Shown piece after piece: positions 1 through 64,000 of a stretch of DNA of 64,000 nucleotides. The DNA is from Trigonopsis variabilis (taxonomy: Eukaryota > Ascomycota > Trigonopsidomycetes > Trigonopsidales > Trigonopsidaceae), in assembly GCA_003707065.3 (NCBI GenBank), contig PPXM03000006.1, forward strand, positions 186,001 to 250,000, given 5' to 3'. The translations under genes and the position numbers were made by a program. Numbering within the stretch: position 1 is the stretch's first letter; every line of letters begins with the position of its first letter. Under the pieces are notes generated by a model. That model saw only the letters and a list, made by a program, of their open reading frames with translations. It was not told the DNA's origin and did not search any database.

Positions 1-21
1 CGGCCTCGATATCTACAGGTA

Positions 22-384
22 TTAAGTTAGGATAACCGTGTCCTTACCTGTCCATTGGAACCATTCTTTTACTCTCTGCGGTATCATTAGGAGCTTCTCG
101 GCCAGTTTGTGGTATTGCATTTGCAACAGGACTACCGAATGTATACTTTCGGTATCAGTCCCTTGTTCATCCGAGTGCCTCTGGTTGAGCTTCCTGAAAA
201 GGTATATAACCGCACAAGGTATAATGCAAGCGACAAACATTAGAGCAGACACCGCGCTCATGACAATGGTAGATGGAATCCCAGAATAACCTTCTACGCA
301 TGGTATCCGTATATATTTGTTGCATATTTCTGAGTGGGTCCGGCGAATAAAGCAAACCAGTGTCTCAGCATCTCGTGCAATCAT
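22..384 (-). CDS. Putative small single-pass membrane protein, 3' part possibly outside the window
   Basis: I do not recognise this gene. The open frame from an ATG at 384 encodes about 120 residues with one clear hydrophobic segment near residues 36-60, followed by basic residues (RKL) and a polar tail. Longer versions of the frame would need a non-ATG start. An overlapping short frame upstream ends in a TGA that overlaps this ATG, so it could be a uORF. Near its end the frame meets a perfect donor (CAG then GTAAGG, intron starting at 47 on the minus strand). The last residues read here may therefore be intron, with the true C-terminus left of the window. It is divergent from UGO1 with about 350 bp between start codons. 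A spurious frame is possible. Confidence 0.35.
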   Translation of the reverse strand: MIARDAETLVCFIRRTHSEICNKYIRIPCVEGYSGIPSTIVMSAVSALMFVACIIPCAVIYLFRKLNQRHSDEQGTDTESIHSVVLLQMQYHKLAEKLLMIPQRVKEWFQWTGKDTVILT

Positions 385-733
385 CGTTGTTTCACTGTGA
401 AGGTATGGAAGGAGAAACGTAAACAAAGGCAACGAGGACAGAAGGGTTCACGGTTCTGTGTCATGTGCTCGCGTCGCCCCTCCAATTGTCAAGTGCAAGG
501 AAATTATTTAGCAACTGCAAAGAATTTGCCTTGATCACAACACTAGGATAAACACGAAACAACATATCAGAGAACATGTTCATTATGCTACCTTACGTAC
601 ACCAAACGACGTGACTGCGCAGCATTCCATGACCCCATGACAGTAGTGGTCACTGGGTGGTGACGCTGAAAAGTCCCAACCTACGTTTGCCCATCTCACG
701 AAATCTTGAATCGTCAGCGGTTTATTTGCTTCC
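385..733. promoter_or_regulatory. Intergenic, shared 5' region of the first gene and UGO1
   Basis: About 350 bases between two divergent starts. No further gene or RNA is visible. It presumably holds both promoters, but I see no named motif. Confidence 0.4.
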
Positions 734-2053
734 ATGGCCGATCTTTCAGCGTCAGATCCGTCGTTCTCTCATCCACTGAGACCCTACTATAGGGCTCCTA
801 TTCCTGATTTCGAGTCGAGCGACGCCCCTTCTAGTCCTCAGAAGCAATTTTCAATCGAGACCCCAGATCTTGTCGATTTCACCAACGTCGCGGATGCCAC
901 GCGGTCAGTGTCATCATGGCTCTTAGCGCAGTACACCAGGACGGTGGTATCTCAGCCATACGAAGTGGCTCGAATGGTGATCCAAGCCGGTCATTTCCCC
1001 AGGAAACGGCCTTCATTGCCAATCGAGCAGCCTTCCCCAAGACATTCATCACCAGTCAACGACGATGAAGCAGACCAGATCGCCTATTTTACTGCAGTTG
1101 CTGATAACCTGCCCAAGACTGCCAAGATCACGACCGAGATCCAGCCCACTGACAAAGTGGGATCTTCCGATACGCTTTCCTCAGCATCTTCTGCGAGACC
1201 TTATATAATGGATGCACTATCGAATCTATGGGACAAAGAGGGTCCATGGGGAATACTACGAGGAACCAATATAACATACGTGCACTCCATTCTTTCCCTC
1301 ACATTGGAAAGCTGGCTGTCAGCTTTTATCTCTGCCGTTTTTTCTCTCCCTGATCCAGAAATGATCGATTCCATCCTCGAGTCCACCCACCCTCTAGCCA
1401 GCCTAGCCACCGCCGTGTCGGCTTCCGCAATCACTAGCCTCCTACTTGCCCCAGTTGACATTGCCCGCACCAAACTTATCCTGACCCGGCGGAAACCATC
1501 AACAGGTGAACCCTCTAGTTGGGTTGCCCTGCGTTCAATCGTACGATGGACCTGTCCTTCTTCCCTTGCCTTTCCCACCCTCCTTAACGGCACTCTCCCT
1601 CGACTAGTCCGAGTGTACACTCCTTATGTTACCCGGGTCAAGCTCGGAGTGGATGTTTTCCGAACACCTGCTTTAAACAATGTCGTGCGACTGGTCTCTT
1701 CAGTCCTCGAACTCTTCATCAAACTCCCTCTCGAGACCGTTTTACGCCGGGCCCAAATATCCTACATAACGTCGAACAAATATCTAATCGACAACGGCGA
1801 GGGCGACGGGCTTGCTCCCGAGGCGTCGATGTCGGGACGGAATACGACGTACGAGACAATCGTACCCGTTGACGAGTACCACGGCATCACTGGAACGATG
1901 TGGAGCATTCTCAGCACCGAAGACAATGGGTATAGTGGATGGGAAGGACTATGGAGAGGATGGCGAGCCGGGATCATTGGGGTGTGTGGTTCTTGGGGGC
2001 TGGACGTGATGAGTGAACAGCAGCGCCACATTGGAGGATTGGAGAGGTTTTAA
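734..2053 (+). CDS. UGO1: Ugo1-like mitochondrial outer-membrane fusion protein
   Basis: A 439-residue intronless protein of the modified mitochondrial-carrier family. In yeast Ugo1 links the outer-membrane GTPase Fzo1 to Mgm1 and is needed for mitochondrial fusion; the animal relative is SLC25A46. Three degenerate carrier signatures of the form P-x-[DE]-x-x-[RK] are visible: P75-Y-E-V-A-R80, P240-V-D-I-A-R and P332-L-E-T-V-L-R. A long polar insert (about residues 90-155) separates the first repeat from the motif W-G-I-L-R-G-T-N, typical of the Ugo1/SLC25A46 group. The start at 734 is the first ATG after an in-frame open stretch and gives the usual length (yeast Ugo1 is about 500 residues). 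It converges on the eIF4E gene, with stops 111 bp apart. Confidence 0.85.
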   Translation: MADLSASDPSFSHPLRPYYRAPIPDFESSDAPSSPQKQFSIETPDLVDFTNVADATRSVSSWLLAQYTRTVVSQPYEVARMVIQAGHFPRKRPSLPIEQPSPRHSSPVNDDEADQIAYFTAVADNLPKTAKITTEIQPTDKVGSSDTLSSASSARPYIMDALSNLWDKEGPWGILRGTNITYVHSILSLTLESWLSAFISAVFSLPDPEMIDSILESTHPLASLATAVSASAITSLLLAPVDIARTKLILTRRKPSTGEPSSWVALRSIVRWTCPSSLAFPTLLNGTLPRLVRVYTPYVTRVKLGVDVFRTPALNNVVRLVSSVLELFIKLPLETVLRRAQISYITSNKYLIDNGEGDGLAPEASMSGRNTTYETIVPVDEYHGITGTMWSILSTEDNGYSGWEGLWRGWRAGIIGVCGSWGLDVMSEQQRHIGGLERF

Positions 2054-2164
2054 ATAGAGAAAGCTCGACTTTGAGGACTAGAACGTAAGGACAAGAAAGA
2101 AGACCCCCCAAAAAATCGTGATCGTCTTAGCTAAATGTACATGATATCATACAAGAGACTATGT

Positions 2165-3044
2165 CTAGATGGCATGCTCATCTTCCGGCCTTGACCGATG
2201 AGAAGATCGGGCTCCATTATGGGTATTAGACTGAGAATAGAGATGAGGGCGATGGCTTGGCATGACTACCTGTGGCTGCTGTTGTACCCCCGGGATCGAC
2301 AACCGGTCAGCTCCTTCAAGCATCGAGTAGGAATGTATTCGGTAAGAGAGGAAATAAGGAGGTACAGATTCTTTCTGGCCTTTATGATGAGTATGCCGGA
2401 TAGGTAGATCCAAAACCTGTTTAATAATCGAGCGAACTTTATTTTTAACTGCCGCGTTGGAAGCATCTCCAATCCACACGGCGATAATATCTTCTTTCCG
2501 ACGAGTCGAAAGCACCAGACCCATCACATCTCGTTCCACAGCCTCATCTAGAGGCTCATAATGAGCATCCTGGCACGATGCGAAATCTGCCAGTGGTCGA
2601 TCAGCGACAAGACCACCAATGAAAGTCAGTAATAGGGCTTCCCAGCAACGTTCGGTGAAACTGCCGACTTGATCCTCACTTCCAGGAGGCTTGTGTAACC
2701 GCAAGACCCATTTTCCACCATGAATATTATGAGGATCCTCCCAAATCGGCTTGACGCCTTCCTTAAACACATGGTACTCCGAGATGATGGGCAGGTCTTT
2801 AGGGGGAACAAGATGGCTTTGCAATTGCCAGAACGTTTCGGCCGAGTCAAATGAAACTATGGCATGGGTCGCTTTCTCGTAATCTTCTCCTGCAAATCCT
2901 CCTCCAGCCGGCTTTCGATGGTGGAACCATAATTGCCAGCAGTAACGTAAAGGATGGGGTCTATAAAAAGAGTCAGTAAAATTGACGCAAAGAAAACACG
3001 TACGATGACGATAGGGATAATGAAGAAAAGTCGGCCGAGTTCAT
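2165..3044 (-). CDS. eIF4E-family cap-binding protein, 4EHP (eIF4E2) type
   Basis: Two exons (3044-3004 and 2960-2165) encode 278 residues; the 43-nt intron removes GTACGTG...TATAG. The eIF4E fold is evident from H-P-L-R-Y, W-Q-L-W-F, F-W-Q-L, the F-K-E-G-V-K-P-I-W-E-D block (W87, E88 in the cap-binding pocket) and G-G-K-W. At the position of the first cap-stacking tryptophan of canonical eIF4E there is a tyrosine (Y41 in E-D-Y-E), as in animal 4EHP and other class II members. These bind the m7G cap but usually act in translational repression or in specialised initiation. The C-terminal 60 residues (rich in H, S, Q) are not conserved. It is divergent from the MTHFR gene. Probably not the main initiation factor, by inference from the Y substitution. 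Confidence 0.88.
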
Positions 3045-3690
3045 GATATAATTAGAAGCAGGATCTTCAACTTAGACTGCTTTGTGCCTTAATCGAGGGA
3101 AAATATTGCCAACGTCAGGGTAATGGTCCTCCACACTACGTAGCGGGAAAGGTGCCTGTATATAAAAAGGCTTGGGGCGATACCTTTTTCCTTTTTTCTT
3201 AGTAACCAAACGTACAGTTGAACCCATGAGCTTTCGCAGCGTCCAACAATTAAAACTTACATAATGTTTAATTGAAGGAATAATGGGGAAATGATAAACG
3301 TTGAGATTGATTGATTCAGGCTTAAAACCATTGCAATGAGGAGCTCTAGAGGCTTCCATGAAGTTGTGATGACCTGGTTTCTGATACATTTGATATGATG
3401 ATGAATCTGGTAAGCGGAACCAATCGACGATTCAATCAGGCGATTGGTGATGATAAAGGAAAATTTCTCTGATCAGATGGTCATGGGTCTATCCGGCTCT
3501 GTTAAAATCCAAGCTGTACGGATATAGATATTGGTACCGTCTCATCATAAGCTACAGAACATGCATTAACTTGCGCAGTAAACTGTAAAGCCACGGTAGA
3601 AAGCTAGAGCATTCACCAAACGAAAATGTCGGGCCCAGGCAGACAGGCGCTACTATACTTGCCTGACCACCACTCTCCCATAATCTCATA
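3045..3690. promoter_or_regulatory. Divergent intergenic region, eIF4E-like / MTHFR
   Basis: About 645 bases with both promoters. A 105-residue open frame on the minus strand (3072-3389) resembles nothing and lies in the presumed 5' leader, so I do not call it. No CACGTG site is seen, although MET genes of yeasts often carry one. Confidence 0.4.
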
Positions 3691-5629
3691 ATGTCCATCA
3701 TCGACAAGCTAGCCGATCTTCCAAATGGCTCTAGGGCATTTTCATTGGAGTTTTTCCCTCCAAAGACGCAAATAGTGAGATTCTCCCCTAGTTTTTAACC
3801 TTACGTTGCAGGCTTTTGAGAACTTGCTGGCGCGAATTTCTCGCCTCGCCAAATTGAATCCGACCTTTGTGACCGTCACATGGGGTGCAGGAGGATCTAC
3901 GGCAGATAAATCATTAGAACTAGCTGAAATATGCCAGAAATCGCTTGGACTGACGACATGTCTCCACTTGACATGCACCAACATGTCGCTCGATCTTCTC
4001 GACCAGACGCTTGAAAAAGCTCGCGCAATTGGAATTAGGAATATCCTTGCTCTACGGGGCGATCCTCCTCGGAATCAGGAATATTCAGTGGAGGGCAATT
4101 TCAGCCATGCTTCAGATCTGGTGTCTTACATCCGGAAAAAGCACGGTGATTTCTTTTGTATTGGTGTCGCTGCTTATCCTGAGGGCCATGCAGATGGATC
4201 TAATCCTCAATCCCAAGATTTCCATGCCGATACTCCCTATTTAATTGAAAAAGTCAAAGCTGGCGCTGACTTCATCATCTGTCAAATGTGCTTTGACTCG
4301 GACAAACTATCAAACTATCTATCTTATCTTCGTTCCCATCCTTCAAAGATCTTCGCCACAATTCCGATTTTCCCTGGAATTCTGCCTATAAATACCTTTC
4401 GATCGTGTATCCGGGCCGCAAAATTAGCTCATGCCGATATTCCTCCGCAGATCATGGACCAACTCAAAGCCTGTCAAGGAGACGATGACAAGGTAAAGCA
4501 AGTCGGTGTGGACATCATCGTGCACCTTGTCAATTCTCTCATCTCAGCTTCTAACCAGTTTTCTGGATTTCACTTCTATACTCTTAATCTTGAAAAGTCG
4601 GTTGCTTTGATCTTGGAGAAAACAGGCCTGTTGAAGCAAGAACCACCCACCTCCCAGACTGGTCGACGAAGATCGTCTGCGGTCTACAACAAGCTCTTGG
4701 TGAGTGATATACGCGACAGCTTAAAAAATCAAGATTTGGTTGCTGATGCCCTGGAACTATCACCTCAGTCGTCGACCCAGCAAGACAAAGTGGAAGAGAT
4801 TTCCACAGTAGCCTTGGCTATATCGACTGGACAGGGCTCTTTGGGCAAGGCTGCTGTTTGGGATGATTTCCCTAACGGTCGTTGGGGTGACTGGAGGTCA
4901 CCTGCTTTTGCTGCTTCTGGCGAGACTGGTTATAGTGCAACTCTAATTCCGGTGGCTCCAGATTCTGCCAGAAGATTTTGGGGCGCTCCCAACACCGTCA
5001 AGGACGTTTCTCAGGTCTTTGTGGACTTTCTCGAAGATAAGATCCCGGTATTCCCCTGGAGTGAAGGAGAAGAAGGACTGGGAGCCGAGACAAAGATGAT
5101 CAAGGACAGTCTATTAGCGTTGTGTGTGCACGAACCGCCCATGTGGACTGTGGCCTCGCAACCTGCTGTCGATGCTGTCCACAGTGAAGACCTAGTAGTG
5201 GGCTGGGGTCCTACTGGTGGTTATGTCTTCCAAAAGCCATTTGTGGAGTTCTTCACTCCCAAGAGCTACTTTAATGATACTCTCAAACCGATTTTAGATA
5301 AATTGTCTTCTGATAGCATCACCTACTACGCTGGAGGCAGCACTGGGCCGATCGGGACGCGAGCTCGGCCAAACGAGGCGACAGCGGTCACTTGGGGCGT
5401 TTTTCCCAATCGAGAGATTGTCCAACCTACAATAGTGGAGCTGGGCTCCTTTTCTGCTTGGCGAGATGATGCCTTCAAGATCTGGAAAGAATGGCAAAGG
5501 CTCTATAGTCCAGAATCCCCTGCTTTCAAGACATTAGGGCAAATCCACGATGATTACGTTCTAGTCACCGTTGTCTATCACGACTTTAGAGATCGCGAAG
5601 GGCTTTGGGACTTACTCTTGAAAGCTTAG
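3691..5629 (+). CDS. MET13: Methylenetetrahydrofolate reductase (NAD(P)H)
   Basis: Exon 1 (3691-3774) gives the start M-S-I-I-D-K-L and F-S-L-E-F-F-P-P-K-T, the first strand and flavin/folate-site motif of MTHFR. A 37-nt intron follows, and exon 2 (3812-5629) completes a 633-residue protein. Residues 1-300 are the FAD-binding TIM barrel (motifs T-W-G-A-G-G-S-T, N-I-L-A-L-R-G-D-P-P). The remainder is the eukaryotic C-terminal regulatory domain (W-G-D-W-R-S-P, Y-Y-A-G-G-S-T-G-P), which in animals binds AdoMet. The enzyme makes 5-methyltetrahydrofolate for methionine synthesis. Yeasts have two paralogues, MET12 and MET13; the symbol is the better guess on length, not proven. A 17-bp imperfect palindrome lies about 90 bp past the stop. 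Confidence 0.93.
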
Positions 5630-6132
5630 AGACACTAGCAAGACATTTGACTTCATAATCGTTGGAGGCCCAAGCTCAAGATAAAGTCTCGATGACTTGT
5701 ACTCGATGAGCAAGAGAATGCCAGAATCTGGCATGTCTTGGTAGATAGTCTACGGACCCAGCTGTCAAGTGGAATATGGAATGATGGAACGACAAATGGA
5801 CCGGACATAGCTCACAGTCAGAAATGTTAGAAATTATGATTTAAGACCAGGCTTGCGTGAAGTCTCTGTGTAAATTGTGAATGCAGCCGCTAGAGACACA
5901 GAAAGCGTGGACGAGTGAGTAGCCCTGTGAGCAGCATAGACACCAGCAATTAAGATCGTTTTTCAGACAAACGGTTGATCACCTGTTAAGGATACTACCA
6001 AGAAACGTAACAGAAAATGTATTAAACACTAAAAAGAGGTATTAAATCAAAAGTAAGCTTGCCGTAAGACCGACGACCTGAACTTTGAAAAACTAGCCAA
6101 CGATGATGCTTCTTTTTAGACGCACAGACCTT
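5630..6132. other. Convergent intergenic region
   Basis: About 500 bases between the stops of MTHFR and the first secreted-protein gene. It contains the inverted repeat ATGCCAGA-A-TCTGGCAT at 5718-5734 and no recognisable gene. Confidence 0.4.
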
Positions 6133-6519
6133 TTAGGCATTGATGTCGCAGAACATAGTGATTGACTTAAATCGGGCGGGGTGGAGGCAGTAGTTGTGCT
6201 TGACCATGGCACCGGCAGCCATGTTTCCGCACTTGTGGTCCGAGAAGGTTCGGATGAAGCAGTTGGTACCGTCGACATTGGTCTGGATAGAGTGGCCTCC
6301 AGTGATGTTCAAGCATCCGTGCATGTAGCCAATAGACCAGATGGTGTCACCTTCACAGTGTCCGCCAGTCTTGACCTCAAAGAGAGTGGTGGTACCCTCA
6401 CCGAGGACGTGGGGATTGCTGTCAAAGTCATTGATGACGGTTCGTCGCTCGACGAGGTCGACGGGAGTAGCGAGAACAGAGGCAATAGTCGAGGCTAAAG
6501 CGATGACTGAGAACTTCAT
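6133..6519 (-). CDS. Small secreted cysteine-rich protein, copy 1 (twin of 7527-7913)
   Basis: A 128-residue intronless protein of no family I recognise. Residues 1-17 form a signal peptide (M-K-F-S-V-I-A-L-A-S...A) followed by T-P-V-D-L-V-E-R-R. The dibasic R25-R26 looks like a Kex2 site that would leave a mature chain of about 102 residues. Six cysteines (55, 69, 87, 97, 111, 124) could form three disulfides, and N71-I-T is an N-glycosylation sequon. The start chosen is the ATG opening the signal peptide; a three-codon upstream extension is not shared with the twin. The protein is identical to the one at 7527-7913. The DNA is identical in nt 40-359, with four synonymous changes on each side. 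Leader and trailer are unrelated to those of the twin. Effector, adhesin or toxin-like roles are all possible; none is shown. Confidence 0.85.
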   Translation of the reverse strand: MKFSVIALASTIASVLATPVDLVERRTVINDFDSNPHVLGEGTTTLFEVKTGGHCEGDTIWSIGYMHGCLNITGGHSIQTNVDGTNCFIRTFSDHKCGNMAAGAMVKHNYCLHPARFKSITMFCDINA

Positions 6520-7526
6520 GGTTGGCAAGATTTGTTGTGAGGAAGAGAGTCGAGAGCAATATCATTGGCGCAGCAACGGCCGGGTAAGCTGTTTGTAAAC
6601 ACTGGCGACAAATGCCGCAGCCGACCTACCGAGCCGTAGTAACCGGCGGTAGATGCGGTCGAACTGGAGCGAACTGTCTCCGAGCGATTGCGCTCTCGAT
6701 TAAAAATGAACAAATTACAGGTTCAAATAAATTTATTTCAACTTGTGCTCATCTTTGCTTAACGCTTCTTGGAACTTACGTCTCTATTGAAGTCCATCTC
6801 TTTGTATCTACATCTACACCCTTTAGGGACACAAGTTTCCCTTTCTAAATGGTCCATGGCTTACTAGTAGCCAGGCTGGGCAGTAGACCCATCTGACAGA
6901 CGGACGGAACTTCTTCCTTTGACTGGCTTAGCTCGTCTAACTGAGCTCTACTGCGTAGCAATGGATAAGGCGCTGCTTGACGTCATCCTCAGTCATTCAT
7001 ACTCGGTCATTGATTCAAAACAAGCCACCAAGTCGCTTTCTTCTTCATGTCCAATGGTGGCATACGGTTACGTTTGGATCGTACTGACGATACGGTATGT
7101 TTTGCTATAGCCGTTTATTGCAGATTGTACCTTGTATCTCGCGCAAAGGAACCACTCTACTACCGTTCTTAGTCAGGTACGGCTAGGTCTTCCTTCCTAA
7201 TCTGGCATCTAGTCGGTATCGGATTCAGATCGGGACAGCTGTCTCTCCGTCATAGAGTCCCCGATAAAGGCCATTAACAAGTAAAATAATTCCTACTTAT
7301 TGTCAAGTTTCATACTTTTTGCTTGTAATTGAAGCTTTAAGCGTAGTTTTTATTTGTATCATAGCTTATCCGTTCCCTCACTGTATACCTTTTCCCTAAT
7401 TAGTCCCGCTCGGCCCGCCCGGCGTCCAAAAGAGGCGGCGCCAGCTGTTACCCGGACCAAGCGCTTGCCTCGCTTTTTCTTGTTGACTTTGCTTCTCTCC
7501 TTCTCTTTTTTTCTTGCTGCCCGACA
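6520..7526. promoter_or_regulatory. Divergent intergenic region between the secreted-protein twins
   Basis: About 1 kb with the two promoters of the twin genes. The two halves do not look like mirror copies of each other, so the duplication does not include the promoters as they now stand. The leader of copy 2 is pyrimidine-rich (7471-7515). No other gene is visible. Confidence 0.5.
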
Positions 7527-7913
7527 ATGAAGTTCTCAGTCATCGCTTTAGCTTCTACTATCGCTTCTGTTCTCGCTACTCCCGTCGACCTCGTCGAGCG
7601 ACGAACCGTCATCAATGACTTTGACAGCAATCCCCACGTCCTCGGTGAGGGTACCACCACTCTCTTTGAGGTCAAGACTGGCGGACACTGTGAAGGTGAC
7701 ACCATCTGGTCTATTGGCTACATGCACGGATGCTTGAACATCACTGGAGGCCACTCTATCCAGACCAATGTCGACGGTACCAACTGCTTCATCCGAACCT
7801 TCTCGGACCACAAGTGCGGAAACATGGCTGCCGGTGCCATGGTCAAGCACAACTACTGCCTCCACCCCGCCCGATTTAAGTCAATTACTATGTTCTGTGA
7901 TATCAATGCTTAA
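7527..7913 (+). CDS. Small secreted cysteine-rich protein, copy 2 (twin of 6133-6519)
   Basis: This encodes exactly the same 128 residues as the minus-strand copy: signal peptide 1-17, probable Kex2 site at R25-R26, six cysteines and one N-glycosylation sequon. Eight third-position differences separate the two coding sequences: nt 27, 30, 36 and 39 near the start and nt 360, 372, 375 and 384 near the end. All are silent. The pyrimidine-rich leader just before the ATG (CCTTCTCT at 7499-7506) differs completely from the leader of copy 1, so the two copies may be expressed differently. The start is the first ATG downstream of the leader. Function unknown; the open frame, signal peptide and conservation of the twin support a real gene. 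Confidence 0.87.
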   Translation: MKFSVIALASTIASVLATPVDLVERRTVINDFDSNPHVLGEGTTTLFEVKTGGHCEGDTIWSIGYMHGCLNITGGHSIQTNVDGTNCFIRTFSDHKCGNMAAGAMVKHNYCLHPARFKSITMFCDINA

Positions 7914-8226
7914 GCTATTAACGTTTTCTGAGGTTCAATGGCGCCTGTTTGGATCTACTCTTTCTTCCCCGCACTCACGCTATCTCTTCTTACCCCCGAA
8001 CATTAATAGTTTGTCAGACCTACCCGGTCTTTTCTTGGATATCTTGCAGCCTTTTCCCTTTATCAGTAATCTAATTCTTAATTGTTAGTCTGTCTCTTGT
8101 AGATCCCGCGTCTTCCGCCGCTTGGCAACCGCCGCTACATCCCAGTGGTCGTGTGCCAGGAAATTTCTACGCGTGATGCTACGCTAAACAGCTTAGTTCC
8201 TTTCCGTACATTCGTAAACATATATA
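7914..8226. other. Convergent intergenic region
   Basis: About 310 bases between the stops of secreted-protein copy 2 and the KDM5-type gene. No gene or clear repeat is seen. Confidence 0.4.
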
Positions 8227-11200
8227 CTACCGTCCACCTGTGCTTTTTCCGTCATCTGCTTGCTCTGGCTTTTCCTCCCCACCTGCTGCTTGAAACACTT
8301 CCACCGGGGTCGAGTTGAAGCTTAGATTCTCATCAATCAAGCTCGACGACTCCTTTTGATCGTTCTTATTGATTTTTCCTTCATTGCTCACCTGCTGCTC
8401 AGCTGAAGAAAGCTCATAATCCCCTCGCAAAAGGGGCTCGTGAGCAGGAAGGGCAGCATCTCGACTGCCTTCTCTGGACGATCGGTCGGCCGATGCCTCC
8501 TGCCCTTTCCGCGACGGGGTTCTAAGCATGGCCTTGAACTCCTCGGGCAAGTCTTCTGGAGTGGACACTCCTGCCTGGGCCATGAGCCGCTGAAGCTTGG
8601 TAGGTCGAGGCTTTCGAGTGGCCTTGCTGCTCTCGATCGTTTCTGGGGCATCGGCAGATAGTGGGACAAGTTTATAGCACTCAGATCGTAGTTTGTTTGT
8701 TTCGTCCACAAGAAGAACCTCGGCACCTTCCAATTTCCGCAGATAGAACCGCATCTGAGGAAGATCGTCCAGCCTGAACACGGGATGGCTACCAAAATAG
8801 TCTTGTACCTTCTCTTTGAAAGCAACTGCCACTGTAATTATGTTTTTCAAGGTATCATATTCAGGAGGCTTCACTTTGAGACTCGAGGCTGAGTCTGCCC
8901 ATGCTTGCAGCTCATCAATTCGAGGTCGATTAGCGCTGCGAGGTATATGCACCTGAAAATCACAAATGGGGCAACGATACCGCTCGTCTTCTTTGACCCG
9001 ATTCCGTCCTATCTTCAAACACTTGCCGTGATACCACTCGTGACACGAATCACACTCAATCATCAGTCCTGACTCTGGCCGCCGACACAGGCAAAAGAGC
9101 TCCTTCTCGACTTGCTCAACTTCCTCCATGGGCTTGCTGGCAGGGTTTGGCACCTCTGCATCAGCTGCTGATGAGACCTGCGGCCGGTAAGTGTCGTTAA
9201 GAGACAAGCAGTGCTGATTATGCTCGTCGACGGCAACCAAATGCTGAGTTAATATATGCAAAGGAGCATTCGATTTCCCGAAATACCGTTTTCCCTTTCT
9301 CATCCATTCTTCCACCGTTCGCACATACCCCTCAAGAACGTCGTACCCTTTTGGCCGTATTGGTGAAAGGTTGAGGTCAGATAGTAGCTTACGCACCTCA
9401 CTGTAAGACGGCCTGCTATTGATATCCGAGTCCGCTTCGGTGTCCAAGAGATAGTTGTTCAGTTTCTTCGTTATCTCTTGATGCCTATAAAAGACATCGT
9501 TTGTCTCATCCATGATGCGGGAATAAATGGGGACGGTTTTGGCTTCTCGACCCAGAGATTCTAACTCAGAAAGATCATAGTCTCCACTGGCTGTCAGCGT
9601 ATTAAATTTGCGGTGCCATTCCAAGCCTTGATTGCGCAAAGAGCCAAGCTTTCTCAAGGTCGGGTTGTTTACTGGCACGCCAGACTGGATACCAGAATGA
9701 TACAGTTCAAAGACTTGCTCAAGTGGAATGTATTCTTCGCCTAGCTCCTTTTCTGCTTTTTCTTCCCATGCACGCTGACCCAGTAACCGCTCGAGCGGTG
9801 CTATCTCAGGAATATAGATGTTGAAGTCTCGACCTTGCTGGACCAATTCAGACAGCTCACCTGCAGCCCGATCTTGTCCATGCGCTGCAAGAATTTCCTT
9901 GGCAACCGCCCTATATTGAATGATCTGAGATCGATGTTCGGCCAGCTGAGAGATCACAGGGCTGGAAAAGGACAGCTTCCTTGCATGTTCCAGGAGATCG
10001 ACAACATCATCGAGAGTCTTCATATTCTTCAACGACTGCCATTCATCCGACTCTGTACGTCGACCGATTGTTTTGACTCCTTTGCGATCTGTCTTGCGTC
10101 GAGTCTGCATCTTGCGGGTCAACAAGAATTGGACCTCGTCAACCCATGCCGATGCTTCTCTGACTAGCCGGCGGAGACTCTCGACTTCACGCAGCGGGTA
10201 ATTTATCTTTTCGCCTTCACTTAATAGAGATTTCAACAACCTCAGTGGGGGCCGTTTGTACTCAATAACTGTGTTTCTGAGTTTACGCACCCATTCTTCA
10301 GGCCCGTGAGCAGTTTTGATGGTGGTTTCCAGCAGCTCTTGCAGCTGGTCAGAGCTCATATATTCGTACAACTTCACCTTGGAGAGTTTGCCAAACTTGT
10401 GCAGGTGCTCGACGCACATTGTCTTGCGAGTATCCGAGTCATAGTAGTAAGTCAGACTACAGTAAGCTCGACAAAAACTGCACAGATGCTCCCGCTCTCC
10501 ATTAGTACCATCATGAGCAACTGGGACCATGCCTTTACTATCGCGGTGGGCAAACTCGCGAGCAGCCAACTCGCGCTCGATGGCAAACTTCAATGCGTCC
10601 ATCAAAGCCTTTGCAGTTTCGACAGATTGATCGTGCTCCAGACACTCGATTATCATCTCCTCATGGCAGAATGCCGGAGAGCGACGATAGTAGCGATACA
10701 TATCAATAGACTCACGACCGTAGGGCTCCCAGCTAGGAGGAGCAAAATTCACAGCTTCATTGACGTTGAAACCCTGGTTGAACCCAGAATGGTAAGCCTT
10801 TGGGAACGTAACCACAAATTCTCCTGCTCGCTGGTCCACGGCATACACGTCCACCTCCATCTCAGCCAGTTTCTCAGGAGAGAGCATAGTGACCAACTGG
10901 AATAGGAGATCGGGCTGCTGCTCGAACAATTCAGGGACTATCCGACGCGTGGCGCTCTCAAACCTCTCTGCATGCTTCGCAGGGATACCGTACCAGGTCT
11001 TGGTGGCGCCAAAATGCTGGTAGTTGACAGAAAAAGTATTGTTGTCTTCAGAATGCCAACAGAATGCAGAAAAGACCATGCCTACATATACCCAAGGAAC
11101 AGTGACACCAGAAATATCGGTGTTGACGTATCGAAACAGGGATGGCTTGAGCAAGGGAAGGTTATTGAGATTCCAAGGGTGCCGGCTGTAGGGATCAAAA

Positions 11201-12737
11201 GGGTTCTTCTCAATTGTGGGGAAGCCAGAACCGTGAGTATTAGCATGAATATCAGCGCCGTACTCGACTTCCACTGTTTCATCGGTAGATTCAGCCAGAC
11301 GCCAGAATTCGGATTCGATATCATCCTCTGTGACTTTAAGATTACCTGCTGCGTCTTCAAAGCCGTGGGAGTGAAAGTATTGGTCGTAGAATGCCCTGTT
11401 TTTCTCTTTGAATTGCTGCAGAGTATAGATTGGACCTTGTTCGAAGCCAAACTCTCCTGTTCCGACTAAGCAGCGATCACAAAACCAATCTAGCTGGGGT
11501 ACTTTCGGTAGAGGCGGATCTAGACATGAGATATGGAAACCACAGTCACACCCGTCACATAATAAGATATCTTGAGGAGAATCGTCTTTAGAACAAAGTT
11601 CACAGTATTCACCATGTTCCATGGGCCGGCCTCGATGGTCCAGAGGCGGAGGTTTGCGGATTTGAGATTTATTAGGAATTGCCTGCGATCCCTGAATGCT
11701 GTAAGGGGTCGATTCTGGTTTTGGCCGTTTGGGGTTAGGATGAGGTGACTCGAGACTAGAATCCACGGAATCAGTGGATGGAGACCGCTTTCGTTTGTCT
11801 GCATTGAGAGTTTCGAGGTCTGGAGGGTCAGGAGTGAGGATATGCCGTTGATGGGGTATGGCAAACGACGCATCCAAGTTGTTCAAGGCCACCTGAGATA
11901 TAAACTCTGGAACTTTGAGGGGCCCTCCCGTTTCGGCTTGGAGATCACTGTAAACCTGGGCTTTTTTAGTTGCCTGGAAGACCACATAGGGCAGGAGGTA
12001 CCTTTGATAAGCCGTCTTTAGCGACGACGAGACTGACGACATGATTTTCTTCTCATAGCCCATTTCTCTGGCAATTTCCGCCCACCGCTTCTTTTGACAT
12101 ACGTTTTCGTAGCCTCCACGCTGATCAACCGCTCGTTTTAGATGGAGGAGGTTCAGGTCCCGTCGATCAATGCACGGAATCTTGGTGAAAGGACTGCCCT
12201 GCTGTCGGTGGAACTTGTATAGTCGGTCAAGAAAGTTCAAGTATGTTCGAGTTGATCCTTCCATTGAGTTGATTTCCTGTCGCCGGGTCTGAAACCAAAA
12301 CGCCTAGGATAAAATTAGCCATCATCCTAACTTAGTCTTCCCTAGCTTACCTGGCTATCAATACTAAACTCTGGCTTCCATGATTTAGGAGGCACAATCT
12401 TCAAGATCCCATGCTGGTGACCTAGTTTCGAAATACTGTCGATGTACGCCAGAGGGTCCTTGAACTCGGTCTCTGACGGATATAATGTGGGAGCCTCCTT
12501 CAGACCTAGCACGCGGTTCTTTTTTGGTCCGAATCCTTGCTCCCGCACCCACTCAGCGGTCTCTATACCGGAAAATTCCAATTTTCCATGCTTCGGACTG
12601 CTTCCGGGTAATCGACCTCCACTCTTGACCGATCTCGAGCTCTCAGCGCTCGCTGACAATTAGACTCATACCTAGAAATCCTTACTTATTCGTCGACGAG
12701 ACTGGTGATCTTCATTCTTGGAAACCGTCGCTGGCAT
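8227..12737 (-). CDS. KDM5/Lid2-type JmjC histone H3K4 demethylase
   Basis: Three exons (12737-12686, 12652-12351, 12303-8227) joined across 33- and 47-nt introns give 1476 residues. The first exon was found by splicing, because the longer open frame of exon 2 has no ATG. Domains in order: JmjN about 71-112; ARID about 132-228; PHD finger 352-396 (C-E-L-C...C-D-R-C); JmjC with iron ligands H535, E537 and H623 (C-W-H-S-E-D and A-Y-H-S-G-F); C5HC2 zinc finger about 725-751; a helical PLU-1-like region; and a second PHD finger 1186-1233. This order is that of KDM5/Lid demethylases, which remove di- and trimethyl marks from H3K4 with 2-oxoglutarate and Fe(II). All catalytic ligands are present. 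The tail (about 1350-1476) is low-complexity and acidic. Confidence 0.95.
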
Positions 12738-13367
12738 GGAGGTTGGATAGAAGCACTTGTCACAGGGTCCCCGTAACGGCGTCTTTTCCGGGCACGTCGA
12801 TATATTAGCCTAGTCGTCTAGATCGACAAAAGTGACAGCGACGAGTATGAAAGAGACTGCTACGCGTGTCCACGCAGCCAGCAATCCATCTCAATTTAAT
12901 GTGCGAATGTAGTCTTCCTGAAACTGATACACAGACTATCATGGACTGGTGTAGGCAGTGCAAGCTATCGCTCTCCACCAGTTACTATGCTATCTCGAGG
13001 TATGGTCTAATACGTTTGTAAATAGCAACGGCTTTGTATGTATTTTGATGACTCCTTGAACTATTATTCGTCATCGTCTTGGAGACGCGCTATATAGAAC
13101 TCCACTGAGCTGCCACGAAAGAGACGTCTTCTTTGACATAAAACTGTACTGCCTCGACATCTGAGCCGATCTCCTTGCTCTAACACTGTAGTAGCTAACG
13201 CTCATTATCACTTTTTGATTGATTTACGAGTTCAGCACGTCCTTGGCCGTCATCTTGTGGGTCACCGCCCTGTTTAGGCCCCCCTTACTATTTAGGTAGG
13301 CAGTCAACAATACACCCTGCTGTAAACTCCCAAGAGAGCCAGCTTGGGCTCGATAGATCGGTTGGGC
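12738..13367. promoter_or_regulatory. Divergent intergenic region, KDM5-type / SLX1
   Basis: About 630 bases with the two promoters. I see no additional gene, RNA or obvious repeat. Confidence 0.4.
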
Positions 13368-14252
13368 ATGAAAATCCCTGACTTTTATTGCTGCTATCTT
13401 CTACAAAGTGTTCCAAGCCCTAGAAGTTTCTATATTGGCTCTACTCCCAGTCCTCACCGAGTAAGTCTGGACTTTGCACGCTTTGCTAACCATCCTCAGC
13501 GGCTGCGACAACACAATGGAGAACTAACAGGTGGAGCTTGGCATACAAAAAATGATGCTAAACGGCCCTGGAGAATGATCTGCGTGGTATCAGGGTTCCC
13601 TTCAAAGATATCTGCGCTCCAGTTCGAGTAAGTCGTCCTTCACGGCAGTCTACTAAACGCTAGGCATGCTCTTCAACATCCTCATCGCACAAGACTTATC
13701 GATACCGGCTCTCGAGTCTCCAAGTCTACGTCTGCCAAGTCTTTACCGGGACATATGGCCAATATTCGTCTTCTCCTGAGATCTTCCTTGGTGTCTCGAT
13801 GGCCGCTTGAAGTCCATTTTCTGGATGAACAGGCTGAGCAAGCTTGGAATAAGAACTATCACAAAATTGCAGAGCCTCCTGTTCATGTCAAGGTCTCCAT
13901 TCATCCTCACGACCTTGCTCTTAATACCCTGACCAAGTCGTCTCAGATAGACGCCTATTTTTCGAAAGTCGACGCCCTCCTAGACCTCGGCTCTTTGTTT
14001 TCGTGCTGTTCTTGTGGCTTGACCATCGATTCCCGTTCAGACTTCCTCGTCTGCCACAATGAGTCATGCTCAGCAGTCTCGCACTTGTCCTGTGCAGCCC
14101 ATTATTTTCTTGCCCAGAACAAGTCTCACGTTCTTCCTATCGCTGGAGCCTGTCTTGATTGTGGGCACAGTTTGTCCTGGGCGACCTTGATTCGTGATCT
14201 TGATCGCAGGAGAAACCCACGCTTACGCGAAGCTCCGACTGACTCACCGTGA
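13368..14252 (+). CDS. SLX1: Slx1 structure-specific endonuclease catalytic subunit
   Basis: Three exons (13368-13460, 13500-13627, 13664-14252) give 269 residues, close to yeast and fission-yeast Slx1. The GIY-YIG nuclease domain covers about residues 1-90: F-Y-C-C-Y-L-L, F-Y-I-G-S-T, then across the first intron R-R-L-R-Q-H-N-G, and across the second Q-F-E-H with the catalytic glutamate. A C-terminal RING/PHD-like zinc finger follows (C-C-S-C-G-L-T...C-L-D-C-G). With Slx4 it cuts branched DNA such as Holliday junctions and stalled forks. The ATG at 13368 is preferred over the in-frame one at 13344 because the family starts just before F-Y-C-C-Y. Convergent with glucosidase II alpha, 61 bp between stops. 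Confidence 0.92.
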
Positions 14253-14313
14253 ACAGTGACCTGGCTACGTGAAATAAGACTGATAGCTGATTTTTCCTAT
14301 AACAGGATACATT

Positions 14314-17121
14314 TTAATCTAGACGGATTGTCCATTCTTCCGATACCTTCACTACGGGATCTCGAATCACTAGCTCATCGGCTTTGCCGTCTGCCCCAGA
14401 GTTCGTAATGACTTCAACTTCTTCGTCTCCAACGCGACACTTGGACGCTTGTCCCTCAAACCCAACAATTGTGACTTTCTCTATGCGGACGCTGGATATA
14501 GTTTTGACGAATGATGAATCTTGATGCAAAATATGTGACGCCAGCGTCCCATTGTCAAACAAAAACTCAACCAGTAACGAACGACCTTTCTGGTAGTCAA
14601 ACGACTTGCCATCGTCGAGATACAGCTTCCCGCTGGCCTTTCCATCACTGTCCAAATGCACAACCAAAGTGATTGGATCGTGGATCATCAACTCGGCAGA
14701 TCGTCGATACCTGTCTCTGCGAGGAATAATAAATCCACCACGAGCCAAGACAGCAATACGTTCAATAGGAGCGGGGACGGAATGGAAGCCCTTGCCTTTA
14801 TAGACTGTGCGATCATGGTAATCATAATAAATGCCGTCATCCGGAAGATAATAGTCGACCGTGGTCTGACCCTCTGCGACAGCCGGCTTGACCAAGAGAC
14901 CTGTGCCACCGACAAAAGCAGAATTGTCGATATTGTAACCCTCCTCATTTTCAGGATTGGTATAAAAGAATGGTCGAATGATGGGTATGCCTTCAGAAGC
15001 ACTCTCATAGAAAGCAGTGTAGAAGGCCGGAAGAAGAGAGTATCGTAACCGAATGGCGTCCCGAATATAAGACTGATAGGGCTCTTTCACCAGATAAGGC
15101 TCGCGAAGTTTGGTGTCAATGTGAGCATGGGCTCTAAAGAAGGGATAAAACCATCCTCCTTGATACCATCGAGCCAAGAGTTCTGGGCTAGGGTCTCTGA
15201 AGAATCCGCCGACATCGACGCCGGTCATATGGTAGCCTGCAGCACCATGGGAAATGATCATTGGCAGAGCCTCGGCAAGATGGGACCATTCAGCCTGGTT
15301 GTCACCAAACCAAACTGCAGCATATCGTGCGCTTCCGACAAAAGTGGATCGAGTGAGGATAAAAGGGCGGCTAAGCTTGCCTGGGAACCGATGAGCCAGT
15401 CCGTCATAGGTAGCCTTAATGACAGTTAGTCCGTACAAGTTATGGACAGCCCGGTCTTCCCATCCTCCGTAGTGCAAGTTATCTCGAGGGAAGGTTCCCT
15501 CAGGACCATTGAACACCGACGCTTCATTCATGTCGTTCCAGATGAACAGATTAGGGGCATCACCACCAAAATTGCCGCTATGATAAAGACTTGCCCAGTA
15601 AGTTTCGGCGGCAGGGTCAAACGTATTGATCCACACAGAAGCACCGGGCCAACAGTGTCCTTCGTATACATTATTGTCCTTATTATGTACCACGAGGTCC
15701 TTATTTTTTAGTGTCTCATAGACAGGATAGTTGGGGGCGATTTTAATGTGCGGATCAAGAATAGGGACGACAGAGCGGTGGGATTTCTCCAGTTCAGCAA
15801 ACATTTCGTCAGGATGAGGAAATTGGGAGGTGTGCCAAGTAAAGTATTTCTTCTCGTCTGTGTATTCAACGTCCAGCCAGATTGTATCATAAGGGATCTG
15901 TGCTTCATCCATACCTTTATCGACGGCAGAGACATGAGCCTGGGAATTGTAATTCCATCGACATTGGTGATAGGCAGTAGCAGAGAGAGGAGGGAGCATA
16001 GGAGTACCTACAAGAGTTTGGAATTGGGTTTGAACGCTCTTGGGATCATCACCAACGAACAAGAAAAGGTCGAGGATACCGGTCTCAGACATCCAGTGGG
16101 TATGAGAAGAGCGCTTGACACCGAAAGAGTCTGGATTGGGACTCGATCTAGTGATGTCTACCCAGGTCTCTGCCGCGTTGAGCCAAAACACACCTGCAGA
16201 GCCGGCGGGGTCGATGGCTTGGATAAAAGGCACGGCGCCATACATGGACATGGGGCTGTCAGTCTCATACTCAAAGATGTCAACATTATAGAGACGATAA
16301 GGGTCTGTGAACGCGTCATGCTCGCCGCCTCTGGTACTGCGAAGATTAGCTGGACCAGAGTGTTCCGGTAGACCAAAGAGATGGCTGTATCCCACAAAGC
16401 TCACATCCAGAGCAATTGACTCAGGACCCAAAGGTTTTGAGTCTTCAGCACCACCGAAAGATTCCTCAAACATGCCACTAGGATCGTCGGAAGGATTCAA
16501 ATTAGGATCATCTTCTCCTTGAGGTCTAGGCCGCCAATGCTCATAATTTAAGAGCCCTCGATCATTAACAACCAGCTTGACCTCTCCATTGTGTAGCATT
16601 TTAAGGCCAAACGGCTTGAAATTCAACACGATCGTATCATTTCCTTGACGGAACGTAGCTGACTGAGAGTCTTTGTCCATCCGGATACTAGGATCCAATG
16701 TCTTGTCAACGAGAATCCAATCATCTAGCCCATCATATCGTTTCTTCTGGACATATGTATTCGGAACGTCAATGCTACCTTTCAGGCGCTCTTTTTCATC
16801 AATTGACAGTCGCACCCCTCCCGACGACAGAAACCCTAGCTTGAAGGGCAGTTCGATGGGCTTGGGTAACGTGGACAAGGTCTTTAGTATTATACCACTC
16901 AAGGATCCTTTAGAGTACTTTAAAGACTTTGCATCAATTTCATAAGGACTCTGCCAACCAGATCCTTGTTCTAGGGCATAATCTGCAAATGCTCGATTGT
17001 TCCGACAAAACGTGGACTGAGAACAGGTTTTGAACATATCATGCTTGACTGCACTAGTCAACCCAAGGAGAACTGTCAGGGCGTACACTATAAGCAGACC
17101 GATTCTTGACCCTGCCGTCAT
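14314..17121 (-). CDS. ROT2: Glucosidase II alpha subunit (GH31), ER
   Basis: A 935-residue intronless glycoside hydrolase family 31 protein with a signal peptide at residues 1-25. The catalytic nucleophile lies in W-N-D-M-N-E (D530) and the acid/base in G-D-N-Q-A-E-W (D607). The motif A-G-Y-H-M-T-G-V-D-V-G-G-F-F further supports alpha-glucosidase II. It removes the inner two glucoses from N-glycans in the ER with a beta subunit, feeding the calnexin cycle and, in fungi, cell-wall quality. The start is the ATG at 17121; the longer frame would begin at TTG. It diverges from a p24 gene, another secretory-pathway component. Confidence 0.95.
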   Translation of the reverse strand: MTAGSRIGLLIVYALTVLLGLTSAVKHDMFKTCSQSTFCRNNRAFADYALEQGSGWQSPYEIDAKSLKYSKGSLSGIILKTLSTLPKPIELPFKLGFLSSGGVRLSIDEKERLKGSIDVPNTYVQKKRYDGLDDWILVDKTLDPSIRMDKDSQSATFRQGNDTIVLNFKPFGLKMLHNGEVKLVVNDRGLLNYEHWRPRPQGEDDPNLNPSDDPSGMFEESFGGAEDSKPLGPESIALDVSFVGYSHLFGLPEHSGPANLRSTRGGEHDAFTDPYRLYNVDIFEYETDSPMSMYGAVPFIQAIDPAGSAGVFWLNAAETWVDITRSSPNPDSFGVKRSSHTHWMSETGILDLFLFVGDDPKSVQTQFQTLVGTPMLPPLSATAYHQCRWNYNSQAHVSAVDKGMDEAQIPYDTIWLDVEYTDEKKYFTWHTSQFPHPDEMFAELEKSHRSVVPILDPHIKIAPNYPVYETLKNKDLVVHNKDNNVYEGHCWPGASVWINTFDPAAETYWASLYHSGNFGGDAPNLFIWNDMNEASVFNGPEGTFPRDNLHYGGWEDRAVHNLYGLTVIKATYDGLAHRFPGKLSRPFILTRSTFVGSARYAAVWFGDNQAEWSHLAEALPMIISHGAAGYHMTGVDVGGFFRDPSPELLARWYQGGWFYPFFRAHAHIDTKLREPYLVKEPYQSYIRDAIRLRYSLLPAFYTAFYESASEGIPIIRPFFYTNPENEEGYNIDNSAFVGGTGLLVKPAVAEGQTTVDYYLPDDGIYYDYHDRTVYKGKGFHSVPAPIERIAVLARGGFIIPRRDRYRRSAELMIHDPITLVVHLDSDGKASGKLYLDDGKSFDYQKGRSLLVEFLFDNGTLASHILHQDSSFVKTISSVRIEKVTIVGFEGQASKCRVGDEEVEVITNSGADGKADELVIRDPVVKVSEEWTIRLD

Positions 17122-17695
17122 CGTCGTTATGGTGAAGTCAAGTTGGCAGTAACTGACCAGTGTTACCAACCGTCAAGTTTTCTCAACATGCACGCCATAT
17201 TATGACTCAATTGACTCGCCCGGTATTGCTTCCTGCGTCTACTGTCTGCTCTCTTTGAAAATTTGCATTACGACCCCTTTAAAACATCTGAGAGGAGTCG
17301 GTGGGAGGTGCCAAGTAGTACAAGTATCCTGAGTTTAGGGTTTGGAGACCAGTAAAGGAATGCCCAATACAGCATCACAATGGTTTTACATACATTATCA
17401 CCTTTTAAGAGCTTGAGTGGCAAAGAACAGCCTCGCATAGAAACTTAGTGCCTAGGTGCACAGGACACGCATACTCCACAGCTCTCGTACATATTCAAAT
17501 CAGTATGTAGCATAGACTTCAGGGGCTCGATTTATAGGAATATCACTATGGCATAACTTATCAAAGTCTCGTTGCATCCTTACTCATTCTCAGAAAGGAA
17601 GACGGACAAGTGCGTGAGCTAAGTCGCTACGGTGAAGAGTGAAGAGCGCTACAGGTGACAACCCCTATCCTCATCCCTTTATTCGTCTTTCCTCA
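17122..17695. promoter_or_regulatory. Divergent intergenic region, ROT2 / p24
   Basis: About 570 bases holding two promoters of secretory-pathway genes. I see no clear unfolded-protein-response element and no other gene. Confidence 0.4.
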
Positions 17696-18378
17696 ATGCT
17701 TCTTTTTCTTGCATTGATCACCTGCATTTCCGCTACTTCGCTCACTTATAAAGTGGCTGCTGGCGAGAACGCCTGTTTTTTCTCCACCGTTGACCGCGTC
17801 GGAGCCAAGATCTCGTTTGACTTCGCGGTAGGGACCATCTTGTTCTGGCTTCTAACTGCAGGTTCAATCGCGTGGATCGTTTGATATAGACTATGCAGCT
17901 TATGCGCCGGACGGATCAAAGGTCTTTGGCGGTGAAAAATCTCGCCAGGACGAATTCGTCTTCACTGCCCAGCAGCAAGGTGACTACCAGTTCTGCTTCG
18001 TCAATGATATGTCCACTTTCACCGACAAAACGGTGTCTTTCGATATAACCGTCGAGAATGAACCGCGCGCCGAGCTGCCAATCCGCCGCCAAACGGAATC
18101 TGATGATGCGGCCGTCATGGAGAACCGCATCCGAAGCATCGGTTCGAAGCTTCTTACCATCCAACGTCTCCAGAAATACTTCCGCACGCGTGAATACCGC
18201 AACTATGCTACCGTGAGATCGACCGAGAGTCGGATTTTCTACTTCTCCCTCCTTGAAACTCTAATCATCGTCGCGTCTGCAGGGTTTCAGGTCTTCATTG
18301 TCAAGTTCTTCTTCAAGGGTGGTATGTTCCTACTATGGTTGCGCATGACTAACTCCAGCCCGCAAAGGATACGTCTAA
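17696..18378 (+). CDS. p24 family (emp24/gp25L/Erp) cargo receptor
   Basis: Three exons (17696-17827, 17862-18321, 18359-18378) encode 203 residues. Signal peptide 1-18, GOLD domain with the two conserved cysteines (A-C-F-F-S-T and F-C-F-V-N-D), a coiled region ending in R-T-R-E-Y-R, one C-terminal membrane span, and a short cytosolic tail F-F-F-K-G-A-R-K-G-Y-V carrying an FF-type COPII signal but no KKxx. p24 proteins cycle between ER and Golgi and help load GPI-anchored and other cargo. The last 20-nt exon was placed by splicing; without it the frame runs into an intron. Subfamily is uncertain, gamma-like by the membrane-proximal sequence. Confidence 0.9.
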
Positions 18379-18504
18379 AAGTCTAGATGTCTGAGCTTAA
18401 TGACCTGATGCATGTTCTCGTGTTGTTCGTAGTACGTTATCATCCGTTTATGCAAGCAAAGCAACACCTTTACTACCTTCCATATATCTCAGTTTATCCT
18501 AGCT

Positions 18505-19954
18505 CTAGCGTCGTGCAGGTTTGGCTACCGCGTTCTTAAGTTGCAGAGTCTCAACTTGGCTCTCAAGCGCTTTAACCCTATTCGTTAGCCCTTTCACCCT
18601 TGAATCCACTCACTCTTGATCAATTGCTTCTAAATCCTTCTTTAACTTGACGTGCTCCGAGATGAGACGCTGTTCCCAGTGACGGAACCGCTGTTCTTCT
18701 GCTCGCACTTTATTTGTAAACTCCTGTCGAAGTTCTTCCTCCTCTTGCTTATATCTAGGACTATCCAACGAACGCGTTCGAGGCTCTCCGGCTCGGCGAG
18801 ATGCCATCTGACTGGCTCGATAGTTTTCATAGTGTTCATCTTCAGTGAGAAGGATCAAGTCAAGCATATTTGATCTCAGCAAGACACTTCTTAGTTTAAC
18901 AAAGTCACAGTGATCCTCATTTTCAACTTCAGACACGCCCCACTGGTATTTTCTACCTCGAACAAATCGTCCATCTGGAGTCTGCACTTCCTTCTCAGAC
19001 CCAATCACAGCAAAAGGCATAGCTCTTATAAGAAGCTTTGCATTCTCAGCCTCTTGAGGATAGCTATCGTCTATAGGAGGAGTGAATATCTTGATACCCT
19101 CTGCCTCAAGCACATCCAGAATCTAGACTATTAGCAACAAGTTAAGAGTATATCATTTACCCGAGACTTAAACTGTTTAAGTTCAGAGGGAGGAAGTGTA
19201 TCAGCTTTTCCAATCACAGGAATCAAGTTGACCCGAGTAGAGAGTCGCTTCATGATCTCGATATCCAACGGCTTCAAGGTATGTCCTGTAGGGCGGATAA
19301 AATAGAGACATGCATGGACCCGTGTATCTTGCTTCTGAGCTCGATTAGGCTGCTGCTCTTGTAACATGTACGACTCATGCTGGTCATCAATGAACTCCAC
19401 AATCGGATCCCACATGTCCTGATTATTCACATAATCACCAAAGCCAGGGGTATCAATAACTCGTAAGCACAGCTTAAAGTTTCGTTCAATCAGCTCCGCC
19501 TTGGTAATATCAATCTCAACCGTTCGAACAGTTTGCTTCGAATTCCGAATTCGCAGATCTGCATAGCTCTTGACTGTCGTAGAAAATAGCGTGTTGATAA
19601 ATGTGGTTTTTCCTAGCTGTTAGCCAGTTCTTTAACCGGATATATTATGCTAATGGTCGCCCGACGGGATAAACACTTCCTAACTGAAACATCAAGATCG
19701 TCACCACCGAAAGTTACCCGCTCTCGATTGATCACAGCATATTTCATAGTAGAATTGCTCAGTTCTCTGTCGACGAGCTCCCACAGCCGTCGTATCCTAG
19801 TGGTACTCACCCAAGCCTGACTCTCCGCAGACCATGAGAGAAAAGTTGGCACCTTCACGTTGAACGATCTTATGCCTGCCATTAGACAAATGTTTCGTGC
19901 ATATATGCGTCTTCCTTACCTCTGATTAGGCAGTGTCCCAATTCCGACCGACAT
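18505..19954 (-). CDS. CDC12: Septin, Cdc12/AspC group
   Basis: Five exons (19954-19920, 19875-19811, 19612-19161, 19122-18614, 18577-18505) give 377 residues. GTPase motifs: P-loop G29-E-S-G-L-G-K-T36, D-T-P-G-F-G-D and the switch region; septin unique element about 240-300; C-terminal coiled coil. It should assemble with other septins into filaments at the bud neck or septum. Closest by memory to Cdc12/AspC (V-E-I-D-I, D-D-Q-H-E-S-Y-M, H-W-E-Q-R-L-I-S-E-H). Two oddities: intron 2 is 198 nt, far longer than its neighbours, and splits the P-loop glycine codon. A 36-nt last intron with an in-frame TGA at its edge hides the final 24 coiled-coil residues. The start is supported by the N-terminal L-P-N-Q-R-H-K-I-V motif of septins. 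Confidence 0.93.
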
Positions 19955-20109
19955 TTTTGTGAGTGGAGACGATCTCAACGCGTCCAAAGAAAGGGGCCGT
20001 GTCGCGGCCATCACGGTCTAGTCCGGGTAACCCGCCAAACCCTTTGAGCTCTCGCTACTGTTATGAAGGTCTACAGTGTCAAGTTATGAGCAATTCAATT
20101 CTAAGTTAT

Positions 20110-22342
20110 TCACCTTGCAGTAGGCTTCGCACCATAGCGCTGGACGGTTTTACCATCAGGAATGGCAAAGAAGACAGCAGGAGAAGAAGGTGACCAAGGC
20201 TGGTCGAGACGGAAGTAGCCCTTTCTCTCAAATTGGATGATGTCGCCCACTTTGAGGGTTCGGATATTACAATCAGCAATAGCAGGAGTCTTGAACACGT
20301 TGTCACGGTTGACAAAGTCTTCAAGTTTCTCTCCTTCCTCGATCTTGTCCTTGGTGATTAGATAGTCGAAATCAACAAGTTCAGCTTCTGCATACTGGTC
20401 AGCAAGATCAGCCAACCATGTGATCTTCTTTTCGGTCTTGCGGAAGTCTCCTTCAAGATGTAATCGAGCATCAATGCCGGTGGCTTCTCCGTCAGCATTC
20501 TTGTGGATCTTGTCTATAATGACATTGCCCCAATCCATCAGAGTGATCTCCTCACCCTCCTTGAAGGTCTGAGCGTCATCCTGGTCAACCAGGACGACAG
20601 GCGAGAAGTAGACAGGCTTGGTTCCTAGATCGGGGTTCTTCTTGTGTCTAGGCTTATCCTCCTTAAACGGAGCTGCAGGGGCTCCAGACAGGCTAAGTTT
20701 AACGCTGAAAGATTAGTAAATTTATTTAATAGTCATTAACTCACGCCTTGTCTTTATTGACGCTCACATAACGAGGGGCAACAGGATCAATGACCTTTTT
20801 GTTAATAGTCCAGATTGAATTCCACTCCAGATTAGTGAGGTTCTTGGAAGGGCCCTGGGATAGGATGAAGGTTCGAAGACCTTCAACAGTCATACCACGG
20901 CGACGAACACCGCGGACGGTAGGGAACCTAGGATCATCCCAGCCAGTAACAAGATCTTGGTCGACAAACCATTGCAATTTACGTTTGCTAAGAACAGTCT
21001 TGACAAAGTTCATCCGGGCAAAGTCCCAGATATGGACTTTGCGGAGGTGAAGGTTCTCCAGCATCCAGTCGTATTGGGCATTTCGATCTCTATACTCGAT
21101 TGTTCGTAAAGAATGAGTGACACCTTCCAGAGAATCAACAATGGGAACACAGAAATCATAAGTGGGATACACTTTCCACTGGGATCCAGTGCGGTGATGA
21201 GGGGTCAGATTGCATCGATAGATAACAGGATCACGTAGGGCCTTGTTAGGATTGTCCACAGATATTTTAGCTCGTAAGCAGTTCTTCAGACCTTCTTCAG
21301 TACCGTTGAACATTTCCTCGGTAAAAATCTTGAGATTTTCCTCCACAGTTCTATCTCGTCTCTTGCTAGCGATTCCGTCCATTCGTTCTGCCCTCATTTC
21401 TTCTTGAGGAGTGTCATCACAGTAGGCTTTACCTTCTTTGATTGCAACGAGAGCAATATCAAACATTTTCTGGAAGTAGTCGGAAGAGTAGGTTATTTCG
21501 TCAGCTTTAATGCCAAGGAGATCCAAGTCTTCGATAATAGATTGTTGGAATTCCATCTTTTCTTTACTAGGGTTGGTATCATCAAACCGAACGATCAGCT
21601 TTCCGTGATACATTTGAGCGAAATACTGGTTTAGCATCGCTGCCTTAGCATGACCAATATGGAGATATCCACTCGGTTCAGGAGGAAATCGAGTGACGAC
21701 CTTCCCATCAACAGCATCGACCAAGCCGATATCGAAACTAGCCTTGGAAGCTTGTTTGCCAGCCTTTGATTTCTCGGCTCGTCTCTTTGATTCCAATTGA
21801 GCCAAAAGATCAGTAGGAGGAGCAGCAAAAATGTCAAACTTCTCCAAAAACAAATACCACCGAGCGATATTAATAAAGCTACCAGATCGAGCAGCAGAGT
21901 TCACAACAGGATTGCCACGAATGGCACCCCAGACAGCCATATCCGCCACTGAAATGCCATATCCAATGATAAACGACCGGAAGTTCAAATGGCTTTCCAA
22001 TTTCTCCAAGAAAGGAGTAACCTTCTTGAAATCCTTGACGGCAAAGTTCAACGAGAAGTCAATCCATTCCTCGCATAGATCTCTTGTAGCTTTTCCAGCT
22101 ATTTCGGGATGCTGATTCAACAGCTCTGCGAAAACCTCCTTCACTCCGTAGATTGGTTCCGGTTGGTGAGGACTATGAAACGAAATCGTAGATTCTGGTT
22201 TCTGGCCAACAATCAGACCTCCGTCATGATGCTTCACGATGATCTCTGCAACGCTCTGATCTTTATTGATCAGCGAAACTGCAATCAAGGGACCATATGC
22301 AATAACTGGCGCTTTGGCCGCAACTGTCAATGTCTTCGTCAT
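20110..22342 (-). CDS. GUS1: Cytosolic glutamyl-tRNA synthetase
   Basis: Two exons (22342-20745, 20704-20110) give 730 residues. An N-terminal GST-like domain (about 1-190, in yeast the site that binds Arc1) precedes the class I catalytic core with HIGH-type motif G-Y-L-H-I-G-H-A-K and the KMSKS counterpart V-L-S-K-R-K-L. The beta-barrel anticodon-binding domain fills the C-terminus (M-D-W-G-N-V). The R-F-P-P-E-P-S-G signature shared with GlnRS is present; the overall match is to eukaryotic GluRS rather than GlnRS. The ATG at 22342 is used because the longer frame begins at GTG. The end at 20110 could be replaced by a small extra exon, since a GTGAAT donor overlaps the last codons. It ends 155 bp upstream of the septin start. 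Confidence 0.93.
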
Positions 22343-22631
22343 TGTCTGAGAATTTTCCGTTGCCTGGGGCGGTCTTGATGAGCGTGACACAGGTACAACG
22401 CCAAAACGGGCTCAGATGCAGGCTTGGGGTCTGGGTACATTACAATTTTAATCAGAGGTGAAAGAGGATGATCTGACAAGTATTTGGGACTACGCATTCA
22501 AGTGTTCATAATGCTATCTATTGGACTCAATAAACAACGAGCAAGAGTAGAGTTCACCAGCCAGTCAACCAAGAAAATGCAGTCAATTAAACAATGTGAT
22601 TTGCCTTCAATCTATATAATAAGAAGTTCTA

Positions 22632-24227
22632 TTAGTTTGCAAACCTGGATCGCTCACGGAGCCACGCTCCCTTCCAGTAGAGAACAAAAGGAATGACAGC
22701 CATGATCCAACCAAGGCAAGCAACCAAAGTGGTTCCAAACCCGGTGGGATATTCCTTTGGCCCGAGATTTAAATACATTGGTCGAGCAAACAAAGGAAAC
22801 GCGGCCGCCAAAGCTGCTCGACACAAGCCATTGCCTGAGAAGACGGCATTGAGGTATCGAGGATAAGACATTGCGAGATAGTTGAAAGCAACTTGGAAAT
22901 TGGGGAACATGAAGAATAGAAAGAGAGCACATCCTATCATGGGGACAATCCAATGGACATGAGCCGTTCCTGACCAGCCAACCATTACGATCGTTGCGGG
23001 ATATGCAGGGGCCATGTAAAAGGCGATCTTCAGAACAATTTCAGGAGGGGAACCAGACATGATCTTGGGAATCAAGAAAACCTTGATTAGATAGCAGTAG
23101 AAGATCAGACTGAAAATTCCGCCAATCAAGAAGGAGAAGTAGGCGAGACCACTTTCTATCATATTGAAATGGTGAACCTCGTTGAAGATGATGGGGAAAG
23201 CCTCGAACCATAAATAAACAACAGCATAAAGAAGAGCAACATAAAGGTTATAGGCAAGGACAGGGGCTTCGGTAAAGGAAATGATTATAGGCATAGCGAA
23301 GTTCTCATACAACCGCTTCGAAAGCGGAACATGGATCAGTTCAGCCTCGCTGCGATAGATGTCAGTCTTGAATCGTCGACGTAATCGCATGGCGCGCCTC
23401 TCCAGAATCGTCTTATGGGAGGTCTCAGGCAGGAAGAAAGTCATGAAGAACAGTGTGGTTCCAGATAACCACATCACAAACCAAAAGATCCATCGCCAGC
23501 CAAGGACTTGACCAAATACACCGCCGAGAAAGGGACCCAACACAGGACCTAAAACTGCACAAATAGCCCAGCAAGCAATGGCATATGGTAGAAAGTGGGG
23601 CTTGACCAACTCACCCAACGAAGCACTAACCATGCTCAGTGGAGGCGAGGCAAAAACTCCAGCTATAAACCGTACCGTTATGAATCCACCAATATTTGGA
23701 GCCAAGGCGCATGGAATTTGGAAAATGACAAACATGGCCATAGACAGAACATACACATAATTCCTGCCAATAGACGATATTTCCGCCAACGGCGTGAGAA
23801 GTAAAGGTCCAACGCCATAACCAAGGACAAAGGTCGTCAGAGGAAGAACTGCGGCCACCATGCCTATATGGAAATCCTCCTCGATCTCGAGAATGGCAGG
23901 CGTGTAAATCGCTGATGCCACGTAAACTGAAAAGGTAACTATACCCAAAAGGAAAACAGCAAAGAGTCGATGCTTTTGTGGCCAGTTCAATGGCTGTTCT
24001 TCATCATCCTCGCCATACCATCCAACTACCTCATATTCCCGATAGCCATTCTCTTCATCACTAGTGCTATCGTCGTTTTCCTCTTTAACACTGGCTTGTC
24101 CTTCAACCGCTTTGGCCGGAAACACAAAGTCTGGATCGTCTTCAGGATAAGGAAAGTACTTGCCCTTGGATAAGGTATTTACCCAGTGTCCAAACAAAGA
24201 TCGTCGAATCAGCTTCTTGATGGCCAT
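22632..24227 (-). CDS. MFS transporter, DHA1 (polyamine/drug exporter) type
   Basis: A 531-residue intronless membrane protein. An acidic cytosolic N-terminus of about 85 residues leads into N-W-P-Q-K-H-R-L, the usual entry to the first span in the TPO1/FLR1/CAF5 group, followed by twelve predicted spans. Family motifs seen: G-Y-G-V-G-P-L-L-L-T-P-L-A-E (motif A region), R-F-I-A-G-V-F-A-S-P-P, and the D-H-A-1 motif C (A-I-C-A-V-L-G-P-V-L-G-P-F-L-G-G). After span 6 comes L-P-E-T-S and a basic loop (R-R-A-M-R-L-R-R-R-F). Likely exports polyamines or toxic small molecules across the plasma membrane by proton antiport; the substrate is not readable. The start is the ATG at 24227, since the longer frame begins with TTG. 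Confidence 0.9.
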   Translation of the reverse strand: MAIKKLIRRSLFGHWVNTLSKGKYFPYPEDDPDFVFPAKAVEGQASVKEENDDSTSDEENGYREYEVVGWYGEDDEEQPLNWPQKHRLFAVFLLGIVTFSVYVASAIYTPAILEIEEDFHIGMVAAVLPLTTFVLGYGVGPLLLTPLAEISSIGRNYVYVLSMAMFVIFQIPCALAPNIGGFITVRFIAGVFASPPLSMVSASLGELVKPHFLPYAIACWAICAVLGPVLGPFLGGVFGQVLGWRWIFWFVMWLSGTTLFFMTFFLPETSHKTILERRAMRLRRRFKTDIYRSEAELIHVPLSKRLYENFAMPIIISFTEAPVLAYNLYVALLYAVVYLWFEAFPIIFNEVHHFNMIESGLAYFSFLIGGIFSLIFYCYLIKVFLIPKIMSGSPPEIVLKIAFYMAPAYPATIVMVGWSGTAHVHWIVPMIGCALFLFFMFPNFQVAFNYLAMSYPRYLNAVFSGNGLCRAALAAAFPLFARPMYLNLGPKEYPTGFGTTLVACLGWIMAVIPFVLYWKGAWLRERSRFAN

Positions 24228-25159
24228 TGCGATCAAAGTTAACGGTGAGTAGGCGACAAGGCTCTTCTTTTATTGTTGGGCTGCAGTCGCTTTGTAATTC
24301 ACCTAGTCTAGTTATCGGTACCCCTTTGACAGGTTACGTCCGAAACAAATTTTCGGTCACTTTCTATCATCTTTCGTAACTCCGAGATTGGGATCAATGC
24401 AAGTGGACGTAACCTTAGCGCCACGGACGAAATTTCGAGAAAATGATCGTCGGGCCATTACTAAGTGTCTCTCTTTACGAGTCCATTCTCTGATCTTTCA
24501 GTTCGACCGTCCCACTGAGCTTTTTTTATGGCGTATTAGTGAACTGACTTCTAAAACTAGCAGAATTGGTAGAGTATTTACTAGGGTTCCTTCACTATAA
24601 TCACGCATCAAAGAGTTCCTGACTCATATGAGGTCAATTTTGACCCTCATTTCGCACCATTAGCCGCAGGGCTTGGAGCTAATGATGCGGCGAGTGTCAG
24701 TCAGCAACGGCGCTTAGGTCACGGACTTGGACCATACAATGTACAACGTTCAAGAAGGCATACGCAAGAGCATAGGGCCAAATCCTGTATTTCAATGAAT
24801 ATCTATTATTGGAATAGTCAATGTGTGTCGTGCACCGGTGGCTTACAAAGTGCCTTTGGAGCAGATTTATCACCGATGCTGAGGCCAGACATCGGAGCTA
24901 AGAAATCGATTAGAGCGTACGGACAGGAAAATTCATCCGAAGGGTAATCAGCAAAACTCATAGTACAACAGTTGAAATGACCGCCAAGATATCAGCTATC
25001 AAAATAGGTGACTTAAAATAAAATGATACCTATGCCGATTGACAAAGATCAGAGCTGGGGTGAGGTACGCACGAAGTGACTAGGGCACTCATATCTTTAA
25101 ATCCGAAGACGGATAAATCCGTTGCAAGAACGTGTTAGCAAACCTTTTTCGCGTGTGAC
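24228..25159. promoter_or_regulatory. Intergenic region upstream of the MFS gene, with two hairpins
   Basis: About 930 bases with no supported gene. Two back-to-back inverted repeats stand out. At 24628-24650 ATGAGGTCAA pairs with TTGACCCTCAT (one bulge, 2-base loop). At 24653-24689 CGCA-x-CATTAGC pairs with GCTAATG-x-TGCG across a 13-base loop. They could be regulatory dyads or part of a structured RNA. A last short exon of MXR1 could also lie at the right edge of this region. Confidence 0.35.
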
Positions 25160-25784
25160 TTACCCTGAAGGATTTTTCTCCAGGTATAATTGATGATATT
25201 CCTCCGCGTCCCAAAATTTATCAATTGGAACGATCTCGGTAACGATCTTATGCCGCGGGTAGAATTCCTTTTGTAGTCTATCTCTTACTTCGGTCGCCTC
25301 TTTCTTCTGTTCGTCGTTGTGATAAAAAATCACTGAACGGTATTGAGGCCCTACGTCAGGACCCTGGGAATTTTTCGTCGTAGGATCGTGCATTCTAAAA
25401 AAGAAATCAATCAAAGTCGCATAGGAAACTTTTTTGGGGTCAAACTGAATCTGTAAAGCTTCGGCATCTAGAATTATGATTAGCTCTAGTCCTTTGTGGT
25501 TGCTGCTCACGTCCAGTAGTGCTCGTGCATACTTGCTGGTATGTAGGATTATCCGTGCGACCTCCTGCGTATCCTACTCTGCAATCTAATAATCCCTTGT
25601 TTCCAAAATATCTCCTGAAAATACTCTCAACCCCTTCAATTTAGCTTTGTCTGCTCTCTCCTTACCCCAAAAACATCTGATGTTAGCGTTCCCGACAATA
25701 TGGTACTAACCCTGCTGCAACTGTAGCATACTCTGCGCCTTCAATTCGCTTAAAAGATCTTGATATTGGTCCAGCACTGGTCAT
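25160..25784 (-). CDS. MXR1: Peptide methionine sulfoxide reductase A
   Basis: Four exons (25784-25711, 25676-25666, 25633-25511, 25467-25160) give 171 residues. MsrA reduces methionine-S-sulfoxide in proteins using thioredoxin. The signature A-A-G-C-F-W-G-V-E is assembled only after splicing: exon 2 is 11 nt long and encodes the catalytic C26 with F-W and part of each flanking glycine. Downstream are V-G-Y-A-G-G, T-G-H-A-E-A, F-F-R-M-H-D-P-T, G-P-Q-Y-R-S and the F-W-D-A-E-E-Y-H-Q-L-Y-L end typical of the family. The C-terminus is uncertain: the frame stops at P-S-G, but a GTAAGT donor overlaps that codon and family members usually extend about ten residues further, so another exon to the left is possible. 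Confidence 0.9.
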
Positions 25785-26399
25785 TTTAGTTGAATTTATC
25801 GAGGCACCTGGGTTTATCAGTCTCAGTAGCTTGTTCATCCAATGACGGAATCATCGCTTTGCCTGACGACCAGATCAGATCCGATTGCTAATCGGCAAAA
25901 GACCTGGGCAGCATGACGAAAATGTAAGACCCGTCATAGGAAGCTCTACGTATTGCTGATTATCTTATCGCATATTTGTGTGAGGACTTTGGCATTCTGG
26001 TCCAAGACTCTTTTCAGAACAAGCTCGCGGTGGACTTGCTCCGACACTATTAAATTTCGGCCGAGCCCATATCGGCTGATCGTAATATACTATTGATTTG
26101 AATTTGTTACCATCTCTTTTGACCGCTCCTTGAAACTGTAGAAAGAAACGACCGGGTATTCAACATTCAACATTCGTAGTGTTTATCGCTGACTTCCTAC
26201 TAATGCTTCAGATTATTCTTTCATTCCAATTCCAAAGGACTTTGCGCTAATGCCAGAGTATACTTTCATTCCAATTCTATAGAGCGAGATGATCTAGTAA
26301 ATGATACGTTTCCCAAGCACAATGAACGAACGGTCGGGAGAGCCGACCAACAGTTGGGACTTCTCATCGAAGTCAACTGAGCACGCCCGCATAAACACC
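25785..26399. promoter_or_regulatory. Divergent intergenic region, MXR1 / synthetase-like gene
   Basis: About 615 bases. A 15-bp direct repeat CTTTCATTCCAATTC occurs at 26218-26232 and 26263-26277, 45 bp apart, upstream of the synthetase-like gene. No other gene is seen. Confidence 0.4.
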
Positions 26400-28078
26400 A
26401 TGAATGACTCGACAATATACTTGGTATTGACACTCATAGCATGCTACATATTGAAAAAGCTATTCTCTCCTTCTCCTGATATCCACCCTGTCATCTTATC
26501 TGACCAGGTCTCTACGTCCAAAGTCAGAGATCCGGGGAAGTCTGTTATCTACAGATCCTGGCTTACTCCCGAGCAATTCCCACTGATTTCGGGACTAGGG
26601 ATCGTTTATGATTGGGACCGATATACACGACGTGATGGAACACTTTTAGACGTTTTAAACATCCTCTCTAAGCTGCCTCTCTCGCTTGTTACCGAGCGGT
26701 CGTCAGAATCAGGTCAGTTCAGAGACCTGTTGCCAATGTTAACGTTCCAGGCTCTTCAATTAAAGAGAAATCCCAGAGTTTGGCCGCCTTTATTAGTGAA
26801 AAGTGTGAGAATGGCACTAAGGTAGCGATTCTGCTTCCTAATTCGCCCGAACTTGCAATTTCTTTTCTCGGTATGGTCTCCGTTGATCGATAGGTTAACT
26901 GTCTAGCGTGCGCTTGCTCGAATAGAACTACAGCAATCTTAGATCACTGCGATCCTCCACGTGTGTTCAACAGCCAAGTTGAAGGCATCGCTCCCCAGGT
27001 CCTTATTACTGATAACCTATCACTTGCTCAAGACTTTTCTTCTAAATTAACATGTATATATGTTGGCGAAAAGCAAGCAAAGTCAGATCTGCTCTACTGG
27101 ACTGACGCCCTACAAACTTCTTCGGTTCCTTTTTCTTCGACAGCCCAATTCACACACCCGGCTTTGGCGATCTATCCCAAAGGTTCGGTCTCTGCTGTCT
27201 ATTATACACACCAAGTATGGAAATAGGCTTTCTCGGTTGCTTACTATAGAATCTGATCTCCGCAGTTGCTGGACAAATAAAAGCGGCTGGTGAAAAAACA
27301 TGGACGAAACAAGACCGCCTGCTTCTTCTCCAACCTTTGGCAGACGTCTATGGAATAGTGTTGCTCCTCGCCGCTCTAGTCTCAGGTACGTGTCTTGATT
27401 TTCAGGACTGACTCTAGGCTCGTCGGTCACTCTTTCTCCTGATACTTATGGGTCAGTAGACTTGATCAAAAGGGCAGATCCAACCATTGCAGCATTGTAT
27501 GTCATACCTTGTCACATTTTATCTAATAATAGATCCACAGATTTGTTCCTGTCTGCTATCAATGAGCCCTTATCGCTTTGGGAGCGCTATAAACTTCGTC
27601 GTGCTCAAGGTTCTTTGGCTTTGGGGGCTCTTCCAGCGGCATCTGTCAACACATTTAGCTCTATACATCTGATACTTGTTCGTCAGGCTGTGGAAGTTGA
27701 CCGCCATAATCGATCTTTAGATTCTCACGCACTTCAACTAGGAAGGGCCATTTTTGGGTCTCATGTTGTCTACGGATTGACCAATTCTAAGCTCGCGGCT
27801 GGCCCGTTGACCCAGACAATGCTTCTTGATTATAGGGAATTTGAAGGAACAGGTCATTTTGGCATTATCTTGCCCTGCTTGGAGGCACGGATGAGCGAGT
27901 ACAAAGGTTACGACATCACTGAAGGGCAAGGAAGGGTGCGTATCAATACCATGCTTGGTACTAATCATACTAGCTTGAAATTAGGGGTCCCTGTGTACTA
28001 TCAGACGGATGGGCCTCCACATCAATCATAGCCAGTGTCGGTGCGGATGGGTGTCTCGATATTGAGCGGATACTATAA
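26400..28078 (+). CDS. Membrane-anchored acyl-CoA-synthetase-like (AMP-binding fold) protein, probably degenerate
   Basis: Seven exons (26400-26712, 26751-26870, 26907-27214, 27250-27385, 27418-27496, 27533-27994, 28036-28078) give 486 residues. An N-terminal membrane segment (I-Y-L-V-L-T-L-I-A-C-Y-I-L) is followed by D-I-H-P-V-I-L-S-D-Q and S-V-I-Y-R-S, hallmarks of a conserved fungal branch of long-chain acyl-CoA-ligase-like proteins. Adenylation-fold blocks are present (V-A-I-L-L-P-N-S-P-E-L, L-L-L-Q-P-L-A-D-V-Y-G, G-H-F-G-I-I-L-P-C), but the canonical nucleotide loop T-S-G-T-T-G-x-P-K is replaced by I-Y-P-K-G-S-V-S-A-V-Y-Y-T. Catalysis is therefore doubtful. The last intron was inferred so that the chain ends G-A-D-G-C-L-D-I-E, as in relatives. 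An in-frame ATG at 26301 is an alternative start. Stops of this gene and the next are 22 bp apart. Confidence 0.8.
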
Positions 28079-28100
28079 AACCATAGATGAGATATGACTA

Positions 28101-28739
28101 TTATACACGTTCATTCCATTTGCTCTGAGAGATAGGGACCTTTTTAATTGGAGGCTGTGGAGCGGGTTTGGGTTTCTTCGACTTGAAGAGACGGGTGATG
28201 GATCGCACTAGAGGAAGGGTGCATAGTCGAGTAGTGAAAGGCGTGGCCCAGATGCAGATGAGGATTCGGAGGGGTAAAAGTGCTTTAGTCGCAGCATAGG
28301 CCGACGCAGATTGTAATAATAGTTTAGCACCGTTCTCAGTATTAAATTCGGTCCAGCCATTCTTGTGGGCCAGTTTATCAAAGTAGTGAGTCCCTTTTTC
28401 AATTAACCATCCTGGTAAGAAGTCTGTTGGAGCCCAGTCGAGATAATGGAAGATGGAGATGAAGCCAAACAGAAAAGCCACCGCAGACACTTCATGTAGA
28501 ATCAAAAAGGTCACGAGACTAGACCCAGGTGCATCCTTGAAGGTCGCAGCGTACTTTCTTAAAGACGGCGGGAGTCGATCAATGATGCGGATGGCACGAG
28601 GAGCTTTGGGGGCAGACGTGACTGATCGGATGGCAATGAGAGAATTCCTAACGGTAGATTTAAAAGGATAACAAGGTCTGCATGAGCGAAATAGGAGAGA
28701 TGACGATGGGAACCTAGAAAATGCGGACAGAGTCGACAT
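28101..28739 (-). CDS. FAM210/DUF1279 family mitochondrial membrane protein
   Basis: A 212-residue protein from the ATG at 28739. The N-terminus is rich in S, R and F and lacks acidic residues (S-A-F-S-R-F-P-S-S-S-L-L-F-R-S), fitting a mitochondrial presequence. The DUF1279 core carries L-H-E-V-S-A-V-A-F-L-F-G-F and a second hydrophobic stretch, then W-L-I-E-K-G and A-Y-A-A-T-K-A-L-L-P-L-R. The C-terminus is basic and proline-rich. Family members (FAM210A/B in animals) sit in mitochondria; the precise role in fungi is not known. The longer open frame upstream begins at TTG. It is divergent from the NAD+ synthetase gene with 326 bp between starts. Confidence 0.82.
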   Translation of the reverse strand: MSTLSAFSRFPSSSLLFRSCRPCYPFKSTVRNSLIAIRSVTSAPKAPRAIRIIDRLPPSLRKYAATFKDAPGSSLVTFLILHEVSAVAFLFGFISIFHYLDWAPTDFLPGWLIEKGTHYFDKLAHKNGWTEFNTENGAKLLLQSASAYAATKALLPLRILICIWATPFTTRLCTLPLVRSITRLFKSKKPKPAPQPPIKKVPISQSKWNERV

Positions 28740-29065
28740 AAAAGATAAAAGTGGGCGAGACTTCGTGAACGAGTTGAAAGATGGAACTATAGTGGGGCTG
28801 TAACGACTTAGAGAAAAGCCCACGCCAAAGCGTCTACAGACTGAATTCAGAGATGAAGAGGAAAGGCGAGTTGGTGGTGAGCGAACTTGCGTCACGGATA
28901 AAGAAGCACTGAAAAAGGTGACGTATACATTAAGGCGATCCGTACTGCCCAAGTCCCAAGTCCTAGATAGGTCTAGATGTCACCTATCACTTCCGAGCGC
29001 TACCGCTGCTCATACCCGGATCAAGATATCAATCGTGGTATCGTTACTAAACAGGCCACATCACC
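28740..29065. promoter_or_regulatory. Divergent intergenic region, FAM210-like / QNS1
   Basis: About 325 bases with two promoters; no other gene is visible. Confidence 0.4.
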
Positions 29066-31372
29066 ATGGGTCATCTAGTGACAATTGCGACTTGGTAGGG
29101 ATGGTGAAACGATTAAGAATCTAATCAATTAGTAACTTGAATCAATGGGCGTTAGATTTTGAAGGCAATTGCGAACGAATCATCGAGAGTATTCGAATCG
29201 CCAAAAAGCGAGGAGCCAGTCTGCGAGTGGGACCGGAACTGGAGATCACGTAGGTACATCAGAATGGCAATTGGACTAATGTTTTAGAGGATATGGATGC
29301 TTGGACCATTTCCTTGAAGGTACGGCCACTTAAAGGAAGTTGTGGAGGTGGATCCCCGCAGCTGGAGGCTTCCGAGACTCGGCATGAACTAACGAATAGG
29401 TGACACTATTCTTCATTCATGGGAGATGTATGCAAGGATATTGAATCATCCAGAATGCCAGGATATCCTTTTGGACATTGGGATGCCAGTGTTGCATAAG
29501 AACGTTCGATTCAATTGCCGCTTGATATCTTATGGCAAGACCATCTTGTTAATTCGTCCCAAGATTTGGTTGGCCAATGATGGAAACTATCGAGAAATGA
29601 GGTACTTTACTCCTTGGATGAGGACTCAGTATGTGGAGGAGTTTTCTTTACCACGAATGATCTCTGACATTACTGGTCAGTCCACCGTTCCTTTTGGTGA
29701 TGGAGTCATCACCACCAAAGACACCGTGTTTGGGTCAGAGACGTGTGAGGAGCTGTTTACTCCCCACAGTCCCCATATTGACATGGGTCTAGATGGAGTC
29801 GAAATCTTTACGAATTCGTCTGGAAGCCATCACGAATTGAGAAAACTGGATCAAAGAATCAGTCTCATTCAGGAAGCTACTGCCAAGTGTGGAGGCGTGT
29901 ACCTCTACGCGAACCAGCGCGGCTGTGATGGCGACCGTCTTTATTACGACGGTTGTGCCTTGATCATCGTCAATGGAAAAGTCGTGGCACAGGCTTCTCA
30001 ATTCTCGCTGACTGACGTGGAAGTCATCACGGCCACTGTTGATCTCGAAGACGTCAGGAGTTACCGAAGCATCATGTCGAGAGGGCTCCAGAGTACCACG
30101 ACCCCTCACTACCCTCGCTATCATATTCCTATCGCTCTTTCGCCTTCAACTTCCACCTTTGATCTCTCTCTATATCCCACGAAACCAATCAAGCTCCGCA
30201 TTCATCCTCCTCAGGAGGAAATTGCCCTCGGTCCAGCTTGTTGGCTCTGGGACTACCTGCGGCGCGTGCATGGAGCTGGCTACTTCTTGCCCCTTAGCGG
30301 TGGCATAGATAGCTGTGCTACAGCAACAATTGTCTATTCAATGTGTCGTCTTGTCGTCGCGGCTTGCGTTCAAGGTAACGAAACTGTCTTGGCCGACGTT
30401 CGCAAGCTGACCGGCCACGACGTCGATGAGGATTGGCAACCTGCAGATGCAAAAGAGCTATGCAACTACCTTTTCCACACGTGCTATATGGGCACAACAA
30501 ACTCGTCCAAACAAACCAGAGCGCGGGCTCGGGATCTGGCAAACACAATTGGCGCATATCATGTCGATTTAGATATGGATGCCATAGTAAGCGCTTTTCA
30601 GACCGTTTTCTCTGCCTTTACAGGTAAGACCCCTCGCTTCAAGATCCATGGCGGCTCGAATGCCGAGAATCTGGCGCTCCAGAACATTCAAGCCCGCTCC
30701 AGAATGGTTCTCGGCTATCTCTTTGCTCAATTGCTTCCCTGGGTCCGCAATCGTGGATCCGGAGGCCTGCTTGTCTTGGGCTCTGCCAATGTCGACGAGT
30801 GTCTCAGAGGGTATCTGACGAAATACGATTGTTCGTCTGCTGATCTCAATCCCATTGGCAGTATCTCCAAAACCGATCTCAAGGGATTCATTGCTTGGGC
30901 CAAGACGGAGTTTGAACTGGATATCCTTGAAGAGTTCTTGGAGGCCACCCCTACTGCTGAACTTGAACCAATCACCGAGACCTATGTTCAGAGCGACGAA
31001 GCGGACATGGGCATGACCTATGAAGAACTATCTGCCTTTGGACGGCTGAGAAAGATCGACAAGTGTGGGCCCTACTCAATGTTCATGAAGCTTTATCACG
31101 AATGGACTCCGCGGTTGACGCCAGCTCAGATTGCCGACAAGGTCAAGAGGTTTTTCTACTACTACGCCATCAACCGCCACAAGATGACTGTTATTACTCC
31201 CGCGTACCATGCAGAGCAATATTCACCCGATGACAACCGCTACGACCTCCGTCCTTTCCTCATTGATCCTTACTTTCCTTGGGCGCGCAAGAAGATTGAT
31301 GCCATTGTTCACGCTAGCGGAAAGCAAAGTGGTGAACTAGGAGCGATTCAGAGTGAGATGGGATCGGGTTAG
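29066..31372 (+). CDS. QNS1: Glutamine-dependent NAD+ synthetase
   Basis: Four exons (29066-29094, 29133-29249, 29288-29319, 29400-31372) give 716 residues, almost the length of yeast Qns1. The N-terminal nitrilase-type glutaminase has its triad in register with the yeast enzyme: E45 (G-P-E-L-E-I), K114 (R-P-K-I-W-L) and C175 (G-S-E-T-C-E-E-L). The C-terminal N-type ATP pyrophosphatase has the P-loop L-S-G-G-I-D-S and the L-G-S-A-N-V-D-E region. It amidates nicotinic acid adenine dinucleotide to NAD+, the last step of de novo and salvage synthesis. The first three small exons were placed by splicing and restore the N-terminus that the single long frame lacks. Convergent with GID7. Confidence 0.96.
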
Positions 31373-31482
31373 CTCTTCAAATGATGACCGAAGAAATGAT
31401 GATAAAGGCGTGGGACTCTGTTAGTAACCAGATAAAGAAATAGCTCAGTACATTGATATTTACATCATATCCTTCGTAAAAT

Positions 31483-33313
31483 CTAGTCGCTTGCCTCAGC
31501 ACCATTCTTGTTGGCCTCATACTTGGGTTCCCAAATGCGTACCGTTCTATCATCACTGGCCGATGCAATCATGGGTCGGCTAGGATGGAAATCGACAAAA
31601 TTCACACTCCCAGTGTGGCCTTCCAGAGTCTCCAATATCAATGCAGAGAGCCTATCCCAAATGAATATTTTGCCATCCTCACTTCCAGACACAATCAAGT
31701 TCTCGTTTGGTCCCCCAAAACACGCTCGGAGGACAAATTCTTCCTGACGGTGACCCTTATATGTCTGAACGAGCCGCAGATTGTTAAGGTCCCATAGTTC
31801 TATTTCTGCTGGTAGTTGGTTTTTCTGATTGTCATCTTTGGAGCCCGCAATACGGGAACTTAGGTTGAGGAGGATGTAGCAAGAGTCGGCGCTGACGGTG
31901 ACGGCCGTTATATGCCGATTGAGCTCAATGACAACGTCCAAACTCCGAGTCTCAAGGTCATAAATATTCATATTGGACTCGAACAACTGTCGCTGGGAGA
32001 TGGTGATGACCTTTTTACCATTGGGGCTCACCGCGCCTCCATATATCCGGTCACTGTTCCAAGAATATAATTCGTCACCGCTTGAGGACCACAAAACCAT
32101 CTTTCCATCAACGCTTGCGGACAGAAATTCCCCATCTGAAGGCAGGCAAGCCAGCAAGCTCACTGTTTCACTATGGGCCGACAGTGAGAATTTACAAAGG
32201 CCGCTTGAAGTGTCCCAAGCCATAATGAGGGCAGGCGGAAGAATGGAGCCCTTGCCTCCACTATAGCAGGTCAACAGAGTTGTATCGTCAGGGCTCCAAG
32301 CGACCTGAGGCACCGGGCCGAGGTGATCTCGAAGAACATGGATGATTTTCCACGTAGAAGTATCCCAGATGATACACGTTTGATCACAGGATGTGGTGGC
32401 TAGCTTGGTTCCGTCGTGGGAGAATCGGGCAGTCCAGACCTCGTTTGTGTGGTCGGTCAAGATATGGGTAGTACAAGAAATGAAATCTTCTTTCCTGCAG
32501 AAATGATCGGTATGTAGAGATCCCAAGTCATTCGACAGGTGATATAAGCAATGCTCAATTTGGTATTGGCGAGCCTGATCTAATAAGGTAGCCAGCCTTG
32601 CTTCAGGCATCATCACCGCGCTAGAGACGTAACTCTGGAGATTTCGCAGTAAATCGTGTCTGGATGTACCAGCAGCGCCATCCCAGCCAATTGCCTGGCG
32701 GAGGTCTTTAGAGTTTTGATACATTAACAAGGCGGATAAGCTGTGGATCTTTTCGGGTTCCAAGCCCAAAGGAGTGATTTGGCATCTCAACACCGTTAAT
32801 GCCCCCGAGATATCTCCTTGTTCCACCAGTTCTAGGAATTGCTGTTTGCGAATGAGAAAAACCAACGTATTCTGAGAGACATTGGGGCGGAGAACCAATT
32901 GGTTGACCGACGCTTCGGCAGCGCTCCAGTTTCCAGTTAGGACGGCCTGTTTAAATGCTTCTATGTCAGCTGAGTTGATTGCGTAGCCAGATTCTGACTC
33001 CAATTGCGACGCAGACTCCGTATAGCCTAAATCTCGCAAGCTTTGAATGAGGAGCCGACACAGATCGGCCGAATCGTGGCCATGATAGGATAAAGCTGGA
33101 TAGGGCATCAAGCGAGGCCGTTTACTCGGATCAGGAGAAGAGGAATGTCGACGTTTAGACACGGTGAGAGTGGTGGCGGTGGCTTGCCCAATCGTGCTTG
33201 GGAGATTAGAACCGAGGATAGCTGGGGCGTTGTTAGAAAGGAAAGCCTATCTATCAACCTGACCTGTCACCTTACTGAGACCTCGCCTCGTTAGAGTCTA
33301 TTCCACAACTCAT
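31483..33313 (-). CDS. GID7: Gid7/WDR26-type subunit of the GID/CTLH ubiquitin ligase
   Basis: A LisH motif (D-L-C-R-L-L-I-Q-S-L-R-D-L-G-Y), a CTLH region (F-K-Q-A-V-L-T-G-N-W) and about seven WD40 repeats, ending near residue 575 with W-E-P-K-Y. This is the layout of Gid7/WDR26, a scaffold subunit of the GID E3 ligase that degrades gluconeogenic enzymes. The long frame starts with GTG, not ATG. The best model adds exon 1 (33313-33276) and a 79-nt intron ending CTAATCTCCCAAG, giving 583 residues with a basic N-terminal stretch (S-K-R-R-H-S-S-S...K-R-P-R). The alternative is the internal ATG at 33108, giving 541 residues and still keeping LisH. The core is certain, the start is not. Confidence 0.9.
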
Positions 33314-33926
33314 CTAGAAAGGCAATACACAAACGCAGTTCTGGTATGTGGGTACGAGGAGAGTGATCCAAGTCTAGTCTTAGCATAGTCTTGAGCTGTT
33401 TCAGGCAGGATAGCACCCTGATCCTGCGGCTTTGACCTGATATCGCAGTGAAATAGGTGCAGCTTCCTGAAATCATGCTTTACTTGCGAAACAGTTCGAG
33501 TGAACTAGTTTACTACAAACAATCTCGTTAAGGACTCCTCTTGTCACTGTGCGGCACCGTCTTTTGATATTACCTTGGCTTTGTGTCAGAGATATCATAA
33601 ATGCTAGAGATTCTACACATTCTTCACATGCTTCCATATCCATAGACAGACATTTGTAGATTACTTTCCCGTGTAAGCCGAGATGCCTTTCCCAGCTGGG
33701 CTAATAAGTATCATTCTCTGTCAGAGTCAATAAGTTATGCACTTACTCTCGAGAAGAGCGCTCGAATGACACTCTATAAGTACATAATACACGGGCAAAG
33801 TAGTGCCATTCTCGAAGATCCACACGTCACCTTGTGCCATGGTCGACATGGCTGTCGGTCACGTGCGGTACCGCAGTAATCCCACTTACCCTCCAAAGCG
33901 ACAGTAGCTTCCTGTTCCAAGACGAT
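33314..33926. promoter_or_regulatory. Divergent intergenic region, GID7 / VMA1
   Basis: About 610 bases. Near VMA1 lies CACGTG (33860-33865), overlapping a perfect 12-bp palindrome TGCGGTACCGCA (33864-33875), some 52-67 bp before the start codon. Short frames here show no protein resemblance. Confidence 0.5.
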
Positions 33927-36030
33927 ATGGTAAGAGATGAGGGAGATTGAGCTAATCACCAGGCTGGTGCGATTGAAAACGCAAGAAAAGAGGTCAAGCG
34001 CATCGATTCCGAGAGGGAGAGCGACTATGGTAGGAGGAATCTCTCGTCGAGGTGGCTAACTTTTCCTAGGCCAAGTGTTTGCCGTCTCGGGTCCTGTTGT
34101 GGTTGCTGAAAATATGATTGGCTGTGCCATGTATGAATTGGTAAGGATTTCTTGTGTTTTGGTGGTGAACGGGCTACAATTGCCTGTGATCGAGTTGGGG
34201 TAGTTTTGGCGGATCTTGTCAGGGTTTTCTTTGCCTCTTTGAATCAATTGCTCGTCATTTTGGATCTCGATAAGCTAATTCTTCTAGGTCAAGGTCGGCC
34301 ATGATAGCTTGGTGGGTGAGGTCATTCGAATTGATGCCGATAAGGCTACCATTCAAGTCTACGAAGAGACAGGTAAATCAAATCACCAGATCCACTGCTA
34401 ACCGCCAGCCGGTGTCACTGTTGGAGACCCTGTCTTGAGAACAGGCAAGCCTTTGTCGGTTGAATTGGGTCCTGGGCTTATGGAGACTATCTACGATGGT
34501 ATCCAGCGCCCTCTCAAGGCCATCAAGGAGCTCTCCAATTCCATCTATATTCCTCGAGGTATGGATGTGCCTGCGTTGGATCGAACCCGAAGTTATGATT
34601 TCACCCCTGGAAGCCTCAAAGTCGGCGATCATATCACCGGTGGTGACATCTATGCTAGTATTTTTGAGAACTCTCTCCTCCATAACCATCATATTCTCTT
34701 GCCTCCTCGTGCTCGAGGTACTATCACTTATTTGGCAGAGCCTGGCTCGTACAACCTTGAGGATACTGTCCTTGAGGTTGAATTCCAAGGCAAGAAATCC
34801 AAGTTTACCATGATGCATTCGTGGCCCGTGCGAGTTCCTCGCCCTGTCACTGAGAAGCTTGCGTCGGATTACCCTCTCCTCACTGGCCAGCGGGTTCTCG
34901 ACGCCCTCTTTCCCTGCGTTCAAGGTGGTACGACTTGTATTCCTGGTGCTTTTGGATGTGGCAAGACTGTGATTTCGCAGGCCTTGTCGAAATACTCGAA
35001 CTCGGACATCATCATCTACGTTGGATGCGGTGAGCGAGGTAATGAGATGGCTGAAGTCCTGATGGATTTCCCTGAGCTGTCTATCGAGGTCGAGGGCCGC
35101 AAGGAGCCCATCATGAAGCGGACGACCCTTGTCGCCAACACTTCCAACATGCCTGTCGCTGCCCGAGAAGCTTCTATTTACACTGGCATTACGCTGGCTG
35201 AATATTTCCGAGATCAAGGTAAGAACGTCGCCATGATGGCCGACTCGTCGTCCCGTTGGGCTGAAGCCCTTCGTGAGATTTCTGGTCGTCTGGGTGAAAT
35301 GCCTGCCGATCAAGGTTATCCTGCGTATCTCGGTGCTAAACTTGCTTCGTTCTACGAGCGAGCTGGTAAATCGGTCTGTCTTGGTAATCCTCGACGTGAA
35401 GGCTCTGTTTCCATTGTTGCTGCTGTCTCTCCTCCCGGTGGTGATTTCTCGGATCCCGTCACCTCGGCTACTCTAGGTATCACCCAAGTTTTCTGGGGTC
35501 TAGACAAAAAGCTTGCCCAGCGAAAACATTTCCCTTCAGTAAATACCAGTGTCTCCTATTCTAAATACACGACCGTTCTCGGCAAATACTACGAGAAGAA
35601 CTATCCTGATTTCCCTGCCTACCGCAACAAGGTGCGAGAAATTCTTTCTGATGCTGAAGAGCTCGAGCAGGTCGTGCAGCTCGTCGGCAAGAGTTCCTTG
35701 TCTGATTCGGATAAGATCACCTTGGATGTCAGCAATTTGATCAAGGAAGATTTCCTGCAACAGAATGGTTACTCGTCCTACGACGCCTTCTGTCCAATCT
35801 GGAAGACCGCCGCTATGCTCAAGTCGTTCATCCTATACTACGAGGAGGCCCAAAAGAGTGCCGCCAGCGGCGCTCCGTGGAGCAAGGTGTCCGAGGCCAC
35901 TGCTGACGTTAAGCACCAGCTGTCTTCTGCCAAATTCATAGAGCCCAGTGAAGGAGAAACTTCTGGAATGGCCAAGTTTGATAAACTCGACAGTCTCATT
36001 GCCGAGAAGTTCGCGGCAGCCTCGGAGTAA
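33927..36030 (+). CDS. VMA1: V-type H+-ATPase catalytic subunit A
   Basis: Five coding exons (33927-33929, 33963-34029, 34070-34140, 34288-34372, 34409-36030) give 615 residues, the normal length. The first coding exon contributes only the ATG; the next begins [10 protein letters not shown] as in other V-ATPase A subunits. Walker A is G-A-F-G-C-G-K-T (255-262), and the bulge domain and D-S-S-S-R-W-A-E-A motif are intact. It hydrolyses ATP to acidify vacuoles and endosomes. The junction where budding yeasts carry the VDE intein (I-Y-V-G / C-G-E-R-G, residues 281/282) is uninterrupted. All four introns lie in the first 77 codons. Convergent with the DUF3445 gene, 101 bp between stops. Confidence 0.97.
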
Positions 36031-36131
36031 GGCGTTGTCTTTGAGCTTGCTGTGAGAGCAAACATTCTGGATATAGGCAGGGGACTAGTGTGAGTCATGT
36101 ACGCAAGTTAACATTATATTGATTAGTTACT

Positions 36132-37334
36132 CTAAAACGGAAATTTCGTCGAATCTTTTTCAGGCACCACTCCGGCAAGAATCTGTTTCTCATGCTCCTT
36201 GTCAAGGTATGGCAAAAGAATATGAGCGTAGGTATTGTAACCCTTGTATTTCCGCACATCCTCAGTCCACGATCTAACTGCAGACGCCAATCGACCGGGG
36301 ATATTGGGCTCCTTGGCGATCTCTGTCACAGGCTGAAAGTACGTTCTAATTGTAAAGATAACGGCGCCCGTCTTGGGGAGACGACGGAGCGACTGCCGTT
36401 CGTGACGAAAGTAGATCTGATCGATTGACGACGGGGGTGCAGAGTAGTCCCACCCAACGTTTGGCGAGTCTTCCTCGCCAATTGACGACGACCAAGCAAT
36501 GTCGTGATCATTTTGGAAAAAGTAGTTGTTGCGGACAACTGGAGCTTCAACCTTGAGCCGTTGGAAGAATCGTTCCATTCCAGTCTGTAATTTTTCCTTG
36601 AACTTTGGCACGTCTCCCGATAAGTGGATCTCGCGAAGAGACATGCCTACCTTATCGCGAAGTCTCCAGAAGCCTGGCAGCATAATAGCCCCTCCAAGAA
36701 GATAGTATTGGCCATCTTCCCGTTCGATCATGACTGCCAGGTCATCCTGGAGCAGTCGTCCTGCAATCTCAAGAGGATCGGCTTCGGACGGTCGTTCGGT
36801 CGTGTTGAACGACTCTCCAGTGACGAGGTTTTCGATTCCCACATCCGTCTTTTTGAACATGGACGGATACCGGTGGACGAGGTAGTGGGTCAATTCATCG
36901 ACAAGCTCATAAGCAGCGGGGAGAGCCTCTGGCAAAGTCTTGACAACCTCATCGCCGCGTTCGGCCAGCCGCTGCTTTTTCCGGCTGTGATATTTGAGAT
37001 ACTGACTGTCCAATTCAATCCACTCATTCCATTTCATGGCACGAGTTCCCATTGTTATATGATAAGTCGACCGGAAGGGACGATAAGGCAGAGGCTTGGT
37101 GTCCACCAGGGACCATTCCTGATATGGGTCGGGGGTGGGAGTTGTGAAGTCGACAGGGGTCCATTTGCCATATTCGCGAGAAGATTGACTAGCGGTCGTG
37201 CTCACAAACCTGGGCTTTGCTTGCGATGAGGCCTTAGCAGGCTTGGTCTTGGCTTTGAAAGCCATTGCGAATGCCAGCATCAGCAGAGGAAGTAAATATA
37301 TCACATTTGACCCAGATAGAAGACTGAGAAACAT
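36132..37334 (-). CDS. DUF3445 (heme-dependent oxidative N-demethylase-like) protein
   Basis: A 400-residue protein with an N-terminal hydrophobic anchor (residues 1-27) and a DUF3445 domain from about residue 80. Recognisable family blocks are M-K-W-N-E-W-I-E-L-D, L-L-Q-D-D-L-A-V-M, L-L-G-G-A-I-M-L-P-G-F-W, R-N-N-Y-F-F, and R-H-E-R-Q-S-L-R-R-L-P-K-T-G-A-V. Some bacterial members bind heme and demethylate small amines; for the fungal membrane-anchored members no substrate is known to me, so the function is left open. The start is the ATG at 37334; the longer frame begins at TTG. It is followed in tandem by the GT8 gene upstream. Confidence 0.8.
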   Translation of the reverse strand: MFLSLLSGSNVIYLLPLLMLAFAMAFKAKTKPAKASSQAKPRFVSTTASQSSREYGKWTPVDFTTPTPDPYQEWSLVDTKPLPYRPFRSTYHITMGTRAMKWNEWIELDSQYLKYHSRKKQRLAERGDEVVKTLPEALPAAYELVDELTHYLVHRYPSMFKKTDVGIENLVTGESFNTTERPSEADPLEIAGRLLQDDLAVMIEREDGQYYLLGGAIMLPGFWRLRDKVGMSLREIHLSGDVPKFKEKLQTGMERFFQRLKVEAPVVRNNYFFQNDHDIAWSSSIGEEDSPNVGWDYSAPPSSIDQIYFRHERQSLRRLPKTGAVIFTIRTYFQPVTEIAKEPNIPGRLASAVRSWTEDVRKYKGYNTYAHILLPYLDKEHEKQILAGVVPEKDSTKFPF

Positions 37335-37618
37335 GATTATCGAGCGTTCATGAGGCCGAAAGGCGGTCTTTATGGATAGGACTCTATTCCCCAATTGGGA
37401 AGTCGGTAGCGGGCCTGATAAGGCGATCCTGCTGGAGGGCAGATTAAAGGCCAGAGCTTAGATGATAGTCTAAAATTCAGTGATTAGGTTACTAGTTTAG
37501 GCAGCAAACGTGAAGGATGGGCTAAAAATTCCCACAAAACGGGAGATAACGGTGGGTGGGCGGGCCGACTACAGTTGCGCGTTTAAGACTCTCTCATTCG
37601 CAAGCATACATAATCCCC

Positions 37619-38728
37619 TCAAGTAAGAATAGGATAATCCGACTCCAATCCATAAAATCGGACAGCCTCTTGGTATATATCGCGGTAGTAGGCCACGGGC
37701 TCTTGATAGTCGCAGTCCTCCCCACAGGTGCCAGGAAGGCCTTCAGGCCGAGGCCGATAGGCGTTGTAGTGGACGAGACTGGTCACAGGCCAAAGGGCTG
37801 TCCAGACGTCGTTTGCGTAAAGGTAGTTGATCAGGTTCAGGTTGTAGGTGGCGGGCAGGTACGTCCACGACGAAGAGTACCGATTCTGCAGAAACTCCTG
37901 GCTGGACTCGATGTCTTTGGGAATGAGATCCCAACTGTAGCCGTCATTCACGATATTCTGGTATTCCTCTGCGTTTGGCTTTACATATAGCATCCCTCGA
38001 TTGACGCTGTCGGCCCAGACTTTATGCGGCCACGAATCTCGCACTGCACCTGGGTTGGATGATTGTACCATGACATCAAACAGCCGCTTCAGCGAGCCCT
38101 TGCACAGCATATCTGAGTCGAGGTAGAGAACGTTGTCATATTGGGTCCAGTTCCACACGTTCAGCCGCGAGAAGTCCCACTTCACCTTGAAAGGGGGCAG
38201 ACTGAGCTCCTGTCTCTCTTTGAAAGGAGGAAATAGTTGCGATTCCACCACATTCCAACCAACGACTGACAGCATTTGGGCATCCCGGGGACGGATCGCT
38301 TCCGGCCCCTGTTCCTGAGGAGGAACCAACATGATAAGATCGGCGTCTAGCTCGTTCAAATCATTGTGTTTGAACAATGAGTAGCCTAGCGCAATGGCCA
38401 GTAGCGTGTCATTCCGCTCCAGAACCGAAGATACAATCGCGTACTTCCTAGGACTGAGAACTTTTGGCTGGGGGGTAGAGCTAGCCAAAAGACTAGATGC
38501 AACGGTTTGAGAAGGCACCGCGATATCGGTATGCCAGATATCATTGTACTGGCCTTTGTTTGCTACTGATTCGTCGGCAAAGAAATCCTGGTTCCCATTC
38601 ACCTCCGTCCCTGCGCCTTTGTGAGACCCCGAGAAAAGCTGGCCAACAAATAGAAAGATAAAGAATGCCCCACAGACTGCTCCTATAATGATCCTAGGAG
38701 GTAATCGTTTCAGATTCAGATCATTCAT
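37619..38728 (-). CDS. Glycosyltransferase family 8-like type II membrane protein
   Basis: 369 residues with the topology of a Golgi glycosyltransferase: short basic N-terminus (L-K-R-L-P-P-R), one membrane segment about residues 12-31, a stem rich in S and N to about residue 90, and a GT8 domain. The DxD metal-binding motif is D204-S-D206 in N-V-L-Y-L-D-S-D-M. Further family blocks are A-I-V-S-S-V-L-E-R-N-D and N-R-G-M-L-Y-V-K-P. The end (about 315-369) carries two cysteines in G-T-C-G-E-D-C. It looks like fungal glycogenin/galactinol-synthase relatives; donor and acceptor cannot be told. The start is the ATG at 38728, since the longer frame begins with GTG. Confidence 0.82.
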   Translation of the reverse strand: MNDLNLKRLPPRIIIGAVCGAFFIFLFVGQLFSGSHKGAGTEVNGNQDFFADESVANKGQYNDIWHTDIAVPSQTVASSLLASSTPQPKVLSPRKYAIVSSVLERNDTLLAIALGYSLFKHNDLNELDADLIMLVPPQEQGPEAIRPRDAQMLSVVGWNVVESQLFPPFKERQELSLPPFKVKWDFSRLNVWNWTQYDNVLYLDSDMLCKGSLKRLFDVMVQSSNPGAVRDSWPHKVWADSVNRGMLYVKPNAEEYQNIVNDGYSWDLIPKDIESSQEFLQNRYSSSWTYLPATYNLNLINYLYANDVWTALWPVTSLVHYNAYRPRPEGLPGTCGEDCDYQEPVAYYRDIYQEAVRFYGLESDYPILT

Positions 38729-39557
38729 GGTCGATCCATGCACTCTCCGCCAAAGTTTATTAGCGTATCAAGACTCAACCTTGACACGACCCTCTCGTTC
38801 GTCCTCATTACAACCAGCCTTACCACCGAGGCAACCTTAGGCTGGGCCTGTGCAAAAGACAAAGAGACTTGTACACTTGAAAGCGATCATAACTACGTTC
38901 TACTATCTCTGAAAAAAAATCTTCTTTGCTGTCTTACTATATTTGGCCGCGTTACTATGCTGATTTGCAGTCCACGGTTCTCTGGATCTCTTGGTGGGGT
39001 GTCACCACTTGCCATTATCAGCCTGTCGTACCTCGCGGTTACCCTAAAAGGGTCAAAAAGCTTGGCATCACCTCTTCTCCATTAGTATCTGGCAAAGTTC
39101 CAGCAAGTCTTTTGGATCAGTTGGTATGGCTGGTAAGATATTGCCTCTATTTTAAGCCTGGCTAGCTGTCCTATGGTGTCGTCCCCTAGCTTTACGCTGC
39201 TGCTGCATCACGCGTGGGGCGTATGTCTACGAGACGTAAAGGTTCTTTGCACCACGGGCAAAACCACGGTAAAAAATGAGCAGCATGTAGACTTTACAAG
39301 TTCGCTTGGTAGACGACAAGACATGACCGTTTTGGCCTGACCTCCACGGTTGTTTTCAACTCATCAAAATTGCGCCGAAAGTAGATTCCTCAGGCTATTG
39401 CGGTATGGAATGCTGGCTGTCGTTGCTAGGCTAGTGCTACGCGCCTAAAGAGTTAGTACGGCATGGAAGGATGGTTTCGTTGCTACGCCAGGCCTGAGCG
39501 ACGACAGTAAGGGAGACCCGTTTACGAGGGGATTGGTCTTTGTCACTCCTCAACACA
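38729..39557. promoter_or_regulatory. Divergent intergenic region, GT8 / profilin
   Basis: About 830 bases. Overlapping open frames at 38738-39165 (plus strand) lack relatives and start without a clear ATG context, so they are not called. No repeat or RNA is recognised. Confidence 0.4.
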
Positions 39558-40142
39558 ATGTCATGGCAAGGTGAGTTAAGCAGACTAAAGAGATCGGGAA
39601 GGTAGAAGGAGGCAGCATAAAAAAGAGAAGCTGATTTATTACGGAAAAGGAGCAGTGTTTTTGTTTGAAAGGACTAGGGTTGAGGGTGGTGACGGGCGTG
39701 AAAGACATGTCAAGGACTTGGACTAACGGCAAACAGCGTACGTGGATAATTTATTGGGATCGCAGACAGTGGATCAAGCTGCGATCATTTCGAGAGCCGG
39801 TGATAGCGTCTGGGCAGCGTCTCCCGGGTTTTCATTGTCGGCTTCGGAAATGCAAGAAATTGCCAAAGGGTTTGATAACCCCAGCAACCTGCAAGCTTCC
39901 GGACTTCATGTCCAGGGAGTCAAGTACTTGCTCATCAAGGTCGACGACCGCTCGATCTACGCCAAAAAGGTATGGAACTTGCGGAAGCAATTGGATTCTA
40001 AAACCAGGGAACCGCCGGCGTCATTTGCGTGCGAACAAAACAGACCATCTTGGTCACCCACTACCCTGAAACAGTGATACCTGGCTCCGCTGCAAAGGTG
40101 GTGGAAGCGCTGGCTGATTATTTGATTAGTGTCCAATACTGA
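39558..40142 (+). CDS. PFY1: Profilin
   Basis: Three exons (39558-39570, 39737-39969, 40008-40142) give 126 residues, the standard profilin length. The first exon encodes only M-S-W-Q and one base of the next codon. Splicing across a 166-nt intron yields M-S-W-Q-A-Y-V-D-N-L-L, the canonical profilin start with the conserved Trp of the poly-proline site. Downstream are [24 protein letters not shown], and after the second intron [10 protein letters not shown] and the C-terminal helix ending S-V-Q-Y. It binds actin monomers and feeds formin-driven filament growth. Confidence 0.95.
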
Positions 40143-40506
40143 GGTCTATCATATGAGCCTAAGACTATCAATCTATATACAAGTCTAATCCTTGTCCATG
40201 TGTAGCGTCCCAAACTACTCCTGCTTCTCCCATTTCTCCCGTTCTCAAGGCAATACCTGGCTGGTCTGGCTGGCTGGCCAGTCCAGACAAGTTCGTATGG
40301 TGGGTGCGTAAGCTGGCTACGGGCGGTGACTTAAGACGGGAAGCAAAGGTCAAAGACTCTGACAATACGACGGGTGATCTGCGGCAACGCAAGCCCACGA
40401 ACCATCTAAAAGGATCTAGCGACAGGAATGACAATGTCTATCCGAGCTTTTTGAGATCTACCTAATCTGACCGAAGACTGTTCATTATTCCAGTATATGA
40501 CTTTCC
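40143..40506. other. Convergent intergenic region, profilin / GOT1
   Basis: About 360 bases between two stops. An 88-residue minus-strand frame (40168-40434) has no relatives and is ignored. Confidence 0.4.
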
Positions 40507-41218
40507 TCAAACCGGGAGGACACGAATACCAGCAGCACGATCGATATACTAGATTGAGTTAGTCGCGCGGCAGCCCAGAGCACTTACTTGAGCAATTGCG
40601 GGGTGAGAAAGAAGAGGGCCAATGATGGGAAGGGCGCGTAAGAAAGAGACGATGACACCGAAGAAATCCCTATAATTAGACACGTCCATAGCCATCCACT
40701 TACCCAAACAGATTCAGAAAGCCAAATGACTCAATGGCAAATCCAATAAATGCGTGCTTCATCAATATAAGTAAGATTCCTATAGCAAAACATAGCGATC
40801 CCCGGATCTTATTCGGCCGTGTGAAGAAAATAACAGTCTTTTGAACGCCAATCACCAAGGTCACTCCAGCAACAAATAAAATCTAAACTATTAGCGTTGT
40901 TTCCTCCACTCTCAGCTCGACCTACGTTTCCAAAGGCCAACAGAGCAGCGTCGAAAAAAGCAAAAACACCAAAAATAAGGAATAAGCAGCCTACCAGTTA
41001 ACAATGCTCCCAAAATAATTCATAATCATAACCTGAGAACACTTGAGGCCATAGCGAGACGACGAAAAAAGATTCCTGATCACGACACCACTAAGTCCGC
41101 CGACCTCTTTGATCTCAGTCCTCTTTACTCACCAGCAGCTGTAAACCCTACGCCAATTTCTGTAGTTAATATCTCTAGTCAAGGTGAATGTCATACTTTG
41201 CATATCAGTCAACCACAT
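40507..41218 (-). CDS. GOT1: Got1 Golgi transport membrane protein
   Basis: Six small exons (41218-41197, 41159-41133, 40990-40926, 40882-40704, 40669-40588, 40548-40507) splice to 138 residues, exactly the length of yeast Got1. The start M-W-L-T-D-M-Q-K-I-G-V-G-F-T is characteristic. Four hydrophobic segments follow, with [21 protein letters not shown] and G-D-F-F-G-V-I-V between and within them. Got1 acts in ER-to-Golgi and Golgi vesicle fusion together with the related Sft2. No single exon is long enough to be noticed as an open frame. The gene has five introns in 417 coding bases, the highest intron density here. It shares a 62-bp divergent spacer with NSE1. Confidence 0.93.
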
Positions 41219-41280
41219 GGTGAATCTGAAGGTGAAGATGAAGATGGATGAATCGTCGTTGTCACCCCTCTCCTACGTTA
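41219..41280. promoter_or_regulatory. 62-bp bidirectional promoter, GOT1 / NSE1
   Basis: Only 62 bases separate the two divergent start codons, so both promoters and both leaders must fit here or run into the other gene. The plus strand is purine-rich in its left part (GGTGAAGATGAAGATGGATG). No TATA box is evident. Confidence 0.6.
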
Positions 41281-42289
41281 ATGGCTTCCTATGGAGATCT
41301 CCATCGCGCCTTTCTGCAGGTGGCCATGTCTAGGCAGTCCATGAGCGATGAAGAGACGTGCCAAGTTCTCTCAAAGATTTTCCATATAGGTAGGTATATC
41401 TAAAAGGGACCACCTGACCCGCGTATGCCCAAGCTAAGCGCTTTTACGTGTTTTCCGACTAATTTCTCATTTTCTTATTACGTATGCTTGTTCATGGTAT
41501 GCTGTTATTTGAATCATCTGTTATTCGACCCTCTAGTGTCTTTTTCTGACTTCAGATTCACCTGATGAATATCCTCGCGATTTCCAAGTCAGTCAAGATC
41601 AGGTAGACGAGGTGATCTCACTCATTAATCAACGGCTGGCCCCTCTTGATTTCGAAATCCGATCAGCTTTAGATCAGTCGGCCTCGTTGTCTTTTGATAG
41701 ATCGTTATCCTTGCTCGATCCACCAGAGACCGACGTTCCTAAGCCCGTTTATGCTTGGGTTTTTATTAACAGGGAGTCTGATCCTTTTTCCCAGCTTGGT
41801 TCATTTTATTCTCCTGACGAGCTGAGCTATTTCCGGTCGTTAATCAAAGGAATAATGGTTGATTCTAATGAATCATATTCCCTTCCTAGTATTAAGGCCC
41901 TCAATCATGTTAATAATCTTCCCGTCCGCATTTCAAAAGCAACCGCTGAAAGGCTACTTGATTCGTTTGTCGATGATGGCTTGCTCTCTGCGCATACCTT
42001 TGGGCAAGCGACCCGTTACGGACTATCCACCAGGTCATTAACAGAGCTAAAATCTTATATAATAAACGAGTTCAATACTGACAAGGATGGTCCTCAGCCG
42101 GTCAAACTGTGTCAGTTATGTAAAGAAATCGTCACCGAAGGCCAGCGATGCCCTTCCACGCAGTGCCCATGCAGGCTACATTACTTTTGTTCGATCCCCT
42201 TATTCAAAGCCCAAGGCAACACGAGATGTCCCGTTTGCGATTCAGACTGGGATCACGAGTTTGGATATGTCGGATTAAAGGCAGTTTGA
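41281..42289 (+). CDS. NSE1: Nse1, RING subunit of the SMC5/6 complex
   Basis: Two exons (41281-41389, 41556-42289) give 280 residues. The N-terminal part has tandem winged-helix character (Y-A-W-V-F-I-N at about 102, F-R-S-L-I-K-G-I-M). The C-terminus is a variant RING (NH-RING) with ligands C222, C225, C235, C240, H245, C248, C261 and C264, ending R-C-P-V-C-D-S-D-W. Nse1 pairs with the MAGE-like Nse3 and kleisin Nse4 in the SMC5/6 DNA-repair complex and has ubiquitin-ligase activity. The 166-nt intron is long for this window. Its stop is 39 bp from that of the convergent Bre2/Ash2 gene. Confidence 0.92.
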
Positions 42290-42328
42290 GGAACTATGAT
42301 ACATTCACCACTTACACGCATTATTGTC

Positions 42329-43828
42329 TTAGGCTTCGGTGTCGGCGACCGGAGTGGCATCAAGTCTTGGTTCAAGCTCATCCAAGAGAGCATTCTCGGT
42401 CTCGTCGATTATATCCCAGACCACGTCCTCCGCTATCTGCTCGTCGTACCGAGCACTTACTGGACGAACAAGATATTTACTTTTCTCCTCGGGATCCGTT
42501 GTCAACTCCTCAGGAAAAGCATAAAAATCTGGCCCGCAGTTAAGTTCGGCTGCTCCTCCACCGAAGACGCTTACCGTCGGAAAGTAACCCGTCTGTCCGT
42601 CGTCGCTGGCAGTACTACTCAGAGCAGGGAGATGTGCGGCATGAAAAGGTGGGAGAAAGGCGTAAAGGTCTTCAAAGGCCACACCTGCCGGCTCGCCGTT
42701 GCGAAAGACCTGGATGGAAGACCCTCGAAGAGTAGGCGACACTCGGGAGACGGGAAGAGAAGGGAGACCCGATGTAGAGGATTGTGGAGAAAGAAGCTGA
42801 GCCATGGCTTTGGTGGGCACGAATTCGAGCATTTCAAAATATAACTGCCCTTTGTATCTGATTGGTATCCGTTCTCGTACGACGTCCAGCACATAAGATT
42901 GAGGAACTTGGGTGGCCAAAGGGGGGAGAGTGATGAGAATGCCAATGACGTCTCCGGGTCCAAACGATGTCATGAAATCTCCAGGACGCGAGCAGTGCAT
43001 CTTCTGCCCAGTCTTGTCCCTCAAGCCGTACCCATAGGCGTCGAAACCAACGGGGGCTTCGATGTTGGCCTCTCTCCGGGTGACTCCCAGACGAACGTGC
43101 CCCGTTTGGGCCCCAGAAGACTCGACAGACGGGAGAATTCGGACCTCAAAGTACCATCTTCCTTCTCGAAGGGCGACATTCGTCCTTGCTGAGCGAAAGC
43201 CTCTGTATGTGGACGCAATCAGACATCTTGTGTCCATTGCCACGGCGCTCGATGCGTCTTCGTAGCTAAGCCGAGCTTCGTATGGTGGTACTTCTATTTG
43301 GCGATAGATTGTAGAAGGCATCGCAGTACACACCTCGGCAGGAAGATAGCGGAAGCCTCTTTTATTGAACGGATGGTCGTCGCTGAAGAAAAGAGGGATC
43401 TCGGCGCCATCGAATGTCAATTGAGAAAACGGATTCAGCGCTGGCAGCTTGGGAACGGCATGTAGATCGGCATCAGTGAAAGGAGGTGGCTTTATCCGTA
43501 ACTTTCTCGGCGGCTCTTCTTCACGGCGCTTGGGAGCTCTCCTTTCCCGTCTTGGAGTAAGTGATCTCGAAGGCGTCTCTCCTCGGCTGAGACTTTCAAG
43601 CTGAGGTAGAGGTGACTGCTTTGATGACGACAAGCCTGATGTACCCTTCAATTTGGCTCTTGGATCGGGTGGGACTGATTGCTCTTTAGGAGCCGGAGAA
43701 GGTCGACCCTGGCCGTTCTCGCTCGGCAGCTGGTCGATCTGCTCTGATTGGATCTCTTCTTTTTTTATCACGTCATTTTCCAGTGGACTGCCAGGGCGTT
43801 TGGGCGGAACTTCTGAGTTTTCCGACAT
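42329..43828 (-). CDS. BRE2: Ash2/Bre2 SPRY subunit of the COMPASS H3K4 methyltransferase
   Basis: 499 residues from the ATG at 43828. The first about 125 residues are polar and disordered (K-R-P-G-S-P, R-R-E-R-R-A-P-K-R-R). A SPRY domain follows: D-T-R-C-L-I-A-S-T-Y-R-G-F-R-S-A-R, G-R-W-Y-F-E-V, H-V-R-L-G-V-T-R, G-F-D-A-Y-G-Y-G-L-R-D, G-D-V-I-G, then a spacer and a last piece with I-Q-V-F-R-N-G-E and L-N-C-G-P. No PHD or winged-helix domain is seen, as in yeast Bre2 and unlike animal ASH2L. The protein should dimerise with Sdc1 and stimulate Set1. Its product is the mark that the KDM5-type enzyme at 8-13 kb removes. The long frame upstream starts at TTG. Confidence 0.92.
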   Translation of the reverse strand: MSENSEVPPKRPGSPLENDVIKKEEIQSEQIDQLPSENGQGRPSPAPKEQSVPPDPRAKLKGTSGLSSSKQSPLPQLESLSRGETPSRSLTPRRERRAPKRREEEPPRKLRIKPPPFTDADLHAVPKLPALNPFSQLTFDGAEIPLFFSDDHPFNKRGFRYLPAEVCTAMPSTIYRQIEVPPYEARLSYEDASSAVAMDTRCLIASTYRGFRSARTNVALREGRWYFEVRILPSVESSGAQTGHVRLGVTRREANIEAPVGFDAYGYGLRDKTGQKMHCSRPGDFMTSFGPGDVIGILITLPPLATQVPQSYVLDVVRERIPIRYKGQLYFEMLEFVPTKAMAQLLSPQSSTSGLPSLPVSRVSPTLRGSSIQVFRNGEPAGVAFEDLYAFLPPFHAAHLPALSSTASDDGQTGYFPTVSVFGGGAAELNCGPDFYAFPEELTTDPEEKSKYLVRPVSARYDEQIAEDVVWDIIDETENALLDELEPRLDATPVADTEA

Positions 43829-44253
43829 GACGGCTATGTACCACGATGACAAGTTCCCAGTATCGGTTCTAATGAGTCGCGCGACGACTGGCAACAGCTG
43901 AAGCTAGCTGCAAGTCAGCACAGTCAAGCCGACTAACACGAAATGGCTGCAATGTGGAAAGAGCGTATGAAATGTATTTGAGAAGCGTCTCTTTCTCACT
44001 AGTCTTGATTAGGGTATTAAAGTGAAAGCGGCCCACGCTCTTACGAAATGATACATGGAGACAGGCTGCTAGAGAATGAAGTCCTCTATCTACTTATATA
44101 TAGGATTTTAAACGTGCGGAATGAATATATTGTCACCCTTCTATGCTCTCAACCGGACTGAGTTAGTCTTAAGTGTTGAAACTCAAGAGGGCCGTAGCGG
44201 TGCAAGTACCAAATTGGGACCAAACAAAAATTTCTACCTCCCAACAACCAAGC
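43829..44253. promoter_or_regulatory. Divergent intergenic region, BRE2 / ENP1
   Basis: About 425 bases with two promoters; no other gene is visible. Confidence 0.4.
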
Positions 44254-45534
44254 ATGCCAAAGGCCACAAAAACTAAAGAAGCTCGAGCTTCTTTATATAA
44301 TGACATAACCTCTTCGGGAGGGATACTCAAATCCAAGACCAAGAAGGCCCAGAAAGAAGACTCAGGCTCGGAAAATGAAGTTTTAGATGAGCGAGCGTCT
44401 CGTCGAGTTCTTGCCCTGGCTCGACAACAGGCCGAAGAAATTGAGCAGAGACGCCGGCCCGAACAAGAAGAGCTCAGGCCTAGAGAGGACTCGGAGGAAT
44501 CGTCCGAGTGGAGCGATGAAGAAGAAGATTTCTACGCTGGATCGGACGATGAAAATGATCTTCGAGAAGGTCTGGAGGAGGTTGACGAGAGGGAACGAGA
44601 ACTGTTTGAGAGATTTGTGAATAAAAGTGAACGGCAGGAGACGTTGGTTGACAAGATTCTTGCGAAAATCAAGGCTGTTGAGGGAGGAGAGGATGAAGAT
44701 CTGGAGGACGGTCCTGGACTTGGGCCAGGTCCTAAGCCGTCACCTGATGCCATTCTCTTGCCTGCTAAGGTCGTCGAGGTCTACACCAAGGTAGGCGAGT
44801 TATTGTCGAGGTATCGATCAGGAAAGCTCCCCAAAGCTTTCAAGATTATTCCTTCGCTGCGGAATTGGGAGGACGTGTTGGCGGTCACCAATCCTCCCGA
44901 CTGGTCCCCAAATGCGGTTTACGAAGCCACCAGGCTCTTCATTTCCGCCCTCAAGGCTCCCCAGGCTGAGCGATTCGTTGACATCGTCCTTCTCGATCGG
45001 TTTCGAGCAGACATTGCCGAACACAAGAAACTCAACTACCATATCTACCGCGCTCTGTCAAAGTCCCTTTACAAGCCGTCTGCCTTTTTCAAAGGCTTCT
45101 TGTTTCCACTTACTGAATCACGCTGCACTGTCAAAGAAGCCGTCATTGCTGGGTCAGTACTCACTAAGGTGTCTGTGCCCGCCCTACATTCTGCTGCTGC
45201 ACTTATTCGACTGTGTGAAATGGAGTATGCACCCACGCATTCGCTATTGATCAAAATCCTTCTGGATAAGCGATATGCCTTGCCTTACAAGGTTATCGAT
45301 GCCGTTGTCTTTCATTTCATCGGCTTCCGCAACTACGAAAAGGCTCTTCCTGTCGTCTGGCACCAGAGTCTTCTTGTCTTTGCCCAACGGTATAAGAACG
45401 ATATAACCGATGAACAGAAGGAAGTGTTGTATGAGCTTCTTCGCTCTCACACTCACCCCGAGATCACTCCTGAGATCCGGCGGGAGCTGCAATCGGGAGT
45501 ACCAAGGGCAGAGGATGTCAATATGGATGTATGA
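44254..45534 (+). CDS. ENP1: Bystin / Enp1, 40S ribosome assembly factor
   Basis: 426 residues, intronless. An acidic, charged N-terminal third (E-E-S-S-E-W-S-D-E-E-E-D) precedes the bystin domain (about 190-420) with I-L-L-P-A-K-V-V-E-V-Y, A-L-S-K-S-L-Y-K-P-S-A-F-F-K-G, G-S-V-L-T-K-V-S-V-P and L-L-D-K-R-Y-A-L-P-Y-K-V. Enp1 rides on pre-40S particles from the nucleolus to the cytoplasm with Ltv1 and Rps3. The start is the ATG at 44254 (M-P-K-A-T-K); the longer frame begins with TTG. Convergent with TYW3, stops 86 bp apart. Confidence 0.95.
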   Translation: MPKATKTKEARASLYNDITSSGGILKSKTKKAQKEDSGSENEVLDERASRRVLALARQQAEEIEQRRRPEQEELRPREDSEESSEWSDEEEDFYAGSDDENDLREGLEEVDERERELFERFVNKSERQETLVDKILAKIKAVEGGEDEDLEDGPGLGPGPKPSPDAILLPAKVVEVYTKVGELLSRYRSGKLPKAFKIIPSLRNWEDVLAVTNPPDWSPNAVYEATRLFISALKAPQAERFVDIVLLDRFRADIAEHKKLNYHIYRALSKSLYKPSAFFKGFLFPLTESRCTVKEAVIAGSVLTKVSVPALHSAAALIRLCEMEYAPTHSLLIKILLDKRYALPYKVIDAVVFHFIGFRNYEKALPVVWHQSLLVFAQRYKNDITDEQKEVLYELLRSHTHPEITPEIRRELQSGVPRAEDVNMDV

Positions 45535-45620
45535 TAGAGTGTATAATACAAGGGAAGGAGGAATGTTCATTAATTATCCGGTTAATATACACATGGAATA
45601 AAAAGAAAGCCCATACTAGT

Positions 45621-46391
45621 TTAGGATGACGGTTTATCTGATTGCGGTAGTAGAATGTTCTCGAGTTCGCTCTGAAGAGCGGAGTGGAACGCGTCGATTC
45701 GTTCCTGGTTCTTGGTGAAAAGGTCCCGACATGAATTGAGCAGCATTGTATAATAGGCATCCGGTACATACCATTCACATTGGATATCACTGACCTGTTC
45801 TTCCATGGCAGCGCCTATCGGGATGTCGAGCTGAAGAGCAAATGTCCTGATCCCCACGACAAAGGTGTTATTGATGCCAGATTCCCGAAACCCAGCTTTC
45901 ATTGCTGCCTTGTAGACGCTTGCCGCCGTCTCGAAATCCAAGCATTGGACGTGGAGAACAAGCGGTTCGAATTTCAGCCGGATCCGTCGCACCAGCGAGG
46001 CGGCCGGTTCTTGCGACGTCGACCATGGCTCGATCCTCTCAGCCTTGATCAATTGCTCCAGACTAGATAGATACGAAATTATCCCTCCTTCAGTATCTTT
46101 AGCAAACTGATCCACATCATGACAACTGTAGACCCATTTCCCTCCCGCGCCTTTTCCACCCAAGGTCCCATCGATAAACACTGACACCCTTCCTGAACAA
46201 GACGACGTCGTAAACATCTTTGGTGCGCTGTTGATAAAGTTCACTAGTGGAACTATAGGTCCATCGAGGGAGCCTTTTGGGCTTCGATCTTCTTTCAAAG
46301 ACGTTCCCACACTAGGCGCTCCTTCAGGATACAGGCCCGCGAGCACGCTCGCCCGTTTCTGATTAAACCGAACCTCGGGACTAACCACCAT
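45621..46391 (-). CDS. TYW3: tRNA wybutosine-synthesizing protein 3 (TYW3)
   Basis: 256 residues. It has the TYW3 methyltransferase fold with F-T-T-S-S-C-S-G-R-V-S-V-F near residue 65, W-V-Y-S-C-H-D, L-K-F-E-P-L-V-L-H-V, A-G-F-R-E-S-G and the R-T-F-A-L-Q-L-D block. TYW3 performs an N4-methylation step in making wybutosine at position 37 of tRNA-Phe, which supports reading-frame maintenance. The start is the ATG three codons into the open frame, whose first codon is TTG. A single-domain TYW3 is seen here, with no TYW2 or TYW4 fusion. Confidence 0.93.
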   Translation of the reverse strand: MVVSPEVRFNQKRASVLAGLYPEGAPSVGTSLKEDRSPKGSLDGPIVPLVNFINSAPKMFTTSSCSGRVSVFIDGTLGGKGAGGKWVYSCHDVDQFAKDTEGGIISYLSSLEQLIKAERIEPWSTSQEPAASLVRRIRLKFEPLVLHVQCLDFETAASVYKAAMKAGFRESGINNTFVVGIRTFALQLDIPIGAAMEEQVSDIQCEWYVPDAYYTMLLNSCRDLFTKNQERIDAFHSALQSELENILLPQSDKPSS

Positions 46392-47592
46392 TGGTTGCAA
46401 CAGAGATTCTCACGTTGAGTCTTTGATAAAGGTTCGCAATAGCTCGCCTCGTCTCGATCGCACGTTTGTGCCTAGTTACGCTGACTAACTTGCCGTTGCT
46501 AACCGTTGGCAGAAACCGTTTAAGACAATGACAGGTCTGACTACGAGGCCTCGTTCATGCCTAGGAGTATCTACTTGAACTTTGAAGTTATGACGCTCGC
46601 TTTTATCTTTCCCTTTTAATTGTTTACAGTTCCATTTAATGTCACATCCAGAGCGAATCGCTTGCGTTCAGAGGAATTTGGTTTCCCGTTGGCACGCACG
46701 CGTGGCTTCCTATGATTACCCCTTTCTATTTCTAGCTCCGTGCCAGATAGTGCCGTACCTCTTTATCGGTTGCTAAGCAAGATCCCAAGCCTGTCCTTGC
46801 TATTGACATCTTCCTCCTTCAGAAAGCTCATGGACTACCATTGGGGCGTTATCTAGTGCACAGAATCTGAGTAATCGTTCTGTTTTCTTTAGTCATTCAT
46901 TTCTAAGCAACGTAATACTCTTGATATTTTTCTTGCATTAGCTGGAGAAGAATACCAAGAGAACCTACCCGATTGATCCTTGCCTCCTTCCTTTTCATTA
47001 ATGGGTCATCGATTTCATGGTACTTTTGCGCTGGTGAGAAATGGCGTACTTTCATTCCTACAAGGTCTTTTTTTTTTCTCTGTCTCAAGACAAGCGTGCA
47101 ATGACGAAGCTGCAGGAAAGACACATAAGTCTCCTTAACGCCAAACCAAGATTGACAACTTACAAGTTACTAGGGAGAAGAGTATACTAGTTTAATAATC
47201 CACCGAAAAGAGCCATTCGAAAAGAGTCGGACATTGGTCCTTTTAAGGGTCTCTTAAGAACTTTGGGCCAAATTGCTTGACTTTCTCTTTTTATTTTTCT
47301 ATTAATGCCATGTACATTGAGTATTATCCTGCAGGAGAATTTTTTTACTTCAAACTTAGTATTTACTAACTAGTGTTTACGGAAAATAGATCAAAGTCGC
47401 CTGAAAGAAAAACCCGAGGAGAAGAGTGTGCCTTTTAAAGTTGTCGAAGGCGTACATTTTTTTCTAGTGAATTTTCTCTACTTAATGTTGTTATTTACAT
47501 TAACTGCCTTTCCAAGAGAAACGATTTGAATCTGTGAACCTTGACGTAAGCAATGATGTTTGGTACTACAAGATGGCAGCATGTTGCAACAA
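46392..47592. other. 1.2-kb intergenic region upstream of tRNA-Ile
   Basis: Divergent to TYW3 on the left, tRNA-Ile on the right. A 73-residue minus-strand frame (46903-47124) includes a run of ten A in its coding strand and lacks relatives. It contains a plausible ATG and a GTAGGT donor, but I do not call it. The right part (about 47200-47520) is AT-rich with T runs. Confidence 0.35.
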
Positions 47593-47686
47593 GGTCCCTT
47601 GGCCCAGTTGGTTAAGGCATCGTGCTAATAACAAAGCAACTACTCGTTGTAACGCGAGGATCGGCGGTTCGAACCCGCCAGGGACC
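47593..47686 (+). tRNA. tRNA-Ile (anticodon AAU) with a 21-nt intron
   Basis: The 94-base gene folds to a full cloverleaf: acceptor GGTCCCT/AGGGACC, anticodon stem TCGTG/CGCGA with loop C-T-A-A-T-A-A (anticodon AAT at positions 34-36), and T-arm GGCGG-TTCGAAC-CCGCC. A 21-nt intron (47631-47651) interrupts the anticodon loop at the canonical position after nucleotide 37, giving a 73-nt mature tRNA. The B box GGTTCGAACCC is canonical. The AAU anticodon would be deaminated to IAU to read AUU, AUC and AUA. Confidence 0.95.
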
Positions 47687-47687
47687 A

Positions 47688-47694
47688 TTTTTTT
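47688..47694 (+). terminator. RNA polymerase III terminator of tRNA-Ile
   Basis: Seven T residues starting two bases after the tRNA end, followed by a further T-rich stretch that could act as backup. Confidence 0.9.
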
Positions 47695-48036
47695 GTTTTT
47701 TTTGTCCATTGGTCGATGAGGCAACCATGGCAAGCCTCGATTGACATAACAAGCTTTGGCAGATTACAGAAAATGAGTATGTCAAGGCTGCGTTTTAGAA
47801 TTCTGCGACCTTTATTCCGCTCTCCTTAAATGCTTCACATACATTGAACAGTCTCGTAGGAGACGTTCCTTCATATAAAAGAACGATCACTCTGAAACGT
47901 TGCCTACCGCCTACTACTCTCTGGCAAGAATATAACACTAGACACTTTGTCGATGGTAATCTACGTAATATTTAATCTCGCAATTATCTCGATATTAGAC
48001 AGAGCAAATGCAAAAGACAAGACACAAAACTTTTCA
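47695..48036. other. Intergenic region, tRNA-Ile / SCP160 3' end
   Basis: About 340 bases with nothing recognisable beyond the T-rich tRNA trailer. Confidence 0.4.
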
Positions 48037-51000
48037 TTAATCAGATCTTCTAGGTCGAAGAGCAGCGTTGAGGATGAGCGCACGCGCCTTCTGGACACCG
48101 TCAGAGTCACCGCGAATGAGAATGTAAGGAGACTTCCATCTATCGCTGGGGACGTTGAGATGACAGCCAGTTTCATCCCGGATCGAGTTGATTCGGCTCC
48201 CTCCACGGCCGACAACAAACGAATACTGCCTAGGGTCTGCGAGGACCAAGAAGCCGACCTTGGTTGCCTTTTTGGCGCTCTCAACAGCAGCCTTGATGAG
48301 GTCAGCCACAGCAGCACAGTCCTCGGTGCTTCCGCTGATGACCCAAGGGATAGTCTCACTCGAGTCGTCGAGCGACGGGTTATCAATGACGGTGAACAGA
48401 TAACCCTCGTCGGCGAGTTTAGCGGCGTCATCTAATTCACCAGGAGGAGGAGGAGAAAACTGGGGTCCTTTAGGACGATGGACGCCATTGTGATTGATAG
48501 AGACATCGAAGCTAGCCCGTAGCATGCGAATAAAGGATCCTCCGTCATTGACAAAGTCATTAAGACCTGATGGCACTTGGACGGTGACGCTGTCGTTCTC
48601 GCGAGTCAGCTCTTGAATTTTCTCAATGGCCTTGGCGACGTTGTCAGGCTCTCCAGTGACAGTGATACCATTTTCGGATTCAGTTGCTCGGGGCACGAAA
48701 ATAGTGACGTTGAATTCCTTTTCGAGCAGCCGGCGAGAGGCACCTCCAGGTCCAATGACAGCGCGACGGCCACTTTGAGGGACATCAATAGTCTTTGACA
48801 CCAAGGAATCTTGCTTAATCACCAATTCTTCAATTTGGGCGGCAATTGAGTCAACCACATCTTTGGGACCAGTGACCACAACATGATTATCCTCTGAGCC
48901 TGAATCCGGAACGGCGACGGTGCGAACGCCGTTGTAAGAGTCCTCACCACTGGCAGCATTGATGATTTCGCGGAGCCGTGATCCGCGGGACCCGATGATG
49001 AGCTTGTGGTACTTTTTATCAACAGGAATGCTCTTGGACACGATCGAGTCAAGATCAGCCACAATTTTCTGAATGCTTTTCTTGGCTTGATCGACAGAGG
49101 ATTTGGTGCCAGTAATCGTAATCGCAGCCAGCTCCGCACTATCCTCACGGTTGATATCGATGCGAGTCTCAGTTGCATCCTTGATGTTGTTGATAAACTC
49201 ACCGTTCCGCCCAATAATTCGCGAAAGGTATTTCGAAGGCACCTCCAAAGCCTCGGTGTAGTTGTGTTCCTTTTCATATTTGACCAGCTCTAGAATCTCG
49301 TCCCGAGCTTTAGCAGCACCCTTGGAAGGACCGCGGATGACAATTTCGTCTTGATTTGGAGCAGCTTCGGCTGAAGATTCTTCCTCGGAAGAGTTTGTTC
49401 TGGGAAACATGACTCTGACATCGTATTTGTCTTCGAGTCGCTGGGCAAACTTTCCTTTGGATCCAATTAACGTTCCATGGTACTTATTGGGGACTTCCAA
49501 GCGCAGAGTCACTTCATCTTCAAGACGCTTGCCAAGCTTGACGATCTTGGCTTTGACATTTTCAGCGTTAGCTCTGATACCCTTGACAGCAACGTGCCCC
49601 GTCTTCTCATCGATATCGATCCTACAAGCAGATTCATCTCGAATCTTGGAGATGTTGCTGCCCCCTTTTCCAATCAAGATACTCAAGAATTTCAGAGGGA
49701 AGGTGAACTCAGTCACGTAGCTGTTAAGGAGCTCCTGTTCCTCTGAATCTTTAACCACTTGGAGAATCTCTTTCTCGACCCGATCAACCTCAGCAGAAGG
49801 ACCCCTGATCAGGATATTATCCTCTGAAAAGCCATCAGGGACTCGGCCGCCATTCTTGGGTAATCCAACCATGACATGGACTTGAGAATCAGCACCACCT
49901 GTGATGGAATTAAGAGTCGAAGCTTTGGGACCAACGACGAATCGATGCAGCTTGGCTGGGATCGTCAACGTCTTTGTTCTCATATCAGCCATTTCCGTTT
50001 TCAAGTCATCAAATATACGTCGTACGTTATCAAATGCGCCCGAAATCTCTTCAGCAGTAGGAGCAAACTCCTGATCAGGTTGCCCGGCATAGGCAAACAC
50101 CACGTCCGAGTACGAATCTGATTCAGGAAGAAGGACGTCCACGTAATATTGATCCAGAATCTTATTTAGTTTGCGTCCTTTGACCCCAATGATGTGCTTG
50201 AATAACAATGGATCAATACCTTGGACATGCTCGACCCGGGACGGAGGCATATTGTTGACAAGACTTACAACATCTGCTCGAGCTGCACGGACAGAATCGG
50301 CGTCATTACCAGCAATTTCGTAAAGAACAGTCGCGATATTATCATCGAGCATTTTCTCTAACGATGGGACGGCAATATGAACACCATACTGCTCCTCCAG
50401 TTTCTGGAGAGCCCGCTGGTGAACGAAATATCGCGTGATATCCCATGCGTGCTGTTTTGACCGATAGGCCCGAGCAATATCGATCGAGTCGACAACCATA
50501 GATTGAGCCTTCTCAATGGTCAACTGCATGGCTTGACCCAGCCCTTGCACAGGACCAACGATGGTGATGTTATCCGAGTCGCTTTCGATTGGAGGTACTC
50601 GACAGAAACAGCCAGTCGTGGCGAAAATATCGCGAATGGCGGCAGCTTTATTAGAAACAAGATATCGGTGGTGGCTCTTGGGAATTGTAACAGAGACCTC
50701 CTTGAGACTAGTCTTTAAAGAATCCGACTCTGCCTCTATTTGTTCCTTAATCTGAAGCACGTCTTCGCGATCACCAGAAATGGCGATATAATATTTGTCA
50801 GTCTCATCGCCAGATTGAAAGACCGGGAAAGGAAACTTGACTTTAACCTCACGTCCTTGGGCAAGTGAGTCAAGCTTTGAATTGTCCAAGCCGACGATAA
50901 ATGGTATTTGAATCGAAGGAATGTAAACACGACACGTTAGCGTCTTGGTCTGTATAATTAGCCTTGCAACCTGGATTCATCTCACCTTCTCAGCCACAAC

Positions 51001-51741
51001 TGCGTTGATTTTCTCTTTGGCCTCGTTGATCCCTTCAGTATCACCTTCAATAGTGACCTCGACCAACTTCTCATCTGCAGCGAGATCATCTTCGACTTGT
51101 TCACCTTCTCCATCTTCAAACCGCTCGACTTGAATCTGAGTAGACGTTTCAGACTGGATCTGTCGAAGAACTTTGCCTTTGGCTCCAATTACAAATGCTC
51201 GAACCGAAGCAGGAATGGTAATCTTTTCACTTCTTCGGACGCTAAGTTCTCGAATCAGCGCTCGACGGGCCTTGTAGGCAGAGTCATCTTTACCTTTGAC
51301 AACAAATGTAATTGCTCCTGTAGCAATTGAAGTGGAAGATTCAATCTGAGCACCGGTGCGTTGACTCACCCGAGAGACGATCTCACCGAGAGCACTCTTG
51401 TTTCGCCTTTGGAGCGAAGATGCATCCAACGTAAACACTTCAGTGGTGAGCCCAGAAATCGGTTTGGCAATCGCAGGTCGAGCCTTTCCCCACGCTTGAG
51501 TAGGAACGCTCTTGGGACCACCCAGGGATGGAAACGAAGCCAGGTCAGTCATCTTTGGAGCTTTCGCCGAGGCTCTGGTAGCTGGTGGCCCCGAGACAGC
51601 ATTTTCTTGCAGCACAGAGGGGGGAAAGGGCTCAGGCTCAGCTTCAGGCTTAGGCTCCTGAATGGAGGAGGACGACTCATGCCGAGCTAAAAGACTGGCT
51701 GCAGGAGAAAGACCATTGGGAGCAATAGAATTAGAAGCCAT
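48037..51741 (-). CDS. SCP160: Scp160/vigilin multi-KH RNA-binding protein
   Basis: Two exons (51741-50986, 50949-48037) give 1222 residues. A polar N-terminal region (about 1-130) is followed by an array of KH domains. G-x-x-G loops are visible in I-G-A-K-G-K-V-L, I-G-V-K-G-R-K-L, V-G-P-K-A, I-G-K-G-G-S-N-I, I-G-S-K-G-K-F-A, I-G-R-N-G-E-F-I, I-G-S-R-G-S-R-L, I-G-P-G-G-A-S-R and V-G-R-G-G-S-R-I; other repeats have lost the loop, as usual in vigilins. The protein binds polysomes and ER-associated mRNAs and affects translation efficiency. The 36-nt intron joins E-K to T-K-T-L. The longer frame upstream of 51741 has no ATG. It lies in tandem with SSD1, another mRNA regulator, 211 bp away. Confidence 0.94.
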
Positions 51742-51952
51742 TGAGAACAAACCAAGACAAAAAGACCGTACGAATAAAGGATGGGACCAAGATAATTGGC
51801 TACAACGCCCGGAGAACGAGTAAAGAAAGGGCCTGATCGCCAGCTGCCTCGTTGATAGGGCAACCACGCACTGGGTCAGTCTGCACCCAAGCTACGACTT
51901 GTCTACGGATTCAAAACAGAAAGACTAACTATTCATTGATGACTCAACACGT

Positions 51953-54900
51953 TTAGCTGAGAAGAGTGAAAGGATTCAACGTGCGCACGTTGATACAGGG
52001 TAAAGATTTGCCGACTTCGGATCGAAGCAGGACGGGCACGGTGGCAAGCTCGCGGATCTCTTGGATATAGTAAGTCTGGGGATTGTCATCCGAAGTGCTT
52101 CGTTCCGTTCTGGTGACAACATGGCGAAGATGGTGTTCAAATGCCTCAGTAGACGACACCGACTCCTTGGACCCAGTGCGACTGTCATTGTCGTCTCCTC
52201 CAACGGAAGAAGGCTCGTCAACCGACAGAGCACTCATATCGTGAGTGATCCGCTTCTGCATCTCGTCCTCCTGGAGAGCCGCAGAAACAACGCTAGACGA
52301 CCGTTGTCGGTTCACTCGACGAAGACTGCTGCTGGTGCTCAGTGACACGTTCTTCTCGTCGTCGGGAACATAAGTAGCAGAATCCACTCCTTTCATCCAA
52401 TAAAACTCCAAGAGGCGGGCCTCTTTATCAAACTCGGCCTTTACTAGCGGCAGCTGATCTCCGTGGACTCGCTTCTCAATGCCAAACTCGGGAATAAAAA
52501 CGTCAAAGTCGGACTCGTACACATTGATGACAACGGCCTGGACAATTAATTGCCCAGCAGGTTGGGACAAAGCATGAAGCTTTTGGCACAAAAACATATG
52601 ATTTGACTGGTCTTGGGCATTTTTGGCCGCATCTTTCTTCACATTGCAGAAATCAGCCATTCGTGCCAGACCATCAATATCTTCACTGTTCTCTAGACCC
52701 TGAAGGACACCTTCCAATTGTCGATGGACAATAAGGTCAGCGTAGCGACGAGAAGGCGCAGTGAAATGGGTATATAGAGGAACGTTCAAGGTGTAGTGGG
52801 GATAGAGGTTCGGATCAACTCTTCCTGCAACATAATACTTCGCTCTAGTAAGGAGCTTGTTCAACAGCACTTCCCAGCCTTTCCTAGCGTCGGGATTGCT
52901 CATCTTGAATAAACTGCACATTACGCTCTCACTAGTAGTTGGATCGAATTCAAGGTCAAGAGCTCGAGATTTTTCGGCCAAAGCATCGAGACGACGCTCG
53001 AACGGAGCCAATTGACGTCGAAGGAAGGCGCGATCTCCAAGTGCATCGTAAAGTGTCTTTGCAACAATTTGGTTGGTCTGGACAAAAAATTCATCCGCAA
53101 TTTCTTTGAGTTTGGTGGCAACAAACATATTAGTATTTGCTGGCACGTTCTCATCATCAGTCAAATCAAGCAAATGCAAGTAAGGCACACCGTCCTCAGA
53201 TAAGCGCTCGCCTTCAGTTGAGAATCTTCTCGCGCGTAATCCCAAAGAAATATAGTGCAACAGTTGGGCATCCTTGAACAGCTTAGCCTTCGATTCTGGC
53301 TCGGAGGAACCGGCAAGAGCAACTTTAATCACTTCGGGATCAAAAGTTTCAGTCACCTTGACAACACTCTTGCCAAACCAAGTGTCTTCGATAGCAAAGG
53401 TAGAGACATCAATCTTAAATACAACACTAAAGGCAAGCCGTTCCTTACCGCTAGAAAGGCCAGCCACGTCTATCAGCTCCTTTGGAAACATAGGTAGTTC
53501 TCGCTGAGCCAAAAACACCGATGTTCCTCGTTTCTTTGCTTCGCGATCTAAAGCAGATCCTGGTTGAGCGTAGTAACTCAAGTCAGCAATATGAACGCCA
53601 ACTTCGACCAGATTAGGTTCTTCGGCTAAGGGACGAACAGAAAGAGCGGCATCCAAATTCTTTCCACCATTCATGTCAACCGCATAGACAGCGATATTAT
53701 CGGCGGTGAAATCTCTTCGTTTCGTCTTTTCATCGGAGGGAATGGCGTCAGAGTCGGGAATGGACTTGAAAACAGATTCAGGAAAGATATCTCCAGTGAA
53801 GTTATTATCACGGAGGATGGCTTCTGTCTCAATTTGAACATCATCAATTGGCCCAAGTTCTTCAACGAGCGTACCAAAAGGGTGAAGGGAGGTAATAGGC
53901 CAGCGTTTAATTGAAGCGACAAATAATTTATCAGCATAAGATTGATGGTTCTCGACGAAATCTTTTGGCGCTTGTTCCGTAGGAATGGCAATCAAAGGAA
54001 CTCTCTTATCAGTAGGTTTGAACCAGACAATCTTGGGCCTTTCCTTTGGTCTGCTATCTTTCTCGTGAATAGAGCCTTCGTTGCCCTTTTCTTTTCGTTC
54101 TGCATCTTGACGATCTCTCGTAGCCTGAGATGAAGGACGAAGCAAACCCAAAGTTCCACTAAACAGTTGACCAGGAAATCTCTCAATCACAGCCACAACA
54201 TGTCCCGCGTACAAAGGCATAGCTTCATCGCTAACCTCTTCTTCCTCTTCGAGAAGGATAGATTGCCCTTCGACTTCAACGTCATCATTTTTCTTTTGGA
54301 CAGGTCGTTGTTTGAGACTTCCTCGACGCTTCAAAGTCGTCGGCTCGGATTCTCCATCCTTGCGCTTTTTCTTCTCCTCTTTCTCTCGCTTGGAGCTCCA
54401 CACTTCGTCAACGGTGAGTAGTTCAACGGCAACAATATCACCTTCAAGGGCACGGTTACGATCCTTAGAACCGCAAATGAAAATATCAGCATCAAGCAAG
54501 CCATCTGTCGAAACGTAGGCATCAGAACGGTTCTTCTTGTTCACGCGAAGGACACCAGATACTAACCTGCCTTCAGCTAGAAGAGCAGGGAGACTGACCT
54601 GAGGGAGATACGGGGCAAATAAGGACTTTCTCTGCTGAGTCTGCTGTAGCTGAGCGAGTTGCTGCTGTTGGATCATCTGAGGCGACATCAATTGACCATG
54701 GCTTTGGTAGCCATATCCGCTTTGGACAGGAGGCAAGTAAAAACCATGGTTGGAAGATACTGACGAGCCCATCGAGCCTCGAGAACGATGGCCAGGTACA
54801 AAGCCACCCTGAGAAGAAGTATCATAGGCATATCGACTTCCTTGGAGCCCAGCACCATTAGAGGCATTGCTATTATTGGAACGCCAATTTCCTTCAATGC

Positions 54901-55699
54901 CACGAGAACCAGATCGACTATGGCCTGATCGTCGTTCAAAATCACCGCTGTCAGGAGGGAAACGGTAACCTCGCTGGGGTGAAGAGCTTCTAGACCCACG
55001 AGAGTTTGATCTGCTATGACCACCAAAGCTTTCATTCGAATCGCCAGAAGAGCCTGAAGGCCCAGCAGGAGGGAACTGGAAAATACCAAGAGAGTTTTTG
55101 TCACCCTCAGCCACAGCAGATGTAGAGGCGGATGGGGTATGAGAGCTTCGCTGAGCTTGCGCGAGAGCAGCGGCCTTTTTTGCTTCTGGGAGAGCAAGCG
55201 AATGTCGTCGATTATGACCAAATCTCCCAGTAGATTGAGCTTGGGAGTTAACAAACGAATTGTTGTTACTGGGAGGACCCATGGACTGGACGCCAGGAAT
55301 TGAAGACTGAGCACGTCTATGGCCAGAAAAGGAGCCCATTGGAGCTGTTGGCGGACCAGGGAGACCGGTAGGAGCGCCATTGGGGCCAATGACAGCAAAC
55401 TGTCCGAAATTCGGGGCAATGAAGGCAGAGTTGGGGCCAGCACCTGGTTGGGCTGAAACAAGGTTTGCTTGAGCAAACTGTTGCTGTTGGGCCAAGATCT
55501 GCTGCTGTTGGGCTTGAAGCATTTCGATTTGCTGCTGCAAAGCCAATTGTTCAACTGGGGAGTTAGTGACTACTAAAAAAAGCCCAATAGCAGATCACTT
55601 ACGCATCAGGGGAGTCAATTCAGAAGGAGAACGACGGTGAGCCACATGAAACTGGCGAGGCCTTTGTTGATTTTGACTATTTTTATTCTGAGCCGGCAT
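51953..55699 (-). CDS. SSD1: Ssd1-type RNB-domain mRNA-binding protein
   Basis: Two exons (55699-55603, 55554-51953) give 1232 residues. A Q-rich, low-complexity N-terminal region with S/R-rich stretches (about 1-350) resembles the phosphorylated prion-like part of yeast Ssd1. Cold-shock-type domains and an RNase II (RNB) domain follow (G-V-H-I-A-D-L-S-Y-Y, S-A-L-D-R-E-A-K-K-R-G-T-S). The catalytic aspartate cluster R-D-L-D-D-A of active Dis3/RNase II enzymes reads K-N-L-D-A-A here, so the nuclease is very probably dead, as in yeast Ssd1. Such proteins bind leaders of cell-wall mRNAs and repress or localise them under control of the Cbk1 kinase. The first exon M-P-A-Q-N-K-N-S was found by splicing. 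Confidence 0.94.
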
Positions 55700-56648
55700 G
55701 GTGATTCAAGCAAGGGTAAGGCGGGCCAGAGGAAAAAAAACAAACTTGGGCAAAGACGGCAAGGCTAAAGAAAAGAGAAACTGATATTAAGAGAGAAAAT
55801 ATAAGACTAACGAAGAGATCAGTCAAAAAACAAGAAAAAAGATCTTTTTAGAAGGCCAGAGTGACGGGAGAGATGGATGACGAAAATAAAACCGAATAAC
55901 AACTAATCAAGATATTATTCGAAAAGAACAAAAGAATCTTTTTCAAAAACAGTACTCGATTAGTTACCAATGCACAATCGCTTGACTCGGCAAGAAGCAG
56001 GACTGGACACTGAAAGAAGGTTGAACGAGACAAACTGTGAGCAAAAGATTAAATAGCAAAATGATGCAAAAACAATTGACAGAAAGGATTGTCGGATATG
56101 GCGATTCGCCACGAGTAGTGTCTGAACTACTTAAGGCTCTGGAAGATATTTAAGACTCGCGACGGCCAGAGATGGAGAATGATGGCAAGGATGATGAGCG
56201 GCAAATTATCGCTTGGTTGCAACCGGGGGTGGTAGGCTTTTCCCTCTATGCCAACCGCCTCTCCTGTGACGACACCGTCGTACCTATTCCAATCGGTAAT
56301 GATCTTGTGTGCTGGGTCTATACTTGCTGATCGACTAATTTACCAAGTGCTCTGTTTCTTTTGTCTACACAATAAATCCACTTACTCTCCATTAGAATTC
56401 TTGTCAAACATTAGAGGATCTTCGTAGAGGAGGAAAATCAAGGTTCATTTCCGCTATCGGATTTCAAATTAGAAACTAATCACTTCAATCCGTATATGAG
56501 ACGCTACGATTTGTCCAGACGGACTAGAATGATGCTGGGTTTCCCGCGGGCATGCTTGATCCAAGGTCCAGACCGTGACAGGCGACGCTGGGCCAGACAG
56601 GTTACCAACGTCATGCTCGAGAGTGATGCTCACTTGTCAGCCACAAAC
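55700..56648. promoter_or_regulatory. Intergenic region upstream of SSD1
   Basis: About 950 bases. The part next to SSD1 (55700-56100) is strongly A/G-rich on the plus strand, hence pyrimidine-rich in the SSD1 leader strand. No gene is recognised. Confidence 0.4.
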
Positions 56649-58340
56649 TTACTTTTCCATCACATGCTTATCTACCAGTGTTTTAGAAGACGTCCATTCA
56701 TCTCCCAGTATTTTTAGCCGCATTGCAGATGGATACTGCTTCTCACGTGCGCTGTCAGGCCAGGACGTCACACATAGCTGAAGGGCCTTTGTGCCTTGTT
56801 TGCCATATTTGGCGAGAAAAGCATAGGCAGCCATCTCCCACCATGAGCACATGGCTGTGAAGTGAGCATTAGTTAGGAGATCGGGAGGCGTGTTGAGATT
56901 CCTGGCAACGTAAACCCAGCTATGCCACATAGGATGAGGATGCTTGGTCTTTGCTGAAAAGACCGACCGCGTGATGACTGCCCACACTGCACAAATTCCT
57001 CCCATTCTTTCGCAGTACTTGTCTTCTTCCTCCCATTTTCCGTCGCTACCTCTCTTCCACCCCATGTTGAGTCGTCCTTCCTCAGTATCAATGGACTCTG
57101 TAAACCCAATGATAAAAGGACATCGTTTCACAAATCGCCCAATTAAAATATCATGCAATGGGCCATGAGCGCTGATCAAGAACGCAGATAAGATTCCAAG
57201 AGGAACACCAGACATGAGCGATGTCACTGTTTCCGTAGAGGCTTGACGAATGATGGCCTTTGCCAAAAAGTTCAAAATCCACAGGTAGCACGTCTCGTTA
57301 TAAGCCTGCACCTCTTTCAATACAGCGCTCACTTGGTTGATTACCATAACCATCTTGGCCCGGCTGACCGTCAATTGCCCAAGACGAGGCAAGATCTTCC
57401 GCTTCTTTTCAGAGCAATACTTTTTCAGCTCCTTGTCGTTCTGGACTTTGGTATTCACGTCTTCCTTAAGCTTCTCAATCACCTTTCTATAGTACCAATA
57501 TTCATCTTCAGCATTGACGACCCGAGAAGAAACTTCAGCTAATCCTGCATCCTTTTTCACTTTCTCTTGTCGTTTCTTTTCACCCTCTTTTTCTCTCGTT
57601 TTCTTAGCCTCCTTCTTTGCGTGTTCTTGCTCTGCCAGTCTTGTTTGTGTTGTGGCAGAAGCCTGAGCGAGCTCCGCTTTCTTCTTGTCCGCTGCCTCTT
57701 TCAATTGTATTTCCTTCCTAAACTGGTCTTCTCTTTTCTTTGATCGCTCTTCTTCTTTCTTCCGCCGTTCATCTTCCTCCCTCATCTCAGCCTGCCTGGC
57801 ATTTTCTCGAGCCGTTTCGATCACCTGCTGGACTCGTTTTTGTCTTCGTTCTCGGAACCTGCGAAAAGCTGCTGTTTCACGCTCTAGTTGCTTTTGAAAG
57901 TCCAACTCAATGGCTTCTATTTCATCAAGCAGCGATCTCTTTTGTTCCCCTTTATCTTTCACCAAATCCTGTGCACTAAAGATATCCCAACTGGCCAAAG
58001 AAGACGATAGTCTGCCAACTTCTTCTGTTTGTACGCCCTCTTCGATCTGGCTTTCAACTTCCGCTTCCGAGGTATTTGCAGTATCGGATTCAGAATATAA
58101 GAGGTAGTCAGCGCCATCGTCACCCTCCAAACCACTTGTCGCAGGCAATAGTCGCATCAAATCGCGCGGAGGGTAGTCCATGTTGATATCGACAAACTCC
58201 TTGAGCCAGTCGGGCACTGAATTTGCATAATCAAAATCTAGATCTATCAGTCACCTGATCTTTATACTCGTCTCACCATTGGAACTGTCTGATAAATCGG
58301 AATCATCCGAACTCGCGGCATCTATGGCTGAGAATCTCAT
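56649..58340 (-). CDS. GLE1: Gle1 mRNA-export factor
   Basis: Two exons (58340-58277, 58243-56649) give 552 residues, near yeast Gle1 (538). Residues about 120-255 form a long charged coiled coil (E-E-R-S-K-K-R-E-D-Q-F-R-K-E). The C-terminal HEAT-like GLE1 domain follows, with L-M-S-G-V-P-L-G-I-L-S, C-P-F-I-I-G-F and M-G-G-I-C-A-V-W-A-V-I. Gle1 with inositol hexakisphosphate activates the DEAD-box helicase Dbp5 at the cytoplasmic face of the nuclear pore. The ATG in exon 1 gives M-R-F-S-A-I-D-A, an N-terminus also seen in fungal relatives. It is divergent from LSM8. Confidence 0.94.
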
Positions 58341-58849
58341 TGTGTCCACTATCGAGGCAAAGTCATAAAATCACTTCAAATATAGAGATGCACTTCTCAG
58401 CCTATAGAGGCAGTATAGATCGCTCGAATTGTAGTCCCTAGCAAGGGAAACTTTGTTGGTTTCTGGTGTAGAATCACAATCGTAAACTGTAACGACTGCA
58501 CTCCCAAGTAGACAAAGATTGGACTTTCTAGTCCTCCTTTATTCGTAGACCAATTACCAGTATTAAACTGCTTTATTAGACCTTGATGGAACATTTTGAT
58601 TTATTATTTTGCTCGAGACTTTCTACGTCGAGAACTGCTCGTCGGCGATTGGGTTCACTCTCGAGTAAACGATGTCACTGTAAATTTCGTGGCTAATGAA
58701 GGAAGAACTGAAAAAGATGAAATTAACCATACGTTATACTACTGCCTTTCGTCCGTTGTCTGGCCCACTTCTAACAGAGGACCTCAGACAGCATGAGAGC
58801 GTTACAGAACCAAGTGACCCATCCAACTTCTTCGCGATTGTTCAAGGCC
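58341..58849. promoter_or_regulatory. Divergent intergenic region, GLE1 / LSM8
   Basis: About 510 bases containing two promoters of RNA-processing genes. It holds an in-frame ATG for LSM8 at 58794 that would add 19 residues. No other gene is seen. Confidence 0.4.
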
Positions 58850-59241
58850 ATGTCGAGCCTTCAGGCCTATGTCGACAGTGAGTGGTCTTATGAAACATAG
58901 ATTAATATTAGAGACTGTCACGGTCATCACGTCTGACGGCCGGATGTTTGTAGTAAGATCCCCGTCCCAATTCGAGCCACTTACTTTAGGGCATTCTTCA
59001 AGGTTACGATCAAACGACAAATCTAATATTATCTCCTTCAGAGGAGCGGATTATCTCGTCGGATGGCCCAACCGAGATTCTAGAACTGGGCTGTTATGTG
59101 GTGCGAGGAGAAACGGTGGCCGTGTGTGGTCTTGTGGATCCCGAGATCGATAAAGAGATTGATTGGTCAAAGGTAGGGCATTGAGATGTTGGATTCTAAC
59201 TGCAGGTCCGTGGATCTTCTATTGGAACAACAAAACATTGA
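58850..59241 (+). CDS. LSM8: Lsm8, U6 snRNA-associated Sm-like protein
   Basis: Four exons (58850-58877, 58912-58952, 58990-59172, 59206-59241) splice to 95 residues, the usual Lsm8 size. The start M-S-S-L-Q-A-Y-V-D-K is shared by most Lsm8 proteins. The Sm1 motif reads V-T-V-I-T-S-D-G-R-M-F-V-G-I-L-Q-G-Y-D-Q-T-T-N-L-I-L and the Sm2 motif Y-V-V-R-G-E-T-V-A-V-C-G-L-V-D. The end E-I-D-W-S-K-V-R-G is also typical. Lsm8 defines the nuclear Lsm2-8 ring on the 3' end of U6 snRNA. No single exon gives a noticeable open frame. Its stop is 39 bp from the stop of the convergent DUG2 gene. Confidence 0.95.
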
Positions 59242-59280
59242 GTGTATCATAGCGAATTTCTTCATGCATGTTAATATACA

Positions 59281-61752
59281 TTATGTTTCCTCTTCTCTCT
59301 TCCCCATGAGATCCAAGAATATTTGGATAGTTTGACGCGCCTTGAACAGGTTCTTGATTCGTAAGCGTTCGTTGCACAGGTGAGCGTGATCGCTGGCCTG
59401 TCCACATGGTAAGTGGATGGCTGGAGCGCCAAAGATGCGTTCGAGAAATCGTGCCGAGGGAATCGACCCTCCCTCTCGAATAAATATTGGGTCGACTTGC
59501 CAGCTCTCTTTCACTGCTTTCTGCAGAGATTGATACCCTGCATTGTTGGGATCGCCCAACCATGGATCTGCCTCATGCGTTATGGTGACTTGAAGATCGT
59601 TATCAGTTTCTAGTCTCTTGAACGCATCATTCAGATACGCTTCCAGTTTGATCTTGACATCTTTATTGTCTTGATCAGGCACGGTTCGGATTGATATGTC
59701 AGAACGGGCAGCGTGAGGTATCACCGTCTTGTTCCTAGGCCCACTCACGTCTACTCCGTGTATCGTAAGAGAAGGAAGGCGCCACCGTTTCATCAGTCCT
59801 TCAGTGAACTCTTCTTGGCCAAGGTCGCCCTTTTCAAGAATGCGATTTGCAATATCTCGATAAAAGTCCCGCTCGCTATCAGTCAGCGGCCTTACCGAGT
59901 CATAAAACCCAGGAATAAGAATCTTTCCTTGGTCATCCGTCAAAGCGGCCAAGATGGAAATCAAGTCTTGCACGGGTTCACGATATACTCCACCGTCGAC
60001 TCCAGAATGAAGATCGGGACGACTATTTGACACGCTGACAGAAGCATGCACGACACCTCTCAGACCGTAATTTATACACGGCACGTCATCGTTCAGCCAA
60101 TACGAATTGGTAAACATGATCCAGTCCACTGGTCCAATCTTTTCTAGATGTTCCTCCACTGCTTCTTTGAACCCGGCAGCCCCACATTCCTCTTCCCCTT
60201 CTAATAAGAAGGTCACATTTAACCCAAGCTTCTTGTCCTTATACAGCTCCGCAACTGCAAAAAGAGAAGCAAGGATAGGACCCTTGTTATCAGACACTCC
60301 ACGCCCGTAAAGATACCCATTCATTCCACAGACAGTAAAAGGATCTGTGTCCCAGCCAGTTCTATCACCTGCAGAAATGACATCATAATGACCGTAAAAG
60401 AGAATCGTTTGAGGTTCGGCTTGAGGTAGGTTACCCCTGAAATGTCCGTAGACAATTGGGTTCCTGTTTCCCTGAGTAGGTATCAAGTATGAGTTTGCTC
60501 CCAATTCCTTGAGTAGATTTTTGGCATAGACGGCTCCTCGACGACAGTCCGACTGATGATGGAGATCGCCTGAAATAGTTTTGTATGACACGAAATGGCT
60601 TAAAGACTTGAGCAGCCCATCACTGTGAATCAATAAAGATCGGTCATGTCTGCTCTTAACCAAGTCTGAGATATCCCAAAGGGAAATGGCAGAATCGGAT
60701 CCTCCGGTGAGTAAGAGGACAGAAGAATCAGTTGATATGACTTTAGAAGCCAATATAGAAGATTGATGGCATCGCCAATGGGATTTGTGTTCGAAATGAC
60801 TGCTCCAGTGTCTCATTACACCAGATGCACTCCCGCTAAAGATACAATCTTTAGCAATGACCAAAGATAGGACATCTTGAGCATGCGCATTAGTAGATCT
60901 GACCAACTGACGAGTTTCCAGATCCCATATAGTGATAATTCCATCCATCAAGCCACAGTAAACAAAGACGCTGTCGCACGTCATCGACAACACACTTGCT
61001 TCGTTTTGCAAAGTCGCCCGAAGATTGATAGCTTGACGTCCTTTACTGAGCGTCCACGCACGAACTGTGCCACATCCTCCACCAGACAGAAGGATTTCTT
61101 CACCATTAGATGTCTTATAGACGACTAGGGCATTAACGTAGCCATTGTGGGCATATAAAACCGTCTGTTCTCTTGGTAGCTCTATTAAACAATTCCCCAC
61201 ACTATTTCTTCGAGGAGTTTGTTTCTCAATCGGCGGTGTACCTTTTCGTTGGGAATCAAAGAACCGATCCCACCGGAAATGCGGATGGTCGCATGGATCT
61301 TCTTTCTTTAAGCCTTCAATCGACTCCATATCGCACCAGCTTATACTTGCATTTTGAGCCCCAAAGAAAAGTGTGTCAGTAGTATGACAGTAAGCCAAAG
61401 AAAAAATGTCACCGATATCAAGAAGGGAATAAATGGTATAGATTCCCTTTAACGTGTCGATATCCCAGCCTTTAACAATGGAATCAGAGCCGCCTGAAAA
61501 CAGGATCCTGTTCTTGCGATCAATAGTTAAACAGAGCACTGCTCGGCCGTGTCCTCTCAACACTGCCTTTTGTTCGTAGGTCTCTAATTCGAAAACCAAG
61601 ATCTCGGCGTCTTGAGTTCCAGCAAATACAAGGTTATCCAGAACAGCTAAACATAATATCGACGTCTTGGCCTGCCAGTTATGAATCCTAGGAGGAGGGC
61701 TGATCGGCTTGGAAGGCGGACGGTCGTCATGATCCGTGGGCTCCAGCTCCAT
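59281..61752 (-). CDS. DUG2: Dug2-type WD40 plus M20 peptidase, glutathione degradation
   Basis: 823 residues, intronless. Residues about 22-380 are WD40 repeats (F-A-G-T-Q-D-A-E-I-L-V-F, L-S-G-G-G-C-G-T-V-R-A-W). Residues about 400-823 are an M20 metallopeptidase with ligand motifs G-H-Y-D-V, G-R-G-V-S-D-N-K-G and E-G-E-E-E-C-G, and a dimerisation domain between. This two-part layout is that of yeast Dug2, which with the glutamine-amidotransferase-like Dug3 cleaves glutathione to glutamate and Cys-Gly. The Cys-Gly dipeptidase Dug1 lacks the WD40 part. The metal ligands appear intact. The start is the first ATG of the open frame. Confidence 0.93.
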   Translation of the reverse strand: MELEPTDHDDRPPSKPISPPPRIHNWQAKTSILCLAVLDNLVFAGTQDAEILVFELETYEQKAVLRGHGRAVLCLTIDRKNRILFSGGSDSIVKGWDIDTLKGIYTIYSLLDIGDIFSLAYCHTTDTLFFGAQNASISWCDMESIEGLKKEDPCDHPHFRWDRFFDSQRKGTPPIEKQTPRRNSVGNCLIELPREQTVLYAHNGYVNALVVYKTSNGEEILLSGGGCGTVRAWTLSKGRQAINLRATLQNEASVLSMTCDSVFVYCGLMDGIITIWDLETRQLVRSTNAHAQDVLSLVIAKDCIFSGSASGVMRHWSSHFEHKSHWRCHQSSILASKVISTDSSVLLLTGGSDSAISLWDISDLVKSRHDRSLLIHSDGLLKSLSHFVSYKTISGDLHHQSDCRRGAVYAKNLLKELGANSYLIPTQGNRNPIVYGHFRGNLPQAEPQTILFYGHYDVISAGDRTGWDTDPFTVCGMNGYLYGRGVSDNKGPILASLFAVAELYKDKKLGLNVTFLLEGEEECGAAGFKEAVEEHLEKIGPVDWIMFTNSYWLNDDVPCINYGLRGVVHASVSVSNSRPDLHSGVDGGVYREPVQDLISILAALTDDQGKILIPGFYDSVRPLTDSERDFYRDIANRILEKGDLGQEEFTEGLMKRWRLPSLTIHGVDVSGPRNKTVIPHAARSDISIRTVPDQDNKDVKIKLEAYLNDAFKRLETDNDLQVTITHEADPWLGDPNNAGYQSLQKAVKESWQVDPIFIREGGSIPSARFLERIFGAPAIHLPCGQASDHAHLCNERLRIKNLFKARQTIQIFLDLMGKREEET

Positions 61753-62342
61753 GTCTTAAACAATAAAGTAAACAAACAAATAAAACAAGAGCAGTGCTCC
61801 TATGGAAAAGGAGAAAGAGCTATAAGCTTGCCTAGACGCCGTCGACGAGAGATCACGCGGAACCAAATGAGGAGCACTAACAAGCAACGTCCAAGCGGGT
61901 CGTCAGTGGAATCTTGTAGTAAGGCAGCTGGCGATAAAGGAAGGCGTTTGACCTACTAGATTGAGTACGCAATAAAGTATAGTCTACAAAAGAATATCTG
62001 ATTCACACAAACTCGAATAACTACAAGAGCACAGGCACAGTTATCGAGGTGAGTCATTGTGGTTGCGTTGAAAGAGTGGTGCGCACGCCTTTCTAATTTA
62101 TCTTGTGGGCCCGGCAGCAGAGACCACTGCGTGGAAAGGGTGTAAGTCAAGCGAGAGTGTTGATGTAAGCTTATGCGAGAAAGAGGTAATACTGAGCAAT
62201 GCAAGTCTTGTAACGTAATTAAGCTATTAGTCATGTATAGATGGATACAGAAGGTCTTCTCCTGAGCTCTAGTCTCCTGTAACGTCGGTGTCCACTTTGG
62301 TTGCCATCACGAGTGTCAAGCTACATCGAAACAAAATTTTCA
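61753..62342. promoter_or_regulatory. Divergent intergenic region, DUG2 / KRS1
   Basis: About 590 bases with two promoters; no other gene, RNA or repeat is recognised. Confidence 0.4.
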
Positions 62343-64000
62343 ATGGCAGATCCAGTCCAGGAGATTACAGAACAATTACAAAAGACTTACTTAGATCCTG
62401 TTACCGGTGAGCAGGTTTCAAAGTCTGAGCTCAAGCGACGAGAAAAGCAGCGAGCTCTTGAAGCGAAGCGAGCCGAGAAGGTAAGACAAGCCCAAATGAT
62501 TCAGACCACTAACTAGGTATAGAAGGCTGCCGCTGCTGCCAATAATAGCGAAGCCTCCTCAAAGGCAAAGAAGACGGGCGAAGAGGAAGAAGAGTTGACT
62601 CCGAATCAGTACTATGAGATCCGAAGTCGCCATATCAACGCTCTGCGAGAATCCAAGAACCCTTCACCTTATCCTCATAAGTTCCATGTGACTATAGGAA
62701 TCGACGAGTTTAATGAGAAATATGCTTCCCTCGAGCGAGGACAGACTTTACCTGAGGAGACCGTTTCCATTGCTGGCCGTGTTCGAGTGGTGCGATCAGC
62801 TGGAGCTAATTTAATTTTCTACCAAGTTCATGGCCAAGGTTCGCAAGTCCAAGTCATGGCTCAGTCTCAAGATTGTACTGGGGACTTTGCTGCCATGAAC
62901 GAACATATTCGTCGAGGAGATATCATTGGTGTCAAGGGTTTCCCTGGCCGAACTCAACCGAAGAAAGGAGGCGAAGGCACGGTTTCCGTTTTCGCGCGAG
63001 AGATCGTTTTGCTTTCTCCTTCATTACGAATGCTACCCAACGAAGTCGTTTATACCAAGAATGGACGAAAGGGCGGGTTCACCGACATGGAAAGTCGATA
63101 TCGACAACGATACGTTGATCTAATCATGAATGAAAAGGTCCGCAACAAGTTCCTTATCCGGTCCAAGATCGTTCAGTACATGCGACATTACTTTGATAGC
63201 CACGGATTTGTCGAGGTCGAAACTCCTATGATGAATATGATTGCTGGCGGTGCTACGGCGAAGCCGTTTGTCACGCATCACAACGAGCTCGATATGGATC
63301 TCTTCATGCGTGTTGCTCCCGAACTTTACCTCAAGATGCTTGTCGTTGGAGGGCTTGAGCGGGTCTACGAAATTGGTCGACAGTTCCGCAACGAAGGCAT
63401 CGATCTGACTCACAATCCCGAGTTCACCACCTGCGAGTTTTACCAGGCTTATGCTGACGTCTACGATCTGATGGATATCACCGAAGAACTATTCAGTGGT
63501 ATGGTCAAAAGCATCACTGGCTCTTACAAGATTGCTTATCAACCTGAAGGCCCCGAGGGTCGCGAGATCGAGATTGATTTCTCTCGTCCCTGGAAACGAC
63601 TCGACATGATCACTACTCTTGAAGAGCGCCTTGGTGTCAAATTCCCTCCCGGAGACCAACTGCATACAGCCGAGACCGGTGAGTTCCTTCTCAAAATACT
63701 CAAGCAACACAATCTCCAATGCTCGCCTCCTCTGACCAACGCGCGAATGCTTGATAAACTTGTCGGAGAGTTCCTTGAAGACACCTGCATCAACCCCACT
63801 TTTATCTTTGGACACCCTCAGATGATGTCTCCTCTGGCCAAATATCACCGCGACATTCCTGGTCTGTGCGAGAGATTCGAGGTCTTTGTCGCTACAAAGG
63901 AGATCTGCAACGCCTACACCGAGTTGAATGATCCCTTTGACCAGCGGGCTCGATTCGAAGAGCAAGCTCGTCAAAAGGACCAAGGTGACGATGAAGCTCA
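62343..64000 (+). CDS. KRS1: Cytosolic lysyl-tRNA synthetase, 3' end beyond the window
   Basis: Exon 1 (62343-62480) starts M-A-D-P-V-Q-E-I and is lysine/arginine-rich (L-K-R-R-E-K-Q-R-A), as in eukaryotic LysRS. A 42-nt intron ends at the second of two nearby acceptors (CTAACTAGGTATAG), because the first would read into a stop. Exon 2 (62523 on) runs open to the edge, giving at least 538 of about 590 residues. The OB-fold anticodon domain (V-S-I-A-G-R-V) and class II catalytic motifs are present: [18 protein letters not shown] (motif 1), [11 protein letters not shown] (motif 2). Motif 3 lies outside the window. Confidence 0.95.

Follow-up and report, generated by a model that had tools for sequence, protein, structure and literature searches.

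Twin genes in head-to-head orientation for a small orphan protein of a fungus: an identical core between diverged blocks points to gene conversion within the coding sequence

The window, which is the whole 64-kb stretch of fungal DNA that was analysed, carries two open reading frames of 128 codons each in head-to-head orientation. Copy A occupies positions 6519..6133 of the minus strand, with its ATG at 6519 and a stop codon that ends at 6133, and codes for a small, probably secreted protein with six cysteines. Copy B is found at 7527..7913 of the plus strand and encodes the same 128 residues in the divergent direction. The two genes form the inverted arms 6133-6525 and 7521-7913, which are 393 nt long, 97% complementary and 995 nt apart. 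A repeat search of the entire window, set to a minimum of 60 nt and a seed of 16 nt, reports these twins as the one inverted pair and finds no direct repeats. The 1007-bp spacer between the start codons (6520..7526) must contain both presumed promoters. An out-of-frame ATG precedes the start of copy A at -46 and opens an ORF of 45 codons (upstream part within 6520-6565) that runs across the main start; ATG is absent from the last 200 nt upstream of copy B. The upstream ATG of copy A, if transcribed, might lower the translation efficiency of this copy. Both copies also contain an open antisense frame of 105 codons that begins with GTG (6181-6498 on the plus strand and 7548-7865 on the minus strand). 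It lies mostly inside the segment that the copies share without differences and is probably a by-product of codon usage.

The pair stands by itself in the genome. In a search of 11,351,025 bases in 15 contigs, the protein matches two places of this 11.35-Mb genome, both of which are the genes described here, and no distant paralogue is detected beyond them at E-values up to 10. The spacer and the two trailers each match their own place only, without further copies in the genome search. The section of the contig sampled for repeats, positions 1-260000 or about 2% of the genome, holds five off-diagonal repeat pairs, and the four that are not the twins all lie within the first 2.7 kb. These contig-start sequences (1-2721) are direct repeats of ~80-240 bp with 80-93% identity, perhaps subtelomeric. 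The genes around the pair are ordinary cellular genes. Pfam analysis of 10 window ORFs assigns the neighbours to a mitochondrial carrier, eIF4E, MTHFR, a KDM5-type protein (ARID, PHD, JmjC and PLU-1 domains) and a GH31 glycosidase, and those located farther away to a class I tRNA synthetase (E/Q type), an MFS transporter, NAD synthase, a WD40 protein and a V/A-type ATPase subunit. Among the best 120 of 5442 matches to the neighbouring MTHFR (7999 candidates scored), proteins of Lipomyces and Limtongia come first with ~50% identity; identities in this set of 120 range from 44 to 53%, the 53% match spanning only half of the protein. The organisms named among these matches are ascomycetes, and the host accordingly looks like an ascomycete, its own MTHFR apparently being absent from the protein set.

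The 128-residue product has a hydrophobic amino terminus by inspection, a dibasic RR at residues 25-26, cysteines at positions 55, 69, 87, 97, 111 and 124, and a single N-glycosylation sequon at position 71. These features suggest that it is probably secreted, and processing after the RR would leave 102 residues. Pfam and NCBIfam profiles give no family up to E=10. No homologue is found in a large protein set at E 1e-3 or at E 10, where four candidates share words with the query and none passes. Five sequence matches in the PDB with E-values of 0.59 to 1.2 were judged to be due to chance and were discarded as relatives. Single-sequence structure prediction yields a mean pLDDT of 33.7 and is unusable. 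By the sequence searches listed here the predicted protein is an orphan.

Alignment of the two 387-nt coding sequences reveals eight differences (nt 27, 30, 36, 39, 360, 372, 375 and 384), seven of which are C/T. All eight are silent third positions, so the encoded proteins are identical. The initial annotation had described divergent copies with the same 128 residues, identical from nt 40 to 359 and separated by four silent changes in nt 27-39 and four in nt 360-384, and the positions agree with ours throughout. It had also presented the differences as clustered at the ends of the gene. The clustering stands, whereas a diverged 5' end that remains open to the start codon does not: nt 1-26, with seven degenerate codons, are the same in copy A (6494..6519, minus strand) and copy B (7527..7552, plus strand). 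The four differences that follow are confined to an island at nt 27-39 (6481..6493, minus strand, in copy A; 7553..7565, plus strand, in copy B). The identical core, nt 40-359, extends over 6161..6480 of the minus strand in copy A and 7566..7885 of the plus strand in copy B, with no difference in 320 nt or in 102 degenerate codons, and represents the proposed conversion tract. The 3' block, nt 360-384, carries the remaining four silent differences (6136..6160, minus strand, and 7886..7910, plus strand). The pattern is a mosaic because nt 1-26 are identical in addition to the core.

When the eight differing codons are placed randomly among the 122 degenerate ones, an interior run of at least 102 unchanged degenerate codons has a probability of ~9e-7, and none of 1,000,000 simulated draws gives an interior run that long. 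This gap statistic is independent of block limits, which were set post hoc with the data already seen. With the blocks so chosen, none of the 102 degenerate codons of the core differs, whereas codons 9-13 and 120-128 together have eight differing codons among 13; codons 1-8, with 0 of 7, depart from the pattern of a simple tract. For the core, the share of differing degenerate codons has a 95% upper bound of 2.9%, to be set against the 8 of 13 of these end blocks, and its last common ancestor should therefore be considerably more recent than theirs. Saturation was gauged with the codon usage of the window (6382 codons from 10 ORFs), a yardstick that ignores gene-specific bias. Independent synonymous choice predicts ~3.6 differing codons out of 5 in codons 9-13 and 4.6 out of 8 in codons 120-128, and 4 are observed in each; jointly, ~8.2 differences are expected at full saturation and 8 are found. 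The same calculation predicts ~64.6 differing codons out of 102 in the core and 4.7 out of 7 in codons 1-8, where none is seen in either. The chance that all 102 degenerate codons of the core match is ~10^-47 on this window codon usage, gene-specific bias being ignored, and the identity of nt 1-26 under saturation has a chance of ~10^-3.55. Judged by codon usage, both end blocks have the appearance of saturation and the core that of recent origin, and nt 1-26 seem to be shared as well, the signal of age being carried by only 13 degenerate codons.

Outside the genes the two copies have nothing recognizable in common. Leaders, trailers and spacer had been noted before as unrelated, and local alignments of the flanks are indeed no better than those obtained after one flank is shuffled base by base (300 shuffles). 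Upstream, the observed score is reached in 181 of 300 shuffles with ~500 bp and in 112 of 300 with 150 bp; downstream, the figures are 191 of 300 (503 versus 313 bp) and 179 of 300 (150 bp). No similarity beyond that of the shuffles is detected on either side. The flanks are more diverged than the proposed conversion tract, as is the case in ectopic gene conversion, and the tract itself is an identical segment bounded by significantly more diverged sequence (core versus codons 9-13 and 120-128), as conversion would leave it.

We strongly favour the hypothesis that the pair goes back to an old inverted duplication, that recent ectopic gene conversion made its coding core uniform and that both copies are under purifying selection. 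The support for conversion is internal to one genome. The old head-to-head duplication would come first. The noncoding flanks would then drift until they could no longer be aligned, and the end blocks would diverge to near-independent synonymous choice. A break in one copy would probably be repaired from the other within the sole homologous block left, the coding sequence, and this recent ectopic conversion would homogenise at least nt 40-359. The tract would stay within the coding sequence, whose limits it could not pass because homology stops there. Its visible borders lie within ~40 nt of the end of homology, as expected if the coding sequence alone can still pair. Purifying selection on both copies is suggested because both are intact and all their differences are silent. 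About 23% of the possible single base changes are silent, which gives a probability of ~7e-6 for eight out of eight in an unselected sequence, a value that allows for no transition bias and that such bias would raise. Old duplication with recent conversion would explain the unalignable flanks, the saturated-looking ends, the identical core and the exclusively silent nature of the differences. Two proposals of the initial annotation are supported here: conversion inside the coding sequence accounts better than a recent whole-gene duplication for the clustering, the unalignable flanks and the silent differences, and selection is likely to have preserved both copies.

An alternative that we regard as unlikely is a recent inverted duplication of the ORF only, followed by a few mutations that chanced to fall near its ends. 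Such an event would also yield unrelated flanks, homology does end at the stop codon and no more than 6 nt from the ATG, and ORF-restricted duplication is noted in a Caenorhabditis review (PMC3966223). The duplication would nevertheless have found its bounds almost exactly at the start and stop codons by coincidence, and the few mutations that followed would have left 102 successive degenerate codons of the interior untouched (P ~9e-7) and been silent eight times out of eight (P ~7e-6 if unselected). Assemblies often go wrong at inverted repeats, so that a fold-back read or a collapsed or mis-joined repeat has to be considered as well. We hold such an artefact to be very improbable: a fold-back would duplicate the flanks, yet these are unrelated and match only themselves, and the copies differ at eight sites; the repeat is just 393 nt long, although a local consensus error could have polished the core to identity. 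Least probable of all is that ancient duplicates were kept identical without conversion by selection on silent sites through codon bias or RNA structure, for which the elevated GC3 and CAI of the core relative to the window ORFs (73/106 and 0.865) attest to some bias, but which would need the restraint to end at codons 13/14 and 119/120 and to match 102 degenerate codons against odds of ~10^-47 on a yardstick that ignores gene-specific bias, and which leaves the end blocks of copy B, with a CAI above that of the core, still different from those of copy A.

Base composition gives a hint about the direction of the conversion that we favour. At the eight differing sites G or C is present seven times in copy A and once in copy B. 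The GC3 of the core is like that of the copy A end blocks (10/14; P=1.0) and unlike that of the copy B end blocks (4/14; P=0.006, uncorrected and post hoc). Since the core resembles the end blocks of A and exceeds those of B in GC3, it is suggested that A overwrote the core of B, and copy A is weakly indicated as donor and copy B as recipient by this unplanned comparison of few sites. The core GC3 of 0.69 is also higher than that of the 10 window ORFs when pooled (0.50; P=1.7e-4) and than that of each one (0.44-0.55). Its CAI likewise surpasses each of the 10 ORFs (0.744-0.857) and is the highest among the genes measured, the end blocks of copy B reaching 0.99. With a CAI that tops those of the genes measured, the pair may be under some constraint at its silent sites, a point that speaks against our preferred reading. 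The high GC3 and CAI of the core could result from GC-biased conversion or from expression-linked codon choice, which are not separable here.

A single simple tract fails to explain identical nt 1-26 beside a diverged island. The shared segment includes the rare codons TTA (8% of Leu codons in window ORFs) and TCA (12% of Ser codons in window ORFs). Patchy repair of a longer heteroduplex, leaving a discontinuous tract, would account for it, and so would a distinct conversion at an earlier time or selection acting near the start codon. We tentatively prefer patchy or repeated conversion.

The unrelated upstream sequences are the basis for proposing that the pair could supply one product from two promoters. 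We also considered that a crossover between the identical 320-nt cores might flip the 1-kb spacer and act as a reversible switch, which seems to us quite unlikely. Such a switch would exchange the pairing between a promoter, together with its nt 1-39 block, and a 3' UTR while leaving the protein unchanged. The inverted repeats would in that way give the genes of an orphan secreted protein new pairings of promoter and trailer, and conversion would keep the arms of the switch matched.

The principle of conversion confined to a coding block is already well known. The pair described here provides a clean and compact fungal example of such conversion between inverted neighbours, if our preferred reading is correct, with tract borders that can be placed with a precision of a few codons and a hint of direction from composition. 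It also warns that twins of this type are not datable from the silent divergence of the gene as a whole. The locus further contributes an orphan protein, probably secreted, whose two copies, with unrelated upstream regions, are seemingly maintained. Literature titles and abstract openings revealed no fungal head-to-head pair with this pattern, though one may exist.

Several systems share parts of the arrangement. Budding yeast duplicates of low synonymous divergence mostly lack homology in their flanks, where it amounts to 0-10 bp in 80% of pairs on the 5' side and in 86% on the 3' side, and conversion and codon bias are invoked for their conserved coding sequence (PMC2728529). They resemble our twins as fungal paralogues whose coding sequence is conserved without flank homology; their low divergence has mixed sources that include whole-genome duplicates, whereas our pair is adjacent, inverted and mosaic along its length. 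The β-tubulin genes of Leishmania likewise combine concerted, conserved coding sequence with diverged noncoding sequence, a combination proposed to serve different expression, but their loci are on separate chromosomes and can be compared across species (PMC1533823). The hsp16 modules and the hsp70 pair of C. elegans are adjacent inverted paralogues like the present twins and are cited as cases of gene conversion, favoured as the reason for 100% identity in hsp16; the repeated hsp16 module, at 1.9 kb and with two genes, is longer than one coding sequence, unlike our repeat (PMC3966223). For the palindromic amylase genes Amy-p and Amy-d of Drosophila, concerted evolution is reported to be limited to the coding sequence, the flanks apparently evolving independently (PMC3924832). 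Those genes belong to another kingdom, code for an unrelated protein and are supported by several species where our pair is supported by one genome. Like Amy-p and Amy-d, the twins are linked paralogues of opposite orientation, and they show the arrangement of an Amy-like palindromic pair: adjacent, inverted and apparently homogenised in the coding sequence only.
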